Assembly (NCBI GenBank): GCA_017983845.1
Contig: JAGOAO010000003.1
Location: 95,719-159,718 of the forward strand
Length of the DNA: 64,000 nucleotides
Direction: 5' to 3'
DNA from: Sediminibacterium sp.
Lineage (GTDB): Bacteria > Bacteroidota > Bacteroidia > Chitinophagales > Chitinophagaceae
In this document: piece after piece, positions 1-64,000 of the stretch
How positions within the stretch are numbered: position 1 is the stretch's first letter
Layout: every line of letters starts with the position of its first letter
Translations under genes and position numbers: made by a program
The notes under the pieces: model-generated
Databases searched by the model: none
Told to the model about the DNA's origin: nothing
What the model saw: only the letters and a program-made list of their open reading frames with translations

Positions 1-1
1 G

Positions 2-145
2 ATAGGTGTGAAAGAGTCTACTTCATTGACCAATCTGATTACTTTAAAAGTCTATGAGTTTCCTTGGATCAATTTATTATGGCTAGGGGTGATTGTAACC
101 ACTATTGGATTTATGATGGGGGCCTATTATCGTTTCAAAAAATAG
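2..145 (+). CDS. C-terminal end of a CcsA/CcmF-type cytochrome c biogenesis protein (partial)
   Basis: An open frame runs in from the left edge and stops at 143-145 (TAG). The last 47 residues contain VYEFPWINLLWLG followed by a hydrophobic segment ending in a basic tail, AYYRFKK. This matches the end of the long CcsA/CcmF-family haem-handling membrane proteins of Bacteroidota, where a last transmembrane helix follows a K-V-Y-E-F-P-type segment. Only the tail is present, so the family call rests on memory of that short motif. The next gene starts 33 bases downstream on the same strand. Confidence 0.55.
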   Translation: MGVKESTSLTNLITLKVYEFPWINLLWLGVIVTTIGFMMGAYYRFKK

Positions 146-178
146 GGTTACTTTTTGTATATTAGGGTATCAAATAAT

Positions 179-787
179 ATGAGAATCACTTATTTCATAC
201 TGATTGGTTTATTGACTACGTTTTTGCCTAAACAAATTTTTGGGCAGGTTGGTCAATATGATACCATTAGGGTGGAGGGATTTATCACTCCAGAAGGGGA
301 TACCATTCCCCAATCTTGGTTGCCCACAGTGGTGGTTCATGCTGTTCAAACAAGGGCATTAAAAAACTATTGGAACAATTGGACTAGACTGCGCAATGCG
401 GTTTATGTAACTTATCCTTATGCAAGAACTGCCAGTAAAGTGATTCAGTCAGTGAATGCACAATTGGCCAATGTGCAGGATGAAAAACTAAGAAAGCAGA
501 TCATTAAATCAAGAGAGAAAGAGCTAAAAAGAGACTTCGCCGATAAAGTGACGAACCTGTCTGTGTATCAAGGCAAAGTGCTCATGAAATTAATCAATAG
601 AGAAACGGGCAATAACTGTTATCAGTTAATCAAAGAATATAAAGGGGGATTGAATGCAGGTATTTGGCAAACAGTTGCATTTGTATTTGGAAGCAGTTTA
701 AAGCAGCCTTATAGCCCAAAAGGAGAGGATCAAGACATTGAGAAATTGGTGATCGAAGTACAAAAAATATACGGCGCAAAGGGCTAA
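179..787 (+). CDS. DUF4294 family exported protein
   Basis: About 202 residues. The ATG at 179 is preferred over the in-frame TTG at 155 because it begins directly with a signal peptide (MRITYFILIGLL, cleavage near IFG-Q). The mature part matches the Bacteroidota family DUF4294: a DTIP motif, then YVTYPYA, a charged helix (KSREKELKRDF), and the conserved stretch GKVLMKLINRETGNN followed by Y-L-I-K-E-Y-K-G-G. The function of the family is unknown; it acts in the periplasm or cell envelope. It follows the cytochrome c biogenesis gene and precedes glnS on the same strand. Whether it takes part in cytochrome maturation is speculation. Confidence 0.8.
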   Translation: MRITYFILIGLLTTFLPKQIFGQVGQYDTIRVEGFITPEGDTIPQSWLPTVVVHAVQTRALKNYWNNWTRLRNAVYVTYPYARTASKVIQSVNAQLANVQDEKLRKQIIKSREKELKRDFADKVTNLSVYQGKVLMKLINRETGNNCYQLIKEYKGGLNAGIWQTVAFVFGSSLKQPYSPKGEDQDIEKLVIEVQKIYGAKG

Positions 788-857
788 TTGACCTAGTTAA
801 ATTGAGGTAGGTTTTTGGGGCAGGTTTTTGTACCTTTACCCGAATAGAAAAGATCTT

Positions 858-2516
858 ATGAGCGACGAAAAAAGTTTAAATTTTATTGAGGAAATTATCT
901 CCCAAGACCTAGCAGCTGGGAAGTACAAAAGTATATTAACCAGGTTCCCTCCAGAGCCAAATGGATATTTGCATATTGGGCATGCTAAAAGCATTAGCTT
1001 GAATTTTGGCTTAGCCGAAAAATTTGGGGGTGCGACCAACTTGAGATTTGATGATACCAACCCGGTGACAGAAGATACAGAATATGTAGAGAGTATTAAA
1101 GCCGATTTAAAATGGTTGGGGTTTAACTGGATCAAAGAATGTTATGCATCTGATTATTTTGATCAATTGTATGCATTCGCTGTTCAATTAATTGAAAAAG
1201 GATTGGCTTATGTAGACGATAGTACTGCGGAAGAAATTGCACAACAAAAAGGAACACCTACTGTGCCAGGAACGGGCAATGCTTTTAGGAATAGAAGTGT
1301 CCAAGAAAACTTGGAATTGTTTGCGGCAATGAAAGCAGGACAATTTAAGGACGGTGAAAAAGTGTTGCGTGCTAAAATAGATTTAGCAAGTCCCAATATG
1401 CATATGCGTGATCCGCTTTTATATAGAATCAAAAAAGCACATCACCATCGCACTGGTGATAATTGGTGCATCTATCCGATGTACGATTTTGCACATGGAC
1501 AAAGCGATTCAATCGAAAATATCACGCACTCAATTTGTACTTTAGAATTCATCCCGCATAGAGCATTGTATGATTGGTGTATCGAGCAATTAGGCATCTT
1601 CCCATCTAAGCAATATGAATTTGCACGTTTAAACATGACCTATACAGTCATGAGTAAGCGTAAGTTATTACAATTGGTAAATGACCAACACGTACAAGGC
1701 TGGGATGATCCAAGAATGCCAACGATCAGTGGTATGCGCAGAAGAGGCTATACAGCAGAGAGCATCAGAGATTTTTGTGATCGTATTGGTATCGCGAAAA
1801 GAGAAAATTATATTGACTTAAGTTTATTGGAGTTCTGTGTGCGTGAACACTTGAATAAAATTGCGCAAAGAAGAATGGTGGTAACAGATCCAATTAAATT
1901 GGTGATTACCAATTATGAGCAAGCAGAAGAATTATTGCATTCAGAAAACAATCCGGAAGATCCAAATGGTGGCACAAGACCTGTTCCATTTAGTAAAGAG
2001 TTGTGGATCCAAGCGGATGATTTTATGGAAGAACCTACTAAAAAATATTTTAGATTAGGGCCAGGTTTATCTGTTCGTTTAAAGAGTGCTTATATCATCG
2101 AATGTGAAGGATTTGACAAAGATGCAAATGGCAAAGTCACTACGGTGTATGCAAAATATTTCCCTGATTCTAAATCGGGTTCGGATACTTCAGGTATTCA
2201 TGTGAAAGGCACATTGCATTGGGTGAGTGCAAAGCATGCTATCCCTGTTGAATTAAACGAGTATGATCGTTTATTCAATGTAGAAGATCCAAGTAGTGCA
2301 GAGGGCGACTTTAAGTCTTATATCAATCCACATTCTTTACATAGGGTGACGACTGCTTGGGGTGAGCCTGCTTTATTGAATGATGCTTTAGAAGACCGTT
2401 TTCAGTTTTTAAGAAAAGGGTATTTTTATCAAGATACCACAAGTACTAAAGACAAATTGGTATTCAATAGAACAGTGACGTTGAAAGACACTTGGGCAAA
2501 AGAACAAAAGAAATAA
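858..2516 (+). CDS. glnS: Glutamine--tRNA ligase
   Basis: A 552-residue class I aminoacyl-tRNA synthetase that charges tRNA-Gln. The HIGH motif lies at residues 39-42 inside PEPNGYLHIGHAK and the KMSKS-type motif MSKRK at 265-269. The C-terminal half carries the GlnRS-type anticodon-binding beta-barrels (for example FRLGPGLSVRLK), which separates it from a glutamyl-tRNA synthetase. The ATG at 858 opens the conserved protein; a TTG 30 bases upstream is less likely because a -7-like TACCTTTA lies at 831-838, so transcription should begin between the two. tilS follows 14 bases after the stop, so the two are probably co-transcribed. Confidence 0.96.
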   Translation: MSDEKSLNFIEEIISQDLAAGKYKSILTRFPPEPNGYLHIGHAKSISLNFGLAEKFGGATNLRFDDTNPVTEDTEYVESIKADLKWLGFNWIKECYASDYFDQLYAFAVQLIEKGLAYVDDSTAEEIAQQKGTPTVPGTGNAFRNRSVQENLELFAAMKAGQFKDGEKVLRAKIDLASPNMHMRDPLLYRIKKAHHHRTGDNWCIYPMYDFAHGQSDSIENITHSICTLEFIPHRALYDWCIEQLGIFPSKQYEFARLNMTYTVMSKRKLLQLVNDQHVQGWDDPRMPTISGMRRRGYTAESIRDFCDRIGIAKRENYIDLSLLEFCVREHLNKIAQRRMVVTDPIKLVITNYEQAEELLHSENNPEDPNGGTRPVPFSKELWIQADDFMEEPTKKYFRLGPGLSVRLKSAYIIECEGFDKDANGKVTTVYAKYFPDSKSGSDTSGIHVKGTLHWVSAKHAIPVELNEYDRLFNVEDPSSAEGDFKSYINPHSLHRVTTAWGEPALLNDALEDRFQFLRKGYFYQDTTSTKDKLVFNRTVTLKDTWAKEQKK

Positions 2517-2530
2517 TTTAAAGCATTGCT

Positions 2531-3925
2531 ATGTCATTGAGCTTGGAGCAATTTAAGAGCCATTGGGCGACTACTTTTCCAAGTATCACCAACCACAATA
2601 CGCATTTTTTAATTGCAGTTAGTGGAGGTGTAGATAGTATTGTGCTTGCTACTTTGATGCATCAAATGGGTGCCAGCTGTACGATTGCACACGCTAATTT
2701 TCAATTAAGAGGAGAAGAGAGTGTTAGAGACGAATCCTTTGTCAAGGATTTTGCTGTTAAATTGGGTTTGCCTCTGTTGACTAAGCGATTTGATACATTG
2801 GATTTTGCAGATCAATATAAAATGGGGATTCAACAAGCAGCCCGTGAGATACGTTATGCTTGGTTTGAAACTTTGGTGAAAGAATTAACTGCAAATACCA
2901 ATTCGAAAATCGTTTTGCTCACTGCACACCATGCAGACGATCAAGTTGAAACTGTACTCATGCAATTTTTTAGAGGCACAGGTTTACATGGACTCACAGG
3001 CATCCCTGCAATTAGAACCCATCAACAAAATCAACTAGCCACAGACCATATTGATTTAATCAGACCATTATTGCCTTTTAGTAAGTCTAGTATTAAAGAT
3101 TTTGCAAAATTAAATGGACTAGCATTCGTAGAAGACAGTTCCAATGAAAAGAATGACTATACCAGAAATTTAATCCGTAATCAGTTGATTCCTCAAATGG
3201 AAACAGTGTATCCTAATGTGAGTAAACAAGTGTTGGATACCATCACTAGATTGCAAGAGGCAGAAGCTATTGTGCAATCCACTGTAGCCGCATTCTGGAA
3301 AAAGAATATCAGTTTCCCTAAAGGCATTCCTACTATTGATTTGTCAAAATGGAATCGCCTTAAAGGCAATGCTACTTATATTTGGGGCTTGGTTCAAGCA
3401 TACGGTTTTAAGGCCACTCAAATAGCTGAAATTCATAAAATTGCTGCTGCTAATAAAGGTGCATATATAGCTTCTTCGTCGCATCGATTGATCAAGTGGG
3501 ACAATGTAATTCAGATAGTGCCCAATCAGGAAGATAAAGTGTATGAGACCATCACGAAAGACCAACTACTTTTAGATACCCAGTTTGGGAAATTTCAATT
3601 GGAATGGATAGACGACTTGCAAACGCTTAAGGTAGATACCAATGCTGCTTTTGCTTATTTAGATGCAAGCCAATTGAGTTGGCCTTTACTCAATAGATCT
3701 TGGGTTTCAACGGATTATTTTTATCCTCTTGGGATGCGCAAGAAAAAGAAACTCAATCATTTTTTAGGTAGCTTAAAATTAAGTCCAGCAATTAAAGCTA
3801 GAACCACTGTTTTATGTACAGATAGTAAAATTGCTTGGATTGTAGGTCACAGAATTGATGACCGATTTAAAATTACGCCACAGACAAAACAAGTGGTTAA
3901 AATTACATTCCTAAGTAAAGCCTAA
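2531..3925 (+). CDS. tilS: tRNA(Ile)-lysidine synthase
   Basis: A 464-residue protein that converts the wobble C34 of tRNA-Ile(CAU) to lysidine, so that it reads AUA. The PP-loop ATP-binding motif SGGVDS is at residues 31-36, followed by the N-type ATPase signatures HANFQLRG and AHHADDQVET. The C-terminal third (from about 360) looks like the small TilS C-terminal domain with its basic KKKKLNHF segment, so the protein appears full length. It lies 14 bases after glnS, and its last 23 bases overlap the end of the convergent rhomboid gene. Confidence 0.95.
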   Translation: MSLSLEQFKSHWATTFPSITNHNTHFLIAVSGGVDSIVLATLMHQMGASCTIAHANFQLRGEESVRDESFVKDFAVKLGLPLLTKRFDTLDFADQYKMGIQQAAREIRYAWFETLVKELTANTNSKIVLLTAHHADDQVETVLMQFFRGTGLHGLTGIPAIRTHQQNQLATDHIDLIRPLLPFSKSSIKDFAKLNGLAFVEDSSNEKNDYTRNLIRNQLIPQMETVYPNVSKQVLDTITRLQEAEAIVQSTVAAFWKKNISFPKGIPTIDLSKWNRLKGNATYIWGLVQAYGFKATQIAEIHKIAAANKGAYIASSSHRLIKWDNVIQIVPNQEDKVYETITKDQLLLDTQFGKFQLEWIDDLQTLKVDTNAAFAYLDASQLSWPLLNRSWVSTDYFYPLGMRKKKKLNHFLGSLKLSPAIKARTTVLCTDSKIAWIVGHRIDDRFKITPQTKQVVKITFLSKA

Positions 3926-4541
3926 TCTGTTCTATAAAGCTTGTAACCACATTGAATTGAGCGATAAAGTAAGCTGCTACAATCAAGAACACCACTCCGT
4001 ACAAAGAACCCCATAAATGCGCACTATGGTTGATGCCGCCATGGCCTTGCTTGGCTAAATAAGCAGTGATACCTAAATAGATAGGGCCGAATATAAATCC
4101 AGGAATAATTGGTGGGATGATGAAAAATCCAATTTGAATGGTAGGCATTAAGAAGATGCCTGCAAATACAATGGCTGATACTGCACCAGAAGCGCCTAAG
4201 CTATTGTAATTGTACCTGTCTTTTTGTTGAAGATAGGTGGGCACCAAACATACCACCAAGGCAGATAGGTATAACAATAAGTAAAGCATTTTGCCATTGC
4301 TGCCAAAGAGCATATGAAAATACTGCTCCACATAATCCCCAAACATATAGAAAGAGAACATGTTAAATGCAAGATGCATAAAATCGGCATGGATAAAACC
4401 TGAACTTATAAAACGATACCATTCATTGTGTCTACTTACTGTATGTGGGTGGAAAATCAATTTATCCATGACTTCTGCATTGTAAAATGCGACAATGGAA
4501 ATGAGTACAGTTGCAACTGTAATTAATAAAGTAATGCTCAT
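3903..4541 (-). CDS. Rhomboid-family intramembrane serine protease
   Basis: A 212-residue integral membrane protein with about six hydrophobic segments. The catalytic serine is in the family motif GASGA (Ser118) and the histidine partner is His175 in SAHLWGSLYG. The HxxxN-type feature MHLAFNMFSFYMFG in an early helix is also present. Rhomboids cut transmembrane segments of client proteins within the membrane; the client is unknown here. Its start overlaps the rlmH stop by one base (TAATG), which indicates translational coupling. Its 3' end overlaps the end of tilS by 23 bases on the other strand. Confidence 0.92.
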   Translation of the reverse strand: MSITLLITVATVLISIVAFYNAEVMDKLIFHPHTVSRHNEWYRFISSGFIHADFMHLAFNMFSFYMFGDYVEQYFHMLFGSNGKMLYLLLYLSALVVCLVPTYLQQKDRYNYNSLGASGAVSAIVFAGIFLMPTIQIGFFIIPPIIPGFIFGPIYLGITAYLAKQGHGGINHSAHLWGSLYGVVFLIVAAYFIAQFNVVTSFIEQIRLYLGM

Positions 4542-5005
4542 TATTCGTGGTGGTATTTTTCGTTGGCTAAGATACTACAAGCGCGGTAGATTTGTTCTGA
4601 TAGAATTAATCGAACCAGCATATGCGGAAAGACGAGTTCAGAGATGCTCCATATGAAATTGGCACGTTTCTGAATGGTTTCATCTACACCGTAGGCGCCT
4701 CCAATTAAGAAGATAATTTTTTGGGCACTTTGGTTGGCTTTTTGTTGGATTAAATTGGCTAGGCCAGGGGAACTCAGCATTTTGCCTTTTTCATCTAATA
4801 AGATTAATACATCTGTTACAGCCATCGCTTTTAAAATACTAGCGGCTTCTGCTTTTTTAATTTGGGCAGGATCGGTCAATTTGGAAGGAGTGATCAATTG
4901 CCAGTCGATAGGGTAGTAATGACCAATCCTTTTGGTGAATTGTTCTACGCCTTCTTTAATATAGGTTTCATTGGCTTTGCCAACAGAGTAGATGGAGAGT
5001 TTCAA
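4541..5005 (-). CDS. rlmH: 23S rRNA (pseudouridine-1915-N3)-methyltransferase
   Basis: 154 residues, the usual RlmH length. RlmH is a SPOUT-class methyltransferase that modifies pseudouridine 1915 in helix 69 of 23S rRNA. The knotted SAM-binding segment IIFLIGGAYGVDE and the C-terminal LSEQIYRACSIL and YHH tail are typical. The only start in frame near the conserved N-terminus is a TTG at 5003-5005; an upstream ATG is out of frame and soon hits a stop. The gene is translationally coupled to the rhomboid gene through TAATG. Confidence 0.94.
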   Translation of the reverse strand: MKLSIYSVGKANETYIKEGVEQFTKRIGHYYPIDWQLITPSKLTDPAQIKKAEAASILKAMAVTDVLILLDEKGKMLSSPGLANLIQQKANQSAQKIIFLIGGAYGVDETIQKRANFIWSISELVFPHMLVRLILSEQIYRACSILANEKYHHE

Positions 5006-5049
5006 ATGAATTTCATTTATCCTTCAAAAGTAGACAAAACAGCCAAATA

Positions 5050-5081
5050 AAAATGGCCTAATCGATAAATTAGGCCATTTT
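5050..5081 (-). terminator. Intrinsic terminator after the DUF2202 gene
   Basis: A perfect hairpin with arms AAAATGGCCTAAT and ATTAGGCCATTTT around a short loop, flanked by A/T tracts on both sides. It sits 20 bases beyond the stop of the leftward DUF2202 gene and upstream of the rlmH start, so it should stop read-through from that gene. Confidence 0.8.
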
Positions 5082-5100
5082 AAACTAAGTAATGTTCAAA

Positions 5101-5781
5101 TCAAAATCCAGTTTCTGTTGGGCTGTTGATGATGGCATCCAATTCTGCCTGAGTGATATACTGAGGGACATAAGTCATTCCCGTATAAAGTAAGTTTTTA
5201 TAGAATGCCCTCATATGATTACGACTTCCTTTTGCTAGCATGTCATATACTAATTTAATGTCTTGATTGTCTACCACAGCAACTTTTATTTTTAAATCAT
5301 ATAAGTCTACATCTTCGATAGTAGCTCCCACTACATACGCATTTTGTAAAGAAATATTACCTTTAGTTATTAAGCTATTGTATAAATTTTGCAATGCGGT
5401 ATCTTTAAATACACCTATTGCATTTGCGCCAACTGGATCGGGTATTTGGTATTTGTTCAATAATTGTAAAACCGCATTGGTATGTGTGATTTCACTATTG
5501 TAAATATTATTAAATACACGCGCGCTATATTTTTCATATAGTTTGTAGTATACATCCCTTGCTAGTTTTTCTTCTTCTCTTAAATACACTAAACCAGCGA
5601 TTTCAGCTGCACTTAATGGCTCGACCGGCAAGGAATTGATTTGACTTGTTAATACTGCACTATTGATTACCCCATTTGCATCATTTTCATTGATACTGGT
5701 CTCTTTTGTGCAAGATGCAGCAAATAAGACTGTTCCAGTGAACAGAAAAATGGATGATAAGCTTAGAATTGTTTTTTTCAT
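5101..5781 (-). CDS. DUF2202 domain lipoprotein (ferritin-like fold)
   Basis: 226 residues. The N-terminus is a lipoprotein signal with lipobox FAASC (Cys24), so the protein should be anchored in the envelope. The rest matches DUF2202, a ferritin-like four-helix family: REEEKLARDVY, then SEITHTNAVLQLLNKY, and late NHMRAFY. The E and H residues in these helices are candidate metal ligands, but whether it binds metal is unknown. It is a single-gene unit, with a terminator downstream (5050-5081) and inverted repeats upstream (5789-5824 and 5851-5864) that look regulatory. Confidence 0.88.
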   Translation of the reverse strand: MKKTILSLSSIFLFTGTVLFAASCTKETSINENDANGVINSAVLTSQINSLPVEPLSAAEIAGLVYLREEEKLARDVYYKLYEKYSARVFNNIYNSEITHTNAVLQLLNKYQIPDPVGANAIGVFKDTALQNLYNSLITKGNISLQNAYVVGATIEDVDLYDLKIKVAVVDNQDIKLVYDMLAKGSRNHMRAFYKNLLYTGMTYVPQYITQAELDAIINSPTETGF

Positions 5782-5788
5782 AATTCAA

Positions 5789-5824
5789 TTTATTATGGAG
5801 TCATGTATTTGATTCCATAATAAA
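5789..5824 (-). repeat. Perfect 11-bp inverted repeat just upstream of the DUF2202 start
   Basis: TTTATTATGGA at 5789-5799 and its exact reverse complement TCCATAATAAA at 5814-5824, with a 14-base spacer. It ends 8 bases before the ATG of the leftward gene. A -7-like TAATTTTA overlaps the upstream arm on that strand. It could be an operator or an mRNA leader hairpin. Confidence 0.6.
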
Positions 5825-5850
5825 ATTACTATTCAATATTGCTGCTGTAT

Positions 5851-5864
5851 GTAACTATAGTTAC
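5851..5864. promoter_or_regulatory. Perfect 14-bp palindrome, candidate operator
   Basis: GTAACTATAGTTAC is fully self-complementary and lies 70-83 bases upstream of the DUF2202 start codon, in the intergenic region between that gene and the antitoxin gene. Length, symmetry and position suit a dimeric transcription factor site. No regulator can be assigned. Confidence 0.45.
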
Positions 5865-5918
5865 TTGATAAAATGATAGATGTCAGTGGTGGTTGGGGTG
5901 GATCTGGTTGTTTGTAAT

Positions 5919-6302
5919 TTACCAAGTCCATTCTTTTTCATCAAATTTATTACCAAAACTCATCCATTCTTTTTCTTCTTTATTGAGTTTTGTTTTTGAT
6001 ATATTTTGAATTTCACTTTGAATTACATGTACTTCAAAGTGAATATTTAAAACAGTTTGAATTTTAGCTAAGGTTTTAAAATTAAGCGGCTTGTCTCCTC
6101 TAAACACTTGAGTTAGGTAGCTAGGGGAAGTTCCAATTTTATTAGCTAGCGCTTTTTTTGTCAAAGATTTTTCAATTAATATATTTTCAATTTCACTTAG
6201 ATATTTTGCCATAAGTATATATTCGTCTAAGTTTATTTGTTCCTCTTCAGTTGCTTGATGTAATGGTTTTATTTTTTTAATATTTTCAGATGTTAATTTC
6301 AT
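5919..6302 (-). CDS. HigA-like XRE-family antitoxin
   Basis: 127 residues from the ATG at 6302; an in-frame TTG at 6317 is possible but less likely. The centre holds a Cro/C1-type helix-turn-helix: LTKKALANKIGTSPSYLTQVF, followed by FKTLAKIQTVLN. The protein lies downstream of, and overlaps by 17 bases, a small RelE/HigB-like gene. This toxin-first order is typical of HigBA modules, in which the antitoxin binds the toxin and represses the operon. The identification rests on the fold and the gene pairing, not on a named family match. Confidence 0.8.
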   Translation of the reverse strand: MKLTSENIKKIKPLHQATEEEQINLDEYILMAKYLSEIENILIEKSLTKKALANKIGTSPSYLTQVFRGDKPLNFKTLAKIQTVLNIHFEVHVIQSEIQNISKTKLNKEEKEWMSFGNKFDEKEWTW

Positions 6303-6678
6303 AAATGTAGTTTTCAATTAATTTTATTTTGTTTTGTAAATCTTTGTCAATTTTCATTGATTTTTTCTTTTGCAAGAATTTTGATGCTACAATTGAAATA
6401 TGTCCATCTTCCATTAGAATTTCTTTACAATATATTCTTGCATTCATTCCATTTGGGAAAATTCTGATTTCAGTTATGGATTCATAATTAACCAATTTTA
6501 CATAATCCTCGTAATATTGAGTATTTAAGTCTAAAATTCTAGTAACTATATAATCAAGCTTCTTTTTGAATTTTACATCGATTATTAGATTTTGCAATTC
6601 TAAGATGCAATCTATATCGATTAAAAAGTGTCTTTTTTGATTTATTGAACTTTTATAAAGGTAGCAATATTTTTTCAA
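6286..6678 (-). CDS. HigB/RelE-like toxin (Gp49-type)
   Basis: 130 residues. The C-terminal part follows the RelE/HigB pattern: EIRIFPNGMNARIYC, then HISIVASKFLQKKKSMK (the basic segment seen in ribosome-dependent mRNA interferases), and a final helix. It precedes and overlaps the XRE antitoxin gene. The start is uncertain: the only start in frame is a TTG at 6676-6678, and that TTG forms the end of a TAATTTTG sequence resembling a -7 promoter element. Two inverted repeats lie directly upstream. A plausible role is stress- or phage-linked mRNA cleavage, by family inference. Confidence 0.72.
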   Translation of the reverse strand: MKKYCYLYKSSINQKRHFLIDIDCILELQNLIIDVKFKKKLDYIVTRILDLNTQYYEDYVKLVNYESITEIRIFPNGMNARIYCKEILMEDGHISIVASKFLQKKKSMKIDKDLQNKIKLIENYIYEINI

Positions 6679-6697
6679 AATTAAGCTATAGGTTAAT

Positions 6698-6734
6698 TGA
6701 TGTATGAAATGATATACATCACAACTTATAGTTG
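6698..6734 (-). promoter_or_regulatory. Two inverted repeats upstream of the toxin-antitoxin operon
   Basis: TGATGTAT (6698-6705) and ATACATCA (6714-6721) form an 8-bp perfect inverted repeat with an 8-base spacer. CAACT-TAT-AGTTG (6722-6734) forms a second one immediately beside it. Both lie 20-56 bases upstream of the toxin start. HigBA-type operons are usually autorepressed through such palindromes, so these are candidate antitoxin operators. Confidence 0.5.
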
Positions 6735-6781
6735 AATCTTATTCATTATTCAAGTAATTGTACGCTTAGAAAATAGTTTAT

Positions 6782-6990
6782 GGTGATGGGATGGAATGGG
6801 ATGGGATGGTTGCTTCGCAACATCCTCTTCGCAGTTGCCTTAACTTAAGAGGATTGCTCCCGATGGTCGCATCCTCTTCGCATTGGTCGTACCCAAAGCC
6901 CTTTAAAAACATCAGTGCCTGATGTTTTTGCTTTTTCGTGCCTATCCACGAAATCAAGCGAGCTTGTTTCGCGTCTATGTACGAAAAAGC
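6782..6990. repeat. Block of nested hairpins and short repeats beside tRNA-Arg
   Basis: The 335 bases between the toxin gene and the tRNA hold no convincing gene but are dense in structure. In order: GGGATGG-type short tandem repeats (6787-6808); a hairpin GGAT/GTTGC against GCAAC/ATCC (6804-6825); a 13-base direct repeat CATCCTCTTCGCA (6821-6833 and 6870-6882), in which ATCCTCTT can also pair with AAGAGGAT at 6847-6854; a perfect 11-bp hairpin AAAAACATCAG/CTGATGTTTTT (6905-6929); and a long-range pair GCTTTTTCGT/ACGAAAAAGC (6930-6939 with 6981-6990) that encloses the hairpin CGAAA-CAAGC/GCTTG-TTTCG (6949-6971). The block abuts the tRNA terminator. It resembles an intergenic palindromic element, not a gene. 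Confidence 0.7.
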
Positions 6991-7012
6991 CCACGCTGTT
7001 CGCGTGGGCTTT
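6984..7012 (-). terminator. Intrinsic terminator of tRNA-Arg
   Basis: Read leftward, the tRNA 3' end is followed within two bases by an 11-bp stem (AAAGCCCACGC with GCGTGGGCTTT) and a run of T. The A-rich arm at 6981-6990 can alternatively pair with 6930-6939, so two structures compete. Confidence 0.85.
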
Positions 7013-7013
7013 G

Positions 7014-7087
7014 TGACCCCGTCAGGATTCAAACCTGAAACCTTTTGATCCGTAGTCAAATACTCTATTCAGTTGAGCTACGGGGCC
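7014..7087 (-). tRNA. tRNA-Arg (anticodon ACG)
   Basis: 74 bases that fold as a full cloverleaf on the minus strand. The acceptor stem is GGCCCCG with CGGGGTC and discriminator A. The D arm is GCTC/GAGT, the anticodon stem TTTGA/TCAAA with loop CTACGGA, and the T arm TCAGG-TTTGAAT-CCTGA. The anticodon ACG, probably modified to ICG, reads CGN arginine codons. The 3' CCA is not encoded. A strong promoter lies upstream (7121-7151) and a terminator directly downstream. Confidence 0.97.
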
Positions 7088-7120
7088 ATTCCACTTACTA
7101 ACCCAGGTCAATAAGGGGTG

Positions 7121-7151
7121 CAAATATACCTCAAAATACCATTTTACCAAA
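7121..7151 (-). promoter_or_regulatory. Promoter of tRNA-Arg
   Basis: On the minus strand: TTTG (7151-7148), a 19-base spacer, then TATATTTG (7128-7121). This is an exact match to the Bacteroidota consensus TTTG-N19-TAnnTTTG. It would start transcription about 25-30 bases before the tRNA 5' end. Confidence 0.85.
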
Positions 7152-7189
7152 GGAATTGGGCAAATAATACTTTAAATACCGTCATTTTA

Positions 7190-9088
7190 TTAATAATGCC
7201 AACGAACAAAGGCCTCCATTGCAGCGTATTTGGTTAAACCAAGGTTCGCATACAAATTAGCTGTATTGGCGTTTCGAATTTCGGCTCTTTGCCAGAATTC
7301 TCTCGAATCGGTGCCTTGGAATGGTACACTGTCTTTTTGAGACTGATGAATGAAGATACCAAAGCGTTTTTTCATCACTTGGTCTGGGCTCATAGGAACG
7401 GCCATTTCAATTTCAGAAATATCCCATTCTTGCCAAGCACCTTTGTACAACCAAACCCAACAATCTTTCACCCAAGTATCACCAGCAGCTTTCAATCGAC
7501 GCATGCTCTCAAAAACTACATCAAGGCAAACTTTATGGGTGCCATGTGGATCGGCTAAATCGCCTGCGCAATACACTTGATGCGGTTGAATCTTACGTAA
7601 TAAAGCCATGGTGATTTCAATGTCTGCTTCGCTCATTGGTTTTTTATCAATCATGCCTGTTTCATAAAAAGGCAGATTCATGAAATGGTAATTATCTTCT
7701 GCAATGCCTACATATCTACAAGTGGCTTTGGCTTCACATCTTCTAATTAAACCTTTAATAGCTCTAATTTCAGGACTATCTAAATGATTGGTTTCTTTAC
7801 TCGCTAAGTAGGCTCTAGCATTGGTTAGGATCTCCTGACTCTTTTTATTGTCAATGCCAAATAGGTCTTCAAAACCGACAGCAAAATCTAAAAATCTAGT
7901 TACAAATTCATCTGTAACAGCAATGTTTCCACTTGTTTGATACGCAACATGTACATCGTGTCCTTGATCGTGTAAACGCATGAAAGTGCCACCCATGCTG
8001 ATGATATCGTCGTCTGGGTGTGGAGAGAAAATTAATACTTTCTTACTATGTGGTTCGCTGCGTTCAGGATGCGCAGGAATGACTGCGTTGGGTTTACCAC
8101 CAGGCCATCCTGTGATAGAATCACGCAACATATAAAACACTTGCAAATTGATGTCGTATACCGATTCTTTAATCACCAATAAATCGGATAAACTATTCTC
8201 TTTATAATCATCTGCTGTTAAACTAAGTACTGTTTTGTTTAATTTTAAAGCCAAACCAATCACCGCTTTTTTAATCATCTGTGGTGTCCAATCATTGGCA
8301 CCTGTAAGCCATGGTGATTTATGTCTTGTCAATTCTGTTGCAGCCAATTCATCAATGACAAATGTACAGTCGTCATGATTTTGTAAAACACTTGCTGGTA
8401 ATTGCTCAGTCACATCACCTTCAACTGCTTTAGCAACAATCTCTGCCTTGTTTCCCCAAGCAAGTAAAACAATTTTCTTTGCTTTCATAATGCTGCTGAT
8501 ACCCACTGTGATAGCTAGTTTTGGCACTTTGTTTAAATCATGCCATTCATATACATTAGCCATTCTAGTTAATTGATCCAAATGGATGACTCTTGTTTTG
8601 GAATGAAAACTAGAACCCGGTTCGTTAAATCCAATATGTCCATTTTTACCAATGCCTAAAATTTGTAAATCAATCCCACCTAATTTTTCAATGGTTTGCT
8701 CATAAGCAACACATTTTTCTTTTAATTCATCCTTGCTCCATTCTGCATTTGGTAAATGAATATTGGCAGCATCTATATCAATATGATTGAATAAATGACG
8801 ATGCATAAAACTCCAATAACTTTGGTAGGCATCTCTAGGGATAGGGTAATATTCGTCTAAATTAACGGTGACCACATTCTTGAAACTCAATCCTTCTTCC
8901 TTGTGTAATCTTACTAATTCTTTATACAACAAAATAGGGGTTGCGCCTGTAGCCATACCCAACACACAAGGTAAACCTTGTGCTTGTTTTTCTTTAATTA
9001 ATTGAGCAATTTGTGCTGCAACTGCATTCGATCCAGAAGCAACATCTTTGTAAATTTTGACTGGAATTTTTTCAAATGATTCTAGCAT
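7190..9088 (-). CDS. nagB: Glucosamine-6-phosphate deaminase fused to a PIG-L deacetylase-like domain
   Basis: 632 residues, more than twice the usual NagB length. Residues 1 to about 265 are a NagB domain (GMATGATP at 44-51, NLDEYYP near 76, NGHIGFNEP at 149-157) that turns glucosamine-6-phosphate into fructose-6-phosphate and ammonia. From about 350 there is a PIG-L/LmbE-type domain with the zinc motif SPHPDDD (HPDDD at 357-361) and a later DPHGTH. Fusions of this kind are known in Bacteroidota; what the second domain deacetylates is not established. It lies downstream of pyk but is separated from it by a terminator, so it probably has its own promoter. The product feeds glycolysis beside PfkA. 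Confidence 0.93.
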   Translation of the reverse strand: MLESFEKIPVKIYKDVASGSNAVAAQIAQLIKEKQAQGLPCVLGMATGATPILLYKELVRLHKEEGLSFKNVVTVNLDEYYPIPRDAYQSYWSFMHRHLFNHIDIDAANIHLPNAEWSKDELKEKCVAYEQTIEKLGGIDLQILGIGKNGHIGFNEPGSSFHSKTRVIHLDQLTRMANVYEWHDLNKVPKLAITVGISSIMKAKKIVLLAWGNKAEIVAKAVEGDVTEQLPASVLQNHDDCTFVIDELAATELTRHKSPWLTGANDWTPQMIKKAVIGLALKLNKTVLSLTADDYKENSLSDLLVIKESVYDINLQVFYMLRDSITGWPGGKPNAVIPAHPERSEPHSKKVLIFSPHPDDDIISMGGTFMRLHDQGHDVHVAYQTSGNIAVTDEFVTRFLDFAVGFEDLFGIDNKKSQEILTNARAYLASKETNHLDSPEIRAIKGLIRRCEAKATCRYVGIAEDNYHFMNLPFYETGMIDKKPMSEADIEITMALLRKIQPHQVYCAGDLADPHGTHKVCLDVVFESMRRLKAAGDTWVKDCWVWLYKGAWQEWDISEIEMAVPMSPDQVMKKRFGIFIHQSQKDSVPFQGTDSREFWQRAEIRNANTANLYANLGLTKYAAMEAFVRWHY

Positions 9089-9121
9089 AGTCGTCTATTA
9101 TAAATTGAATATTAAAGTTAT

Positions 9122-9148
9122 AAAAAAGGCCTCAATAATGAGGCCTTT
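9122..9148 (-). terminator. Intrinsic terminator after pyk
   Basis: A perfect 10-bp stem, AAAGGCCTCA with TGAGGCCTTT, and a four-base loop, followed on the minus strand by a T run. It starts four bases beyond the pyk stop codon and separates pyk from nagB. Confidence 0.88.
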
Positions 9149-9151
9149 AGG

Positions 9152-10603
9152 TTAATCAACTTTATTGATCTTAATCATATTTGTTGGTAAGTGTAATTTA
9201 ATTGGGGTACTGCCAGTATTCACCACAATATCTCCTTTATTTACAAAACCTTTGTCTTTTAATACTTGGATTTGATCGGTAATGATCGCATCTAAACTTT
9301 CTTCTTTATCATAGTAGAAAGCCTTTACACCCCAGCTCAATGACAATTGATTCACCAAGCTTTGTTCTTTTGTGAAGATAAACAATGGAGATTTAGGACG
9401 GAAACTACTTAACATGAATGCGGTGTAACCACTTTGTGTCATACCCACCAATGCGTGTGCATTACTATCTTCAGATAATTTAGAAGCATTGTAACAAACT
9501 GCATCACTTAAGAAAGAAGGAGAGTGAGGTTGAGGTTTCAAATCTTCTGAACGGTTGTATTTGTATCCATTTTCTTCTACTTCAGAGATAATCTTACGCA
9601 TTGTTTCTATAACCAATACTGGGAATTGCCCTGTAGCAGTTTCACCACTTAACATCACCGCATCTGCACCTTCAATTACCGCATTGGCAACGTCTGTGAT
9701 TTCAGAACGGTTAGGTTTTACTCTGTCAATCATTGACTCCATCATTTGAGTTGCAACAATAACAGGCTTGGCTCTATGAATACATTTTCTGATCAATTCT
9801 TTTTGGATCAAAGGAATTTTCTCAACTGGCAATTCCACACCTAAGTCACCACGTGCAATCATAATCGCATCACTTGCAATAATGATATCACGGATATTGG
9901 TTAAAGCTTCTGGCATTTCAATTTTAGCGATAATCTTTGATTTGCTTTTGTGCTCATTTAAGATGGCTCTTAACATTTCAATATCAGCTACACGCTTAAC
10001 AAAGCTCAATGCAACCCAGTCTAATTCTTCTTTGATGATAAATGCGGCATCTTCCAAATCTTTTTCTGTCAATGCAGGTAAAGAGATTTTTGTATCAGGT
10101 AAGTTCACGCCTTTTTTAGAAGAGATGATTCCACCTAAAGTTACTTTTACTTTCACATCGCCATTGGATTCTACACTGTGTACCAACACTTCAATTTTTC
10201 CATCATCAATCATGATGGTGTTTCCAACCACCACATCACCAGCAAGGTTAGGGTAGGATACATAGATCTTTTCAAGGGTACCAACGCATTTAGTGTTAGT
10301 GAAAGTAAGGATATCACCTTCTTTTACTTCTAGTCTATTGTTCTCAATTTCACCTACTCTTAATTTAGGACCTTGTAAGTCACCTAATATTGCAACTGAA
10401 CAATTTAATTCTTTGTTGATACCTCTAATATTGTCAATGATTTTCTTTTTGTCTTCATGGCTTCCATGAGAAAAATTTAAACGAAATACATTCACACCTG
10501 CAATCACTAAAGCTTTTAATTGGTCATAAGTTTCGCAAGCTGGACCAACCGTTGCAACGATTTTAGTTTTATGGTGTTTCTGTTTGTAAGTGGACTGACT
10601 CAT
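9152..10603 (-). CDS. pyk: Pyruvate kinase
   Basis: 483 residues. It catalyses the last step of glycolysis, from phosphoenolpyruvate and ADP to pyruvate and ATP. Signatures in order are TKIVATVGPA at the N-terminus, FRLNFSHGSHE (substrate and K+ site), the catalytic-lysine signature IIAKIEMPEAL, MIARGDLGVELP, and VIVATQMMESM. The C-terminal allosteric domain is present in full. The gene lies 36 bases after pfkA and is very likely co-transcribed with it, ending at the hairpin at 9122-9148. Confidence 0.97.
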   Translation of the reverse strand: MSQSTYKQKHHKTKIVATVGPACETYDQLKALVIAGVNVFRLNFSHGSHEDKKKIIDNIRGINKELNCSVAILGDLQGPKLRVGEIENNRLEVKEGDILTFTNTKCVGTLEKIYVSYPNLAGDVVVGNTIMIDDGKIEVLVHSVESNGDVKVKVTLGGIISSKKGVNLPDTKISLPALTEKDLEDAAFIIKEELDWVALSFVKRVADIEMLRAILNEHKSKSKIIAKIEMPEALTNIRDIIIASDAIMIARGDLGVELPVEKIPLIQKELIRKCIHRAKPVIVATQMMESMIDRVKPNRSEITDVANAVIEGADAVMLSGETATGQFPVLVIETMRKIISEVEENGYKYNRSEDLKPQPHSPSFLSDAVCYNASKLSEDSNAHALVGMTQSGYTAFMLSSFRPKSPLFIFTKEQSLVNQLSLSWGVKAFYYDKEESLDAIITDQIQVLKDKGFVNKGDIVVNTGSTPIKLHLPTNMIKINKVD

Positions 10604-10639
10604 TGTTATTATTGGGGTTGTTTTAATTCTATTTATGAT

Positions 10640-11626
10640 TTAGCTAGCTAAGATTTTTACAATCTTTAACCACTCTTCTGAAATTTTTTGTTTTGCTTTT
10701 ACAGCATTGTCTAATGGCGTGTATTTCATCTTATTGTCTTCAATGCCCACCATGACATTATGTTTTCCACCGATCAAGCATTCAACTGCATGGTAACCCA
10801 TTCTGCTTGCGATCAAACGATCTAAACAGGTAGGAGCACCACCTCTTTGAATATGACCTAAAATACAAACACGAATATCTGCATTGGGTAATTTAGATTT
10901 TAAATAATCACCCACTTGATTGCCACCGCCAAATTCATCTCCTTCGGCAACTACAATCAGGTTCACTAACTTTTTGCGCTTTTCTTTTTCTGTCAAATTC
11001 GCAACCAATGCTTCCATATCTGTTTTAGATTCTGGAATCAATATATTTTCTGCACCTGTAGCAATACCACTATGTAAAGCGATATAGCCTGCATCACGTC
11101 CCATGACTTCTACAACGAATAATCTGTCGTGTGCATCTGCAGTATCTCTAATTTTGTCGATGGCTTCAACGGCTGTATTTACAGCAGTATCAAATCCAAT
11201 GGTAAAGTCACTGCCGGCAATATCTTTATCGATTGTTCCTGGTAATCCGATACAAGGAATATCAAATTCGTTGCTAAATTTTTGCGCGCCTTTAAAGCTA
11301 CCATCTCCACCTATGACAACGATACCGTCAATACCTCTTTTTTTAAGATTTTCGTAAGCAATCTTACGTCCAGCAGGTTCAAAAAAATCTTTGCTTCTTG
11401 CCGTTTTTAAAATGGTACCACCTCTTTGAATGATATTGGCAACAGATTTTGAATCCATTTGAAAAATATCATCTTCAATCATCCCATTATAACCTCTAGT
11501 AACCCCAAAAACTTCTAATCCATGATAGATTCCTGTTCTAACAACAGCTCTGATAGCGGCATTCATACCGGGGGCGTCTCCACCAGATGTTAAAACAGCA
11601 ATTTTGTTTACTTTTTTAGTAGACAT
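10640..11626 (-). CDS. pfkA: ATP-dependent 6-phosphofructokinase
   Basis: 328 residues, the standard bacterial length. It phosphorylates fructose-6-phosphate to fructose-1,6-bisphosphate. It contains GGDAPGMNAAIRAV at the N-terminus, IGGDGS, the catalytic loop PGTIDKDI, GRDAGY, and LGHIQRGG. A glycine in GGDGS at the position that separates ATP- from pyrophosphate-dependent enzymes (family knowledge) supports ATP use. It is the first gene of a pfkA-pyk unit. A promoter (11699-11729) and a strong leader inverted repeat (11651-11676) lie upstream. Confidence 0.97.
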   Translation of the reverse strand: MSTKKVNKIAVLTSGGDAPGMNAAIRAVVRTGIYHGLEVFGVTRGYNGMIEDDIFQMDSKSVANIIQRGGTILKTARSKDFFEPAGRKIAYENLKKRGIDGIVVIGGDGSFKGAQKFSNEFDIPCIGLPGTIDKDIAGSDFTIGFDTAVNTAVEAIDKIRDTADAHDRLFVVEVMGRDAGYIALHSGIATGAENILIPESKTDMEALVANLTEKEKRKKLVNLIVVAEGDEFGGGNQVGDYLKSKLPNADIRVCILGHIQRGGAPTCLDRLIASRMGYHAVECLIGGKHNVMVGIEDNKMKYTPLDNAVKAKQKISEEWLKIVKILAS

Positions 11627-11650
11627 GTTGATTCAATTTGTCATTTAATG

Positions 11651-11676
11651 AATTGATTTACAAGAATAAATCAATT
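11651..11676 (-). promoter_or_regulatory. Leader hairpin or operator of pfkA-pyk
   Basis: AATTGATTTA at 11651-11660 and TAAATCAATT at 11667-11676 are perfect 10-bp arms around a 6-base loop. They lie 25-50 bases upstream of the pfkA ATG and just downstream of the predicted transcription start. It could be an mRNA hairpin or a repressor site; the sequence does not tell which. Confidence 0.55.
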
Positions 11677-11698
11677 GGTTACCGAAAGAACGGAGCCC

Positions 11699-11729
11699 CA
11701 AATTTAAACAATTGAAACCAATATTCAAT
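11699..11729 (-). promoter_or_regulatory. Promoter of pfkA-pyk
   Basis: On the minus strand: ATTG (11729-11726), a 19-base spacer, then TAAATTTG (11706-11699). The -7 element matches TAnnTTTG fully and the -33 element keeps TTG. Confidence 0.6.
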
Positions 11730-11793
11730 GTGAACAATAGATATCTGGGTATTTTTCTATTATTTTACAAGCAACTGTTAGTTTATCAGAAAG

Positions 11794-13743
11794 CTATTTG
11801 CTTTCTAACGCAACTAAATCATTGAAAGCCATTTCATATTCCTTATTCATGGAACGAATTAAAGCTTGCTTATCATGATAACTTTTTTCAATGACTTGAA
11901 AAGCGGCAGGATCTGTGTAAGTAGACGGATCGGCCATTTTCAATTCAATCGCTGTTTTTTCCTGATTCAATTGGTTGATATTTTGCTCTAGTTGAGCAAT
12001 TGCTTTTTGTAATTTTTGAATCTGCTTCTGTAATTCTTTGTCAATTGGACCGGTCTTTACTTCAGCAGCAACTGGCTCAACTTTTTTTTCGACAGGTTTA
12101 GGTGTTGGCTTAGCTGTTTCTGGATTGGCTGCTTTTTGCTTGGCCATTCTTTCTTTCCATGCAACCCATTCTGCATAATCACCTTTAAATTCTATAATTT
12201 TTTCGTCTTCAATTTCCCAAATCTTATTCGCAGTTTTAGAAATAAAATAACGATCGTGACTCACTAAGATAATTGAACCATCATATTTAGTCAATGCCTC
12301 TGCCAATAATTCAACAGTAGCCATGTCCAAGTGGTTGGTAGGCTCATCCAGCATCAAGAAGTTAGCTTTGCTAATGATGGTTTTTGTCAAAGCAACTCTG
12401 GCTTTTTCACCTCCGCTTAAGACCTTAATTTTTTTATCAATTTCGTCTCCACCAAATAAGAAACAACCTAATAATGCGCGAAGTTCTAAATCGGTTTTTT
12501 TAGTACCACATTCTTGTACTTCTTGTAAAATGGTATTGTTTAAATTTAAAGACTCTAATTGGTGCTGTGCATAAAAACTTTCATCTACATTATGTCCCCA
12601 AACCCTTTCTCCATCGTAGCTTTCCATGCCTGCAACAATTCTTAAAAGCGTAGATTTACCTTTACCGTTGGCACCAATCAAAGCAATTTTATCGCCTCTT
12701 TCAATCTCTGCAAATGCGTTCTCTAAAATAGTAAGCGTAGGGTAACTTTTACTAATCCCTTTTAAATCAACCAATACTTTTCCAGGTGTTTTATCTACGG
12801 CAAAATTGATTCTGATATTGGGTCTTTCAATTTGTACATCTTCAATCACATCTAATCTGTCCAATCTCTTTTGAATAGACTGAGCCTGTGCAGCTTTAGA
12901 AGCCTTGGCTTTAAATCTTTCTATGAATCTTTCTTGTTGACGAATGTAATCTTGTTGGTTTTCAAATGCCCTTTGTTGGATCTCTACGCGCTGTACTTTC
13001 TCTACTTCATAGTATTCGTAATCGCCCGTATAGAAATTCAATTGTTGTTGGTATACTTCAACAATTTTATTGACCATTTTATTCAAGAAGAATTTATCGT
13101 GACTCACAATCACGACACTGCCTTTATAGTGCAATAAATATTTCTCCAACCATTCGATACTTGGTAAGTCTAAGTGGTTGGTAGGTTCATCCAATAAAAG
13201 TACATCAGGTGCTTGTAAAATCATCTTAGCCAATAAAACACGCATTCTCCAGCCTCCACTAAATTCTTTGTAGGGGCGGTTTAAGTCTTTATTCGTAAAG
13301 CCAAGACCATGTAAAACTTCTTCGGCCTTATGTTCAATATTGTAACCATCTAACACATCAATTTCGTGTAAGGCATCTGTGTATTTAATTAGGATGTCGT
13401 TGTCTTCTGGATTGGCTTCTAGTTCTATCCCAAGGGCTTCAATTTCTTTTTCTAATTCACGCACTCTTTCAAATGCACCCAGTGCTACTTCTGTGATGGT
13501 TTCACTGGTGTCAAAACTCAATAAATCTTGGTGTAAATAACCGATAGTGGTATCTCTTCCTTTTTCAACTGTTCCTTTTGAAGGGGTGTATTGACCTACT
13601 AATAATTTTAATAAAGTCGACTTTCCTGTCCCGTTGTATCCAATTAAGCCAATTCTTTCTCCTGGCTGGATATGCCAAGTTGCATCCGTCACGATCGCTC
13701 TAGCGCCAAACTCAAAAGTCACATTTTGTAATCCTATTAACAT
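11794..13743 (-). CDS. ABC-F family ATP-binding protein
   Basis: 649 residues with two ABC ATPase domains and no membrane segments, which is the ABC-F layout of ribosome-associated translation factors. The first Walker A (GYNGTGKST) is at 35-43 and the first signature is FSGGWRMRVLLAK; the second pair is GANGKGKST and LSGGEKARVALTK. Both Walker B motifs read LLDEPTNHLDL or LMLDEPTNHLDM. An inter-domain linker rich in Q, R and K follows the first domain. The C-terminus is a lysine- and proline-rich linker and a coiled coil. It resembles the YdiF/Uup-like group; antibiotic resistance cannot be inferred. Confidence 0.93.
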   Translation of the reverse strand: MLIGLQNVTFEFGARAIVTDATWHIQPGERIGLIGYNGTGKSTLLKLLVGQYTPSKGTVEKGRDTTIGYLHQDLLSFDTSETITEVALGAFERVRELEKEIEALGIELEANPEDNDILIKYTDALHEIDVLDGYNIEHKAEEVLHGLGFTNKDLNRPYKEFSGGWRMRVLLAKMILQAPDVLLLDEPTNHLDLPSIEWLEKYLLHYKGSVVIVSHDKFFLNKMVNKIVEVYQQQLNFYTGDYEYYEVEKVQRVEIQQRAFENQQDYIRQQERFIERFKAKASKAAQAQSIQKRLDRLDVIEDVQIERPNIRINFAVDKTPGKVLVDLKGISKSYPTLTILENAFAEIERGDKIALIGANGKGKSTLLRIVAGMESYDGERVWGHNVDESFYAQHQLESLNLNNTILQEVQECGTKKTDLELRALLGCFLFGGDEIDKKIKVLSGGEKARVALTKTIISKANFLMLDEPTNHLDMATVELLAEALTKYDGSIILVSHDRYFISKTANKIWEIEDEKIIEFKGDYAEWVAWKERMAKQKAANPETAKPTPKPVEKKVEPVAAEVKTGPIDKELQKQIQKLQKAIAQLEQNINQLNQEKTAIELKMADPSTYTDPAAFQVIEKSYHDKQALIRSMNKEYEMAFNDLVALESK

Positions 13744-13815
13744 ATTATTTCAATTCAGAGCGCAAAGTTACTGCGTTGCAGTGGCTATTTATGCATAAAT
13801 TTGAAAAAAATTGGT

Positions 13816-14367
13816 ATGCGTAGACTGCTTTTTTTCATTTTTATTGCCGCCGTCATGTCTTGTGAAACGGAATCCAACCTGCCAGTAACGCAAATGACGC
13901 CTAAGTTTCAGCAAAGTAGACAGGATGCAGCATTGGATCAAAAAATACAGCCCATTTTGAACCAATACTTTGCAGTGATGGATCATTTAGATGAGAAGGA
14001 CAGTGCCGATTTGAATTTATATGGTATTCGTTTAATTCAACTATCAGATAGTCTAACTCAAATTAAATTATCCCTTGATACAGCAACACAGCATAATGCA
14101 GCGCAAGGATTAATCAATATTCAGTACGAAATAACTGCTATTTTAATGTCAACGAGCCAAGAGGAGCGATTGATGGGGGCTCAAATGTTGAGTTTACATT
14201 TGATTGATTTTTTGGCAACAATCGGCTATCAAAAGCAAACAATATACATCTATTCTGACGCTTCGGATAATCAATGGATTGGGCTCAATAAAAAATCAAA
14301 AAATCCTTATTTAAAGGGGGATAATGAAATCTACCAAGCAAGTCAGGTATTACAGGAGCTAAAATAA
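13816..14367 (+). CDS. Small lipoprotein, possibly DUF3347-like
   Basis: 183 residues from the ATG at 13816; the upstream TTG at 13801 would only lengthen the signal. The N-terminus is a lipoprotein signal with lipobox VMSC. The mature part is mostly helical (IQPILNQYFAVMDHLDEKD) and ends with GLNKKSKNPYLKGDNEIYQ. That layout resembles DUF3347, a periplasmic family often linked to metal efflux, whose members end in a similar NPY-containing segment; the histidine and cysteine ligands of that family are not obvious here. Treat this as a weak match. It diverges from the ABC-F gene and converges with the next gene. Confidence 0.6.
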   Translation: MRRLLFFIFIAAVMSCETESNLPVTQMTPKFQQSRQDAALDQKIQPILNQYFAVMDHLDEKDSADLNLYGIRLIQLSDSLTQIKLSLDTATQHNAAQGLINIQYEITAILMSTSQEERLMGAQMLSLHLIDFLATIGYQKQTIYIYSDASDNQWIGLNKKSKNPYLKGDNEIYQASQVLQELK

Positions 14368-14373
14368 GTTCAA

Positions 14374-15474
14374 TTAGTCGTTTCTAGGGGGTTCATATAC
14401 AATCAATAATTTAGCATTGATTTTATTGGTAGAAGTAATAAAATATTCCTGTCTGCTTTTGCCATCTTTATATAAAAGTAGTGCAGTATTAGGTGGAACT
14501 GTGCCCATATTATGTGCCACAATAATGACTTCATGTTCTCTCATATTCTCTGTAAAATCAAATTCAAGGTGGATGGATTTGTAACTCAATCTTTGTTTAT
14601 TAACCAATAATTGTTTGTTATCATAAACGATCACTGTGTCGTTGTCAATGGTGCCGTTGTCAAACAAATCGATGCTTATTTTTTTGTTATTTGTGACAAT
14701 TTTTTTGACCAATTTATTTTCTCTACCCACCAATACCCAAGGCAAGTTGATGGGTTGATTATGGATGGTATTTTGTTTTGCGTTGTTGGAGGATACATTT
14801 ATATTTTCAACTACGACTTCGTCTGTATCTGTTTCTGATATTGTGTTAGGAGCCATTTTGTCTATTGATTTTTCGGTCAATTGTGTAGACTTTTTTACAA
14901 TGGGATTGCTTTTGTTATTTGTTTTGACTTCTGGGAGATTCACTTTAGCGGTGGAGCTTTGTACCTCATTTATGGATGGCTTCATTCCTGCTTTAGACTT
15001 AATTTCATTTTTGTTTTTCTTATAACTTAAAAGGCTTTGTGCTTTCTCTAAAAAAACTTTTCCGCTACCACAATTTCTAATTCCATTCAATGCGGTGGAC
15101 ATATAACTACCTTCTAAAATTTCATGACCATCTACATTTTTGTAAGTCAAAAAATTGGTCATTAAACAAGCTTCTAAATCACTTGCAATTTTAATTTGGC
15201 CAAAGCTGGTTTCATTAATTTGAACTAGGTTGGTGCTTACACTATGAGTGCCTCGGGCAAAAGCATTGGCGTAAAATTGGTCGGTTTTTTGAGTGATTGT
15301 TTGAGCAGTAATCTGATGACTATTGTTCTCCTTTATATCAATTTGATAGGTATAACTGTTCATCAATGCATCCTCATTGGCTATAAAACTGCCTATCCAT
15401 CTCCCCGTTAAGTTTTGGGCAGTTAAATGAAGTGAAATAACGCAAAAAAATAGGAGTAGGGTTGTCCTTGCCAT
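14374..15474 (-). CDS. Uncharacterised exported protein
   Basis: 366 residues with a clear signal peptide (MARTTLLLFFCVISLHLTAQ). The first 140 residues form a beta-rich domain starting GRWIGSF. Then comes a low-complexity stretch of about 90 residues rich in S, N, K and T. The C-terminal 110 residues form a second beta domain (IDLFDNGTIDNDTVIVYDN, later HEVIIVAHNMGTVPPNTALL). I recognise the C-terminal layout from other Chitinophagaceae exported proteins but know no function for it. It converges with the preceding lipoprotein gene, with only six bases between the stops. Confidence 0.8.
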   Translation of the reverse strand: MARTTLLLFFCVISLHLTAQNLTGRWIGSFIANEDALMNSYTYQIDIKENNSHQITAQTITQKTDQFYANAFARGTHSVSTNLVQINETSFGQIKIASDLEACLMTNFLTYKNVDGHEILEGSYMSTALNGIRNCGSGKVFLEKAQSLLSYKKNKNEIKSKAGMKPSINEVQSSTAKVNLPEVKTNNKSNPIVKKSTQLTEKSIDKMAPNTISETDTDEVVVENINVSSNNAKQNTIHNQPINLPWVLVGRENKLVKKIVTNNKKISIDLFDNGTIDNDTVIVYDNKQLLVNKQRLSYKSIHLEFDFTENMREHEVIIVAHNMGTVPPNTALLLYKDGKSRQEYFITSTNKINAKLLIVYEPPRND

Positions 15475-15570
15475 AGTTTTATTAGAACTTTAAATTTAAG
15501 TATTAATCTAAGTATAAACAAGCATCCTTTTTTTTGTTATCTTTGCCCCCATATATTTATTAGTACAAAC

Positions 15571-17511
15571 ATGGTTCAAATTCAATTTCCAGATGGCGCA
15601 GTTAGATCCTATGAAAAAGGCATCACTGCATTAGGTATCGCTAAATCGATTAGCGAGGGCTTGGCAAAGAAAGTATTAGCCGCTTCAGTGAATGGCGAAG
15701 TATGGGATGCCACGCGTCCAATCAACGCAGATGCAGCATTAAAATTATTGACTTGGGATGACAATGAGGGTAAAAATACCTTCTGGCATTCATCTGCCCA
15801 TTTGCTTGCAGAAGCAGTAGAAATGCAGTTTCCTGGTGCAAAATTTTGGGTAGGACCTGCATTGGATAAAGGCTTTTACTATGATATCGATTTAGGAGGA
15901 AAGAGCATTAAGGAAGAAGATGTGATTTTACTTGAAAAGAAAATGAATGATTTGGCGAAGCAAGCCAACGCGTATATCCGCAAGGAAATGTCTAAGGCAG
16001 AAGCGGTTGCTTATTTTGAAGAAAAAGGGGATGAGTACAAATTAGACTTATTGTCTGGTTTAGAGGATGGTACGATTACTTTTTACACTCAAGGCGGATT
16101 CACCGACTTGTGTCGTGGACCACATATCCCAAATACCGCTGCTATTAAAGCCATCAAAATCACCAATATTGCTGGTGCATTTTGGAAGGGAGATGAAAAG
16201 AATAAAATGTTGACACGTGTGTATGGTGTGACTTTCCCGAACCAAAAAGAATTAGACGAATACTTATTATTATTAGAAGAAGCAAAGAAGAGAGACCATA
16301 GAAAATTAGGAAAAGAATTAGGCATCTATACCATGGACGACGATGTTGGACCAGGTTTGCCTTTGTGGATGCCTAATGGAACCATTATTATAGAAGAATT
16401 AGAGCGACTTGCAAAAGAGACCGAAGAAGCAGCTGGATACAAGCGTGTAGTAACCCCGCATATAGCCAAAGAAAGCATGTATATTACCAGTGGTCACTTG
16501 CCTTATTACCAAGATAGTATGTTCCCTCCAATGGAATTGGATGGCACTAAATATTATTTAAAGGCAATGAACTGTCCGCATCACCATAAAATTTTTGATG
16601 CAGAGCCAAAGAGCTACAAGGACATGCCACTTAGACTTGCAGAGTATGGCACTTGTTATAGATACGAGCAATCTGGTGAATTATTTGGATTGATGCGTGT
16701 ACGTTGTTTACATATGAATGATGCACATATCTATTGTACTAAAGAGCAGTTCGCGCAAGAATTTAGAGCGGTGAATGAGATGTACTTAAAGTACTTTAGT
16801 ATTTTCGGTATCGATAAATATGTGATGCGTTTGAGCTTACATGATCCTGCTAAATTGGGACAGAAATACATCAATGAGCCTGAACTTTGGTTAGAAACCG
16901 AAGCCATGGTGCGTGAAGTATTGATTGAGACTGGTACACCGTTTGTTGAAGTTCAAGATGAAGGTGCTTTCTACGGACCAAAAATTGATGTGCAAATTTG
17001 GAGTATCATTGGACGTGAATTTACTTTAGCAACCAATCAAGTGGATTTTGCACAAGGCCAACGTTTCAATTTAAGCTTTACAAATAAAGACAACGAACCA
17101 GAAACACCATTGATCATACACCGTGCACCATTGGGTACACATGAACGCTTTATTGGATTCTTGTTAGAGCATTATGCAGGAAAGTTCCCAGTTTGGTTGG
17201 CGCCTTTGCAGGCAAAGATTTTGCCAATCAGTGATAAATTCATGCCTTATGCTCAGGAAGTATTGGCAGAATTACGAAAAGCAGGTGTACGTGCTGAGAT
17301 TGATGACCGCAATGAAAAAATTGGTAAAAAGATCCGTGATACCGAAATTATGAAAGTTCCTTATATGTTGGTGATAGGAGAGAAAGAGGCTTCAGAAAGT
17401 CAATTATCTATCAGAAGACAGGGTAAAGGAGATTTAGGTATGATGGACAAAGCAGCCTTTATTTCACAGATTCATCAAGAAATAGTAGAAAGAAAAGCAC
17501 CTGATGCGTAA
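15571..17511 (+). CDS. thrS: Threonine--tRNA ligase
   Basis: 646 residues, full length. The N-terminal TGS domain begins VQIQFPDGAVRSYEKG. It is followed by the editing domain (HSSAHLLAEAV), the class II catalytic core (MNCPHHHKIF, RLAEYGTCYRYE, PLIIHRAPLGTHERF) and the C-terminal anticodon-binding domain. A -7-like element TATCTTTG lies at 15538-15545. It heads the conserved thrS-infC-rpmI-rplT order; infC starts 42 bases after the stop. Confidence 0.97.
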   Translation: MVQIQFPDGAVRSYEKGITALGIAKSISEGLAKKVLAASVNGEVWDATRPINADAALKLLTWDDNEGKNTFWHSSAHLLAEAVEMQFPGAKFWVGPALDKGFYYDIDLGGKSIKEEDVILLEKKMNDLAKQANAYIRKEMSKAEAVAYFEEKGDEYKLDLLSGLEDGTITFYTQGGFTDLCRGPHIPNTAAIKAIKITNIAGAFWKGDEKNKMLTRVYGVTFPNQKELDEYLLLLEEAKKRDHRKLGKELGIYTMDDDVGPGLPLWMPNGTIIIEELERLAKETEEAAGYKRVVTPHIAKESMYITSGHLPYYQDSMFPPMELDGTKYYLKAMNCPHHHKIFDAEPKSYKDMPLRLAEYGTCYRYEQSGELFGLMRVRCLHMNDAHIYCTKEQFAQEFRAVNEMYLKYFSIFGIDKYVMRLSLHDPAKLGQKYINEPELWLETEAMVREVLIETGTPFVEVQDEGAFYGPKIDVQIWSIIGREFTLATNQVDFAQGQRFNLSFTNKDNEPETPLIIHRAPLGTHERFIGFLLEHYAGKFPVWLAPLQAKILPISDKFMPYAQEVLAELRKAGVRAEIDDRNEKIGKKIRDTEIMKVPYMLVIGEKEASESQLSIRRQGKGDLGMMDKAAFISQIHQEIVERKAPDA

Positions 17512-17553
17512 CATTGACTATCTTTACCTCACAAAACAACGTTTTAATAATTA

Positions 17554-18135
17554 ATGGCATTACCGAACAGAGGACCTAGATTTAACCCAAGGTTTCAAAG
17601 ACAACAGGAACCAGAACATCGTATCAATGACCGTATTAGAGTACCAGAAATACGATTAGTAGGTGACAATATCACCGTAGGAGTTTACAACACGCAAGAA
17701 GCGCTTAAAATTGCTGCAGACCAAGGTTTGGACCTAGTGGAGATTTCTCCAACAGCCAATCCACCGGTATGTAAAGTCATCGATTATAAGAAGTTTCTTT
17801 ACGAGAAAAAGCGTAAGGAAAAAGAGATGAAAGCGAACTCTAAACAATCAGAGATTAAAGAGATTCGTTTCACTCCAGGAACAGATGACCATGACTTTGA
17901 TTTTAAAGCAAAACACGCCGAGAAGTTCTTACAAGATGGTAATAAAGTAAAAGCATACGTTCAATTTAAAGGTCGTGCGATCATGTTTCAGGACAGAGGT
18001 CAATTACTTTTGTTGAAATTTGCGGAAAGATTGGCTGAATCTGGTACTTTAGAGAGTATGCCTAAGTTGGAAGGAAAGAGAATGTTTGCCATTTTCCAAC
18101 CTAAAACAGGGGGCAAAAAGAAGCCTACAGCTTAA
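17554..18135 (+). CDS. infC: Translation initiation factor IF-3
   Basis: 193 residues. IF-3 keeps the 30S subunit free and proofreads start-codon pairing. The N-domain contains RINDRIRVPEIRLVGDN and the inter-domain helix EISPTANPPVCKVIDYKKFLYE; the C-domain includes IRFTPGTDDHDFDFK. The start is an ordinary ATG, unlike the AUU start that autoregulates infC in E. coli. A strong hairpin with a T run follows the gene (18188-18215), so much of the downstream L35-L20 expression probably comes from a separate promoter. Confidence 0.96.
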   Translation: MALPNRGPRFNPRFQRQQEPEHRINDRIRVPEIRLVGDNITVGVYNTQEALKIAADQGLDLVEISPTANPPVCKVIDYKKFLYEKKRKEKEMKANSKQSEIKEIRFTPGTDDHDFDFKAKHAEKFLQDGNKVKAYVQFKGRAIMFQDRGQLLLLKFAERLAESGTLESMPKLEGKRMFAIFQPKTGGKKKPTA

Positions 18136-18187
18136 GATTTCAATGAACTATCGGCTAAAATGCTGATAATCAATATAGATTTTACTA

Positions 18188-18215
18188 GGGCCCGATATTT
18201 TCGGGCCCTTTTTCT
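18188..18215 (+). terminator. Terminator or attenuator between infC and rpmI
   Basis: An 8-bp GC-rich stem, GGGCCCGA with TCGGGCCC, and a five-base loop are followed by TTTTTCTTT. It lies 53 bases after the infC stop and directly before the rpmI promoter. Confidence 0.85.
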
Positions 18216-18245
18216 TTGCTATATTCCCAATCTGTATTACCTTCG
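18215..18245 (+). promoter_or_regulatory. Promoter of rpmI-rplT
   Basis: TTTG (18215-18218), a 19-base spacer, and TACCTTCG (18238-18245), which is TAnnTTTG with one change. It would give an mRNA leader of about 75 bases, containing a small hairpin GTTCT/AGAAC (18275-18292), before the rpmI ATG. Confidence 0.7.
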
Positions 18246-18325
18246 CCATCCATTTCCCACAAGGCCCAATAAGTGTTCTGCCTGAGTAGAACCGCCAGCA
18301 GGGAGTAATCGATAAGATTATAATA

Positions 18326-18526
18326 ATGCCAAAAGTAAAAACTAACTCAAGCGCAAAAAAGCGTTTTAAAGTTACTGGAACAGGAGAAATCTCTTTCCAA
18401 AAAGCGTTCAAAAGACACATTTTAACCAAGAAATCTACAAAGCGTAAAAGAGCAATGAGAAAGAAAGGTTTAGTAGGATCAACTAACAAAGACTTCGTTC
18501 TTCGTTTATTAAGATTAAAAGGATAA
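18326..18526 (+). CDS. rpmI: 50S ribosomal protein L35
   Basis: 66 residues, the standard length. The sequence is strongly basic, with the L35 pattern [24 protein letters not shown] and a C-terminal RLLRLKG. L35 binds 23S rRNA in the large subunit. It is preceded by its own promoter and a structured leader, and is followed 75 bases later by rplT. Confidence 0.97.
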
Positions 18527-18601
18527 TACTTCCTTACTATTTCAACAATTTAATTCACCGAGTCCGAGGCTTTAAGTAGCCGATTCAAAAAAATATTAAT
18601 T

Positions 18602-18949
18602 ATGCCACGTTCAAAAAATGCCGTTGCATCTAGAGCAAGAAGAAAAAAGATTTTAGATCAAGCAAAAGGTTTCTATGGTAAGCGTAAAAACGTCTATACC
18701 GTTGCCAAAAACGTATTAGAGAAAGGTTTAACTTACTCTTATGTTTCTCGTAAGTTGAAAAAGCGTGAATACCGCACATTGTGGATTGCACGTATCAACG
18801 CAGCTGTAAGAGAAGAAGGTTTGACTTACAGCCAATTCATTAACTTATTAGCTAAGAAAGGTTCTGATTTGAACCGTAAAGTATTGGCTGACATGGCAAT
18901 GAATGAGCCAGAAACTTTCAAAAAGATTGTACAATCGGTGAAGGCATAA
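18602..18949 (+). CDS. rplT: 50S ribosomal protein L20
   Basis: 115 residues, the standard length. The N-terminus [18 protein letters not shown] and the segment [18 protein letters not shown] are typical of L20, an early-assembly protein that binds 23S rRNA. In other bacteria L20 represses the infC-rpmI-rplT transcript by binding a leader; the structured rpmI leader here makes similar control possible but unproven. A terminator lies at 18970-18995. Confidence 0.97.
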
Positions 18950-18969
18950 ATCCTACACTTTAGATATTC

Positions 18970-18995
18970 AAAAGCCCTCCAATTGGAGGGCTTTT
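18970..18995 (+). terminator. Intrinsic terminator after rplT
   Basis: An 11-bp perfect stem, AAAAGCCCTCC with GGAGGGCTTTT, with loop AATT, 20 bases after the rplT stop. Confidence 0.88.
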
Positions 18996-19046
18996 GCGTT
19001 GCCTAAGATTCCTTTTAAAATCAAGCCTAATATCCAATCAAAGAAC

Positions 19047-19054
19047 TATTTTTG
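19047..19054 (+). promoter_or_regulatory. Probable -7 element of the arginine decarboxylase gene
   Basis: TATTTTTG matches TAnnTTTG and lies 38 bases before the ATG. No clear -33 TTTG is visible at the right spacing. Confidence 0.45.
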
Positions 19055-19092
19055 TTGTCTTATAATAACAAGTAACAACCCCTGTATCATCA

Positions 19093-20529
19093 ATGAACAA
19101 TACCTACACTTCTCTGGTAAAACAAACATTCCATTTTCCTCAAGAGGGATTTGATAAAAATGAAAACGGTTACCTAGAATTTAATGGGCTAGATTTAAAA
19201 GCGATTATCGAAAAACACGGTACGCCTTTAAAATTAACTTATTTGCCAAAAATTGGAATGCAAATTAATAAGGCAAAAAAGATGTTTGCAGATGCTTTTA
19301 AAAAGCATAAATATGAAGGTGAGTATTATTATTGTTATTGTACAAAAAGTTCACACTTTTCATTTGTAGTAGAAGAAGCTTTATCGCACAATGTACATTT
19401 AGAAACTTCATTTGCATATGATATCGAAATCATCAATCAATTGTATAAGAGAAGAAAAATCAATAAAGATATTTTCATCATCTGCAATGGATTTAAGCAA
19501 AAGACCTATACCAGTAGAATCACAAAATTAATCAATACAGGATTCAAGAATGTAGTGCCTATTTTAGATAATGTGGAGGAGCTTCAATTCTATAAGCGCA
19601 ATGCAAAGCAGCCATTTAAAGTGGGTATTCGTGTTGCTGCCGAAGAAGAGCCAAGTTTCCCATTCTACACTTCTCGTTTAGGCATTAGAGCTAAGGATAT
19701 CTTGGAGTTTTATGTAGATGAAATTGAAGGCTACGAAGACAAGTTTCAATTAAAGATGTTGCATATCTTTTTAAATAAAGGGATTAAAGATGATATCTAC
19801 TATTGGTCAGAATTGAATAAGATTATCAACTTGTATTGTCAATTAAAAAAGATCTGTCCAGAATTAGATTCAATCAATATTGGTGGAGGTTTCCCTATCA
19901 AACACTCTTTAGGTTTTGAATATGATTATCAATTCATGATCAATGAGATTGTATCCAATATTAAAAAAGCTTGTAAGAAAGCAAAAGTACCGATGCCAAA
20001 TATCTATACAGAATTTGGAAGTTACACAGTAGGTGAGAGCATGGCGCATATTTATAAAGTATTGGCGGAGAAAAAACAAAATGATAGAGAGTGTTGGTAT
20101 ATGATTGACTCTTCTTTCATCACAACACTTCCAGATACTTGGGGTATTGGAGAAAAGTTCTTAATGCTGCCAGTAAATAAATGGGAAAACGATTACCAAA
20201 GGGTTGTATTAGGTGGAATCACATGTGATAGTCATGACTATTATGATTCAGAAGAACATATTAATGAAGTGTTCTTGCCTAAATTAAAAGACGACACGAT
20301 GGAAGATAAGGAAGAGGAGAATAAAGAACCATTGTATGTTGGTTTCTTCCATACGGGGGCATATCAAGATCAAATTAGTGGTTATGGAGGAATCAAACAC
20401 TGTTTAATTCCATCCCCAAAACACGTGATTGTAGAGATGGATGAGAAGACGGGGAAAATGGTAGATTGGGTCTATGCAAAAGAACAATCTGCGCAGTCGA
20501 TGTTAAAAATATTAGGGTATTTGAGATAA
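19093..20529 (+). CDS. speA: Arginine decarboxylase (PLP-dependent, alanine racemase-like fold)
   Basis: 478 residues. It matches the Bacteroidota arginine decarboxylase group (fold III PLP enzymes), which turns arginine into agmatine and CO2. Visible marks are the N-terminal TFHFPQEGF, the PLP-lysine segment CYCTKSSHF (Lys85), YTSRLGIR, the glycine-rich INIGGGFPIK, and the C-terminal GFFHTGAYQDQISGYGG. It is shorter than E. coli SpeA because it lacks the inserted helical domain. Agmatine deiminase and N-carbamoylputrescine amidase are encoded about 4 kb downstream, which supports the substrate call. It stands alone between two terminators. Confidence 0.88.
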   Translation: MNNTYTSLVKQTFHFPQEGFDKNENGYLEFNGLDLKAIIEKHGTPLKLTYLPKIGMQINKAKKMFADAFKKHKYEGEYYYCYCTKSSHFSFVVEEALSHNVHLETSFAYDIEIINQLYKRRKINKDIFIICNGFKQKTYTSRITKLINTGFKNVVPILDNVEELQFYKRNAKQPFKVGIRVAAEEEPSFPFYTSRLGIRAKDILEFYVDEIEGYEDKFQLKMLHIFLNKGIKDDIYYWSELNKIINLYCQLKKICPELDSINIGGGFPIKHSLGFEYDYQFMINEIVSNIKKACKKAKVPMPNIYTEFGSYTVGESMAHIYKVLAEKKQNDRECWYMIDSSFITTLPDTWGIGEKFLMLPVNKWENDYQRVVLGGITCDSHDYYDSEEHINEVFLPKLKDDTMEDKEEENKEPLYVGFFHTGAYQDQISGYGGIKHCLIPSPKHVIVEMDEKTGKMVDWVYAKEQSAQSMLKILGYLR

Positions 20530-20580
20530 ATTTTTGAATAGCTTGTAAACAGCTATTCACTCCTAAAACAATGAATATTG

Positions 20581-20611
20581 AAACGCCCCGACCTAAAATC
20601 GGGGCGTTTTT
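20581..20611 (+). terminator. Intrinsic terminator after speA
   Basis: An 11-bp stem, AAACGCCCCGA with TCGGGGCGTTT, followed by a T run, about 50 bases beyond the stop codon. Confidence 0.9.
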
Positions 20612-20707
20612 TGTGCTTTTTGGGGTTAAATGTTCCCATTTCGCAAAATTGTACGCCATTATGTCTTGTTATTGAATTGTTAATTGTCATAATGGCTTGA
20701 AAACAAA

Positions 20708-20739
20708 TTTGTAAGTGATTTTTAAAATACCTAATTTTG
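20708..20739 (+). promoter_or_regulatory. Promoter of the bacilliredoxin gene
   Basis: TTTG (20708-20711), a 20-base spacer and TAATTTTG (20732-20739) match the Bacteroidota consensus. The predicted start of transcription falls after the TTG at 20737, so the ATG at 20758 must be the translation start. Confidence 0.75.
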
Positions 20740-20757
20740 AGTCAAATAGAAGAAGAT

Positions 20758-21174
20758 ATGTACCCTGCAGAGATAGTATTACCAATGAAAGCTGAATTAG
20801 TAGATAATGGATTTATGGATCTAACTACGGCTGCTGAAGTTGAAAATGTGGTGAATGCCAATGGTACAACAATGGTTGTGATTAATTCAGTTTGTGGTTG
20901 TGCTGCTGGTGCTTGTAGACCAGGTGTTTTAATGGCAGTAGCAAATGCAACTAAGAAACCAGATCAAATTACAACAGCATTTGCAGGATTCGATATCGAG
21001 GCAGTCAATCAAGTAAGAGCAATGCACTTACCTTATCCTCCATCTTCACCAGCGATTGCTTTATTTAAGGATGGCAAATTGGTAAGTATGGTAGAAAGAC
21101 ATCAGATTGAAGGCAGTCCGGCTCAAGTGATCGCACAACACTTAATTTCTTTGTTCGACGAACATTGCAATTAG
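20758..21174 (+). CDS. BrxA/BrxB-family bacilliredoxin
   Basis: 138 residues from the ATG at 20758. It has the thioredoxin-like bacilliredoxin fold with the active-site CGC motif in VINSVCGCAAGACRPG, and the typical N-terminus MYPAEIVLPMKAEL. Bacilliredoxins remove bacillithiol from mixed disulfides on proteins. BshB1, an enzyme of bacillithiol synthesis, is encoded at 23433, which supports this role. It is a single-gene unit with its own promoter and a terminator at 21220-21249. Confidence 0.92.
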   Translation: MYPAEIVLPMKAELVDNGFMDLTTAAEVENVVNANGTTMVVINSVCGCAAGACRPGVLMAVANATKKPDQITTAFAGFDIEAVNQVRAMHLPYPPSSPAIALFKDGKLVSMVERHQIEGSPAQVIAQHLISLFDEHCN

Positions 21175-21219
21175 TAAATATATTGAACGCTTTTTGTTTT
21201 TAGATGGGTTAGTAATTAC

Positions 21220-21249
21220 GGCCGCACTTTCTAGTGTGGCCATTTTTTT
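21220..21249 (+). terminator. Intrinsic terminator after the bacilliredoxin gene
   Basis: An 8-bp stem, GGCCGCAC with GTGTGGCC (one G-T pair), is followed by a run of eight or more T. Confidence 0.82.
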
Positions 21250-21289
21250 TGCTGAATAATCACTTACTTTGCAGTACTTAAATTTGACT

Positions 21290-22441
21290 ATGTATCCTAA
21301 CTTATATTACCTCGTTAAAGACCTTTTTGGAATAGAACTCAATGCCTTGAAGTTGGTCAATTCTTTTGGATTTTTCGTTGCTTTAGCATTTGTGGCTTCG
21401 GGGTATGTGTTGTTCCTTGAATTAAAAAGAAAATCAACACTAGGGGAGTTTAGTTACAGTGAGGAAAAAGAAATAGTAGGCGCACCAGCAACGACTGGAG
21501 AATTAGTAAGTGCAGGATTTTTTGGTTTCTTATTTGGGTATAAATTAATTGGCGCATTTATCATTGCAGAGGCATTAAACAATACCCAAGCATTTATTTT
21601 ATCCTTAGAAGGAAGCATGGGTGCAGGTATTTTAGTGGCTGCCATCATGGTCTTTTTGAAATGGAAGGAAAAAGACAAAGTAAAATTAGCAAAGCCTGAA
21701 ACCCATACGGTACATGTGTGGCCGCAGGACAGAGTGGGAGATATTGTATTACAAGCAGCGCTTTGGGGATTCTTAGGCGCAAAGATTTTTCATAATTTAG
21801 AAAACCTGGATGAATTTAGTAGGGATCCAATAGGCTCTTTGATTTCATTTAGTGGATTGACTTTTTTTGGAGGATTAATCGTTGCCACAATTGCCATTAT
21901 TCTTTACCTAAAGAAATTAAAAATATCGGTGATCCATTTCGCAGATGCAATGGCACCTACGATGCTCTTTGCCTATGCGGCAGGAAGAATCGGATGTCAA
22001 ATCAGTGGAGATGGAGACTGGGGAATTGTGAATACCCATCCAAAACCTTTTGCATTCATTCCGGATTGGGCATGGGCTTATCAATACCCCCATAATGTAG
22101 TAAACGAGGGTGTGGCGATACCTGGATGTGTTGGAGCTTATTGCAATCAATTGCCTTTACCAGTGTATCCAACCGCTTTGTATGAAATCATTGCCATGTT
22201 TATCTTATTTGCGATCATGTGGAGCTTCAGAAAAAAGATTGTTCAGCCAGGTATACTCACTGGTATCTACTTGATATTTGTGGGAGCTGAGCGTTTTTTA
22301 ATTGAGAAAATCAGGGTGAACAATAAATATGATTTTTTACCTTTTCAACCAACCCAAGCAGAATTGATTTCAGTTATTTTGATCTTGGCGGGAGGCCTAT
22401 TTTTAATCAAATCAAAAGCTTGGTTCTTAAAACATAAATAA
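21290..22441 (+). CDS. lgt: Prolipoprotein diacylglyceryl transferase
   Basis: 383 residues from the ATG at 21290; an upstream in-frame TTG at 21269 lies too close to the promoter region. It is an integral membrane protein with about seven or eight hydrophobic segments. The Bacteroidota form of the Lgt signature is present as GRIGCQISGDGDWG, with TALYEII and GAERFLIEKIR near the end. Lgt transfers diacylglycerol from phosphatidylglycerol to the lipobox cysteine, the first step of lipoprotein maturation; several lipoproteins are encoded in this window. The YajQ gene follows after 11 bases. Confidence 0.9.
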   Translation: MYPNLYYLVKDLFGIELNALKLVNSFGFFVALAFVASGYVLFLELKRKSTLGEFSYSEEKEIVGAPATTGELVSAGFFGFLFGYKLIGAFIIAEALNNTQAFILSLEGSMGAGILVAAIMVFLKWKEKDKVKLAKPETHTVHVWPQDRVGDIVLQAALWGFLGAKIFHNLENLDEFSRDPIGSLISFSGLTFFGGLIVATIAIILYLKKLKISVIHFADAMAPTMLFAYAAGRIGCQISGDGDWGIVNTHPKPFAFIPDWAWAYQYPHNVVNEGVAIPGCVGAYCNQLPLPVYPTALYEIIAMFILFAIMWSFRKKIVQPGILTGIYLIFVGAERFLIEKIRVNNKYDFLPFQPTQAELISVILILAGGLFLIKSKAWFLKHK

Positions 22442-22452
22442 AAATTTACAAT

Positions 22453-22941
22453 ATGCCATCATTTGATATCGCAAGTACAGTAGACATTCAAACATTAGAC
22501 AATGCAGTGAATGTGGTGAAAAAAGAAATCACCAATCGTTTTGATTTTAAGGGGATCCATGTAGTGATTGACTTAAATAAAAAAGACTACATGATTAAAT
22601 TAGAGTCAGAATCTGAGATGAAATTGCAGCAGATAGTAGATGTGCTTTTAAGCAGATCTATCAAGCAGGGGATTGACGCCAATTCTTTTGATTTATCAAA
22701 AGAGCCTCAACCTAGCGGCAAAACTTTTAAGCAGGATGTTCCTGTAAGAAACGGATTAAAGCAAGAAGACGCTAAAAAGATCTCTAAGTATATCAAAGAC
22801 AAGGGTTTAAAGGTACAAACTGCTATTATGGACGATATTATTAGGGTTACCGGCAAGAAAATTGATGATTTACAGGAAGTAATAGCTGCTTGTAGAACGG
22901 AAAATTTTGGCGTTCCCTTACAATATATCAATATGAAGTAG
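22453..22941 (+). CDS. YajQ-family nucleotide-binding protein (DUF520)
   Basis: 162 residues, the family length. It begins MPSFDIASTVDIQTLDNAVN and contains RFDFKG, IKQGIDANSFDLSKE, and a C-terminal IRVTGKKIDDLQEVI. YajQ proteins have two ferredoxin-like domains, and some bind cyclic di-GMP; whether this one does cannot be seen. It lies 11 bases after lgt, probably in one transcript. Confidence 0.92.
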   Translation: MPSFDIASTVDIQTLDNAVNVVKKEITNRFDFKGIHVVIDLNKKDYMIKLESESEMKLQQIVDVLLSRSIKQGIDANSFDLSKEPQPSGKTFKQDVPVRNGLKQEDAKKISKYIKDKGLKVQTAIMDDIIRVTGKKIDDLQEVIAACRTENFGVPLQYINMK

Positions 22942-22978
22942 GTTCTAGTCCAGATTTGGGGAGATCCAACCCTAAAAA

Positions 22979-23010
22979 TTTGGTCAAAAACCCATTTTAG
23001 CCTATTTTTG
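22979..23010 (+). promoter_or_regulatory. Promoter of rpmE2
   Basis: TTTG (22979-22982), a 20-base spacer and TATTTTTG (23003-23010). The predicted mRNA leader of about 48 bases contains a hairpin CACGG/CCGTG at 23030-23045. Confidence 0.72.
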
Positions 23011-23029
23011 CAACCTATTTTATAATTGT

Positions 23030-23045
23030 CACGGCAAAAACCGTG
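23030..23045 (+). promoter_or_regulatory. Leader hairpin in front of the L31 gene
   Basis: CACGG, a six-base loop CAAAAA, and CCGTG lie 20-35 bases before the rpmE2 ATG, inside the predicted 5' leader. Ribosomal protein leaders are often autoregulatory, so this is a candidate control element only. Confidence 0.4.
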
Positions 23046-23064
23046 CAGCCTTAAAAATCATATT

Positions 23065-23316
23065 ATGAAGCAAGGTATCCACCCAGAAGCGTATCGTTTC
23101 GTTGTGTTTAAAGACATGAGTAACAACACTTCTTTTTTAGGAAAGTCTACAGCAAACACCAAAGAAACAATTCAATGGGAAGACGGTAATGAGTATCCAG
23201 TAATCAAATTGGAGATTTCAAACACATCTCACCCTTTCTACACTGGTAAGAACATGTTAGTAGACACAGCTGGTCGTATCGATAAGTTCAACAAGCGTTA
23301 CGCAAAAGCAAAATAA
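23065..23316 (+). CDS. rpmE2: 50S ribosomal protein L31 type B
   Basis: 83 residues from the ATG at 23065 ([18 protein letters not shown]). A TTG further upstream lies inside the leader hairpin region and is rejected. It has the type B pattern with EVSN-like [11 protein letters not shown] and a C-terminal [12 protein letters not shown]. The CxxC zinc motif of type A L31 is absent, so this is the zinc-independent paralog type. It is monocistronic, with promoter, leader hairpin and terminator. Confidence 0.96.
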
Positions 23317-23337
23317 ATTAAAGCATTTAATTTTCAT

Positions 23338-23373
23338 AAACCCTTTCCAACATCAAGTCGGAGAGGGTTTTTT
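23338..23373 (+). terminator. Intrinsic terminator after rpmE2
   Basis: The stem AAACCCT-TCC with GGA-AGGGTTT (one internal mismatch) has an 11-base loop and a T run. Confidence 0.75.
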
Positions 23374-23396
23374 GTGTATTGTACCCAATCAATACT

Positions 23397-23404
23397 TACC
23401 TTTG
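23397..23404 (+). promoter_or_regulatory. Probable -7 element of bshB1
   Basis: TACCTTTG is an exact TAnnTTTG element 28 bases before the bshB1 ATG. A TTTG at 23371-23374 gives a spacer of 22, slightly longer than usual. Confidence 0.55.
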
Positions 23405-23432
23405 TTCCACTGGATCTATTAAATAAAAGACT

Positions 23433-24164
23433 ATGCAGAAATTAGATATTTTGGCCTTTGGTGCGCACCCCGACGATGTAGAATTAGGATGTGGAGGTAC
23501 CTTATTGGCTGCTGTGGCAGAAGGTAAAAAAGTAGGGATCATTGATTTGACAAAAGGGGAATTGGGCACTAGAGGAACTGCATCCATTCGATTAAAAGAA
23601 GCGTTGTTAGCAGGTGAAATTATTGGTGCAACCATTAGAGATAATGTAGGGATGAAGGATGGTTTTTTCGTGAATGACGAAACACATCAATTTGCTATTA
23701 TTGAAATCATTAGGAGATTCCAGCCTGAGATTATTTTATGCAATGCACCAGAAGACCGACATCCTGATCATGGGAAAGCAGCGAAGTTAATTGCGGATGC
23801 TTCATTTTTGTCTGGTCTAGTTAAAATCCAAACAACACATAATGGTGTAGCACAAGCTGCTTGGAGACCTACACAGGTTTTCCATTATATTCAATCTAGG
23901 AATTTACAACCCAATTTCGTGGTGGATATCAGTGCGCATATGGACAAGAAAATGGAATCTATCATGGCCTATACTTCTCAATTTTACGATCCAAATTCAA
24001 CTGAACCGAATACATTTATCTCCAGTAATTCTTTTTTAGAATTTATCAAAGGACGTGCTAAAGAATTAGGACAACAAATAGGCGTGCAATATGCCGAAGG
24101 ATTTATCACAGAGAAAATGATTGGGATTAGTAGTTTTGATGGATTGATTCAAAAGACCACCTAA
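23433..24164 (+). CDS. bshB1: Bacillithiol biosynthesis deacetylase BshB1
   Basis: 243 residues. It is a PIG-L/LmbE-fold zinc enzyme with the motif GAHPDDVELGCGGTL near the N-terminus and a later PEDRHPDHGKA. The BshB1 group is recognised by DLTKGELGTRGT and by a C-terminal end with YAEGFITEKM. It deacetylates N-acetylglucosaminyl-malate in bacillithiol synthesis. Together with the bacilliredoxin at 20758, it indicates that this organism makes and uses bacillithiol. Confidence 0.93.
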   Translation: MQKLDILAFGAHPDDVELGCGGTLLAAVAEGKKVGIIDLTKGELGTRGTASIRLKEALLAGEIIGATIRDNVGMKDGFFVNDETHQFAIIEIIRRFQPEIILCNAPEDRHPDHGKAAKLIADASFLSGLVKIQTTHNGVAQAAWRPTQVFHYIQSRNLQPNFVVDISAHMDKKMESIMAYTSQFYDPNSTEPNTFISSNSFLEFIKGRAKELGQQIGVQYAEGFITEKMIGISSFDGLIQKTT

Positions 24165-24249
24165 TGTTAAGATCAAATGAATACATCTTATTAAAGTGGA
24201 TGGTTCATTTAAATTATAAAATAAATAGAATACTTTATAACTAAGAAAT

Positions 24250-25128
24250 ATGGCAATAGTAAAAGTTGGATTAGTACAAATGTCTTGTACCGCAGATGTA
24301 CAAGCGAATAAAGCAAAAGCAATTGTAAAGATTAAAGAAGCAGCAAAACAAGGTGCGCAAATTATCTGTTTACAAGAGCTCTATACCTCTTTGTATTTTT
24401 GTGATGTAGAAGCTTATGAAAATTTTAAATTAGCCGAACCTATTCCTGGTAAAACAACCGACGAGCTTTCATTGATTGCAAAAGAATTAGGTGTAGTGAT
24501 TATTGCCTCTTTATTTGAAAAAAGAGCAGAAGGCTTGTACCATAATACCACAGCGGTATTAGACGCAGACGGAACTTATTTAGGAAAGTATCGTAAAATG
24601 CATATTCCTGATGATCCTGCTTATTATGAAAAATTTTATTTCACACCAGGTGATTTAGGCTACAAAGTATTCAAAACTAAATTTGCTACAATAGGTGTAT
24701 TAATCTGTTGGGATCAATGGTATCCAGAAGCAGCTAGAATTACAAGTTTAATGGGTGCCGAAATGTTATTCTATCCAACTGCAATTGGTTGGGCAACTGC
24801 ACAAGACGAAGCAACGAATACCGAACAATACAATGCATGGCAAACCATTCAAAGAAGTCATGCGGTAGCGAATGGTGTTCCAGTGATTAGTGTGAACCGA
24901 GTTGGATTAGAACAAGATGGCTTAATGCAATTCTGGGGCGGTAGTTTTGTGAGCAATCCATTTGGTACTTTATTATACAAAGCATCACACGATCAAGAAG
25001 AGATTGCAGTAGTGGATATTGACACAGAAAAATCGGATAGTTATAGAACACATTGGCCGTTCTTACGTGATCGCCGAATTGATTCTTACCAACCCATTAC
25101 AAAAAGATATATAGACGATGAGCAATAG
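24250..25128 (+). CDS. aguB: N-carbamoylputrescine amidase
   Basis: 292 residues of the nitrilase superfamily. The catalytic triad is visible: Glu in LQELYTSLYF, Lys in KYRKMHIPDDP and Cys in LICWDQWYPE. The sequence follows the AguB group, for example GPFLRDRRID-like WPFLRDRRIDSY near the end. It hydrolyses N-carbamoylputrescine to putrescine, ammonia and CO2. Its last 11 bases overlap the agmatine deiminase gene, which makes the substrate assignment strong. Confidence 0.95.
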   Translation: MAIVKVGLVQMSCTADVQANKAKAIVKIKEAAKQGAQIICLQELYTSLYFCDVEAYENFKLAEPIPGKTTDELSLIAKELGVVIIASLFEKRAEGLYHNTTAVLDADGTYLGKYRKMHIPDDPAYYEKFYFTPGDLGYKVFKTKFATIGVLICWDQWYPEAARITSLMGAEMLFYPTAIGWATAQDEATNTEQYNAWQTIQRSHAVANGVPVISVNRVGLEQDGLMQFWGGSFVSNPFGTLLYKASHDQEEIAVVDIDTEKSDSYRTHWPFLRDRRIDSYQPITKRYIDDEQ

Positions 25129-26206
25129 TATACTAGAAAATTTAAAGGAATCGATTCAACAAGGAGCAACACCAAAATCATTAGGATATCTTTTTCCTGC
25201 AGAATTTGCAAAGCAAGATGCAACTTGGTTAAGCTGGCCACATAAAGAGGCAAGTTGGCCTGGTAAATTGGATAGTATCTATCCTTCTTATATTGAATTC
25301 ATTAAAGTCCTAACAAAATCACAAAGAGTTTGTATCAATGTGGTGGATGCAGCAATGCAAGCAACTGCAACACAAATGATGCAGGCTTTAAAAGTAGATT
25401 TATCCAAAGTTCAATTTTATATCCATCCAACGAATGACGCTTGGTGTAGAGATCATGGCCCTAGTTTTTTAATTGGAAATAATCCCGCTGCGCCCAAAGC
25501 GATTGTGGATTGGAATATCAATGCATGGGGTGGAAAATATCCTCCTTATGATTTAGACGATGTGATTCCAACACGCATTGCTGAAGCGATGAACCTTCCT
25601 GTATTTTATCCTAATATCATAATGGAAGGTGGATCTGTAGATTTTAACGGAGCAGGTACGGTATTGACTTCTACATGTTGTTTGTTAAATGAAAATAGAA
25701 ATCCACATTTAAATCAAGCACAAATTGAACAATATTTATGCGATTATTATGGTGTAGATCAGGTGTTATGGGTGTCTGAAGGGATAGTAGGAGATGATAC
25801 AGACGGGCATATTGATGACACCGTACGTTTTGTAAATGAAGATACGGTAGTGACTGTAGTGGAATCAAATAAGGATTCAGAAAACTATACTTTGTTACAA
25901 GACAATTTAAAAGAATTGAAACAAATGCGTTTGTTGAATGGCAAGCAATTGAATATTGTTGAATTGCCTATGCCTGCAGATGTAATTCACGAAGATCAAA
26001 TGCTGCCTGCATCTTATGCCAATTTTTACATTAGCAATGCCCATGTTGTTGTACCAACGTATCGATGTGCACAGGACGATCAAGCCATGCGAATCATACA
26101 GGATTGTTTCCCAACAAGGGAAGTAGTAGGGATTGATTCTACAGACATTATTTGGGGTCTAGGAAGCTTTCACTGTTTAAGTCAACAAGAACCAAGTGTA
26201 CAATAA
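25118..26206 (+). CDS. aguA: Agmatine deiminase
   Basis: 362 residues of the guanidino-group modifying (pentein) fold. Marks are EGGSVDFNGAGTVLTS, the His motif DGHIDDTVRF and the C-terminal catalytic cysteine in GSFHCLSQQEP. It turns agmatine into N-carbamoylputrescine and ammonia. It overlaps aguB by 11 bases, so the two are translated from one mRNA and work in sequence. Arginine decarboxylase, which supplies agmatine, is encoded at 19093. Confidence 0.96.
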   Translation: MSNSILENLKESIQQGATPKSLGYLFPAEFAKQDATWLSWPHKEASWPGKLDSIYPSYIEFIKVLTKSQRVCINVVDAAMQATATQMMQALKVDLSKVQFYIHPTNDAWCRDHGPSFLIGNNPAAPKAIVDWNINAWGGKYPPYDLDDVIPTRIAEAMNLPVFYPNIIMEGGSVDFNGAGTVLTSTCCLLNENRNPHLNQAQIEQYLCDYYGVDQVLWVSEGIVGDDTDGHIDDTVRFVNEDTVVTVVESNKDSENYTLLQDNLKELKQMRLLNGKQLNIVELPMPADVIHEDQMLPASYANFYISNAHVVVPTYRCAQDDQAMRIIQDCFPTREVVGIDSTDIIWGLGSFHCLSQQEPSVQ

Positions 26207-26250
26207 TAATCCAGTACACAATCACTATCAAGTTTATTAAATAAGTCATA

Positions 26251-27078
26251 ATGCGCCTATTTTTTCAATTTATTATCTTTTTCGTTTTAGTTATAGGTAT
26301 TTATGCGTGTAACAGTTTTCCTTATGGAAAAACGAATCGTCAGTATAATCGTCAAGCTAAATCTTTAGCTAAAAAATTAGTATTGTCTCCTGATAAACAA
26401 TCAGAAGACGCCTTGCCGCTTGCTGACAAATGGGTGGGTACGACTAATTTTGATTTACGTAAACCTAATTTTGTGGTGATTCATCATACGGCTCAAAATG
26501 CATGTGATCAAACATTAAAAACTTTTACTTTAGAAAGAACTAAAGTGAGCGCACATTATGTGATTTGTAAAGACGGGACAGTGCATCATATGTTGAATGA
26601 TTATATGAGGGCATGGCATGGAGGTATTGGTAGCTGGGGAAATAATACCGACTTAAACTCAAGTTCCATTGGTATTGAAATCGACAATAATGGTTTTGAG
26701 CCATTTGAGCCGGCACAGATTCAGAGCCTTTTAAACTTACTCGCACAATTAAAAAATAAATATCAAATTCCTGTGGATCATTTTATTGGGCATAGCGATA
26801 TTGCTCCAAGACGTAAAGTGGATCCCAATATCCACTTCCCTTGGAAGACCTTATTTGAAAAAGGCTATGGTATTTGGTTTGAACCAGATACCAATCAACC
26901 ATTTCCGGCTGGTTTATCCATTAAGCATGCTTTAAGTTTGGTGGGGTACGACACCAAGGATAGTATTGCAGCCATCCTTGCTTTTAAGCGCCATTTTAGA
27001 CAGGATAGTGTAAGAGTGATGACAGCAGCTGATAGCTCAGTTTTGGGCCAATTGATTAAAGCTAAATTGTCCAAGTAA
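26251..27078 (+). CDS. N-acetylmuramoyl-L-alanine amidase (Amidase_2) lipoprotein
   Basis: 275 residues. A short hydrophobic signal ends in a lipobox-like IYAC, so it is probably a lipoprotein. The amidase_2/AmpD-type domain follows: FVVIHHTAQN (first zinc histidine), VSAHYVICKDGTVHHM, GGIGSWGNNTDLNSSSIGIEI, and HSDIAPRRKVDP (last zinc ligand and catalytic region). It should cut between muramic acid and the stem peptide of peptidoglycan in the periplasm. A peptidoglycan-binding-like C-terminal region (YGIWFEPD...SLVGYDT) follows. Confidence 0.9.
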   Translation: MRLFFQFIIFFVLVIGIYACNSFPYGKTNRQYNRQAKSLAKKLVLSPDKQSEDALPLADKWVGTTNFDLRKPNFVVIHHTAQNACDQTLKTFTLERTKVSAHYVICKDGTVHHMLNDYMRAWHGGIGSWGNNTDLNSSSIGIEIDNNGFEPFEPAQIQSLLNLLAQLKNKYQIPVDHFIGHSDIAPRRKVDPNIHFPWKTLFEKGYGIWFEPDTNQPFPAGLSIKHALSLVGYDTKDSIAAILAFKRHFRQDSVRVMTAADSSVLGQLIKAKLSK

Positions 27079-27137
27079 AGCCCATTTTAAAAGCGTACAA
27101 TTTTAGTCCAGTTTTAGGCTAAATTTTATGTAAAATA

Positions 27138-27170
27138 TTTTGTCTGCTAACATTTGTTAGTGTAATTTCG
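27138..27170 (+). promoter_or_regulatory. Promoter of the acyl-CoA dehydrogenase gene
   Basis: TTTG (27138-27141), a 21-base spacer and TAATTTCG (27163-27170). It would give a leader of about 10 bases before the ATG at 27186. Confidence 0.5.
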
Positions 27171-27185
27171 GACAAATATTTTACC

Positions 27186-28340
27186 ATGGATTTTCGTTTA
27201 TCAGAAGAGCAGTTAATGATTCAAAAAGCAGCTCGAGAATTTGCACAACAACAATGTTTACCAGGTGTAATTGAAAGAGATGAACATCAAAAAGTGCCTA
27301 AAGAACAATTATTACAATTAGCCGATCTTGGTTTTATGGGCATCATGACTTCTCCTGATTATGGTGGAGCGGGTATGGATACCATTAGCTATGTTTTAGC
27401 GATGGAAGAAATTAGTAAAGTAGATTCGAGTGTGAGTGTAAGCGTAAGCGTGAACAATAGTTTGGTATGTTGGGGCTTAGAGCATTATGGAAATGAAGCA
27501 CAGAAACAAAAATATTTAACCCCTTTAGCACAAGGTAAAAAAGACGGTGAATTATATGTAGGCGCTTTTTTATTAAGTGAGCCAGAAGCGGGTAGTGATG
27601 CAACGCATCAACATACAAGTGCAGTGGATAAAGGAGATCATTATGTATTGAATGGGGTGAAAAATTGGATCACCAATGGTTCTACCGCATCGGTATATTT
27701 AGTGATGGCGCAAACAGATGCATCTAAAGGATCAAGAGGGATCAATGCATTTATTGTAGAAAAAAATACACCAGGTATTACGGTGGGGCCTAAAGAAAAT
27801 AAAATGGGAATTCGTGGAAGTGACACCCATTCTATTTCGTTTATGGATGTGATTGTACCAAAAGAAAATAGAATAGGTGAAGATGGTTTTGGATTTAATT
27901 TTGCCATGAAAACATTGAACGGAGGTCGTATTGGTATTGCTGCACAAGCATTGGGTATTGCAAGTGGTGCTTATGAATTGGCATTGGCCTATAGTAAAGA
28001 AAGAAAATCATTTGGTAAGCCCATCCACGAACACCAAGCGATCCAATTTAAATTGGCAGAAATGGCCACTCGTATAGAAACTGCTAGATTATTATGTTAT
28101 AAAGCTGCATGGGAAAAAGACAACCATATGGACTATGTGATGAGTGCTGCTATGGCTAAGCTTCATGCAAGTGATACAGCAATGTGGGTTACCACTGAGG
28201 CAGTTCAAGTGCATGGAGGATATGGATTTGTAAAAGAATTCCATGTGGAGCGTTTAATGCGTGATGCAAAAATTACCCAAATTTACGAAGGTACTTCTGA
28301 GATCCAGAAAATGGTGATTGGTCGTTCAATTACCAAATAG
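27186..28340 (+). CDS. Acyl-CoA dehydrogenase (short-chain/butyryl type)
   Basis: 384 residues, the usual length. It oxidises acyl-CoA to enoyl-CoA with FAD. Visible are the N-terminal MDFRLSEEQLMIQKAAREF, GAFLLSEPEAGSD, VQVHGGYGF, and the C-terminal YEGTSEIQ, whose Glu is the catalytic base in the short-chain group. The gene stands alone. With the methylmalonyl-CoA mutase subunit nearby it may serve fatty acid or branched-chain amino acid breakdown, which is inference. Confidence 0.94.
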   Translation: MDFRLSEEQLMIQKAAREFAQQQCLPGVIERDEHQKVPKEQLLQLADLGFMGIMTSPDYGGAGMDTISYVLAMEEISKVDSSVSVSVSVNNSLVCWGLEHYGNEAQKQKYLTPLAQGKKDGELYVGAFLLSEPEAGSDATHQHTSAVDKGDHYVLNGVKNWITNGSTASVYLVMAQTDASKGSRGINAFIVEKNTPGITVGPKENKMGIRGSDTHSISFMDVIVPKENRIGEDGFGFNFAMKTLNGGRIGIAAQALGIASGAYELALAYSKERKSFGKPIHEHQAIQFKLAEMATRIETARLLCYKAAWEKDNHMDYVMSAAMAKLHASDTAMWVTTEAVQVHGGYGFVKEFHVERLMRDAKITQIYEGTSEIQKMVIGRSITK

Positions 28341-28382
28341 TTACAAGTTTACTTATGAACGGTTTAATTGCTTTGTTCTATT

Positions 28383-28390
28383 TACCTTTG
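28383..28390 (+). promoter_or_regulatory. -7 element very close to the yggS start
   Basis: An exact TACCTTTG ends only six bases before the ATG at 28397. If it is used, the mRNA is nearly leaderless. No good -33 element is visible. Confidence 0.4.
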
Positions 28391-28396
28391 TAATCT

Positions 28397-29074
28397 ATGT
28401 CAGTAAACATTTCGGCTTATCAGTCTATTCAAGCAAGTTTAGCGAACCAAGAGGTGACGTTAATTGCTGTAAGTAAAACCAAGCCCAACGAGGATCTAAT
28501 GGAATTATATGCATTAGGCCAACGCGCTTTTGGAGAGAATTATGTACAAGAGCTGGTGGATAAAGCTGCAGCATTACCTAAAGACATTGAATGGCATTTT
28601 ATCGGCCATCTTCAATCCAATAAAGTAAAATACATTGCGCCCTTTGTGCATTTAATTCATGGTGTTGACGGAGAAAAATTACTACAAGAAATCAATAAAC
28701 AAGCTGCAAAACAGGGTAGGGTCATTGATTGTTTATTACAAGTTCATATTGCAGAGGAGGACACTAAATTTGGTTTTGACGAAGTTAGTTTAATGGAACT
28801 TTTACAATCAGAAAGATTGGCAAATTATCCCAATGTGCAAGTGAAAGGTTTAATGGGGATGGCTAGTTTTTCAGATGATACAAATCAAGTACAACAAGAG
28901 TTTAAGCAATTAAAAAAATGTTTTGACTTAGCTAAAAATTCAATCGGAGTAACATGCAGTATTTTAAGCATGGGAATGAGTGGAGATTATGAATTGGCTA
29001 TTCAAGAAGGTAGCAATATGGTGCGCATAGGAAGTTTACTCTTTGGAGCAAGAAATTATCCTGCAGCGAAATAA
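28397..29074 (+). CDS. YggS-family pyridoxal phosphate homeostasis protein
   Basis: 225 residues. It has the alanine racemase-type PLP barrel without the racemase C-terminal domain. The PLP lysine is in LIAVSKTKP near the N-terminus. Other family marks are FGENYVQELVDKA, WHFIGHLQSNKV, LMGMASF, LSMGMSGDYELAI and MVRIGSLLFG. YggS/YlmE proteins help to balance free PLP and amino acid pools. The gene ends before a two-way terminator shared with the convergent M20 peptidase. Confidence 0.95.
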   Translation: MSVNISAYQSIQASLANQEVTLIAVSKTKPNEDLMELYALGQRAFGENYVQELVDKAAALPKDIEWHFIGHLQSNKVKYIAPFVHLIHGVDGEKLLQEINKQAAKQGRVIDCLLQVHIAEEDTKFGFDEVSLMELLQSERLANYPNVQVKGLMGMASFSDDTNQVQQEFKQLKKCFDLAKNSIGVTCSILSMGMSGDYELAIQEGSNMVRIGSLLFGARNYPAAK

Positions 29075-29110
29075 TATATTGAAATACAATTGAATAAAAA
29101 TACTCAAAAT

Positions 29111-29140
29111 AAAAAGAGAGACCAAATGGCCTCTCTTTTT
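29111..29140. terminator. Two-way terminator between yggS and the M20 peptidase gene
   Basis: AAAAAGAGAG-CC pairs with GG-CTCTCTTTTT around a four-base loop, with A/T tracts on both flanks. It lies between two convergent genes. Confidence 0.85.
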
Positions 29141-29170
29141 ATTTTTTATAAGATAAATAATTGCTTTTAT

Positions 29171-30463
29171 TTATTTGGTTTTTGAATGATCAAAAACCAA
29201 TTGGCAGAAAGCTTTTACACCTACAATAAATCCTGATTCATCTAAATAAAAATCTGGTGTGTGGTGTGGGCCTGCTTTACTTGGTTCCGTACCTTTTGGT
29301 AATGCACCTAAGTTAAAAAAGAAGCTAGGTGCTTTTTCTCCAAAGAAAGAAAAATCTTCTGCACCTGTTACCCAAGTTGATTCTGATACATTGTCTGCAC
29401 CAGCTGCTTTGATGAGTGCAGGGAGCGTTTTCTTCACTAAACTAGGATCATTGAATGTCACTAATGTTTTAGTGTCAATGGTTACATCTGCAGTAGCACC
29501 TGAACTTGCAGCAATTGTTTTCACTGTATGATTGATACGCTCATGAACCTCTTTTTGCATCTTACTATCCAATGTTCTAATGGTACCTGTCATCTCTGCT
29601 GTTTCAGGAATGATATTGGAACGAACTCCACTATTGATGGTACCTACCGTAATCACCACTGGCGCAGTGGTTAAATCCATTTGTCTACTCACAATATGTT
29701 GTAAGCCTTCCACGATTTGTGCTGAAGCAGCAATTGGATCCACGCCGCCCCAAGGTTGAGAACCATGACTTCCTTTTCCGTTTACTTTAATGGTAAACCA
29801 ATCAGAAGAGGCCATGAATGCACCTGACTTATACTTTAAAGTACCTACTGGTGTTTGAGAACTAATATGAATACCAAATACTGCATCTACTTTTGGGTTG
29901 TCTAATGCACCTTCTTTAATCATCAAAGGAGCACCCCCTTCTTCTGTTCCTGGAGCACCTTCTTCTGCTGGTTGGAATAAGAAGACCACCGTACCTGGTA
30001 AGTCTTTTTGCATCGCATGCAATACTTTAGCAGTAGCCATTAATATAGAAGTATGCGAGTCATGTCCACATGCATGCATTACTGGTACTTTTTTACCATC
30101 ATAATCAGCAGTTACTTTAGACGCAAAGGGTAGGTTGCTTCTTTCATATACAGGAAGTGCATCTATATCTGCTCTTAACGCCACAACAGCACCTGGTTTA
30201 CCCCCTTTTAATACTGCGACTACCCCTGTTTTTGCAACAGGGTAACGAACTTCAACACCTGGCAATGTCTTTAAAAAATCTGCAATGTATTTGCCGGTAT
30301 TGTATTCTCTGTTAGACAATTCAGGGTTTTGGTGAAAATGTCTTCTCCACTGAATTAATTCAGGTTCTACTTTTTCAAGCAATTGGGCATAATTTTTTGG
30401 TAGTTCTTGTGCGATTGCACTGCCTGCTACCAATAAGCTCATTGCCAATAATAGTTTACGCAT
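29171..30463 (-). CDS. M20-family metallopeptidase/amidohydrolase, exported
   Basis: 430 residues. A cleavable signal peptide (MRKLLLAMSLLVAGSAIAQ) sends it to the periplasm. It then follows the M20D group (hippurate or indole-acetyl-amino-acid hydrolase type): RRHFHQNPELSNRE, ALRADIDALPV, metal ligands in HACGHDSHTSILM, QPAEEGAPG, and a late GAEDFSFF. It probably releases amino acids from N-acyl or peptide substrates. The substrate cannot be read from the sequence. It stands alone. Confidence 0.92.
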   Translation of the reverse strand: MRKLLLAMSLLVAGSAIAQELPKNYAQLLEKVEPELIQWRRHFHQNPELSNREYNTGKYIADFLKTLPGVEVRYPVAKTGVVAVLKGGKPGAVVALRADIDALPVYERSNLPFASKVTADYDGKKVPVMHACGHDSHTSILMATAKVLHAMQKDLPGTVVFLFQPAEEGAPGTEEGGAPLMIKEGALDNPKVDAVFGIHISSQTPVGTLKYKSGAFMASSDWFTIKVNGKGSHGSQPWGGVDPIAASAQIVEGLQHIVSRQMDLTTAPVVITVGTINSGVRSNIIPETAEMTGTIRTLDSKMQKEVHERINHTVKTIAASSGATADVTIDTKTLVTFNDPSLVKKTLPALIKAAGADNVSESTWVTGAEDFSFFGEKAPSFFFNLGALPKGTEPSKAGPHHTPDFYLDESGFIVGVKAFCQLVFDHSKTK

Positions 30464-30545
30464 GTTGTAGGTTTTGATGATGAATGAAAATGAATTGTTA
30501 AATGAAATAGGGTTAAAAAAGAAGGTTTTGTTATTTTAAATTCGA

Positions 30546-32114
30546 TTATGCTTGGTATTCTCCAAATACGTTTCTAAGTGTGTCTGCTATTTCTCCTAAG
30601 GTACATTTTGCTTCCACCGCAGCAATTACAGGAGGCATTATATTCCCCCCAGTTGTTGCGGCTTCCTTGATGGATGCCAAGCATGCAGTTGCTAATGCAT
30701 TGTCTCGATTTGCTTTCAATGCTTTTATCTTTTCAATTTGAGCTTGTTGGATACTTGCATCAATTTTGAAAATTGGAATTTTAGTGGTCTCTTCTGTTTG
30801 ATATTCATTTACTCCCACAATAATTTTTTCTTTCGACTCTATATCTTTTTGATATTTGTAAGCACTATTACTAATCTTATTCTGCATCCATCCCGATTCA
30901 ATGGCTGCCACGGCGCCACCCATTTCGTCAATTTGTTGAATCAGTTCAAGCGCTTTTGAAGCAACTTCTGCTGTTAAATTTTCTACAAAATAACTTCCTG
31001 CTAATGGGTCTGCTGTCTCAGGGATACCGCTTTCAAATGCAACCACTTGTTGTGTTCTAAGCGCAATGGTGGCTGCTTGTTCTGTAGGCAATCCCAATGC
31101 TTCGTCAAACCCATTGGTATGCAAACTTTGTGTACCACCCATCACTGCTGCAATGGTTTGGATAGTGACTCTTGTGATATTATTTAAGGGCTGCTGTGCT
31201 GTTAAAGTGGCACCGCCTGTTTGTGTATGAAAACGAAGCATCATTGCTTTTTCATCTGTAGCACCTAAGTCCTTCATCATCTTTGCCCAAATGCTTCTAG
31301 CAGCTCTAAATTTTGCTACTTCTTCAAATAAATTATTATGTGCATTAAAGAAGAATGAAAGTCGCTTGCCAAATACATTGATATCCAATCCTTTTGCTAA
31401 AGCTGCTTCTACATAGGCTTTACCGTTGCTCAATGTAAATGCAATTTCTTGTACTGCAGTACTGCCTGCTTCACGGATATGGTAACCCGAAATAGAAATG
31501 CTATTCCATTTAGGTAAGCTCGTGCTACACCATTCAAATATATCAGTGATGATACGCATAGAATGTCTAGGCGGATAAATATATGTGCCCCTTGCTGCGT
31601 ATTCTTTTAAAATGTCATTTTGAATAGTCCCTGATAATTGCTTTAAATCAATCCCTCTTTTTTTAGCCACAGCAACATACAATGCCAATAAAATAAAAGA
31701 GGTAGAATTGATGGTCATAGAGGTACTAATTTTATCCAATGGAATATCATTGAATAAAATTTCCATGTCTTCTATTGAGCAAATTGAAACGCCCACTTTG
31801 CCCACTTCACCATCCGCTAATGCGTGGTCTGCATCATACCCAATTTGAGTAGGCAAGTCAAATGCCACACTAAGGCCCATTACACCTTGGGATAATAAAT
31901 AATGGTAACGTTGGTTGCTTTCCTGTGCAGTCGAAAAACCTGCATATTGGCGCATCGTCCATAATTTCCCACGGTACATATCGTTTTGTACACCTCTTGT
32001 ATAAGGGAATGTTCCGGGTTCGGGAATTGTTTGCGCTGCTTCAGGCAGGTCTGTTGATGTATAGACCTTCTTTATCTCAATACCGCTGTCCGTTTGCTTC
32101 TTGTTGGATTCCAT
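30546..32114 (-). CDS. Methylmalonyl-CoA mutase, catalytic subunit without the B12-binding domain
   Basis: 522 residues: only the TIM-barrel part of acyl-CoA mutase. Marks are [49 protein letters not shown], and [19 protein letters not shown]. The tyrosine in NDMYRGK and the arginine in AARGTYI occupy the positions that hold the methylmalonyl carboxylate in known mutases (Y89 and R207 in the Propionibacterium enzyme), favouring methylmalonyl-CoA over isobutyryl-CoA; this alignment was done by eye. The cobalamin domain (DxHxxG) is missing, so a separate small subunit must be encoded elsewhere. Confidence 0.9.
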
Positions 32115-32267
32115 AGTTCAAATTACGATTTTTTACTTGTTTTTAGACGCAATAATTTTCCTTTTTCGATAAAGATGGACGGAAACAATACCTAGATAAG
32201 TGTTAATTTTGTACTGTCTTTCACAGCTTTATTTTTATGCTGTGATCCACTAAAAATGAAATAAATT

Positions 32268-32621
32268 ATGTCTACTATAACAGAAACATTAAGTACCCCA
32301 GTCAGTTTTACGGCAGGGGCAATTGAAGAGATACAGCGTTTAATGAATGCCCCAGATTTTGATCAACAACAAAGACTAAGGGTAGGCGTTAAGGGAGGTG
32401 GTTGCAGCGGTATGACCTATGTATTAGGATTTGATGTAACAACCGATAAAGACCTTTTATTCTCTATTGAAGGCATCCCTTGTTGTATGGAAACTGCGCA
32501 TCAGATTTATTTATATGGGATGCAGATAGATTGGCAGGGAGGTTTGAATAGTCGTGGATTTACTTTCACCAATCCAAATGCATCTAGTACTTGTGGATGC
32601 GGGACTTCATTCGCAGTTTAA
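32268..32621 (+). CDS. IscA/HesB-family iron-sulfur cluster assembly protein
   Basis: 117 residues. The three conserved cysteines of A-type carriers are present: one in VKGGGCSGMTYVL and two in STCGCGTSF near the C-terminus. It should pass Fe-S clusters to client proteins in the cytoplasm. It is not in an isc or suf cluster here. A two-way terminator (32704-32733) separates it from the convergent secDF gene. Confidence 0.93.
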   Translation: MSTITETLSTPVSFTAGAIEEIQRLMNAPDFDQQQRLRVGVKGGGCSGMTYVLGFDVTTDKDLLFSIEGIPCCMETAHQIYLYGMQIDWQGGLNSRGFTFTNPNASSTCGCGTSFAV

Positions 32622-32703
32622 TCCAATTTTTCAATTTACTTTTCAATTCCCAATTTGGGGAATGAAAAAATATTGACTATCCAATAAGAAGTTTATTCCA
32701 AAA

Positions 32704-32733
32704 AAAATGCCCACTTTAAAAGTGGGCATTTTT
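32704..32733. terminator. Two-way terminator between the iscA-like gene and secDF
   Basis: A 13-bp perfect stem, AAAATGCCCACTT with AAGTGGGCATTTT, with a three-base loop and T or A runs on both sides. Confidence 0.9.
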
Positions 32734-32752
32734 GTATTCAATCCTTTATAGG

Positions 32753-35752
32753 CTATGCGTTGTTAGCACTATGTTTTTTTGCTTTTGGCTCTACACCTAA
32801 TGGCTTGTTCTTAGCAAAGTCTACTAATACTGGAGCAGCTACAAAGATAGAAGAGTAAGTACCTGTGATCACACCAATCAACATTGCGAATGCAAAACCT
32901 CTTGTTACTTCTCCACCAAAGATGAATAAGATTAAGATAGTTAAGAACACAGTCAATGAAGTCATGATAGTTCTTGATAATGTTTGGTTGATCGCTTTAT
33001 TAATGATCGTTGCATTGTCTACACCTTTCATTGAATGACTGTCCTCACGGATACGGTCATAAACGATCACTGTATCATTCATAGAGAATCCAATTACCGT
33101 TAAGATAGCAGCAATAAAGTGCTGGTCAATCTCTAATGGGAAAGGAACTACTTCTCTTAAGAAACTAAATACAATCAAGGTTACAAATACGTCGTGTAAC
33201 AATGAGAAGATCGTACCTAAAGAATATCTCCAGTCGCGGAAACGAATAAAGATGTATAAACAAATTGCAATCAATGCAAAGATGGTTGCTTTTGTAGCTC
33301 CTGCTTTTAAGTCGTCAGAGATAGAAGGCAATACTTTTTGTTGTTGTTGCTTATATGTTTCGTCAAATTCTTTGTACGTTGTTCCAGCTGGCAATTGCTT
33401 GCTCAAACCTTTGAACAATAAAGCTTCCACTTCTTGGTCAATATTATTTCCTTGGTCTTTGATCTTATATGAAGTAGTGATATTGATTTGGTTTTTAGTA
33501 TCCACCGTCTTAATGATAGGTGCTTCACCAAATACTGCTTTCAATTCATTTCTTACTTCTTCAATATTCACTGTCTTGTCAAACTTCACTGTGAAGCTAC
33601 GTCCACCAGCAAATTCAACACCTTCGTCAAATCCGTTGAAGAAAGAAGCAATACCACCAATCAATACGACTACTGATAAGATATAAGCATACTTTCTGAA
33701 CTCAATGAATTTGAAGTTGGCATTCTTGAAAATACCTCTTGAAACTGCTGTGAAATATTCAAAGTGTCTATTCTTACTTGTGTAAATATCAGTGATCAAT
33801 CTAGAAACTAGGATACCACAGAACAAGGATAATAAAATACCGATGATTTGTGTTGTTGCGAATCCTAATACAGGACCTAAACCAAAGTAAGCTAAGATTA
33901 CCGCAGTCAAAAGGGTAGTCACGTGTGCATCCAATACTGGAGACATAGAACGCTTATATCCGTCTGCTACTGCTAATTGGTAGCTCTTGCCTTTAGTTAA
34001 TTCCTCTTTGATTCTTTCAAATATAATTACGTTCGTATCCACGGCCATACCAATGGTCAATACTAAGCCGGCAATACCAGGTGCAGTTAAAGTGAAACCT
34101 AATGCACTTAAGATACCAATGGTGAATAATAAGTTTAAGATCAATGCGATATTCGCAACCCATCCACCTGTGTTAAAGTAGATCAACATCAAGGCAAAAA
34201 TGACCAAGAATGAAATACCAAATGCCATTGCACCACCTTGGATAGAAGCGTTTCCTAACGTTGGACCTACTTGTTGTTCTGCAACAATTTTAGCAGGAGC
34301 AGGTAATTTACCACTCTCTAAAATTTGAGCTAAATCCTGTGCAGTTTTCAATGAATAGTTACCAGAGATTTGAGAGTTACCTGTAGTAATAGCGTCATTT
34401 ACATTTGGAGCAGAGTAAACGATATTATCTAAAACGATCGCAATTGGTTTGCCCACGTTCTTAGATGTCATTTTTGCCCAGATGCTAGTACCAATCTTAT
34501 CCATGTTCATTTTGATCGCTACTTTTCCACGCTCATCAAAATCCTGTGCTGCATTTGCAACGTGGTCGCCTTCTAATTCAGCTAAACCATTTTCCAATGT
34601 TTTGATGGCATATAAAGGTAAAACGTCTTTTGCTTTTGGATCAGACTCGTCAGGCTTACCATACATGAATACCAAGTTCGATGGGAACTTAGATTTTACT
34701 TCTGGTAAAGCTAAATAAGCATTTAATACAGCAGAATCTTTCTTCATCGTATAACCAATCTCAGCAGGGAAAATGTACTGGCCATTTTTTGCTTGATATG
34801 GTTGAGTGAACTGAACAATTCTTAACAATGGGTTCTTCGCCGCATTTGCTTTTGCTGTATCTACTTTTGCAACGACCGTTGAATCAACGATTCCTGCATT
34901 GCTTAATTCAATTGCTTTATCAGCAGCTAAAACAGCAGTTTGGAAATCTTTGTTTTCAAAAGTATACACTTCGAAAAACTGAAGGTTCGCAGTAGATTGT
35001 AAATAAGAACGTACGCGCTCTTTATCAGAGATACCCGCTAATTCGATATTGATAATCCCTTTTGTTGGATCTGGGTTAATCGTTGGAGACGCTAAACCAA
35101 ATCGGTCAATACGGGTATTTAAAATTCTGTAAGTATTGTTGAATGCTTGAATAGATTGCTCTTGTAAATAAGTGATTACAGTCGCATCAGATGCATCAAA
35201 CTTCAATTTGCCATTGCTTCTAGTTGCAAATAATGGAGCTAATTTTCCGGTTGGGTTAATCGCTTTATATTCTGTAGTAAACAAAGTAATTAAGTCAGCA
35301 TTGCTGTTGGCTTTTTTGCTTACCGCATTCGCTAATGCAGTGTTGAATGCTGGTTCTTTAGAGTAGTTTGCCAAAGATTTGATTAGACCATCTAATCCAA
35401 CTTCCATGGTTACACTCATACCACCTTGCAAATCAAGACCTAACATCAATTCTTTTTCTTTCGCAGCTGCATAAGTCGTTAAGCCAAAGAATAGCTTAGT
35501 TTCTTTAGTGCTGTCTAATAAGTGCTTGTAATACACTTTTTTAGCATCAGCTACGCTGTCGTTGTATAACAATTGTTGGTCTTTATCACTAGGATAAACC
35601 TGTTCTGCTTTGGGTAGTTTGTTGACCCACGCGGTTGCTTTAGCATCCATTGCTTTTTCATGTGTTCTAACGAACCAAGTAAAAGATAATTGGTAAAGAC
35701 AAATTAAAATAAGCGCAAATGTAAAAAAGCGCACTAATCCTTTGAGTTGCAT
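32753..35752 (-). CDS. secDF: Protein translocase subunit SecDF (fused)
   Basis: 999 residues that join SecD and SecF in one chain with about twelve transmembrane segments. The SecD half has LGLDLQGGMSVTMEV, the large periplasmic P1 region, and a membrane part with MAVDTNVIIFERIKEEL. The SecF half has GGRSFTVKF and SMNDTVIVYDRIRED. SecDF uses the proton gradient to pull exported proteins out on the periplasmic side. Fusion is usual in Bacteroidota. A TATATTTG element lies about 30 bases before the start. YajC is encoded separately at 40698. Confidence 0.97.
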   Translation of the reverse strand: MQLKGLVRFFTFALILICLYQLSFTWFVRTHEKAMDAKATAWVNKLPKAEQVYPSDKDQQLLYNDSVADAKKVYYKHLLDSTKETKLFFGLTTYAAAKEKELMLGLDLQGGMSVTMEVGLDGLIKSLANYSKEPAFNTALANAVSKKANSNADLITLFTTEYKAINPTGKLAPLFATRSNGKLKFDASDATVITYLQEQSIQAFNNTYRILNTRIDRFGLASPTINPDPTKGIINIELAGISDKERVRSYLQSTANLQFFEVYTFENKDFQTAVLAADKAIELSNAGIVDSTVVAKVDTAKANAAKNPLLRIVQFTQPYQAKNGQYIFPAEIGYTMKKDSAVLNAYLALPEVKSKFPSNLVFMYGKPDESDPKAKDVLPLYAIKTLENGLAELEGDHVANAAQDFDERGKVAIKMNMDKIGTSIWAKMTSKNVGKPIAIVLDNIVYSAPNVNDAITTGNSQISGNYSLKTAQDLAQILESGKLPAPAKIVAEQQVGPTLGNASIQGGAMAFGISFLVIFALMLIYFNTGGWVANIALILNLLFTIGILSALGFTLTAPGIAGLVLTIGMAVDTNVIIFERIKEELTKGKSYQLAVADGYKRSMSPVLDAHVTTLLTAVILAYFGLGPVLGFATTQIIGILLSLFCGILVSRLITDIYTSKNRHFEYFTAVSRGIFKNANFKFIEFRKYAYILSVVVLIGGIASFFNGFDEGVEFAGGRSFTVKFDKTVNIEEVRNELKAVFGEAPIIKTVDTKNQINITTSYKIKDQGNNIDQEVEALLFKGLSKQLPAGTTYKEFDETYKQQQQKVLPSISDDLKAGATKATIFALIAICLYIFIRFRDWRYSLGTIFSLLHDVFVTLIVFSFLREVVPFPLEIDQHFIAAILTVIGFSMNDTVIVYDRIREDSHSMKGVDNATIINKAINQTLSRTIMTSLTVFLTILILFIFGGEVTRGFAFAMLIGVITGTYSSIFVAAPVLVDFAKNKPLGVEPKAKKHSANNA

Positions 35753-35850
35753 AGTAGTTTGGTTAACTTTTTTTAGTCGGCAAATATAATGGAAACAAGC
35801 CTAAAAAAGGCCCTATTTGACCATTATTTTGGGTTAAATACGAGTATTGA

Positions 35851-36366
35851 CTAGTCGATACTCATTTCAAAAAAGAGGGGAGAATTGGCAGGGATACTGC
35901 CATTTGAGTTTGACCCATAGGCTAAAGAAGAGGGAAGCACCATTTTAATTTTACCCCCTTTGCCAATTAAAGGCACGGCAATCTGCCAACCAACAATCAG
36001 GTCTTTCAATGGATAAGTAATAGTGCCCGCATCAAACTGAATGCCAGTCATTAATTTTCCTGCATAAGTCATTGTAAGTGAGGTACATAGGTTTGGCTTA
36101 GCGGTATCGCCAGGGGTAATAATTTGATATAAAATACCACTTGGGTGTACGGTATAACTAATGCCATTGTTGTTACAAAAAGCAATCATTTGAGCTCTTT
36201 GAGTGGCAGAACTATCGTTCACATATTGTGCCGTTATGGTACAAGCTGTACTTGTTTCGTTTTTGCTGCAAGCCGAGATAAGGCTGATGCCAGCAATGAG
36301 TACAAAAAGGCTTAAAATGCTAAGAATGCTTAATTTTTGGGTGTTTTTTGGTCTAAAATGGGTCAT
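35851..36366 (-). CDS. FKBP-type peptidyl-prolyl isomerase, lipoprotein
   Basis: 171 residues. A signal with lipobox ISAC indicates an envelope lipoprotein. The C-terminal 85 residues are an FKBP domain (LTMTYAGKLMTGIQFDAG, LIVGWQIAVPLIGKGGKIKMVLPSSLAYG, NSPLFFEMSID). It should speed proline isomerisation in periplasmic folding. Its start overlaps the stop of the upstream small membrane protein gene (ATGA), so the two are translationally coupled. A GAGTAT/ATACTC inverted repeat (35842-35863) overlaps its end. Confidence 0.92.
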   Translation of the reverse strand: MTHFRPKNTQKLSILSILSLFVLIAGISLISACSKNETSTACTITAQYVNDSSATQRAQMIAFCNNNGISYTVHPSGILYQIITPGDTAKPNLCTSLTMTYAGKLMTGIQFDAGTITYPLKDLIVGWQIAVPLIGKGGKIKMVLPSSLAYGSNSNGSIPANSPLFFEMSID

Positions 36367-36674
36367 TTTTTGTTTTTTATATGCTTGATTTCGTTAAAAC
36401 GTTGTTCGTTCATCTCTGAAGTAAATTGTTGGTAGATCCATCCAAATCCTACTGAAATAAGGGTAATGGCAATCAATATCCAAATAATATTGCCTCTAGA
36501 ATTGGCTACCATATTGGCTCTTTCGTACCAGCCGATTTCGGCTATGAGTAAAACGAGTATACCTAATAATAGACTAATGCTCAAACCTCTTAAAAAAGAT
36601 TTGCGTTTATAATGGGGGATAGCACGTTGTTTCTCCCAATGCGTGTAAAAAGCTTCGTCGTCTGGGTGGAGCAT
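36363..36674 (-). CDS. Small membrane protein of unknown function
   Basis: 103 residues from the ATG at 36674 (MLHPDDEAFYTHWEKQR). The frame is open further upstream, but that part overlaps the divergent lysoplasmalogenase gene. A basic stretch, HYKRKSF, precedes a first transmembrane helix (LSISLLLGILVLLIAEI); a second one (IIWILIAITLISVGFGWIY) follows, and the tail is charged. I recognise no family. It couples to the FKBP gene through an ATGA overlap, so a link to envelope protein folding is possible but unproven. Confidence 0.72.
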   Translation of the reverse strand: MLHPDDEAFYTHWEKQRAIPHYKRKSFLRGLSISLLLGILVLLIAEIGWYERANMVANSRGNIIWILIAITLISVGFGWIYQQFTSEMNEQRFNEIKHIKNKK

Positions 36675-36750
36675 GTGCAAATTTATGGATTGCAATCTGA
36701 ATTCCCTTGCTTTGACTATATTTAGTCCAATTTTAACGAAATTCAAAAAG

Positions 36751-37458
36751 ATGAAAACATTCTTACAAAAATTTGGCATGACAGCATACATCCTAATATT
36801 GATGCTTCATTTGTTTGCACAACTATTAGGGTATACGAATATTCAAATTGGATCAAAGTTGATTTTGTTGCCTTTATTAATGGGCTTCTTTTATGTACAA
36901 CCATTTTTTACTACCGCACCCAAGAGCAAATATTTAATTTTGATTGGATTGTTTGGTTCTTTTTTAGGGGACGCGTTTTTGTTGTCTGATGCTTATTTTA
37001 TTCCAGGCATGATTGCCTTTATGACGACGCATATATTTAATATTATTTTCTTTCATCCACTAAAGCCAACAGAAGGGAAGTTGAATAGAAAATATTTCGT
37101 TGCATTATTTGTATTGACTGCCTTTTGTGTATTTGTATATAGCTTCTTAAAAGACGCTATGGGCGCTTTGATTTACCCCGTTTTAGTTTATATGATTTTG
37201 ATCTCCACTTCTGCCTTATATACTGTTAGAGTTTCTTTAAATGCAAAAGCTGCAATGATTGCAGATTTATTTTGGATACCAGGCATGTTGTTTTTTATTG
37301 CTTCGGATGCGGTGCTTGCCTTTAATAAATTTTATTGGTCTACACAAAGTCCAATTGACAATATTGGTTTAGTCACCATGGCGACTTATGGTATTGCGCA
37401 ACTATTATTAGTGAAAGGATTTCAATTGTATTTTTCAAAACAAACGACAACAGCTTAA
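36751..37458 (+). CDS. Lysoplasmalogenase (YhhN/TMEM86 family) membrane protein
   Basis: 235 residues from the ATG at 36751. There are about eight hydrophobic segments with the family marks GLFGSFLGDAFLL (aspartate in a membrane helix), PGMIAFMTTHIFNI, and FFIASDAVLAFNKF near the end. The family hydrolyses the vinyl-ether bond of lysoplasmalogens in characterised members; the bacterial role is uncertain. A -7-like TATATTTA lies at 36717-36724. It converges with groEL across a two-way terminator. Confidence 0.88.
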   Translation: MKTFLQKFGMTAYILILMLHLFAQLLGYTNIQIGSKLILLPLLMGFFYVQPFFTTAPKSKYLILIGLFGSFLGDAFLLSDAYFIPGMIAFMTTHIFNIIFFHPLKPTEGKLNRKYFVALFVLTAFCVFVYSFLKDAMGALIYPVLVYMILISTSALYTVRVSLNAKAAMIADLFWIPGMLFFIASDAVLAFNKFYWSTQSPIDNIGLVTMATYGIAQLLLVKGFQLYFSKQTTTA

Positions 37459-37509
37459 AACCTATTTTAAGTTTTAATTGAACTAAAATACATTCAGTTA
37501 TGCCCAATA

Positions 37510-37545
37510 AAAAAAGTCCTTCAATTGCTTGAAGGACTTTTTTTA
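37510..37545. terminator. Two-way terminator between the lysoplasmalogenase gene and groEL
   Basis: A 14-bp perfect stem, AAAAAGTCCTTCAA with TTGAAGGACTTTTT, with loop TTGC and further A/T on both flanks. Confidence 0.92.
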
Positions 37546-37563
37546 TACTTTCTATTTTAAGTA

Positions 37564-39195
37564 TTAGTAACCCATTCCACCCATATCAGGAGCGCCACCC
37601 GGAGCTGGCATTTCTGCTTTTGGTTTGTCCGCAATCACACACTCTGTTGTTAACAACATAGAAGCGATTGATGCTGCATTTTCCAAAGCAACTCTAGATA
37701 CTTTAGTTGGATCAATAACACCTGCTTTAAATAAGTTTTCGAAAACTTCTGTTCTTGCATTGAAACCAAAGTCGTCTTTTCCTTCTTTGATTCTTTGAAC
37801 AACAATAGAACCTTCGATACCGCTATTCTTAACAATTTGACGCAATGGTTCTTCAATTGCACGACGTACAATTTGAATACCAGTTGTTTCATCATCATTC
37901 GCGCCTTTTAATTTATCTAAGCTAGCAACGGCACGGATATAAGCCACACCACCACCCGGAACGATACCTTCTTCAACCGCAGCACGTGTTGCGTGTAAAG
38001 CATCATCCACACGGTCTTTCTTCTCTTTCATTTCAGTTTCAGTTGCAGCACCTACATAAAGTACAGCTACACCACCACTTAACTTAGCTAAACGCTCTTG
38101 TAATTTTTCTTTATCGTACTCAGAGGTGGTATTTTCAATTTGAGCTTTGATTTGATTTACACGAGAAGTGATATCTGCTTTTTTACCTTTACCACCAACG
38201 ATAACGGTATTGTCTTTATCAATTGTGATAGAAGATGCCTGACCTAAATAAGTTAAGTCTGCATTTTCTAATTTGAATCCTTGCTCTTCGCTAATTACAG
38301 TACCTGCAGTTAAGATCGCAATGTCATTCAACATTTCTTTTCTTCTGTCACCAAAGCCAGGTGCTTTTACAGCAGCTACTTTGATCGTGCCACGTAATTT
38401 ATTCACCACCAATGTAGCCATTGCTTCACCTTCTAAGTCTTCAGCGATGATCACTAATGGACGGTTAGTTTGAGCTACTTTCTCTAAAATATGTAAGATG
38501 TCTTTCATTGCTGAAATCTTCTTATCATAAATTAAGATATAAGGATTTTGCATTTCAGCTTCCATTTTTTCGCTATTTGTAACGAAGTATGGAGAAACGT
38601 ATCCACGATCGAATTGCATCCCTTCAACAACATCTACTGTTGTATCAGTTCCTTTTGCTTCTTCAACAGTGATCACACCTTCTTTACCTACTTTAGCCAT
38701 TGCGGTTGCAATTAACTTTCCAATTTCATTGTCGTTGTTTGCAGAGATAGAAGCTACTTGCTCAATCTTTTTGGAGTCGTTACCCACTGTTTGAGATTGT
38801 GCTTTTAAGCTAGCTACTACTTTTTCTACTGCTTTATCGATACCACGCTTTAAATCCATTGGATTTGCACCAGCAGTAACGTTTCTTAAACCTTCGCTGA
38901 TAATTGCTTGCGCCAATACAGTTGCAGTCGTTGTACCATCACCTGCTAAGTCAGCAGTTTTTGAAGCAACTTCTTTTACCATTTGAGCACCAATATTCTC
39001 GATAGGATCTTCTAAGTCAATTTCTTTTGCTACAGATACACCATCCTTTGTTACAGAAGGTGATCCAAATTTTTTCTCAATCACCACGTTACGACCTTTT
39101 GGCCCTAATGTTACTTTAACAGCGTTGGCTAATGTGTCAACACCTTTTTTCATTTTATTTCTCGCTTCTAAGTCGAAAAAAATCATTTTAGACAT
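37564..39195 (-). CDS. groEL: 60 kDa chaperonin GroEL
   Basis: 543 residues, full length. Marks are [10 protein letters not shown], the ATP-binding [28 protein letters not shown], and the C-terminal GGM-rich tail ([15 protein letters not shown]). It forms the double-ring folding chamber with GroES. It follows groES with 48 bases between. There is no CIRCE inverted repeat (TTAGCACTC-type) upstream of the operon, so HrcA control is not supported. Confidence 0.98.
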
Positions 39196-39243
39196 ATTCA
39201 GTTAATTTTTAAATTCTTAAATAAGGTTTACTAATCCAAACAA

Positions 39244-39537
39244 TTAAACAATTGCAAGGATATCACTTTCACGCATGATCAATAAATCTTGACCTTCGAT
39301 TTGGATTTCTGTACCAGCATATTTGCCGTATAAAACTGTGTCACCCACTTTTACAGTCACAGGCTCATCTTTTTTACCAGGACCAGCTGCTACGATCGTA
39401 CCACGTTGTGGTTTTTCTTTTGCAGTGTCAGGGATAATGATTCCACCAGCTGTTTTCTCTTCAGCAGCGGCAGGCATAACAATTACTCTGTCGTGTAGCG
39501 GGGTAATGTTTAATTTTTTTGCCGAACTCTTAGCCAT
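39244..39537 (-). CDS. groES: 10 kDa co-chaperonin GroES
   Basis: 97 residues. Marks are [10 protein letters not shown] at the N-terminus, the mobile-loop region [33 protein letters not shown], and a C-terminal [10 protein letters not shown]. It caps GroEL rings. It is the first gene of the groES-groEL operon and diverges from nusB. Confidence 0.97.
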
Positions 39538-39732
39538 AGTTTATCTTTTTAATTGATTAATAAGTGTTGTAAAGTAAATAGCCATAACCATGCCATCTGC
39601 CTTAAAAGCAAATAGATAGGTCAAAATTTCAGTCCAGGTTGCTATTTTGTTACAAGGAAGCAAATTAATGCCAAAAATGTCAGTTTTAAGCATTTTTATT
39701 ATAGATTTGCAACCCCAATAGCTCTTATAATT

Positions 39733-40647
39733 ATGATGAACCGAAGAAATATCCGAATAAAAGTAATGCAAGTCATGTATATGTTAGATGCCCAAAATGT
39801 GGCAACTGCAGCAGGCTTACTTCAAAGGGAGTTTGATAAAACCCGTAATTTGTTCGTTTATATGGTTCATTTAGTGCATCAAATAGCACGTTATGCAGAG
39901 ATTGAAGCCTTACAAAGAGCTTCTAAAAACCTTCCCAACCAAGCCGATCTAGAAGTCAATATTAAGTTAGCAGGCAATACCATTGTTTGGCAAACCCTAG
40001 AATCCGAGAAATTCAAACAAGCTATTGAAATTGTAAAGCCACAGCAGTGGATTGACAATGATATGGTAAAGTCTATCTTTCGCCAGTTAGTGGATTCCCC
40101 AGAATACAAGCTGTATATTTCGGAGGAAAGTAGAGAGAAAGCTAAGGAATCTGCCATTTTAAAGTTCATTTTTGGTCAGTTGATCTTGAACTCGGAGAAT
40201 GCGGTAGAAACAATTGAATCACAGTTCTCCAATTGGGACGATGACGGAGATATGATTATTGGTTTTATGTTGAACTATTTCCAAAAACCAGGCTCGGTTG
40301 ATTTCATCGATTTAGTAGGGGATGAGAAGATGAAGTTTGCGAAGGATTTATTGCGCACAGTCATTGAAAAGAAGGACGTGACCGAAGGTTTGATCGTGCC
40401 TAAATTAAAGAACTGGGATCCAGAGCGTATTGCAGTAATTGATATGATCTTATTAAGATTGGGCGTTTGTGAATTATTGTATTTTGATACCATTCCAACC
40501 AAAGTTTCTATCAACGAATACATTGATTTAGCAAAGGAGTATAGCACGGAACAAAGTGGCCATTTTGTCAACGGCATTTTGGACAATATTCATAAAGAAT
40601 TGGTCTCTACAGGTAAAATTCAAAAAATAAGTCACAAAGCAAAGTAA
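39733..40647 (+). CDS. nusB: Transcription antitermination factor NusB
   Basis: 304 residues, twice the length of E. coli NusB, as is usual in Bacteroidota. The first 170 residues are an N-terminal extension starting RRNIRIKVMQVMYMLDAQ. The NusB fold is clearest at the C-terminus: WDPERIAVIDMILLRLGVCELLYF, PTKVSINEYIDLAKEYST, and FVNGILDNIHKEL. It joins NusE, NusA and NusG in rRNA antitermination. yajC and coaE follow on the same strand. A -7-like TAGATTTG lies at 39702-39709. Confidence 0.93.
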   Translation: MMNRRNIRIKVMQVMYMLDAQNVATAAGLLQREFDKTRNLFVYMVHLVHQIARYAEIEALQRASKNLPNQADLEVNIKLAGNTIVWQTLESEKFKQAIEIVKPQQWIDNDMVKSIFRQLVDSPEYKLYISEESREKAKESAILKFIFGQLILNSENAVETIESQFSNWDDDGDMIIGFMLNYFQKPGSVDFIDLVGDEKMKFAKDLLRTVIEKKDVTEGLIVPKLKNWDPERIAVIDMILLRLGVCELLYFDTIPTKVSINEYIDLAKEYSTEQSGHFVNGILDNIHKELVSTGKIQKISHKAK

Positions 40648-40697
40648 TTGGTTTACACTATCTTTGTACTCAAGTTTAAAAACATAAACACAACAAA

Positions 40698-41003
40698 ATG
40701 ACACAAATTTTATTACAAGCACCACAACAAGGTGGTACTTTTCAATTGATCATGTTAGGTGGTATCATCTTGGTTTTCTGGTTTTTCATGATCCGTCCAC
40801 AAGCTAAAAAAGCAAAAGAGCAAAAGAAGTTTATTGATACAATGCAGAAGGGTGATAAAGTAGTTACCATCGCAGGTATCCACGGCACAATCAATAAAGT
40901 AAACGAAGACAATACCATTCAATTGGAAGTGAGCCCAGGTAGCTATTTGAAGATTGAAAGATCTTCTATTAGCTTAGAATGGTCTCAAGCAATGAATAAA
41001 TAA
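40698..41003 (+). CDS. yajC: Preprotein translocase subunit YajC
   Basis: 101 residues with one N-terminal transmembrane helix (IMLGGIILVFWFFMIRPQ) and a basic segment AKKAKEQKKF, then a small cytoplasmic beta domain with GDKVVTIAGIHGTI. YajC associates with SecDF in the Sec machinery. A TATCTTTG -7 element lies at 40659-40666, so it probably has its own start of transcription. The terminator at 41025-41073 separates it from coaE. Confidence 0.95.
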   Translation: MTQILLQAPQQGGTFQLIMLGGIILVFWFFMIRPQAKKAKEQKKFIDTMQKGDKVVTIAGIHGTINKVNEDNTIQLEVSPGSYLKIERSSISLEWSQAMNK

Positions 41004-41024
41004 TTCCATTGTTTAAATGATACG

Positions 41025-41073
41025 ATCCGAAATTAGCCTCCAATAAAATGGAAACTGATTTCGGATTTTTTTA
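41025..41073 (+). terminator. Intrinsic terminator after yajC
   Basis: A 12-bp stem, ATCCGAAATTAG with CTGATTTCGGAT, with an 18-base loop and a run of seven T. It ends about ten bases before the coaE start, so coaE transcription may depend on read-through or a promoter inside this hairpin. Confidence 0.75.
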
Positions 41074-41082
41074 TAGGATAAT

Positions 41083-41685
41083 ATGACAAAAATAATTGGT
41101 TTAACAGGAGGGATTGGATCCGGAAAATCGGTGGTTGCAAAAGTATTTGCTACCCTGGGTATACCTGTGTTCAATGCCGACGAAGAAGCCAAGCGCATCA
41201 TGCAGGCAAGTCCAGTCATAAAAGCAAAATTGATCCAACAATTTGGATCAGAAGTCTACAATGAATTTGGATTGCAAAAAGAAAAATTAGCAGCTATTGT
41301 ATTCAATGATCCATTTCAATTGCAATTACTCAATGCGATCGTGCACCCAGTGACGATTCAAGCTGCAAAGGATTGGGCAGCAAAACAAACCAGCCCTTAT
41401 GTGATTAAAGAAGCAGCATTAATTTTTGAATCTGGCTCTGCAGAAGGATTGTTTAAAGTCATTGGTGTAACAGCACCATTAACTATTCGTAAACATAGAG
41501 TCATGCAGAGAGATGGAATTACAAAGGATCAGGTAGAAGCGCGCATGCGCAATCAAATTGCTGACACCATCAAAATGCGTTTATGTGATTATGTGATTCA
41601 CAACGACAATCAACAGATGGTCATACCACAAGTGTTAGCAATCGATGAGGCGATTAGATTAGCAATTAAAGAAGCTTCTAAATAG
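41083..41685 (+). CDS. coaE: Dephospho-CoA kinase
   Basis: 200 residues. The P-loop GLTGGIGSGKSVVAK is at the N-terminus, followed by VFNADEEAK, the central KEAALIFESG and a mixed helix with RNQIADTIKMRLCDYVIHNDN. It phosphorylates dephospho-CoA, the last step of coenzyme A synthesis. It ends 10 bases from the convergent methyltransferase gene. Confidence 0.95.
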   Translation: MTKIIGLTGGIGSGKSVVAKVFATLGIPVFNADEEAKRIMQASPVIKAKLIQQFGSEVYNEFGLQKEKLAAIVFNDPFQLQLLNAIVHPVTIQAAKDWAAKQTSPYVIKEAALIFESGSAEGLFKVIGVTAPLTIRKHRVMQRDGITKDQVEARMRNQIADTIKMRLCDYVIHNDNQQMVIPQVLAIDEAIRLAIKEASK

Positions 41686-41695
41686 TTGCTTATTT

Positions 41696-42652
41696 TTAAG
41701 CTGGCTTTATAATTTTATAACACCAACGTTTTAATCTTCCTTCAAAATCAAATGGGGTAGTCGCTTTTGTGATATCTTTTATTTGATCTGATTTAATTTG
41801 CTCAGTATCTAAAATAAACTGGGTGAAATTGGTGCTAAAATAAAGGATCCCTCCAGGCTTCATTGCTTTTAGCATATCATTGATCAATTCCACATGGTCT
41901 CTTTGAATATCTAAAATATCCTTCATTCTTTTACTATTGCTAAAAGTAGGAGGATCCATCACCACCAAATCATAATGATTCATGGGCAATGTTTTCAAAT
42001 ATTGCTTCACATCGGCATGCACAAACTGGTAAGCGCTTGTATTGGGTAATTGATTTATTTTAAAATTTTCCTCACTCCAACTTAAGTAAGTTTTTGATAA
42101 ATCAACCGATGTGACTGTTTTAGCACCTGCTTTTGCAGCATACACTGAGAAGGAGCTGGTATAGCAAAATAAGTTTAAGAAATTCGTATCCTTTGCTTCT
42201 GCTTGCACCATTTGCCTTGTGACACGATGGTCTAAAAACAAACCCGTATCCAAATAATCGGTGAGGTTGACTAAGAACTGCAAACCATTTTCTTGCACAG
42301 TAATAATCTTAGATTCCGTGACTTCTTCCTTTTCGTATTGACCTTCTCTGTGCGACATTCTTTTGCGTAGTTTTACATACATATGGTCAGTAGGCACACC
42401 CGTCATATCGGAGATGATTTTTTTGGTTTCAGTAAACCAAATTTCATGTTCCTCATCTGTTAATGCATGTCTACGATTGTACTCCGCTATGTAAATATAT
42501 TCTTCATAGAACTCAACACAGATAGGAAACTCTGGCAAATCATGGTCATAGAGTCTCCAACAAGTAACATTGAGTCGCTTGGCTTGTTTTAATCGATGCT
42601 TATAGTTTTTAAGCAAGCGATTTTCAAACATTTGAAATTTTTCTGGAGTCAT
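41696..42652 (-). CDS. RlmK-like 23S rRNA methyltransferase (class I SAM)
   Basis: 318 residues. It matches the C-terminal half (RlmK) of the E. coli RlmKL fusion along its whole length: FENRLLKNYKHRLK, CWRLYDHDLPEFP, VNLTDYLDTGLFLDHR, FLNLFCYTSSFSVYAA, and the catalytic-type DPPTFSNSKRM followed by IQRDHVELI. In E. coli this half makes m7G2069 in 23S rRNA. The RlmL half (THUMP plus m2G methyltransferase) is not in this window, so here the activity is a stand-alone protein. Confidence 0.9.
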   Translation of the reverse strand: MTPEKFQMFENRLLKNYKHRLKQAKRLNVTCWRLYDHDLPEFPICVEFYEEYIYIAEYNRRHALTDEEHEIWFTETKKIISDMTGVPTDHMYVKLRKRMSHREGQYEKEEVTESKIITVQENGLQFLVNLTDYLDTGLFLDHRVTRQMVQAEAKDTNFLNLFCYTSSFSVYAAKAGAKTVTSVDLSKTYLSWSEENFKINQLPNTSAYQFVHADVKQYLKTLPMNHYDLVVMDPPTFSNSKRMKDILDIQRDHVELINDMLKAMKPGGILYFSTNFTQFILDTEQIKSDQIKDITKATTPFDFEGRLKRWCYKIIKPA

Positions 42653-42672
42653 GATCGGGATAAAATTACGAC

Positions 42673-42708
42673 AAAAAAAGAAGCGCTACAAGTGTAACGC
42701 TTCTTTTA
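42673..42708 (-). terminator. Intrinsic terminator after the aminotransferase gene
   Basis: Read leftward, AAAAGAAGCG-TAC pairs with GTA-CGCTTCTTTT (one mismatch) around a short loop, followed by a T run. It lies between the aminotransferase stop and the methyltransferase start. Confidence 0.82.
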
Positions 42709-42724
42709 CTATTTCAAATAGGGA

Positions 42725-43915
42725 TTAATTCAATTTAGCTAAAGCTTCTCTGATTCTTGCCCAAGCTTTTTCGATATTCGGCATGCTGTTGGCAAAAGAG
42801 AAACGAACACAATTAGGCTCTCCAAATGCATCCCCCATAACAGAAGATACATGTGCTGTATTCAATAAATACATACTAAAGTCGGAAGCATTGGCAATGG
42901 TTTGTGTGCCATCTGATTTTCCATAATAACTACTTACATCTGGGAATACATAGAATGCACCTTCTGGAGCAAAACATTTAAATCCAGGCATCGCATTCAC
43001 CAATTCCAATGTTTTAGTACGACGACGTGTAAACTCTTCTGTCATTTCCATAGATGGTTTTAAATCGCCCACTAAAGCTGCAACAGCCGCTTTCTGAGTG
43101 ATAGAACAAGTGCCTGAAGTAAATTGACCTTGTAATTTTTCCATCGCTTTAGCCACCGTTGTATTCGATGCGGTATAGCCTAAGCGCCATCCAGTCATGG
43201 CAAAGCCCTTGCTTAAACCATTGATCAAAACCACTTGGTCTTTGATCTCGCTAAATTGAGCAATGCTTTCGTGTTTTCCAACGAAGTTGATGTATTCGTA
43301 AATTTCATCAGACAAGATAGTGATATGAGGATATTTTTTAAACAAGTTTGCTAATGCTTCTAATTCAGCTTTGCTGTACACTGCACCTGAAGGGTTACAA
43401 GGAGAAGAGAACATAAATACCTTCGTCTTTGGCGTAATCGCAGCTTCAACTTGAGCAGGTGTTGCTTTGAATCCAGCAGCTACAGAAGTTCTAATTTCAA
43501 CGACTTTACCTCTTGCGATCTTAACCAATTCAGAATAAGTGACCCAATAGGGTGTTGGGATAATGACTTCATCACCTTCGTCTACTAAAGCTAAAAGTGC
43601 ATTGGCTAAACTTTGCTTAGCACCAGTAGAAGTGATGATTTGATCAGGGGTATAATCTAGGTTATTGTCTCTTTTTAATTTCGTACAAACAGCTTCTCTT
43701 AAATCTAAAAATCCAGCAACAGGGGTGTAGTGACTCCAGTTGTCATTGATGGCTTTGATGGCTGCATCTTTAATATGCTGAGGGGTATCAAAATCAGGCT
43801 CGCCCAAACTCAAGTCAATTACATCAATACCTTGCGCTCTTAATTCACGACCTAATTTGGCCATTTTTAAAGTTTCTGGTTCACTAAAACGATTCAATAG
43901 AGAAGATAATTCCAT
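42725..43915 (-). CDS. PLP-dependent class I/II aminotransferase (aspartate aminotransferase type)
   Basis: 396 residues from the ATG at 43915 (MELSSLLNRFSEPETLKMAKL); the longer frame upstream is not conserved-looking. The PLP lysine is in LINGLSKGFAMTGWRLGY. Other marks are DLSLGEPDFDTPQHI, HYTPVAGFLDLREAV, SSPCNPSGAVYS, and a C-terminal CVRFSFANSM, whose Arg binds the substrate carboxylate. It is of the AspC/PatA subgroup Ib that transaminates aspartate and related acids. The exact substrate range cannot be read. It diverges from the serine dehydratase gene. Confidence 0.92.
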   Translation of the reverse strand: MELSSLLNRFSEPETLKMAKLGRELRAQGIDVIDLSLGEPDFDTPQHIKDAAIKAINDNWSHYTPVAGFLDLREAVCTKLKRDNNLDYTPDQIITSTGAKQSLANALLALVDEGDEVIIPTPYWVTYSELVKIARGKVVEIRTSVAAGFKATPAQVEAAITPKTKVFMFSSPCNPSGAVYSKAELEALANLFKKYPHITILSDEIYEYINFVGKHESIAQFSEIKDQVVLINGLSKGFAMTGWRLGYTASNTTVAKAMEKLQGQFTSGTCSITQKAAVAALVGDLKPSMEMTEEFTRRRTKTLELVNAMPGFKCFAPEGAFYVFPDVSSYYGKSDGTQTIANASDFSMYLLNTAHVSSVMGDAFGEPNCVRFSFANSMPNIEKAWARIREALAKLN

Positions 43916-44028
43916 GGTGTATAATTTGAGACTCGAATTTCGCAAATTATTGCCAAAGCACCACCAATTTTACATTGCTTTTGGCATTAAATTATGCCCC
44001 AATTGTTAATATCTACTCTAAACTCACT

Positions 44029-44036
44029 TACATTTG
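44029..44036 (+). promoter_or_regulatory. -7 element very close to the serine dehydratase start
   Basis: An exact TACATTTG ends eight bases before the ATG at 44045. Any transcript from it would have almost no leader. Confidence 0.45.
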
Positions 44037-44044
44037 TTTTGTCT

Positions 44045-45505
44045 ATGGAAAAATTTATCTCGGTATTTGATATGTTTAAAATTGGTGTAGGACCATCTAG
44101 TTCACATACGCTTGGACCTTGGCTTGCGGCAAAACATGTAATTACAAGGGTTGCAGCAACAACGCCTATCACAAACATAAAAGCGATCCATGTTTACCTC
44201 TTTGGTTCATTGGCAAAAACGGGCAAAGGGCACGGAACAGATACAGCCATTTTAATGGGATTATTGGGAGAAGACCCAGTAACCACAGATACGAGTTTGA
44301 TTACTGAAAAAGTACAAACTATTAAAGAGACTCAGTCCATAGCTATTGCAGGATTGCATTCAATTCATTTTGACTATGCCCAACACTTGGTTTTTTTCAA
44401 GGATAAGAGTTTGTCATACCATCCCAACGCCATGCAATTTGTGATTGAATTAAATGGTACAGTGAAAACCTATACCTATTATTCTGTTGGGGGTGGATTT
44501 ATTGAAACTGAAAAATCAGAAGATGGATTGGAATTAGGTCAAATCATTGAAGATAAAAAGGAATCAAATGTAGAAGTACCTTTTAATTTTTTCCATACCG
44601 ATGATTTAATTCATTGGTGTATTAAAACTGGCTTGCCAATTTCTGATATTGTAAGAGAGAACGAAAAGCAACTGCATTCAGAACAAGCATTATCGGATGG
44701 GTTGGATCGTTTATGGACAACCATGTCGGACTGTATTTTTAAAGGAGTGCATGCCCAAGGGATATTGCCAGGAGGATTACAAGTGCGAAGAAGGGCTTTT
44801 GATTTGAACGCTAAATTGTTGACAAAATCCGCAGGTGAAAAAGCATCAACTGTAAAGGAGTGGATGGAAGAAATTCAAGCTGGGGGGAATGATTTCACCA
44901 CTATTTTAGATTGGGTGAGTTGTTTTGCATTAGCAGTGAATGAGGAGAACGCCAGTTTTGGCAGGGTAGTCACTGCGCCCACCAATGGTGCCGCAGGTGT
45001 GATTCCAGCGGTATTAATGTATGCCATTAATTTTTGTAATAAGGGAAGTCAGGCGGATATTCACCGCTTCTTATTAACAGCTAATGCGATTGGTATATTA
45101 TTTAAAAATGGGGCCACTATTTCTGCAGCAATGGGTGGATGTCAGGCAGAGATTGGTGTTTCTTCTGCTATGGCTGCAGCAGGTTTAACAGAATTATTAG
45201 GGGGGAACCAACGACAAGTGTTAATGGCAGGAGAAATAGCGATGGAACATCATTTAGGATTAACCTGCGATCCGGTGGGTGGCTTAGTCCAGATACCTTG
45301 TATCGAAAGAAACACCATGGGTGCGATTAAAGCGATCACTGCTGCACAATTGGCATTACAAAGTAAACCAGATTACGCTTTAGTCAGTTTAGACAAAGTG
45401 ATTCATACCATGTGGAATACCGCATTGGATATGAATGTGAAATACAAAGAAACAGCAGATGGAGGTTTGGCCATTCAAATCCCAATAGGTCTAGCTGAGT
45501 GTTAA
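44045..45505 (+). CDS. sdaA: L-serine ammonia-lyase, iron-sulfur type
   Basis: 486 residues from the ATG at 44045 ([22 protein letters not shown]). The upstream start at 43994 is rejected because the promoter element falls between the two. It is a single-chain enzyme with a beta domain ([11 protein letters not shown]) and an alpha domain ([35 protein letters not shown], and [16 protein letters not shown]). The cysteines in GGCQ, TCDP and IPCIER are the usual [4Fe-4S] ligands. It converts serine to pyruvate and ammonia. Confidence 0.95.
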
Positions 45506-45544
45506 TTGATTTAATAGTTTGACTTGATTTTATATCAGTTATAA

Positions 45545-46702
45545 CTAAGCTTCAATTGCTGCTTCATCTACCAAACTAAAATCTTGAATCACATTGTATA
45601 AAGTACCTCTTTCTATTGGGGTTCTTTTTGCTTGTTTAATTAAGCGAACTAATTCCAATGTAGACATCGCAGGATTTTGTTCCTCACTACCCGCCATGGA
45701 ATAAATTTTAGTCGTATCGTCAATTGTGCCATCAATATCATTGACACCATAACTTAAAGTCAATTGAGCTACCTGTCTTCCTAACATTGGCCAGTATGCT
45801 TTGATGTGCGGAAAATTATCTAAATACAATCTTGAAATGGCATACATTTTTAAGTCCTCTAACATAGTGGATTCTGGTACATCATTCATTTCGTTGTCCT
45901 TATTACGGAACTTCAAAGGAATGAAAGTATTGAAACCTTTTGTTTGATCTTGTAATTGTCTTAAGCGCTCCATATGGTCTACTCGGTGCTCATATTTTTC
46001 AATATGGCCATATAGTAAAGTGGCATTGCTATGCATACCCAACTCATGCGCTGTTTGGTGAATTTCTAACCAGCCAGTTCCATCCACTTTGTCGTCACAA
46101 ATAATGGTACGTACATCTGGATGAAAAATTTCTGCACCACCACCCGGTAAAGAATCTAGTCCGGCTTCATGTGCCAATTTCATACCTTCTTTAACAGACA
46201 CTTTTGCTTTACGGAACATGTAATCTAACTCCACAGGCGTGAAGGCTTTAATATGTAATTCGGGACGATGCGCTTTAATTGCGCGCATTAGATCCAAGAA
46301 AAATGCCAAAGTTAATTTTGGATGTACGCCTCCTACAATATGTACTTCTGTAACAGGTTTACCATCGTATGAACGAACGATATCCATCATTTGGTCTATC
46401 GTTAATTCCCATCCTTCTTCTTTATGTGCGTATAATTTGGAGTAAGAACAAAACTTACAAGAGAAGACACAGACATTGGTGGGCTCTATATGAAAATTGC
46501 GATTAAAATAAGTATGGTCTCCGTGCAATTCATTTCTTTTCCAGTTAGCCAGTGCACCCACATAAGGCAACGAAGCTTTTTCGAATAGTGCTACACCATC
46601 TTCGAAACTAATACGTTCGTTTTGGATAATTTTTTGACCAATTGCCTTTAAGACAAGATCGGCTTGCGCATCTACCACCACTTGAATTTGTGCCTGTTTC
46701 AT
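45545..46702 (-). CDS. mqnE: Aminofutalosine synthase MqnE
   Basis: 385 residues from the ATG at 46702; an upstream GTG at 46723 is less likely. It is a radical SAM enzyme with the CxxxCxxC cluster motif as CVFSCKFC (Cys78, 82 and 85), followed by EVHIVGGVHPKL, GGGAEIFHPDVR and DGTIDDTTKIYSMAG. It joins SAM to the product of chorismate dehydration in the futalosine route to menaquinone. The sister enzyme MqnC shares the fold, but IEPTNVCVF and the DDTTKIYSMAG tail fit the Bacteroidota MqnE sequences I know. Confidence 0.9.
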   Translation of the reverse strand: MKQAQIQVVVDAQADLVLKAIGQKIIQNERISFEDGVALFEKASLPYVGALANWKRNELHGDHTYFNRNFHIEPTNVCVFSCKFCSYSKLYAHKEEGWELTIDQMMDIVRSYDGKPVTEVHIVGGVHPKLTLAFFLDLMRAIKAHRPELHIKAFTPVELDYMFRKAKVSVKEGMKLAHEAGLDSLPGGGAEIFHPDVRTIICDDKVDGTGWLEIHQTAHELGMHSNATLLYGHIEKYEHRVDHMERLRQLQDQTKGFNTFIPLKFRNKDNEMNDVPESTMLEDLKMYAISRLYLDNFPHIKAYWPMLGRQVAQLTLSYGVNDIDGTIDDTTKIYSMAGSEEQNPAMSTLELVRLIKQAKRTPIERGTLYNVIQDFSLVDEAAIEA

Positions 46703-46803
46703 AGACTGAAAATTAGGACACAAAGTTAGTCAATATCGGTTGATTACAACCTTATGTTTAAGGTCAAATTTAAAACGAGTACTTTGCTTTAACGAGGATG
46801 CAA

Positions 46804-48066
46804 TTAGCCGATTAATATACCTGCAATACTAGCAGATAAGTAAGAAGCCAATGTTCCAGCTAAAAGGGCTTTAAGGCCTAATTCAGCAAGGTCTTTACGA
46901 CGTGAAGGTGCTAATTCTCCAATACCACCAATCAACATTCCTACACTACTAAAATTAGCGAAACCACAAATAGCAATACTTACAATCAACAATCCTTTTT
47001 CTGTTACAATAGGGATCACTTTACTTGTTAAGCTCTTGAACGCAACAAATTCATTGATGGTTAATTTTTGACCTAAAAGGGTAGCGGCACTTTGTACATC
47101 TACATTAGGGATACCCATTGCCCAAGCCATCGGGTAAAATAATTTACTAAAAATATAGTTCAAGCTTAAATCTAAGTTGGCACTAAAAAGATGTCCAATT
47201 TTTAATAAGCTCCAATCAACCAACGCAATTAATGCAATAAATCCAATCAACATGGCAATTACATTCATTGAAATTTTAAAACCATCACTAGCGCCATGTG
47301 TAATAGCGTCAATGGTGTTGCTATATTGACTCTTCACTTCTAAAGTCACTTTACCCATGGTTTGAGAGGGTTCAGTCTCTGGGAACAAGATTTTTGCAAT
47401 CACCAAAGCACCAGGTGCAGCCATCAAACTTGCTGTAATTAATTTAGGGGCTAAATCCATGCCCGCTTGTGCACCCATATTTGCATATACAATTAAGATA
47501 CCTCCAGCGATACAAGCTAAACTTCCACTCATACTTGCTAAAATTTCACTCTTAGTCATGGTAGGTAAATAAGGGCGGATCATTACTTGCGCTTCTACTT
47601 GACCCACAAAAGCACTCGCAACGTTGCTTAATGCTTCTGCACCACTTACACGCATGATAAAATTCATTGCCTTAGCAATTACGGAGATGATACGTTGCAT
47701 GATACCAAAATGGTAAAACAAAGCCACTAAGACACAAACCAAGATAATGGTTGCAGTGACATTGAAAGCAAACACGAATCCACCATTGGTAAAATCAGTT
47801 ACACCGGCAGGGCCCATTGCCGCAACTCCACCATATACAAATGCGGCACCTTGACGCGCAAATTCTTCGATTTTCCCCATGCCTTTACCAATCACCTGAA
47901 AGAAACTAGTAACGGCTGGAATTTTTAATATTAAAATACCGATGGTTAATTGAAGGGCTAAACCACTTAATACTAAACGATAGTTGATTCTTTTTTTATT
48001 GTTAGAAAACAAAAAAGCGATCATTAAAATCAATACGATACCTATCAAGCCTTGAAATCTTGCCAT
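46804..48066 (-). CDS. CNT-family (NupC-type) nucleoside transporter
   Basis: 420 residues with about eight to ten hydrophobic segments. CNT marks are the N-terminal GLIGIVLILMIAFLFS, GVAAMGPAGVTDFTNGG, GQVEAQVMIRPYLPTMTKSE, LMAAPGALVIAKI, and a C-terminal GFANFSSVGMLIGGIGEL. It should import nucleosides with a cation gradient. The coupling ion and specificity are not readable. It stands alone between mqnE and trxA, both on the same strand. Confidence 0.93.
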   Translation of the reverse strand: MARFQGLIGIVLILMIAFLFSNNKKRINYRLVLSGLALQLTIGILILKIPAVTSFFQVIGKGMGKIEEFARQGAAFVYGGVAAMGPAGVTDFTNGGFVFAFNVTATIILVCVLVALFYHFGIMQRIISVIAKAMNFIMRVSGAEALSNVASAFVGQVEAQVMIRPYLPTMTKSEILASMSGSLACIAGGILIVYANMGAQAGMDLAPKLITASLMAAPGALVIAKILFPETEPSQTMGKVTLEVKSQYSNTIDAITHGASDGFKISMNVIAMLIGFIALIALVDWSLLKIGHLFSANLDLSLNYIFSKLFYPMAWAMGIPNVDVQSAATLLGQKLTINEFVAFKSLTSKVIPIVTEKGLLIVSIAICGFANFSSVGMLIGGIGELAPSRRKDLAELGLKALLAGTLASYLSASIAGILIG

Positions 48067-48130
48067 GGGGTTAATTTAGGGGAGAAAGGTAATTAATTTA
48101 TTGTTATTTTTTAGGGTTCAAGGGCATAAA

Positions 48131-48153
48131 AAATCCCGCTCAAGGCGGGATTT
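48131..48153 (-). terminator. Intrinsic terminator after trxA
   Basis: A 9-bp stem, AAATCCCGC with GCGGGATTT, and a five-base loop, with a T run on the minus strand. Confidence 0.88.
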
Positions 48154-48204
48154 AGAAAGGTTTTGGTTTAGAGGGGGAGCCCATCTAAATCCAATTACTC
48201 AAAT

Positions 48205-48522
48205 TTATAAGTGAGATTGAATCTTTTTGTCCAAAACAGCTTTTGGTACAGCACCAATTTGCTTGTCTACCACTTGACCACCCTTAACAAAAAGGATCGC
48301 AGGGATAGATGTGATACCAAAATTCATGCTTAAATTAGGATTTACATCCACATTCACTTTACCAATATTCACTTTGCCTTCGTATTGCACAGCTAATTCT
48401 TCAATAACTGGCCCGATAGCACGACATGGACCACACCATTCTGCCCAAAAATCGATTACACTTAATTTGTCACTTTCAATCACTGTTTGTTGAAAGTTCG
48501 CGTCTGTAAATTCTAATGCCAT
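48205..48522 (-). CDS. trxA: Thioredoxin
   Basis: 105 residues, a single thioredoxin domain. The active site WCGPC (Cys30 and Cys33) lies in IDFWAEWCGPCRA, and the cis-proline is in ITSIPAILFVKGG. It is a cytoplasmic disulfide reductant. A TAATTTTG element lies about 40 bases upstream on the minus strand (48563-48570), and a terminator follows. Confidence 0.97.
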   Translation of the reverse strand: MALEFTDANFQQTVIESDKLSVIDFWAEWCGPCRAIGPVIEELAVQYEGKVNIGKVNVDVNPNLSMNFGITSIPAILFVKGGQVVDKQIGAVPKAVLDKKIQSHL

Positions 48523-48632
48523 AATTGTATATTTAATTTTCTTGTTGTTATGTTGTCTAGTACAAAATTAGCTCCAAACTTTAATATCTGCCATCTTGAC
48601 TTTTCCACCTAAATCTCATTTGATGGGGACAA

Positions 48633-51600
48633 TTAAGTGGCTAGCTTCACTTGAACGTTCCATTCAGGGTTTTTATCTAGGAATTCTACAAATTCATCGT
48701 TTACCAAAAAGCCCTTGTCAATGGTCAATAGACTAGCAACAATCTGCTCTCTAGGTTCCACGAAAGTGATTTTGAGTGAGGTTCTTCCTGGGTTGGCTTT
48801 AATATTCTGTTCTAAAAATTGAATGGCTTCTACTTTCAGGTTGGCAGGATGTAAGCTCAATTCCACCGTGCGTGTTTGAAGTTGCTTCACTGTTTCCAAA
48901 AGCGACATGGTTTGTAGCTTGAACTCAAAATTATTAGGTTGGTTGAATCTGTTTCTGAATGATCCATTAATACAAACTTTTTGTCCCACTTCTAAATAGT
49001 TCTGGAATTTCACATAATCCTCACTCCATAAAATAAAATCTGTTTTACCTGTAAAATCTTCAATAGCAAAGGAGCCAAAGTTTTTACCCGTTTTGGTAAT
49101 TCGATGCTGTACTTCGGTCACTAGCCCTGCCAGCTTAAAATTCTTGCCGAGGTTGTTAGGGAAATTAATCAGGTTGTCTTTTACCTCGTTGTATTCGTTG
49201 ATAGGCGTGAAAGCGTAATGCCTTAATTCAAAATTAAAATGATCCAAAGGATGACCACTCATGAACATACCCGTGATGTCTTTCTCGTGATCTAGCTTTT
49301 CTGTCAAAGTCCATTCTTCACAAATTGCCAATTTAGGTATTGGCACTTGCATGGCAGAAGGTAGGTCGCCAAATAGGGTATTGGTGGTACCTGTATTCAT
49401 GGATTGAATCGCTTGCGCATACGCAATTAATTTTTCCATGCCATTGGTACGGTCGCCCTCTCCAGTATTAAAATATTGTGCACGATGGTATTCTGGGAAA
49501 CAATCAAATGTACCAGAGTAGGCTAAACTTTCTAATGATTTTTTATTGACAGCCCTTGATAAAACACGTTTGATAAAATCAATCATGGTTTCAAAATGAC
49601 CTGCTTTATTACGCTCTAAAATAATGGCATCAATTGCTGCTTCACCAACCCCTTTTAATCCACCTAAACCAAAACGAATTTCTCCATTTTTATTCACAGA
49701 GAAACCTTGTAGGGATTCATTGATATCTGGACCCAATACTTTAATTCCCATGCGTTTACACTCTTCCATAAAGAAGGTGATTTTATCAATGCTACCTGCG
49801 TGGTTTAACACTGCAGACATATATTCTCCAGGATAGTGCGCTTTCAAATAAGCAGTTTGGTAAGCTACATAAGCATAACAAGTAGAGTGCGATTTGTTGA
49901 ATGCGTATTGCGCAAAAGCCTCCCAGTCTGTCCAAATTTTATCCAATGTTTTTTCTGGATGACCATTTTTCATAGCGCCTTCCACAAACTGTGCTTTCAT
50001 TTTATCCAAAACCGACTTCTGCTTTTTACCCATTGCTTTACGCAATACATCGGCATCTCCTTTGGTAAAGCCGCCAATTTTTTGACTGAGTAACATTACC
50101 TGCTCTTGGTAAACAGTGATACCATAAGTATCGGCCAATATTTCCTCCATAATTGGTAGGTCATATTGGATAGCTTCACGACCATGTTTACGTTCAATAA
50201 AGTTGGGGATATACGCAATCGGACCTGGACGATATAGGGCGTTCATGGCAATTAGATCGGCAAATTTATCTGGCTTTAATTCACGTAGATATTTTTGCAT
50301 ACCCACACTCTCAAATTGGAATGTGGCATTGGTTTCTCCGCGTTGGTATAAATGAAAAGTTGCTTCGTCGTCTAATGGGATGGTATCTAAATCGATGGTG
50401 ACACCATGGTTTTGTTTGATCAATTGCAAAGCGGTTTTCAAAATGGATAGGGTCTTTAAACCCAAGAAGTCCATTTTAATTACACCCGCTTCCTCAATCA
50501 CAGAACCTTCAATTTGAGTGACCCATAAATTAGAATCCTTGGCCGTGGCCACAGGCATAATCTCGGTTAAGTCACTCGGTGCAATGATGATACCTGCTGC
50601 GTGAATACCCGTATTACGAATAGATCCTTCTAAACGTTCGGCTTCATGTAAAACTGCAGCTCTTAAATCATTCCCTGCATAGATCTCTCTAAGCTTTTTA
50701 ATATTATCAATATCATCCGACTGATAACCTTCTTTTTCTGCTAAGGATTTTTCTCCTTCTTTCACCGTAATAGGTGCATGTAAGCAACGGTTTAATTCTG
50801 TACCTGGTTTGTCGGGAACAAGTTTGGCTAATAAGTTGGATTCAGATAATGGCAAATCCATTACACGTGCCACATCTTTAATACTACTCTTGGCCGCCAT
50901 CGTACCATAAGTAATAATTTGTGCTACCTGTTCCTTACCATATTTTTCTACTACATAATCGATTACTTTCTGACGGCCTTCATCATCAAAGTCCGTATCA
51001 ATATCGGGCATGCTCTTACGATCCGGATTTAAGAAACGCTCAAATAGTAATTGGTACTTAATAGGGTCAATATTCGTAATGCCAATACAATAAGCCACCA
51101 CCGATCCTGCGGCAGAACCACGACCAGGGCCCACAAATACATCCATTTCACGGCCTGCTTTAATAAAGTCACTTACAATTAAGAAGTAACCTGCAAAACC
51201 CATGGTTTGAATGGTGAACAATTCAAAGTCAATACGCTCCTGAATTTCTGCAGTGATGGCGTCGTATCTTTTATGTGCACCTTCCCAAGTAATATGTTTT
51301 AAGAATTCCCACTGATTCATGTTGGCATCCTTGTGAATCTGAAAACTTTTTGGAATCGGGAAAGCGGGTAGGAGGATGTCCTTTTTTAAATTCAAGACTT
51401 CCACTTTATCTACAATCGCATTGGTGTTGTCGATGGACTCTGGAATATCACTAAACAACTCAATCATTTCGGATTGGGTCTTGAAATAAAATTCGTTATT
51501 TGGGAATTTGAATCTTCTATTTTTTACTTGTAATTCATCATTCACAAAGTCATCAAATCCTGGGGTAGATTGTTTTTCACCCGTATTAATACATAGTAAG

Positions 51601-52310
51601 ATATCATGCGCGTTGGCGTCATCTTCATTGATATAATGACTGTCATTGGTTGCAATTACATCTACCTTATGCTTTTTTGAAAACTTAAGTAGGGTATTGT
51701 TGATGATTTCTTGTTCTGGAATCTGGTGTCTTTGGATCTCGATATAATAATCTTCTCCAAATAAATCCAACCACCATTTAAATTCTTTTTCAGCAGCTTC
51801 TTCTCCGTCTCTTAAAATGGCTTGTGGTACATGGGCACCAATACAACAGGTGGTAGCAATAATTCCTTCGTGGTATTTTTCAATCAACTCCTTATCGATT
51901 CTTGGGTACTTACTATACATCCCCTCGATATATCCAAGGGAGGTTAATTTAATCAGGTTCTGATAACCCACCGCATTTTTAGCCAATAGTACTTGGTGAA
52001 AACGATCGTCCTTATGTTCTTTTGTAAATTGTTTAATATGCCTGTCCTTCACCACATAAAACTCACAACCTACAATGGGCTTCACCGTAGGGGCTAAAAT
52101 GTCTTTTCCATTCGCATCTTTTCCAACGACTTTGGTGTTTTTCCAAGCCTGGCTTACAAAATTAAATGCACCAAACATATTCCCGTGATCCGTGATTGCG
52201 AGTGCGGGCATTTCGTCTTTAATGGCTTTTTTATATAAACCATCAATGGAAGCAGCACCATCTAGTAAAGAATATTGAGTATGAACGTGTAAATGTGAAA
52301 ATTTGGGCAT
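48633..52310 (-). CDS. dnaE: DNA polymerase III subunit alpha
   Basis: 1225 residues from the ATG at 52310 (MPKFSHLHVHTQYSLLDGA); a frame eight codons longer is possible but not conserved-looking. The domains are an N-terminal PHP domain (HLHVHTQYSLLDGA, ITDHGNMFG), the C-family polymerase core (VGPGRGSAAGSVVAYC, then the catalytic PDIDTDFDDEGR), the fingers with YNKSHS-like FNKSHSTCYAYVAYQTAY, a helix-hairpin-helix part, and an OB-fold near the end. It is the replicative polymerase. It diverges from the NlpC/P60 lipoprotein gene. Confidence 0.97.
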   Translation of the reverse strand: MPKFSHLHVHTQYSLLDGAASIDGLYKKAIKDEMPALAITDHGNMFGAFNFVSQAWKNTKVVGKDANGKDILAPTVKPIVGCEFYVVKDRHIKQFTKEHKDDRFHQVLLAKNAVGYQNLIKLTSLGYIEGMYSKYPRIDKELIEKYHEGIIATTCCIGAHVPQAILRDGEEAAEKEFKWWLDLFGEDYYIEIQRHQIPEQEIINNTLLKFSKKHKVDVIATNDSHYINEDDANAHDILLCINTGEKQSTPGFDDFVNDELQVKNRRFKFPNNEFYFKTQSEMIELFSDIPESIDNTNAIVDKVEVLNLKKDILLPAFPIPKSFQIHKDANMNQWEFLKHITWEGAHKRYDAITAEIQERIDFELFTIQTMGFAGYFLIVSDFIKAGREMDVFVGPGRGSAAGSVVAYCIGITNIDPIKYQLLFERFLNPDRKSMPDIDTDFDDEGRQKVIDYVVEKYGKEQVAQIITYGTMAAKSSIKDVARVMDLPLSESNLLAKLVPDKPGTELNRCLHAPITVKEGEKSLAEKEGYQSDDIDNIKKLREIYAGNDLRAAVLHEAERLEGSIRNTGIHAAGIIIAPSDLTEIMPVATAKDSNLWVTQIEGSVIEEAGVIKMDFLGLKTLSILKTALQLIKQNHGVTIDLDTIPLDDEATFHLYQRGETNATFQFESVGMQKYLRELKPDKFADLIAMNALYRPGPIAYIPNFIERKHGREAIQYDLPIMEEILADTYGITVYQEQVMLLSQKIGGFTKGDADVLRKAMGKKQKSVLDKMKAQFVEGAMKNGHPEKTLDKIWTDWEAFAQYAFNKSHSTCYAYVAYQTAYLKAHYPGEYMSAVLNHAGSIDKITFFMEECKRMGIKVLGPDINESLQGFSVNKNGEIRFGLGGLKGVGEAAIDAIILERNKAGHFETMIDFIKRVLSRAVNKKSLESLAYSGTFDCFPEYHRAQYFNTGEGDRTNGMEKLIAYAQAIQSMNTGTTNTLFGDLPSAMQVPIPKLAICEEWTLTEKLDHEKDITGMFMSGHPLDHFNFELRHYAFTPINEYNEVKDNLINFPNNLGKNFKLAGLVTEVQHRITKTGKNFGSFAIEDFTGKTDFILWSEDYVKFQNYLEVGQKVCINGSFRNRFNQPNNFEFKLQTMSLLETVKQLQTRTVELSLHPANLKVEAIQFLEQNIKANPGRTSLKITFVEPREQIVASLLTIDKGFLVNDEFVEFLDKNPEWNVQVKLAT

Positions 52311-52439
52311 TTTGGATATCGGGATAAGGCACAAATATCGTAAAAAAGCAGGGCTTGGACGGGCTTAATTTTCCACAAAAAACGGTTAAAATAATCCATT
52401 TTGAGCCAATTTTAAGGTTCTTGGCTTATCTTGCCCCTG

Positions 52440-53189
52440 ATGCAAAAAGGTATTTTATTTATTTCTGGACTATGCTTATTGACTTTGACTTTAACAAGCT
52501 GTACTAGTTTGACCAAGTTCAAACAATCTGTACAAGCTAAAACTAGTCAAATTAAAGCGAAACCAAAGCGCAACCTGCCGGCATTCGCGGCAGTGCCTGA
52601 GTCAGACAATGAAGCCATTGAATTCTTAGACAATATTTCGGTGAAGCCAGGAAGGGTGTATTTAAGAAAAGCTTCAGATGCGTTGGAAGCTGAACCTGTG
52701 ATGGCAACTGCAGCAAGAACAGATAAAATGCCAGAGAACCTAACGGATGTAGAAAAAGCCAATTGGTTACAATTAAAGTATTCTATTCAAATGGATATAG
52801 CGGTGGAAGAAATCAGCAATATCCCATTACTTCAAAAAATTGACGAATGGTGGGGTACCCCTTATGCTTTAGGTGGATCCAGTAAAAGAGGGGTGGATTG
52901 TTCTTATTTCACATTGGATGTAATGAATGCTATTTATAATACCAATTTAAAGAGAACTGCAGCTGAACAATATACACAAAGTGAAAAAATTGATTGGTCA
53001 GATTTAAAAGAAGGGGATTTGATCTTCTTTAAAACAGATGGTAGTCGTTCTATTTCACATGTGGGTATTTATATGACCAATAACAAGTTTGCACACGCTA
53101 GTACTAGTCAGGGTGTAACCATCAGTGATTTATCTGAGCCTTATTGGCAGAAGCGATTGTACAGTTTAGGTAGGGTTTTGAAACAATAA
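52440..53189 (+). CDS. NlpC/P60-family lipoprotein (cell wall endopeptidase)
   Basis: 249 residues from the ATG at 52440. The lipoprotein signal has lipobox LTSC (Cys21), followed by about 100 residues of linker. The C-terminal NlpC/P60 domain has the catalytic cysteine Cys154 in RGVDCSYF and histidine His207 in SISHVGIY. It should cut peptide stems of peptidoglycan at the envelope, of the type called Spr or MepS in E. coli. The gene is monocistronic and convergent with the M1 peptidase gene. Confidence 0.93.
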   Translation: MQKGILFISGLCLLTLTLTSCTSLTKFKQSVQAKTSQIKAKPKRNLPAFAAVPESDNEAIEFLDNISVKPGRVYLRKASDALEAEPVMATAARTDKMPENLTDVEKANWLQLKYSIQMDIAVEEISNIPLLQKIDEWWGTPYALGGSSKRGVDCSYFTLDVMNAIYNTNLKRTAAEQYTQSEKIDWSDLKEGDLIFFKTDGSRSISHVGIYMTNNKFAHASTSQGVTISDLSEPYWQKRLYSLGRVLKQ

Positions 53190-53229
53190 TTTGAATCGTA
53201 TTTCAATACAAAAAACTCCTTTATCTATT

Positions 53230-54921
53230 TTATTTTACCTGTGCTAATCGAATGTAATATTGACTTTCGATTGTTTTTACAAAATCTTGTAAGTTAAAAT
53301 TAGGCTCCTGGATTAAGCGTTGTTGTGGTTGATAATCCATTGGCATGAAGCTGTAATTTTTACCCAAATAACTAAAGTGTAAAGGCAAATTAAATCCAGT
53401 CACACAGTCCTTGTATTCGTAGGTAAATATTTTTTCCTTTTCGTTATAGCTATAATTCAATACTGGAATTTGAATGGTTCTTAAATACTGGTCAAATACT
53501 TTTTGAAAACCAAATCCTGCACGAATAGAAATATAATTTTCTACTTGTTCAGTAGTCACTGTTTGATGATAGAACTGTTGATTCAATCCAATCAAAATGC
53601 TTCTGAATAAACTGTCATTATTGATTGCGTGTCTGATGGTGTGCAATAATGAAGATCCTTTTGGATACATATCCCCACTGCCTTCTTGATTGACGCCATA
53701 AGTGCCAATCACAGGAATGTCGTTTTGAATGTTTTTACGGATTCCATAATTGTATTCATCTCCTGCTTTTTTACCATAAAAATATTCAGTGAATAAGGTT
53801 TCAGAATAATTGGTAAAACCTTCGTGCACCCACATATCGGCAATGTCTTTCGTCGTAATATTATTCGCAAACCATTCATGTCCGCTCTCATGGACAATGA
53901 TAAAATCCCATTTCAAACCCCAGCCAGAACCAGATAAATCTCGACCTAAATAGCCATTCATAAATTTATTTCCATAAGCAATGGCAGATTGGTGTTCCAT
54001 GCCTAAATGAGGACTTTGTACCATCTGAAATCCGTCTTCATAAAATGGATAAGGCCCAAACCAATATTCAAATGCTTCTAACATTTTAGGCACTTGTTTA
54101 AACTGTTCTACTGCTTTTGCAGAGTCGGCTCTTAATACCCAATAGCTTATATCTAAATTTCCTTTTAAGCCTTTATAGGTTTCTTTCCATCCCACATAAT
54201 CACCAATGTAGGGGATGATATTGTAGTTGTTGATTGGATTGGTCACCTGCCAAGAAAATTTATTATACGCTTTATTTGGACTCCATTTTTGTTCTGGAAT
54301 TTTTCGACCATTCCCAATGGCAATTAAGTTTTTGTCTTTTGGAACTTGCATAGAAAGTACAGCACCTTCCTCTGGCTCGTCTGATTGATGGTCTTTACAA
54401 GGATACCATACCGAAGCGCCCAAGCCTTGACAAGCCACAGACATCCATGGTTGACCATTGCTGTCTTTTTTCCAAATCCATCCACCATCCCAAGGTGGTC
54501 TTGTAGCTTCCTTAGGAACGCCATGGTAAAAAATGGTTAAACCAAATTGCTGCCCTTTTGGAATGGCTTTATCTATTTGAGCAAGGGCAATATTATTGGA
54601 TCTTGAAAATTGTAAACGGATGGACGTAAGACTGTCTTTTAAATTGGCCCACAATAAAATACTATCCACCACTAATGGGCTTTGTAAATCTATTTGGATT
54701 TGCTTTGAAGGCTTTACGGCTAAGGCTTTCCAGCTTACCACGCCAACTATTGATTTTGCTTCATAATTGGGTGTTACATCAATTACATATTTTTTGATAT
54801 CAAACCAATCTCTATTTTCATTCAAGCTACCTCTTAAAACATCTGATTCATTCACTAGTGGTTGCGCGAAATTTTTACCAGATAAGAACGCTAGTATGAG
54901 TAAGAAAAGGACATTTTTCAT
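53230..54921 (-). CDS. M1-family metallopeptidase, exported
   Basis: 563 residues with a signal peptide (MKNVLFLLILAFLSGKNFAQ). The N-terminal half is the beta-sheet domain of M1 aminopeptidases. The zinc site follows as HESGHEWFANN with the second glutamate in WVHEGFTNYSETL (HExxH-x18-E). The exopeptidase motif appears as GLGMEHQS-like HLGMEHQSAIAYG. It lacks the large C-terminal helical domain of PepN, which is common for Bacteroidota members. It should trim peptides in the periplasm or outside the cell. The conserved GASVWYPCKDHQSDEP is also present. Confidence 0.92.
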   Translation of the reverse strand: MKNVLFLLILAFLSGKNFAQPLVNESDVLRGSLNENRDWFDIKKYVIDVTPNYEAKSIVGVVSWKALAVKPSKQIQIDLQSPLVVDSILLWANLKDSLTSIRLQFSRSNNIALAQIDKAIPKGQQFGLTIFYHGVPKEATRPPWDGGWIWKKDSNGQPWMSVACQGLGASVWYPCKDHQSDEPEEGAVLSMQVPKDKNLIAIGNGRKIPEQKWSPNKAYNKFSWQVTNPINNYNIIPYIGDYVGWKETYKGLKGNLDISYWVLRADSAKAVEQFKQVPKMLEAFEYWFGPYPFYEDGFQMVQSPHLGMEHQSAIAYGNKFMNGYLGRDLSGSGWGLKWDFIIVHESGHEWFANNITTKDIADMWVHEGFTNYSETLFTEYFYGKKAGDEYNYGIRKNIQNDIPVIGTYGVNQEGSGDMYPKGSSLLHTIRHAINNDSLFRSILIGLNQQFYHQTVTTEQVENYISIRAGFGFQKVFDQYLRTIQIPVLNYSYNEKEKIFTYEYKDCVTGFNLPLHFSYLGKNYSFMPMDYQPQQRLIQEPNFNLQDFVKTIESQYYIRLAQVK

Positions 54922-55015
54922 ATAAAAAGATTAGGGATTCAAATAATTGAATCCCTAAGTTAAAATATTCTCTTCAAATCTGATCTATCAATTGTGTTAA
55001 GCTTCATTGGGTTTT

Positions 55016-55666
55016 CTATTCGTCCTCCTTTTTCAACTTGTCTTTAAATACTTTTTCAAATTTCTCCAACTTTGGCCCAATCACATACCTGCAATAGCCT
55101 TGGTTGGTATTGTTATTGTAGTAGTTCTGATGATAGGATTCAGCAGAATAGAATTTAGAAAATGCAGTCACTTCGGTAATGATAGGTTTGTCCCAAGCCT
55201 TACTAGCATCTAATGCTTTAATGTATTGTAAAGCAAGCTCCTTTTGATGTTCGTTGTGGTAGAAAACGGCAGAACGATATTGAGGGCCAACGTCATTTCC
55301 TTGTTGATTGGGTGTAGTAGGGTCGTGGGTTTTCCAGAAAACGGACAATATATCATCCAAACTAATTTTAGTCGTGTCATAAACGATTTGACAAACTTCC
55401 GCATGTCCAGTCGTCTTGTCACAAACCTGTTCATAAGTTGGGTTATCGACATGGCCACCACTATATCCGCTAGTGACTTTCACCACACCCTCTAAACGTT
55501 GATACACGGCTTCGGTACACCAAAAGCAGCCTGATCCTAAAGTAATTGTTTGTGTATTTTCCATATTGATTTTTTGCTGTTTTACTTGTTTTTTAGGGGA
55601 TTGAGCGCATGCGTAGAAGGAAATAACGCTGCACATAAGCAGTGCACACTGTTTGATTGTTTTCAT
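55016..55666 (-). CDS. msrA: Peptide methionine sulfoxide reductase MsrA, exported
   Basis: 216 residues. The N-terminus is a lipoprotein-like signal with lipobox FYAC (Cys20). The MsrA domain follows with the active-site motif GCFWCTE (Cys47 and Cys50), VTSGYSGGHVDNPTYEQVC, GHAEVCQIVYD, and YRSAVFYH. It reduces methionine S-sulfoxide in proteins, here outside the cytoplasm. Recycling cysteines may include those in EQVC and EVC. It diverges from the MutS2-like gene. Confidence 0.95.
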   Translation of the reverse strand: MKTIKQCALLMCSVISFYACAQSPKKQVKQQKINMENTQTITLGSGCFWCTEAVYQRLEGVVKVTSGYSGGHVDNPTYEQVCDKTTGHAEVCQIVYDTTKISLDDILSVFWKTHDPTTPNQQGNDVGPQYRSAVFYHNEHQKELALQYIKALDASKAWDKPIITEVTAFSKFYSAESYHQNYYNNNTNQGYCRYVIGPKLEKFEKVFKDKLKKEDE

Positions 55667-55758
55667 AAAAAGAGATTACTTGAAATTACAACAAATCATA
55701 GCCCAATTTGTTCTAAGGGTATTAATGTTTATTTAAGTAAATTTGTGCCCATTAGCCC

Positions 55759-57855
55759 ATGCGAGTATATCCAGAAAATGCCCTCTCCCAATTAGAATTT
55801 GACAAGATCAAGACGATTTTGTTGAATTACTGTCAATCCAGTATTGGAAAGGAGCAGGTGGATGCAATGCGGATTCATACCCATTTAAAGTATATCCAAA
55901 CGGCTTTAAGGCAAACGCAGGAGTATCAATTCATCAAGCAGGCCAATCAATATTTTCCAAGTGATTTCATTTTAGACATCCGAAAAGATGTAAAGCTATT
56001 GGGTATTCCTGGTGCTCAATTGACTGGTGAGCAATGGTTATTAGTTAGAAGATTGGTGGACCATGTTGGTCAGATCTTTAAATGGTTTGATGCGGAAAGA
56101 CAAGCTGCCTACAGTCATTTATATGAAGTGGTTGCCAATAGTTATTTTGAAAAAACGATCATTGAGTCAATAGATGAAATTATAGATGACAGGGGTTTGG
56201 TGAAGGACAATGCCTCTGAAGATTTGGCGAAGATTCGTGCGCAATTGTATAAAAAGCGTCAGGAACTAAGACGCATTTTTGAAAAGGTATTGGGTCGTTT
56301 GGCTAAATCAGGCTACACAGCAGATATCGACGAGAGCTTTAGCAATGGACGTCGCGTGGTGGCGGTATTTTCGGAATATAAAAGACAGGTCAAAGGATTC
56401 TTACACGGGGAAAGCGATAGCCGCAAAACGGCTTTCATTGAACCAGAAGAAACCATTGAACTCAATAATGAATTATTCAGTTTAGAACAGGACGAAACCA
56501 AGGAAGTGCAAAGAGTGCTGAGACAATTGACAAATCAACTCGCACCTTATTCTAGTCTGTTGATGGGTTATTTGCAAATGGTAGGTGAATATGATTTTAT
56601 CAAAGCCAAAGCACTATTGGCGATCGACATGAATGCACATTTGCCCGTAGTAGAAAATAAAGCCACATCCCATTTAATACAAGCTTATCATCCTTTATTG
56701 TACATGTATAATAAAGTGTCTGGTAAAAAGACCATTCCAGTGAATTTGGAATTGGATGATGAAGCGAGGATCTTAATTATCAGTGGACCCAATGCAGGTG
56801 GTAAGACGGTTTCCATGAAAACTTTGGGGTTAAACCAAGTCATGCTACAGTCAGGATTATTGGTACCGGTTCATCCTGATTCTCAAATGGGTATTTACAA
56901 ACAATTATTTATTCAGTTAGGTGATACGCAGAATTTGGCATTTGAATTAAGTACTTATAGCAGTCACTTGACGCATATGAAGTACTTTATAGAAAATGCG
57001 AATGGGAAGACTTTGTTTTTTATAGATGAATTAGGAAGTGGATCCGATCCGCATTTAGGTGGTGCATTTGCAGAAGTCATATTAGAAGAGTTATCGCATA
57101 AACATGCACAGGGTATTGTCACGACCCATTACTTGAATTTAAAAGTGATGGCGAATCACAATAAAGGGATTGTGAATGGAGCCATGCAGTTTGATGAAGT
57201 GAAATTAGAGCCCTTGTACCAGTTGGTAATAGGTAAACCTGGAAGCTCTTATACTTTTGCCATTGCAGAACGTATTGGATTGCCAACCCATTTAATCAAT
57301 CGAGCAAGAAAATTGGTGGACACACACCATTTTGAGTTGGATAAATTATTGAATCGAACAGAGCAGGATTTACAATTGGTGCAGAAGGAGCGTAAAGAAT
57401 TACACAAATTGATTAAAGAGAATGATGCACTAAAATTAGAGTTGAATAAAACCTTAGACAAAGAAAAACATCTACAACAGATTGCGCTTTTAAGAGAACA
57501 AAATAGAGTAGCAGAGGAAAAGTTCACTTACTTAAAAGAGATGGAACGTAATTTAAAGCAAATCGCTTTAGATTATAAGAAATCGGATAAGAAGGAAGAA
57601 GTGATGAAGACTTTGTACAATTTGCTCTTTAAAAAGAACGATGCGATTGTGATTAATAAGTTGGCTAAAAAAGTAGACAAACAATACAAAGAAAGCGCTG
57701 CGCCAATTGAGGTAGGATCTACTGTGAAGTTGAAGAAGAATTACCAAGTGGGTGAAGTGATTGGCTTTAAAGGAAAGCGCGCGATTGTGAAAGTTGGGCA
57801 GTTGCCTATGAATATTGACGTGGAGGATTTATTAGTAATAGAAAAAATTAAATAA
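55759..57855 (+). CDS. MutS2-like ATPase without a Smr nuclease domain
   Basis: 698 residues. The core and ATPase domains follow MutS2: an N-terminal FDKIKTILLNYCQSSIGKE, Walker A GPNAGGKT (343-350), Walker B LFFIDELGSGSDP, and GIVTTHYLNLK. A long coiled coil (about 515-620) comes after the ATPase domain, then a small beta domain, EVGSTVKLKKNYQVGEVIGFKG. The chain stops there; the C-terminal Smr endonuclease domain of typical MutS2 (about 780 residues, LDLHGxR motif) is missing. MutS2 proteins act on branched DNA or stalled ribosomes. The stop overlaps the next start by TAATG. Confidence 0.88.
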   Translation: MRVYPENALSQLEFDKIKTILLNYCQSSIGKEQVDAMRIHTHLKYIQTALRQTQEYQFIKQANQYFPSDFILDIRKDVKLLGIPGAQLTGEQWLLVRRLVDHVGQIFKWFDAERQAAYSHLYEVVANSYFEKTIIESIDEIIDDRGLVKDNASEDLAKIRAQLYKKRQELRRIFEKVLGRLAKSGYTADIDESFSNGRRVVAVFSEYKRQVKGFLHGESDSRKTAFIEPEETIELNNELFSLEQDETKEVQRVLRQLTNQLAPYSSLLMGYLQMVGEYDFIKAKALLAIDMNAHLPVVENKATSHLIQAYHPLLYMYNKVSGKKTIPVNLELDDEARILIISGPNAGGKTVSMKTLGLNQVMLQSGLLVPVHPDSQMGIYKQLFIQLGDTQNLAFELSTYSSHLTHMKYFIENANGKTLFFIDELGSGSDPHLGGAFAEVILEELSHKHAQGIVTTHYLNLKVMANHNKGIVNGAMQFDEVKLEPLYQLVIGKPGSSYTFAIAERIGLPTHLINRARKLVDTHHFELDKLLNRTEQDLQLVQKERKELHKLIKENDALKLELNKTLDKEKHLQQIALLREQNRVAEEKFTYLKEMERNLKQIALDYKKSDKKEEVMKTLYNLLFKKNDAIVINKLAKKVDKQYKESAAPIEVGSTVKLKKNYQVGEVIGFKGKRAIVKVGQLPMNIDVEDLLVIEKIK

Positions 57856-58310
57856 TGATACTAGACGAGCTTACCCAAATAAATAAATATGTTGCTGTAC
57901 ACCCAAGGTTCGCTGCTGCATTTGATTATATTTTAAATACGAACTTTGACGCTATGCCAGTGGGTAAGAAAGAAGTGGATGGGAAAAATATGATTGCAAT
58001 TATTTCAGACGAGGATGGCATGACGATGATGGAATCCTGTGCCGATTTTGAATGCCATAATACTTATATAGATATCCAAGTTTGTTTTAACGGTGTAGAG
58101 ACGGTGGGTTGGAAATCAAGATCAAGTTGTGTGGAGCCAAGAGGAGAATACAATAAAGACAAGGATGTATTATTTTTTGAAGACGCACCGGATCATTTTT
58201 TCAAATTACATCCCGGACAATTTGGTATCTATTTTCCTGAAGATGTACATGCACCGATGATTGGGGAGGGAAGAATTAGGAAACTAATAATGAAAGTAAA
58301 AGTAGACTAA
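57855..58310 (+). CDS. YhcH/YjgK/YiaL family protein (DUF386)
   Basis: 151 residues. It matches the family of cupin-like sugar-associated proteins: HPRFAAAFDYI, a central ECHNTYIDIQVCFNG with the conserved H and D, PRGEYNKDKDVLFFED, and the C-terminal FGIYFPEDVHAPMIG. Some relatives are anomerases in sialic acid or uronate use. The substrate here is unknown, since no sugar genes are adjacent. It is translationally coupled to the MutS2-like gene by TAATG, which is an odd pairing. Confidence 0.9.
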   Translation: MILDELTQINKYVAVHPRFAAAFDYILNTNFDAMPVGKKEVDGKNMIAIISDEDGMTMMESCADFECHNTYIDIQVCFNGVETVGWKSRSSCVEPRGEYNKDKDVLFFEDAPDHFFKLHPGQFGIYFPEDVHAPMIGEGRIRKLIMKVKVD

Positions 58311-58326
58311 GTAGAAGAAAGTGTAC

Positions 58327-58563
58327 TTAGTGAATTTTGAATTCTTTCAATTCAGATTCATCTAATTTAAAAGTATAGTTCCCTTTTTTTAAATCGCCTA
58401 CATACAAACAGGTTCTTTGGGTAAAGCCGGTGATTTTTCCTTGTTGTAAAACATTCCCTTTGGAACAAATAATCTGGTAGATTTTATTGTCCGTCCCATG
58501 ACTAGAAAACTGGATTTCTAGAATACCGTCTTTGACGTTTTCAGTAATTGTAAACATGCTCAT
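58327..58563 (-). CDS. Tiny protein resembling a T9SS type A sorting domain
   Basis: 78 residues with no signal peptide and no other domain. The pattern LEIQFSSHGTDNKIYQIICSKGNVLQQGKI is cut short here; it continues to VGDLKKGNYTFKL. It follows the beta-sandwich layout of C-terminal sorting domains used by the type IX secretion system (I-x-x-G-K-V-x-x, then D-L-x-K-G-x-Y). In secreted proteins this domain is the tail of a large chain. Here it stands alone between two plus-strand genes. It could be a real small cytoplasmic protein or a remnant. Confidence 0.65.
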   Translation of the reverse strand: MSMFTITENVKDGILEIQFSSHGTDNKIYQIICSKGNVLQQGKITGFTQRTCLYVGDLKKGNYTFKLDESELKEFKIH

Positions 58564-58718
58564 TGTTGCCTTGGGGGGCGATTGTTTAATAAATTTAAGT
58601 AGTTTTTTTATATATCACAGCTAGATTTATCTGTTTACACAAGGCATTGCGTAGAATTAAATCGATTCCAACATTCTTTTGTGGAATCCTATTTAGCTTT
58701 ACAGCTTAAATTTGGACT

Positions 58719-60107
58719 ATGAAAAAGCATCTTTGGTTGGCCCTAATTTGTTTATTACCAATCATTTCTAAAGCACAATTTGTGTTGAAGGTAACGGGTA
58801 CAAATCTTCCTGATTCAGTTGCTTATTTACGCACGACTTTATTCGATGACAAAAATTTTATTCCTAAAGACACTATAATATTCTCAAAAGGGGGCAAAAC
58901 AATCATAAATACGAAATCAATAGTTGGGGGTATTTACTTTTTGTATTTTCCAAAAACGAAGCAAAAGATTCAATTTATTTTAGAAGACAAGGATACTGTT
59001 TCAATTGCATTATCAGGTAAGAATTATTTAGATCAAGTTAAAATAAATAAGACTAAAAACAATGTATTGCTCAATTACCAGCGTTTAGAGCAAGCCCTTT
59101 CTAATTATGATAGTAGTTATGCTGCCGAGTTAAAATCAGGCAAGAAATTTAGTCAAGTACAAAAAGCTGCTTATTTCAAAATCAAAACAGATTCTTTAAT
59201 TGCATTTAGAAAGTCCAAATTAAAGCTTTTCAAACCTTCAGATGCGATCTATATATACTTTAGCACAATGAATAAATTAGATGAAAATGTGCCTAATAAG
59301 AGAGACTATCAAGCAAGGGCTTCTTTTCTTAAAAAATTTGATTTAAACGAGCCTAAATTATTTTTCACTCCAGTGATGAGACAAATTGTGGTGGAGTATC
59401 TTTCCTTTTATCCATTACAAGGAGATACGCTTACAAAGGGTTTGGACGAAGTATTTAAAAATATGTTATGCACGAATAAAGCTTATTCCTTTGTCTTTGA
59501 TTACTTCACTAAAGTGTTTAAGAATAGGGAAGTGATGAATAACACAGCGGGATATGCTTATTTGATAGATAAATATGTAAAAAACAATACCTGTGCTTTT
59601 TTAGATAAGAACAATAAGCAGGCATTTTTGAATGAATTAACTCAATTACAAGCTCAACAGATCAATGCGCCAGTAATGAATGTTATTTTGGAGGATACTT
59701 TAGGTATTAAAAAGAATTTACTTGCATTTGCTAAAAACTATAACTATACCGTACTCGTTTTTTTTGATCCAAATTGTGAACATTGTAAAGTAGAAGTGCC
59801 AAAGATGGATAGCTTTATAGAAGCGCTTGAAAAAGAATTAATGGTGACGATTGGAAAATTTGCTGTTTGTAATGCATCTAATATTCCTAAGTCAGAGTGG
59901 AAAGCATTTATCAATCAGTATCATTTAAATAATCAGTACGAGCATGTATTAATCAATGAAGATATGGAACTAAGAAAAGCATTTGACGCCTTTAGTAACC
60001 CTTTATTCTTTTTGATTGATAAAGAAGGAACATTATTAGCCAAAAAGATCAGTCCAAATACTTTAAAGAGAGAACTTATTCAGTCCTTCAAAAATTTTAA
60101 AAGATAG
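58719..60107 (+). CDS. TlpA-like thioredoxin-domain protein, exported
   Basis: 462 residues with a signal peptide (MKKHLWLALICLLPIISKAQ). The N-terminal part is a beta domain of the DUF4369 type (LKVTGTNLPDSVAYLRTT). A helical middle region follows, then a C-terminal thioredoxin fold with the active site CEHC (Cys353 and Cys356) in FFDPNCEHCKVEVPKM, and a cis-proline segment SNPLFFLIDKEG. Bacteroidota encode many such proteins for periplasmic disulfide or cytochrome chemistry. The target is unknown. It precedes a two-component pair on the same strand. Confidence 0.88.
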   Translation: MKKHLWLALICLLPIISKAQFVLKVTGTNLPDSVAYLRTTLFDDKNFIPKDTIIFSKGGKTIINTKSIVGGIYFLYFPKTKQKIQFILEDKDTVSIALSGKNYLDQVKINKTKNNVLLNYQRLEQALSNYDSSYAAELKSGKKFSQVQKAAYFKIKTDSLIAFRKSKLKLFKPSDAIYIYFSTMNKLDENVPNKRDYQARASFLKKFDLNEPKLFFTPVMRQIVVEYLSFYPLQGDTLTKGLDEVFKNMLCTNKAYSFVFDYFTKVFKNREVMNNTAGYAYLIDKYVKNNTCAFLDKNNKQAFLNELTQLQAQQINAPVMNVILEDTLGIKKNLLAFAKNYNYTVLVFFDPNCEHCKVEVPKMDSFIEALEKELMVTIGKFAVCNASNIPKSEWKAFINQYHLNNQYEHVLINEDMELRKAFDAFSNPLFFLIDKEGTLLAKKISPNTLKRELIQSFKNFKR

Positions 60108-60218
60108 CAGTTTGATATAGAGTCATTTAAGACTTAGTTTCTAGAATTAAATCTACAAAACTCAATAATCATCCAATTCACAGAATCTAGAAGTACTTTT
60201 ACTGTATAATAAACAAGC

Positions 60219-60824
60219 ATGGAAACTAAAATATTGATAGCAGATGATCATAGCATCGTAAAGATGGGTTTAACTGCTATTTTAAATAGAATGGGTGTTC
60301 AAGATATAGAAACAGTTTCAACCATTGCAGAATTAGAAGTTGAAATTGCAAAAAATACCTTTACCCACTTAATTTTAGATATTATCCTTCCAGATGGCAA
60401 TAGTTTAGAATTGATAGAGTCTATCAATAACAAATTTCCACATTTATCTATTTTGGTACACTCCATGCAACCAATAGACGTGTATGGTAAAATTGCCAAT
60501 AAGTTTAACATTCATTCTTATTTGCACAAAGGAGCACTTGAATCTGAAATCAATTATCAATTAGAGCTATTTATTAAAAATAAATCACTTCAGATTAAAA
60601 AGAAGATGGAAGACTCTGTTAATCCATTTTCAACACTTGCTGTAAGGGAACTTGAAATTCTTCATTATTTGTTAAATGGACATAGAACAAAGGAAATAGC
60701 AGCTTCTTTGGGATTAAAAATGAACACTGTTTCTACGATTAAATCGAATATATTTGAAAAAGTAAAGGCGGAATCATTTACCCATTTGTTACAATTGGCA
60801 CATGTGCATCAAATCAGTTATTAG
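60219..60824 (+). CDS. NarL/FixJ-family response regulator
   Basis: 201 residues. The receiver domain has the acidic pair near ADDH (residues 8-11), the phosphoacceptor Asp54 in LILDIILPDG, and a lysine in LHKGALE. The C-terminal LuxR-type helix-turn-helix is LAVRELEILHYLLNGHRTKEIAASLG followed, after a break, by KMNTVSTIKSNIFEKVK. The sensor kinase gene overlaps its last 23 bases, so the two are almost certainly a cognate pair. Confidence 0.93.
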   Translation: METKILIADDHSIVKMGLTAILNRMGVQDIETVSTIAELEVEIAKNTFTHLILDIILPDGNSLELIESINNKFPHLSILVHSMQPIDVYGKIANKFNIHSYLHKGALESEINYQLELFIKNKSLQIKKKMEDSVNPFSTLAVRELEILHYLLNGHRTKEIAASLGLKMNTVSTIKSNIFEKVKAESFTHLLQLAHVHQISY

Positions 60825-63800
60825 GAACTTTTTTATAGTAATTATTAGTTTACTGGTCATTTTATGCCCGGCAAGATCGATTGCACAACAAAAATTTACA
60901 TTTGAACGACTCAATTCCGAGAATGGACTACCAGCTAATGGTATTAAGGGTTTGCAATTTGATGAGAAAAATAGATTTTTATGGATTGCTACTGAATCTG
61001 GCATTGTCAGGTACAATGGTCATAATGTTCAGACCTTTGGCGATATTTCAAATAATGAAAATTTAAACAGTAGAATTGTTTTCTTTGAAAATGGCGTAAA
61101 AGGTAAATTATTCGGCAAATTAATTGATGAATCTATTTTTACCATTCAAGACAATAAAGCAGTTTTTGAGAATGAAAAAATAAGAATAAATTCACAGAGA
61201 GATTATGTTGAATATAAATATGATTTACCCAAAACTAAATCTAAGGATTATATTAGCACTGTAGAGTATCGTTCATTTAAGATTGGGGCAAATATTTATT
61301 TTATTACGAATGATGATCGTACACAAAAATTACAAAAGATTAATGGGGATTTAAAGACCAATTTATATGAATTTAAAGATGGAGAACAAGGTTTTACTTT
61401 TGATGAGAGATTGTTTATAATCAATAATTTTGGTCTTGTTAATGAAGTAATTCAACTATCCAATGGATCTACAGAATTAAATTTTGTTGCAAAATTTGAC
61501 ATTCCTTATTTAAAAAATAAAATATATAATCAAAACTTAAGGGTATTTCAAGATCAACCAAACGACGATGTGTTTATTTTGAATGGAACAGTTTTGCAAA
61601 AGTTGATGTTACATAATAATCAACTTAAAATTGATGTAGTAACAAATGATATTCCAAAATTTGAGTTCATTAGGCAGTTGCAAATTGATAAAAAAACTGG
61701 AACGATTTATTTAGGTACAGATAATAGGGGTGTGATTATTGCCCATCCTCAATATTTTAAAAGAGTATTACCTAATGTATTTGTTGAGGGTATTAGTACA
61801 TCGGCTTATGCACAAGTGGAATTATCAAATGGAAATATTCAAATCAATTCTGGTCAAGTATTTGGTAATAGTATTATAAAAGTGCCATTGGTATTTCATA
61901 GGCCATCTGCCACTAGTACTTATATCTCCAGCGAAAATAAATTATACTATTCTAATTTTGACGGAATAACGGAATATGATTTAAACAACAATAAAAGAGT
62001 TCAAGCACCTAATCAAAGTTTTGTAAATAGTAATACCTTTATTGAAGTAGATGGAGTAATGTATGGTTTTTATGAACATGGAATCATCAAGAGAACTTCA
62101 AATGGTAAATGGACGGAGATTGCAAGGTTTAAAAATACACCCTATAATTTCATTATCTTCCAGTTACAATTATTAAAAGACAAATCGATACTTGCCGCCA
62201 CAACTGATGGTTTATATAAATATAGCATACCTAAAAACAAATTTGATTTAATTTATAGAGATAAATCAAATGCTAATTTTAGAAGTATCTTCCAGTTAGG
62301 TGATTACTATCTTTTGGGCACTTATGGTGGTGGGGTGTATATGTACAAATCGGACACCATAAAAAAAGTGCCTTTGGATCAAAATGGCTATTTGAAGTTT
62401 ACGCATTGTTTCATCAAAGATAATCAGAACAGAATTTGGGCTAGCACTAATAAAGGGTTATTTATGGCGCCTAGTCAATCATTGATTGATTTTTGGCATA
62501 TCGGACCAGGAAAAATTATTTATAAATATTATGGAAAACTGGAAGGCATAGACATGCTTGAAATGAATGGTGGATGTAGCCCTTGTGCTATAAAACTTAA
62601 GAATGGGGATTTTTCTTTTCCAGGCATTGATGGGTTAATTCAGTTCAATCCTAATAATTTGGTCGATTTAGATATCATACCTAAAGTGTATTTAGATAAG
62701 CTAGTGGTAGATAATAACATTATTGATAATAATGCATACAATAGTATCCCGTCAAAAGCATCTAGGCTATCAATGCATCTAGGTATTTCAGGTATGTTAT
62801 CTCAGGAAAATATCCGTCTAGAATATAAACTAGATGATAATGAAGTATGGAGCCCAATATTAATTAAAAATGCAATTCTCAGTATCGAAAAGCCAGGTTT
62901 TGGGAACCATAAGGTTGCCATAAGATCTAGAAGTACTTATAATCCAAAATGGGTGGAGCAGGTTTATACTTTTAATGTAAAATACCCTTGGTTTTTAAAT
63001 CCATGGATGTATCTTGTTTATTTAGCCCTTGGTGCATGTTTAGTATTATTGTACATTAGATTCAAGACTTTGATTTACCAACGTAGACAAGAAATTTTAG
63101 AATCCGAAGTGGCCTTTAAAACAGTTTCTTTAAATAAACTAAATAGTTACTTGCAAAAAAGAAATCAAGCAAAAGACCATGTGATAGCGATTATGAATCA
63201 TGATATTTTAACACCGTTAAAATATTTACACATTACTGCAAAAAATACCGCAAGCCAAATTACTGAAGAAAAAATTAAACATTCAATTAATCAAATTGCT
63301 GCTACATCAAAAGAATTAGAATATTTAACATCTAATATGTTGAACTGGGTGAAATTTGATAATATAGAAACATTGCCGAGTCCACAATTATTTGACTTGT
63401 ACAAATTGGTGCAAGATCTAGTTGAATTCGTAAGTCCATTTAAACAAAATGTAGATGTTAAAATTATAAATTCAGTTCCTGAGGATACTGAGATACTTTC
63501 TTGGCCGGATTCATTAAGAGTTTTGTTGTATAACATTATAATTAATGCAATTAAATCAACTTCAAAAGGTCAAATCCATATTCATTATAAAAAACATTAT
63601 ACCTATTTTGAAATTGCCGTTTCTGATACTGGTGAGGGTATGAGTGCTTCTATGATTCACTATTTAACAACTGGTCATAGTAAGGATGAAGTTGAGCTGC
63701 TTCCTAAGTATAAAAAAGGCAATGGTATAGGATACCAGATTATAAGGCATTTGATAAAATTAATGAGTATAGAAATGCAAATTAAGAGTAAAGAAAATGT

Positions 63801-63846
63801 AGGAACAATTGTTACACTTAAATTCTACAATAGTATAACTAAGTAG
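60802..63846 (+). CDS. Beta-propeller sensor histidine kinase
   Basis: 1014 residues. A signal peptide or anchor (FFIVIISLLVILCPARS) precedes a large periplasmic region of two-component-regulator propeller repeats (for example FLWIATESGIVRYNG, RIWASTNKGLFMAP) and a Y_Y_Y-type domain. A transmembrane helix lies near residue 735 (MYLVYLALGACLVLLYIRF). The cytoplasmic part has a HisKA-like helix with His800 in MNHDILTPLKYL and an ATPase domain with DTGEGM and GNGIGYQ. There is no receiver or DNA-binding domain at the end, unlike the one-chain hybrid systems of gut Bacteroides; the regulator is the overlapping NarL-type protein. Confidence 0.92.
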   Translation: MCIKSVIRNFFIVIISLLVILCPARSIAQQKFTFERLNSENGLPANGIKGLQFDEKNRFLWIATESGIVRYNGHNVQTFGDISNNENLNSRIVFFENGVKGKLFGKLIDESIFTIQDNKAVFENEKIRINSQRDYVEYKYDLPKTKSKDYISTVEYRSFKIGANIYFITNDDRTQKLQKINGDLKTNLYEFKDGEQGFTFDERLFIINNFGLVNEVIQLSNGSTELNFVAKFDIPYLKNKIYNQNLRVFQDQPNDDVFILNGTVLQKLMLHNNQLKIDVVTNDIPKFEFIRQLQIDKKTGTIYLGTDNRGVIIAHPQYFKRVLPNVFVEGISTSAYAQVELSNGNIQINSGQVFGNSIIKVPLVFHRPSATSTYISSENKLYYSNFDGITEYDLNNNKRVQAPNQSFVNSNTFIEVDGVMYGFYEHGIIKRTSNGKWTEIARFKNTPYNFIIFQLQLLKDKSILAATTDGLYKYSIPKNKFDLIYRDKSNANFRSIFQLGDYYLLGTYGGGVYMYKSDTIKKVPLDQNGYLKFTHCFIKDNQNRIWASTNKGLFMAPSQSLIDFWHIGPGKIIYKYYGKLEGIDMLEMNGGCSPCAIKLKNGDFSFPGIDGLIQFNPNNLVDLDIIPKVYLDKLVVDNNIIDNNAYNSIPSKASRLSMHLGISGMLSQENIRLEYKLDDNEVWSPILIKNAILSIEKPGFGNHKVAIRSRSTYNPKWVEQVYTFNVKYPWFLNPWMYLVYLALGACLVLLYIRFKTLIYQRRQEILESEVAFKTVSLNKLNSYLQKRNQAKDHVIAIMNHDILTPLKYLHITAKNTASQITEEKIKHSINQIAATSKELEYLTSNMLNWVKFDNIETLPSPQLFDLYKLVQDLVEFVSPFKQNVDVKIINSVPEDTEILSWPDSLRVLLYNIIINAIKSTSKGQIHIHYKKHYTYFEIAVSDTGEGMSASMIHYLTTGHSKDEVELLPKYKKGNGIGYQIIRHLIKLMSIEMQIKSKENVGTIVTLKFYNSITK

Positions 63847-63854
63847 ATATTATT

Positions 63855-64000
63855 CTATATCTTTTCACTTTTGTTAATTTCAGTACATTTTTTGTTTATA
63901 ATATTCTTATAAATACCACTATTCATAGAAGTAATTCTAAGTGCAACACGGGCAATATTTGGGACTTTTGTACGTTTCAAAAAATCCCGTTTAGATGATA
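63855..64000 (-). CDS. Possible C-terminal end of a leftward gene (partial, unrecognised)
   Basis: On the minus strand a frame is open from the window edge to a TAG at 63857-63855 and would encode about 48 residues, including KRDFLKRTKVPNIARVALRI (the first 20 of a longer stretch) and then a lysine- and asparagine-rich tail. It converges with the sensor kinase gene, as a true gene would. I recognise no family, and 48 codons can stay open by chance. Confidence 0.25.
   Translation of the reverse strand, partial: SSKRDFLKRTKVPNIARVALRITSMNSGIYKNIINKKCTEINKSEKI

Follow-up and report, generated by a model that had tools for sequence, protein, structure and literature searches.

Sorting domains are C-terminal export tags that are recognised in the periplasm and the outer membrane. 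We analysed a small gene, here called MINI, whose entire product resembles such a tag. It lies in a stretch of 64,000 nt (hereafter the window) on contig C34 of a Sediminibacterium sp. genome of 2.03 Mb and 97.6% completeness; the named relatives of this genome are Sediminibacterium and other Chitinophagaceae or Bacteroidota MAGs. The closest described counterpart is the type A sorting domain of the type IX secretion system (T9SS; PF18962 Por_Secre_tail, TIGR04183), with which MINI shares a seven-strand Ig-like sandwich, a loop glycine, a GxY motif and its size. In contrast to a type A domain, MINI is a whole protein rather than a tail, lacks a signal peptide and stays below the Pfam and NCBIfam cut-offs. 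It also differs from several sorting domains of the same genome in that its orthologues mostly lack a C-terminal lysine and the PNP start is missing. A second counterpart is DUF3244 (PF11589; solved structures 4g5a, 3sd2 and 3d33), which has the same fold (Z 9.8-10.4) and a weak sequence match. DUF3244 proteins are exported, whereas MINI remains below the cut-off of that family and is probably not exported.

Sorting domains have already been connected to regulation. The account of P. gingivalis PorA in PMC7712824 describes a sorting-domain protein that acts on PorXY-SigP signalling, upstream of the two-component system. MINI is comparable in that its predicted fold is that of a sorting domain and its gene is associated with a two-component system, again in the context of a T9SS. 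However, PorA as described there has 246 aa, a signal sequence, an extra domain and a position at the cell surface, and the regulators next to MINI (a propeller kinase and a NarL-type regulator) are of another type than its PorXY-SigP. For type B cargo, PMC9143113 reports an anchoring layout of SprB/SprF type with PorP-like and PorE-like partners. A giant gene near MINI, together with its PorP/SprF and PorE-like genes, shares this layout, and the locus goes beyond it by adding a two-component system that appears to be box-regulated and the stand-alone MINI. Among the papers listed by our literature searches, none was seen to report a stand-alone sorting-domain protein without a signal peptide. 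With moderate confidence, we propose that MINI is a cytosolic binding or regulatory protein of the sorting-domain fold that is co-induced with a T9SS adhesin.

The small gene and its predicted fold

The preliminary description had placed a 78-residue open reading frame at 58327-58563. Its location, minus strand and 78 codons from an ATG stand (Table 1), but the product is probably shorter. The first ATG (58563) occurs in no orthologue other than those of the window and of its near-identical relative; because the second ATG (58557) alone is common to the aligned orthologues, the true start is probably 58557 and the product likely has 76 aa. The orthologues comprise 20 distinct sequences of 76-77 aa, all with the conserved TQR and R48-x-C50. 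MINI is a stand-alone frame in all orthologues examined, with in-frame stops 1-26 codons upstream of their starts. Pairwise dN/dS was mostly 0.04-0.45 among 14 orthologue genes (two of them identical), considering pairs with unsaturated synonymous changes. These comparisons indicate that MINI is a real protein-coding gene under purifying selection and of constant length within the Sediminibacterium-like clade.

Table 1. Features of the window around the small gene.
Feature	Position	Strand	Remarks
MINI, stand-alone protein of predicted sorting-domain fold	58327..58563	-	seven predicted beta strands, no signal peptide
Promoter-like element TAAATTTA	58590..58597	-	33-40 nt before the probable ATG of MINI; position conserved in most orthologues
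Degenerate proximal box AACAGATAAATCTA	58622..58635	-	38 nt upstream of the -7-like element
Distal box TCGATTTAATTCTA	58652..58665	-	one arm mismatch; in the intergenic region between MINI and the divergent thioredoxin-like gene
TlpA-like exported protein	58719..60107	+	weak AhpC-TSA/DUF4369 matches
Box TAGAATTAAATCTA	60142..60155	+	upstream of the response-regulator gene
NarL/LuxR-type response regulator	60219..60824	+	Response_reg and GerE
Sensor histidine kinase, propeller-type sensor	60802..63846	+	Reg_prop, weak HisKA (E 0.0066), HATPase_c; start overlaps the regulator gene
Box TAGATATTATTCTA	63844..63857	+	upstream of the giant gene
Box TAGAAGTAATTCTA	63926..63939	+	69 nt before the giant gene
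Giant 8431-aa exported protein, start	63995..64000	+	begins six bases before the window end and runs out of it

The AlphaFold2 model of MINI (pLDDT 90.7) contains seven strands and, as compared by Foldseek and VIA-align, forms the Ig-like beta sandwich typical of type A sorting domains. The three best Foldseek matches were DUF3244 4g5a (E 9.3e-4), the NucA sorting domain 8glk_D (1.2e-3) and DUF3244 3sd2. VIA-align placed 8glk_D first (Z 10.6, rmsd 1.9, 71 aligned residues), and its first seven ranks were all sorting domains (among them mirolase CTD, Z 10.4; PorZ, 9.1; RemA CTD, 9.0) or DUF3244 structures (4g5a, 10.4; 3sd2, 10.2; 3d33, 9.8). The best entry outside these two groups reached Z 8.9, and RemZ ranked tenth with Z 8.5. 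The predicted fold of MINI is thus that of a T9SS sorting domain, as the preliminary description had supposed from the sequence, and it matches DUF3244 just as well by both methods. Since DUF3244 equals the sorting domains as a fold match, the fold by itself does not imply any link to secretion.

Sequence profiles gave a weaker signal. Pfam matches to the window protein were sub-threshold both for PF18962 (15.7 bits against a cut-off of 27, E=0.019) and for DUF3244 (16.8 bits against 25, E=0.0069), and NCBIfam returned no match. Among 14 family members, nine matched PF18962 at E<=1 (best 0.00088) and eight matched DUF3244 at the same threshold. When hhalign was run against five sorting domains encoded in the same genome, the match was weak (E 0.067, versus 0.22 for the reversed control), and the family profile found nothing at E<=1 among the sequences of solved structures. 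Searched against 394 Chitinophagaceae genomes, this profile matched 48 at E<=0.01. Among the matches listed with their loci, the match ended at most 14 residues from the stop codon in 25 of 27 non-orthologue loci, mostly in long proteins, and the two exceptions (L044 and L049) are stand-alone relatives themselves. The profile thus selects the C-termini of T9SS cargo, where sorting domains sit.

This likeness to cargo C-termini is what one would expect if MINI were a fragment left by the decay of a T9SS cargo gene, but the constant length, the low dN/dS and the conserved start codon and promoter contradict such an origin, which we consider extremely improbable. The earlier suggestion of a remnant of a larger gene is accordingly rejected on the conserved length, purifying selection and conserved promoter of its own, and the same observations exclude a pseudogene. 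We also discarded the possibility that MINI is the split tail of the neighbouring giant protein, which carries a type B sorting domain of its own. MINI is most probably neither cargo nor remnant.

A different reading is that MINI is a generic Ig-like cytosolic protein of DUF3244 type, similar to sorting domains by common fold ancestry and functioning outside the T9SS. We regard this as possible, if rather doubtful. It would account for the equal fold match, for the better Pfam match of the window protein to DUF3244 than to PF18962 and for signal-less relatives in other genera that share no common neighbourhood. Against this reading, the MINI profile finds cargo C-termini, and in its own clade MINI adjoins a T9SS adhesin locus with which its box indicates co-regulation.

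The signal-less relatives form a second family of stand-alone proteins (A2), represented by 32 matches (E<=3.3e-14) in 27 of the 394 Chitinophagaceae genomes. Its open frames encode 95-152 aa, and the short frame was recovered in 23 of 24 fetched loci, across which no common neighbour gene was found. These loci (L058, L059, L063, L064 and L191-L210) come from many Chitinophagaceae genera, and the proteins have a short extra C-terminal stretch; four members tested showed no Pfam family above the cut-off. Small relatives that do bear a signal peptide also exist (L061, L062, L065-L067). One genome encodes three of these in tandem, with the same domain at the C-terminus (L061, 4180-5247, minus strand). 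Divergent MINI paralogues were further observed directly 3' of, and on the same strand as, genes for PATR, DUF5907 repeat proteins (L060, 2205-2465; L068, 7095-7349); both repeat proteins end without an obvious sorting domain.

Export signals

Type A sorting domains form the C-terminal part of a larger cargo that carries a Sec signal peptide; MINI has neither cargo nor signal peptide, as first described. Its orthologues (n=20) reach a peak N-terminal hydropathy of 0.5-1.9, versus 2.5-3.6 in five proteins that bear signal peptides. An upstream start that would supply a signal peptide was considered and dismissed: the frames upstream contain stops or lack a hydrophobic stretch, and the promoter-like element is too close to the ATG. 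The C-terminus also departs from that of sorting domains. A lysine or arginine is found within the last four residues of two of the 20 orthologues, as compared to six of seven sorting domains of the same genome (G000; these are the PF18962 matches excluding the window gene, four of them above the cut-off and one being the PorU tail). For P. gingivalis, PMC11285876 presents two elements as important for secretion, the beta3-beta4 loop and a C-terminal motif (C-t.) that contains a conserved lysine. MINI keeps the glycine of this loop (G34, next to predicted strand 4 and present in at least 90% of 14 sequences) and does not keep the C-terminal lysine motif. These features suggest that MINI is not a working export tag and that it is cytosolic.

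Could MINI instead serve as a decoy, or stand in for a sorting signal, using some unrecognised route to leave the cell or to act in the envelope? The fold, the loop glycine and the co-regulation with T9SS cargo would fit, and there is a precedent in the 112-aa sorting-domain protein Fjoh_0547, which is secreted without SprA according to PMC7712824. Yet none of the 20 orthologues has signal-peptide-like hydropathy, the promoter lies too near the start for a signal peptide, and terminal lysine or arginine is rare compared to the genomic sorting domains, which together make this route highly unlikely. The decoy role named in the preliminary description cannot be separated from other binding roles, but the lost lysine motif speaks against MINI being a faithful copy of the signal. 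The secretion machinery itself is in place: PorU and PorV, which that description had proposed to look for, are both encoded in the window genome, as is SprA. PorU was matched in 95 of 101 genomes of the genus, so its presence does not discriminate.

Gene neighbourhood and a putative operator

MINI is transcribed divergently from genes for a TlpA-like protein, a NarL-type response regulator and a propeller-type kinase. The latter two have the domains of a two-component system, namely a receiver and a DNA-binding domain in the regulator and HATPase with a weak HisKA in the kinase. The giant gene that follows extends, in the fetched loci, from L115 1214 to L148 7009. Its product is repeat-rich (12% Asp, 12% Thr) and carries a T9SS type B sorting domain at its C-terminus (CHU_C, E=4e-18; TIGR04131, E=9.9e-10). 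A PorP/SprF gene and then a PorE-like/OmpA gene lie 3' of it, so that the type B C-terminus and the downstream PorP/SprF of a type B cargo locus are both present. From these features the giant protein is probably a type B T9SS adhesin. In one genome (G512, contigs C13 and C87; L163, L165) the response regulator is present twice, with 84% and 78% identity to that of the window.

A 14-bp palindrome, TAGA-N6-TCTA, was found upstream of MINI, of the regulator/kinase operon and of the giant adhesin gene. Within 260 bp upstream, the box is present for 18 of 20 regulator genes, 15 of 18 small genes that are accompanied by the regulator and all 12 giant genes examined, with about 0.2 expected per set from shuffles; these counts come from related genomes and some intergenic regions belong to several sets, so they are not independent. 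When spacers of 0-9 were tested, only a spacer of 6 gave matches (76 vs 0). Of 18 regulator promoters, 15 have a distance of exactly 52 nt between box and promoter. For MINI, the proximal box stands 37-38 nt from the promoter-like element in seven relatives with intact boxes, in agreement with the window. The element TAAATTTA resembles the Bacteroidota -7 type element, TAnnTTTG. A distal box with one mismatch is found in three small genes, including that of the window. We consider the constant spacing amid diverged sequence to be a stronger sign than the box counts, and the response regulator presumably binds the box.

The box TAGAATTAAATCTA implies probable autoregulation of the response regulator. 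The TlpA-like gene is also a probable member of the regulon because homologues at other loci (elsewhere in G451 and G033, and one in G476) own a box upstream. Within the window, a scan for TAGAT-N3-AAATCTA with two mismatches yielded no more matches than chance. Genome-wide, TAGANNTNANTCTA occurred 8 times vs 5 for the reversed control in G000, 9 vs 12 in G033 and 13 vs 3 in G029. Because it is not enriched in every genome, the regulon appears to be mainly local. TAGA-N6-TCTA boxes were also seen upstream of genes in three genomes (L132, L140 and L127); judging from their N-terminal sequences, we assume that these genes encode TonB-dependent receptors.

Co-occurrence, persistence and proposed role

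The MINI family was detected by profile search in 22 of the 101 genus genomes and the regulator (E<=1e-60) in 20. Both are present in 19, the regulator alone in one (G497) and MINI alone in three (G001, G013 and G427), a co-occurrence with a Fisher p of 2e-16 when kinship among genomes is ignored. In 18 of the 19 genomes, a single contig carries both genes, separated by no more than 3.03 kb; in the other (G476), contigs break between regulator and kinase and MINI adjoins the kinase. MINI is divergent and upstream of the regulator in 13 of the 19; in the remaining six it lies beyond the kinase gene, in convergent orientation.

Such adjacency despite the change of side, and a box common to both genes, would fit a feedback partner, i.e., MINI binding the response regulator or the cytosolic part of the kinase and thereby tuning its own regulon. 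We judge this unlikely, as MINI is also retained where the regulator is lacking. In G001, the region with the TlpA-like, regulator, kinase, giant, SprF and OmpA genes is missing between MINI and a 135-aa gene (L162 compared with L148), so that MINI has been kept despite the loss of regulator, kinase and adhesin locus. No regulator match was found in G013 at 1e-60 or in the genomes of L016 and L017 at 1e-20. Of five regulator-less loci, one (L073) has a box-like site, at -181. The dN/dS between two regulator-less MINI genes from separate lineages (L004 and L017) is 0.156. MINI is therefore not an obligate part of the regulator/adhesin system, since it is kept in G001, G013 and the genome of L017, and its role appears to outlive the adhesin locus. 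Because MINI is kept under constraint without regulator or adhesin while the T9SS is retained, its partner is more likely a constant component of the cell or of the T9SS than kinase, regulator or adhesin on their own.

The reading that we favour, a cytosolic protein co-induced with the adhesin, can be put as a sequence of steps. MINI would consist of one T9SS-sorting-domain fold which, having neither cargo nor signal peptide, stays in the cytosol. The response regulator would bind the box and induce MINI, the regulator/kinase operon and the giant adhesin locus together. With less certainty, MINI may then use its invariant strand and loop (TQRTCLYVGDLKKG) to bind a partner and, as an intracellular adaptor or regulator, might adjust secretion or envelope physiology while the adhesin is produced. 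An adaptor or regulator had been among the roles first envisaged for the protein; it fits the co-regulation and the adjacency to a two-component system and a giant adhesin, and is not proven by them.

A conserved cytosolic protein made of the sorting-domain fold alone, and apparently co-induced with a giant adhesin, suggests that an export tag has been reused inside the cell. MINI thus offers a concrete handle on the control of adhesin secretion in Bacteroidota, and TAGA-N6-TCTA is a testable candidate operator for an uncharacterised two-component system. More speculatively, and with rather low confidence, stand-alone, signal-less proteins of this fold may constitute a class of intracellular regulators in Chitinophagaceae. 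In them, the fold of an export tag would have been turned into a cytosolic sensor or antagonist linking adhesin induction with T9SS activity; the gene of the window would then be the member wired into an adhesin regulon.
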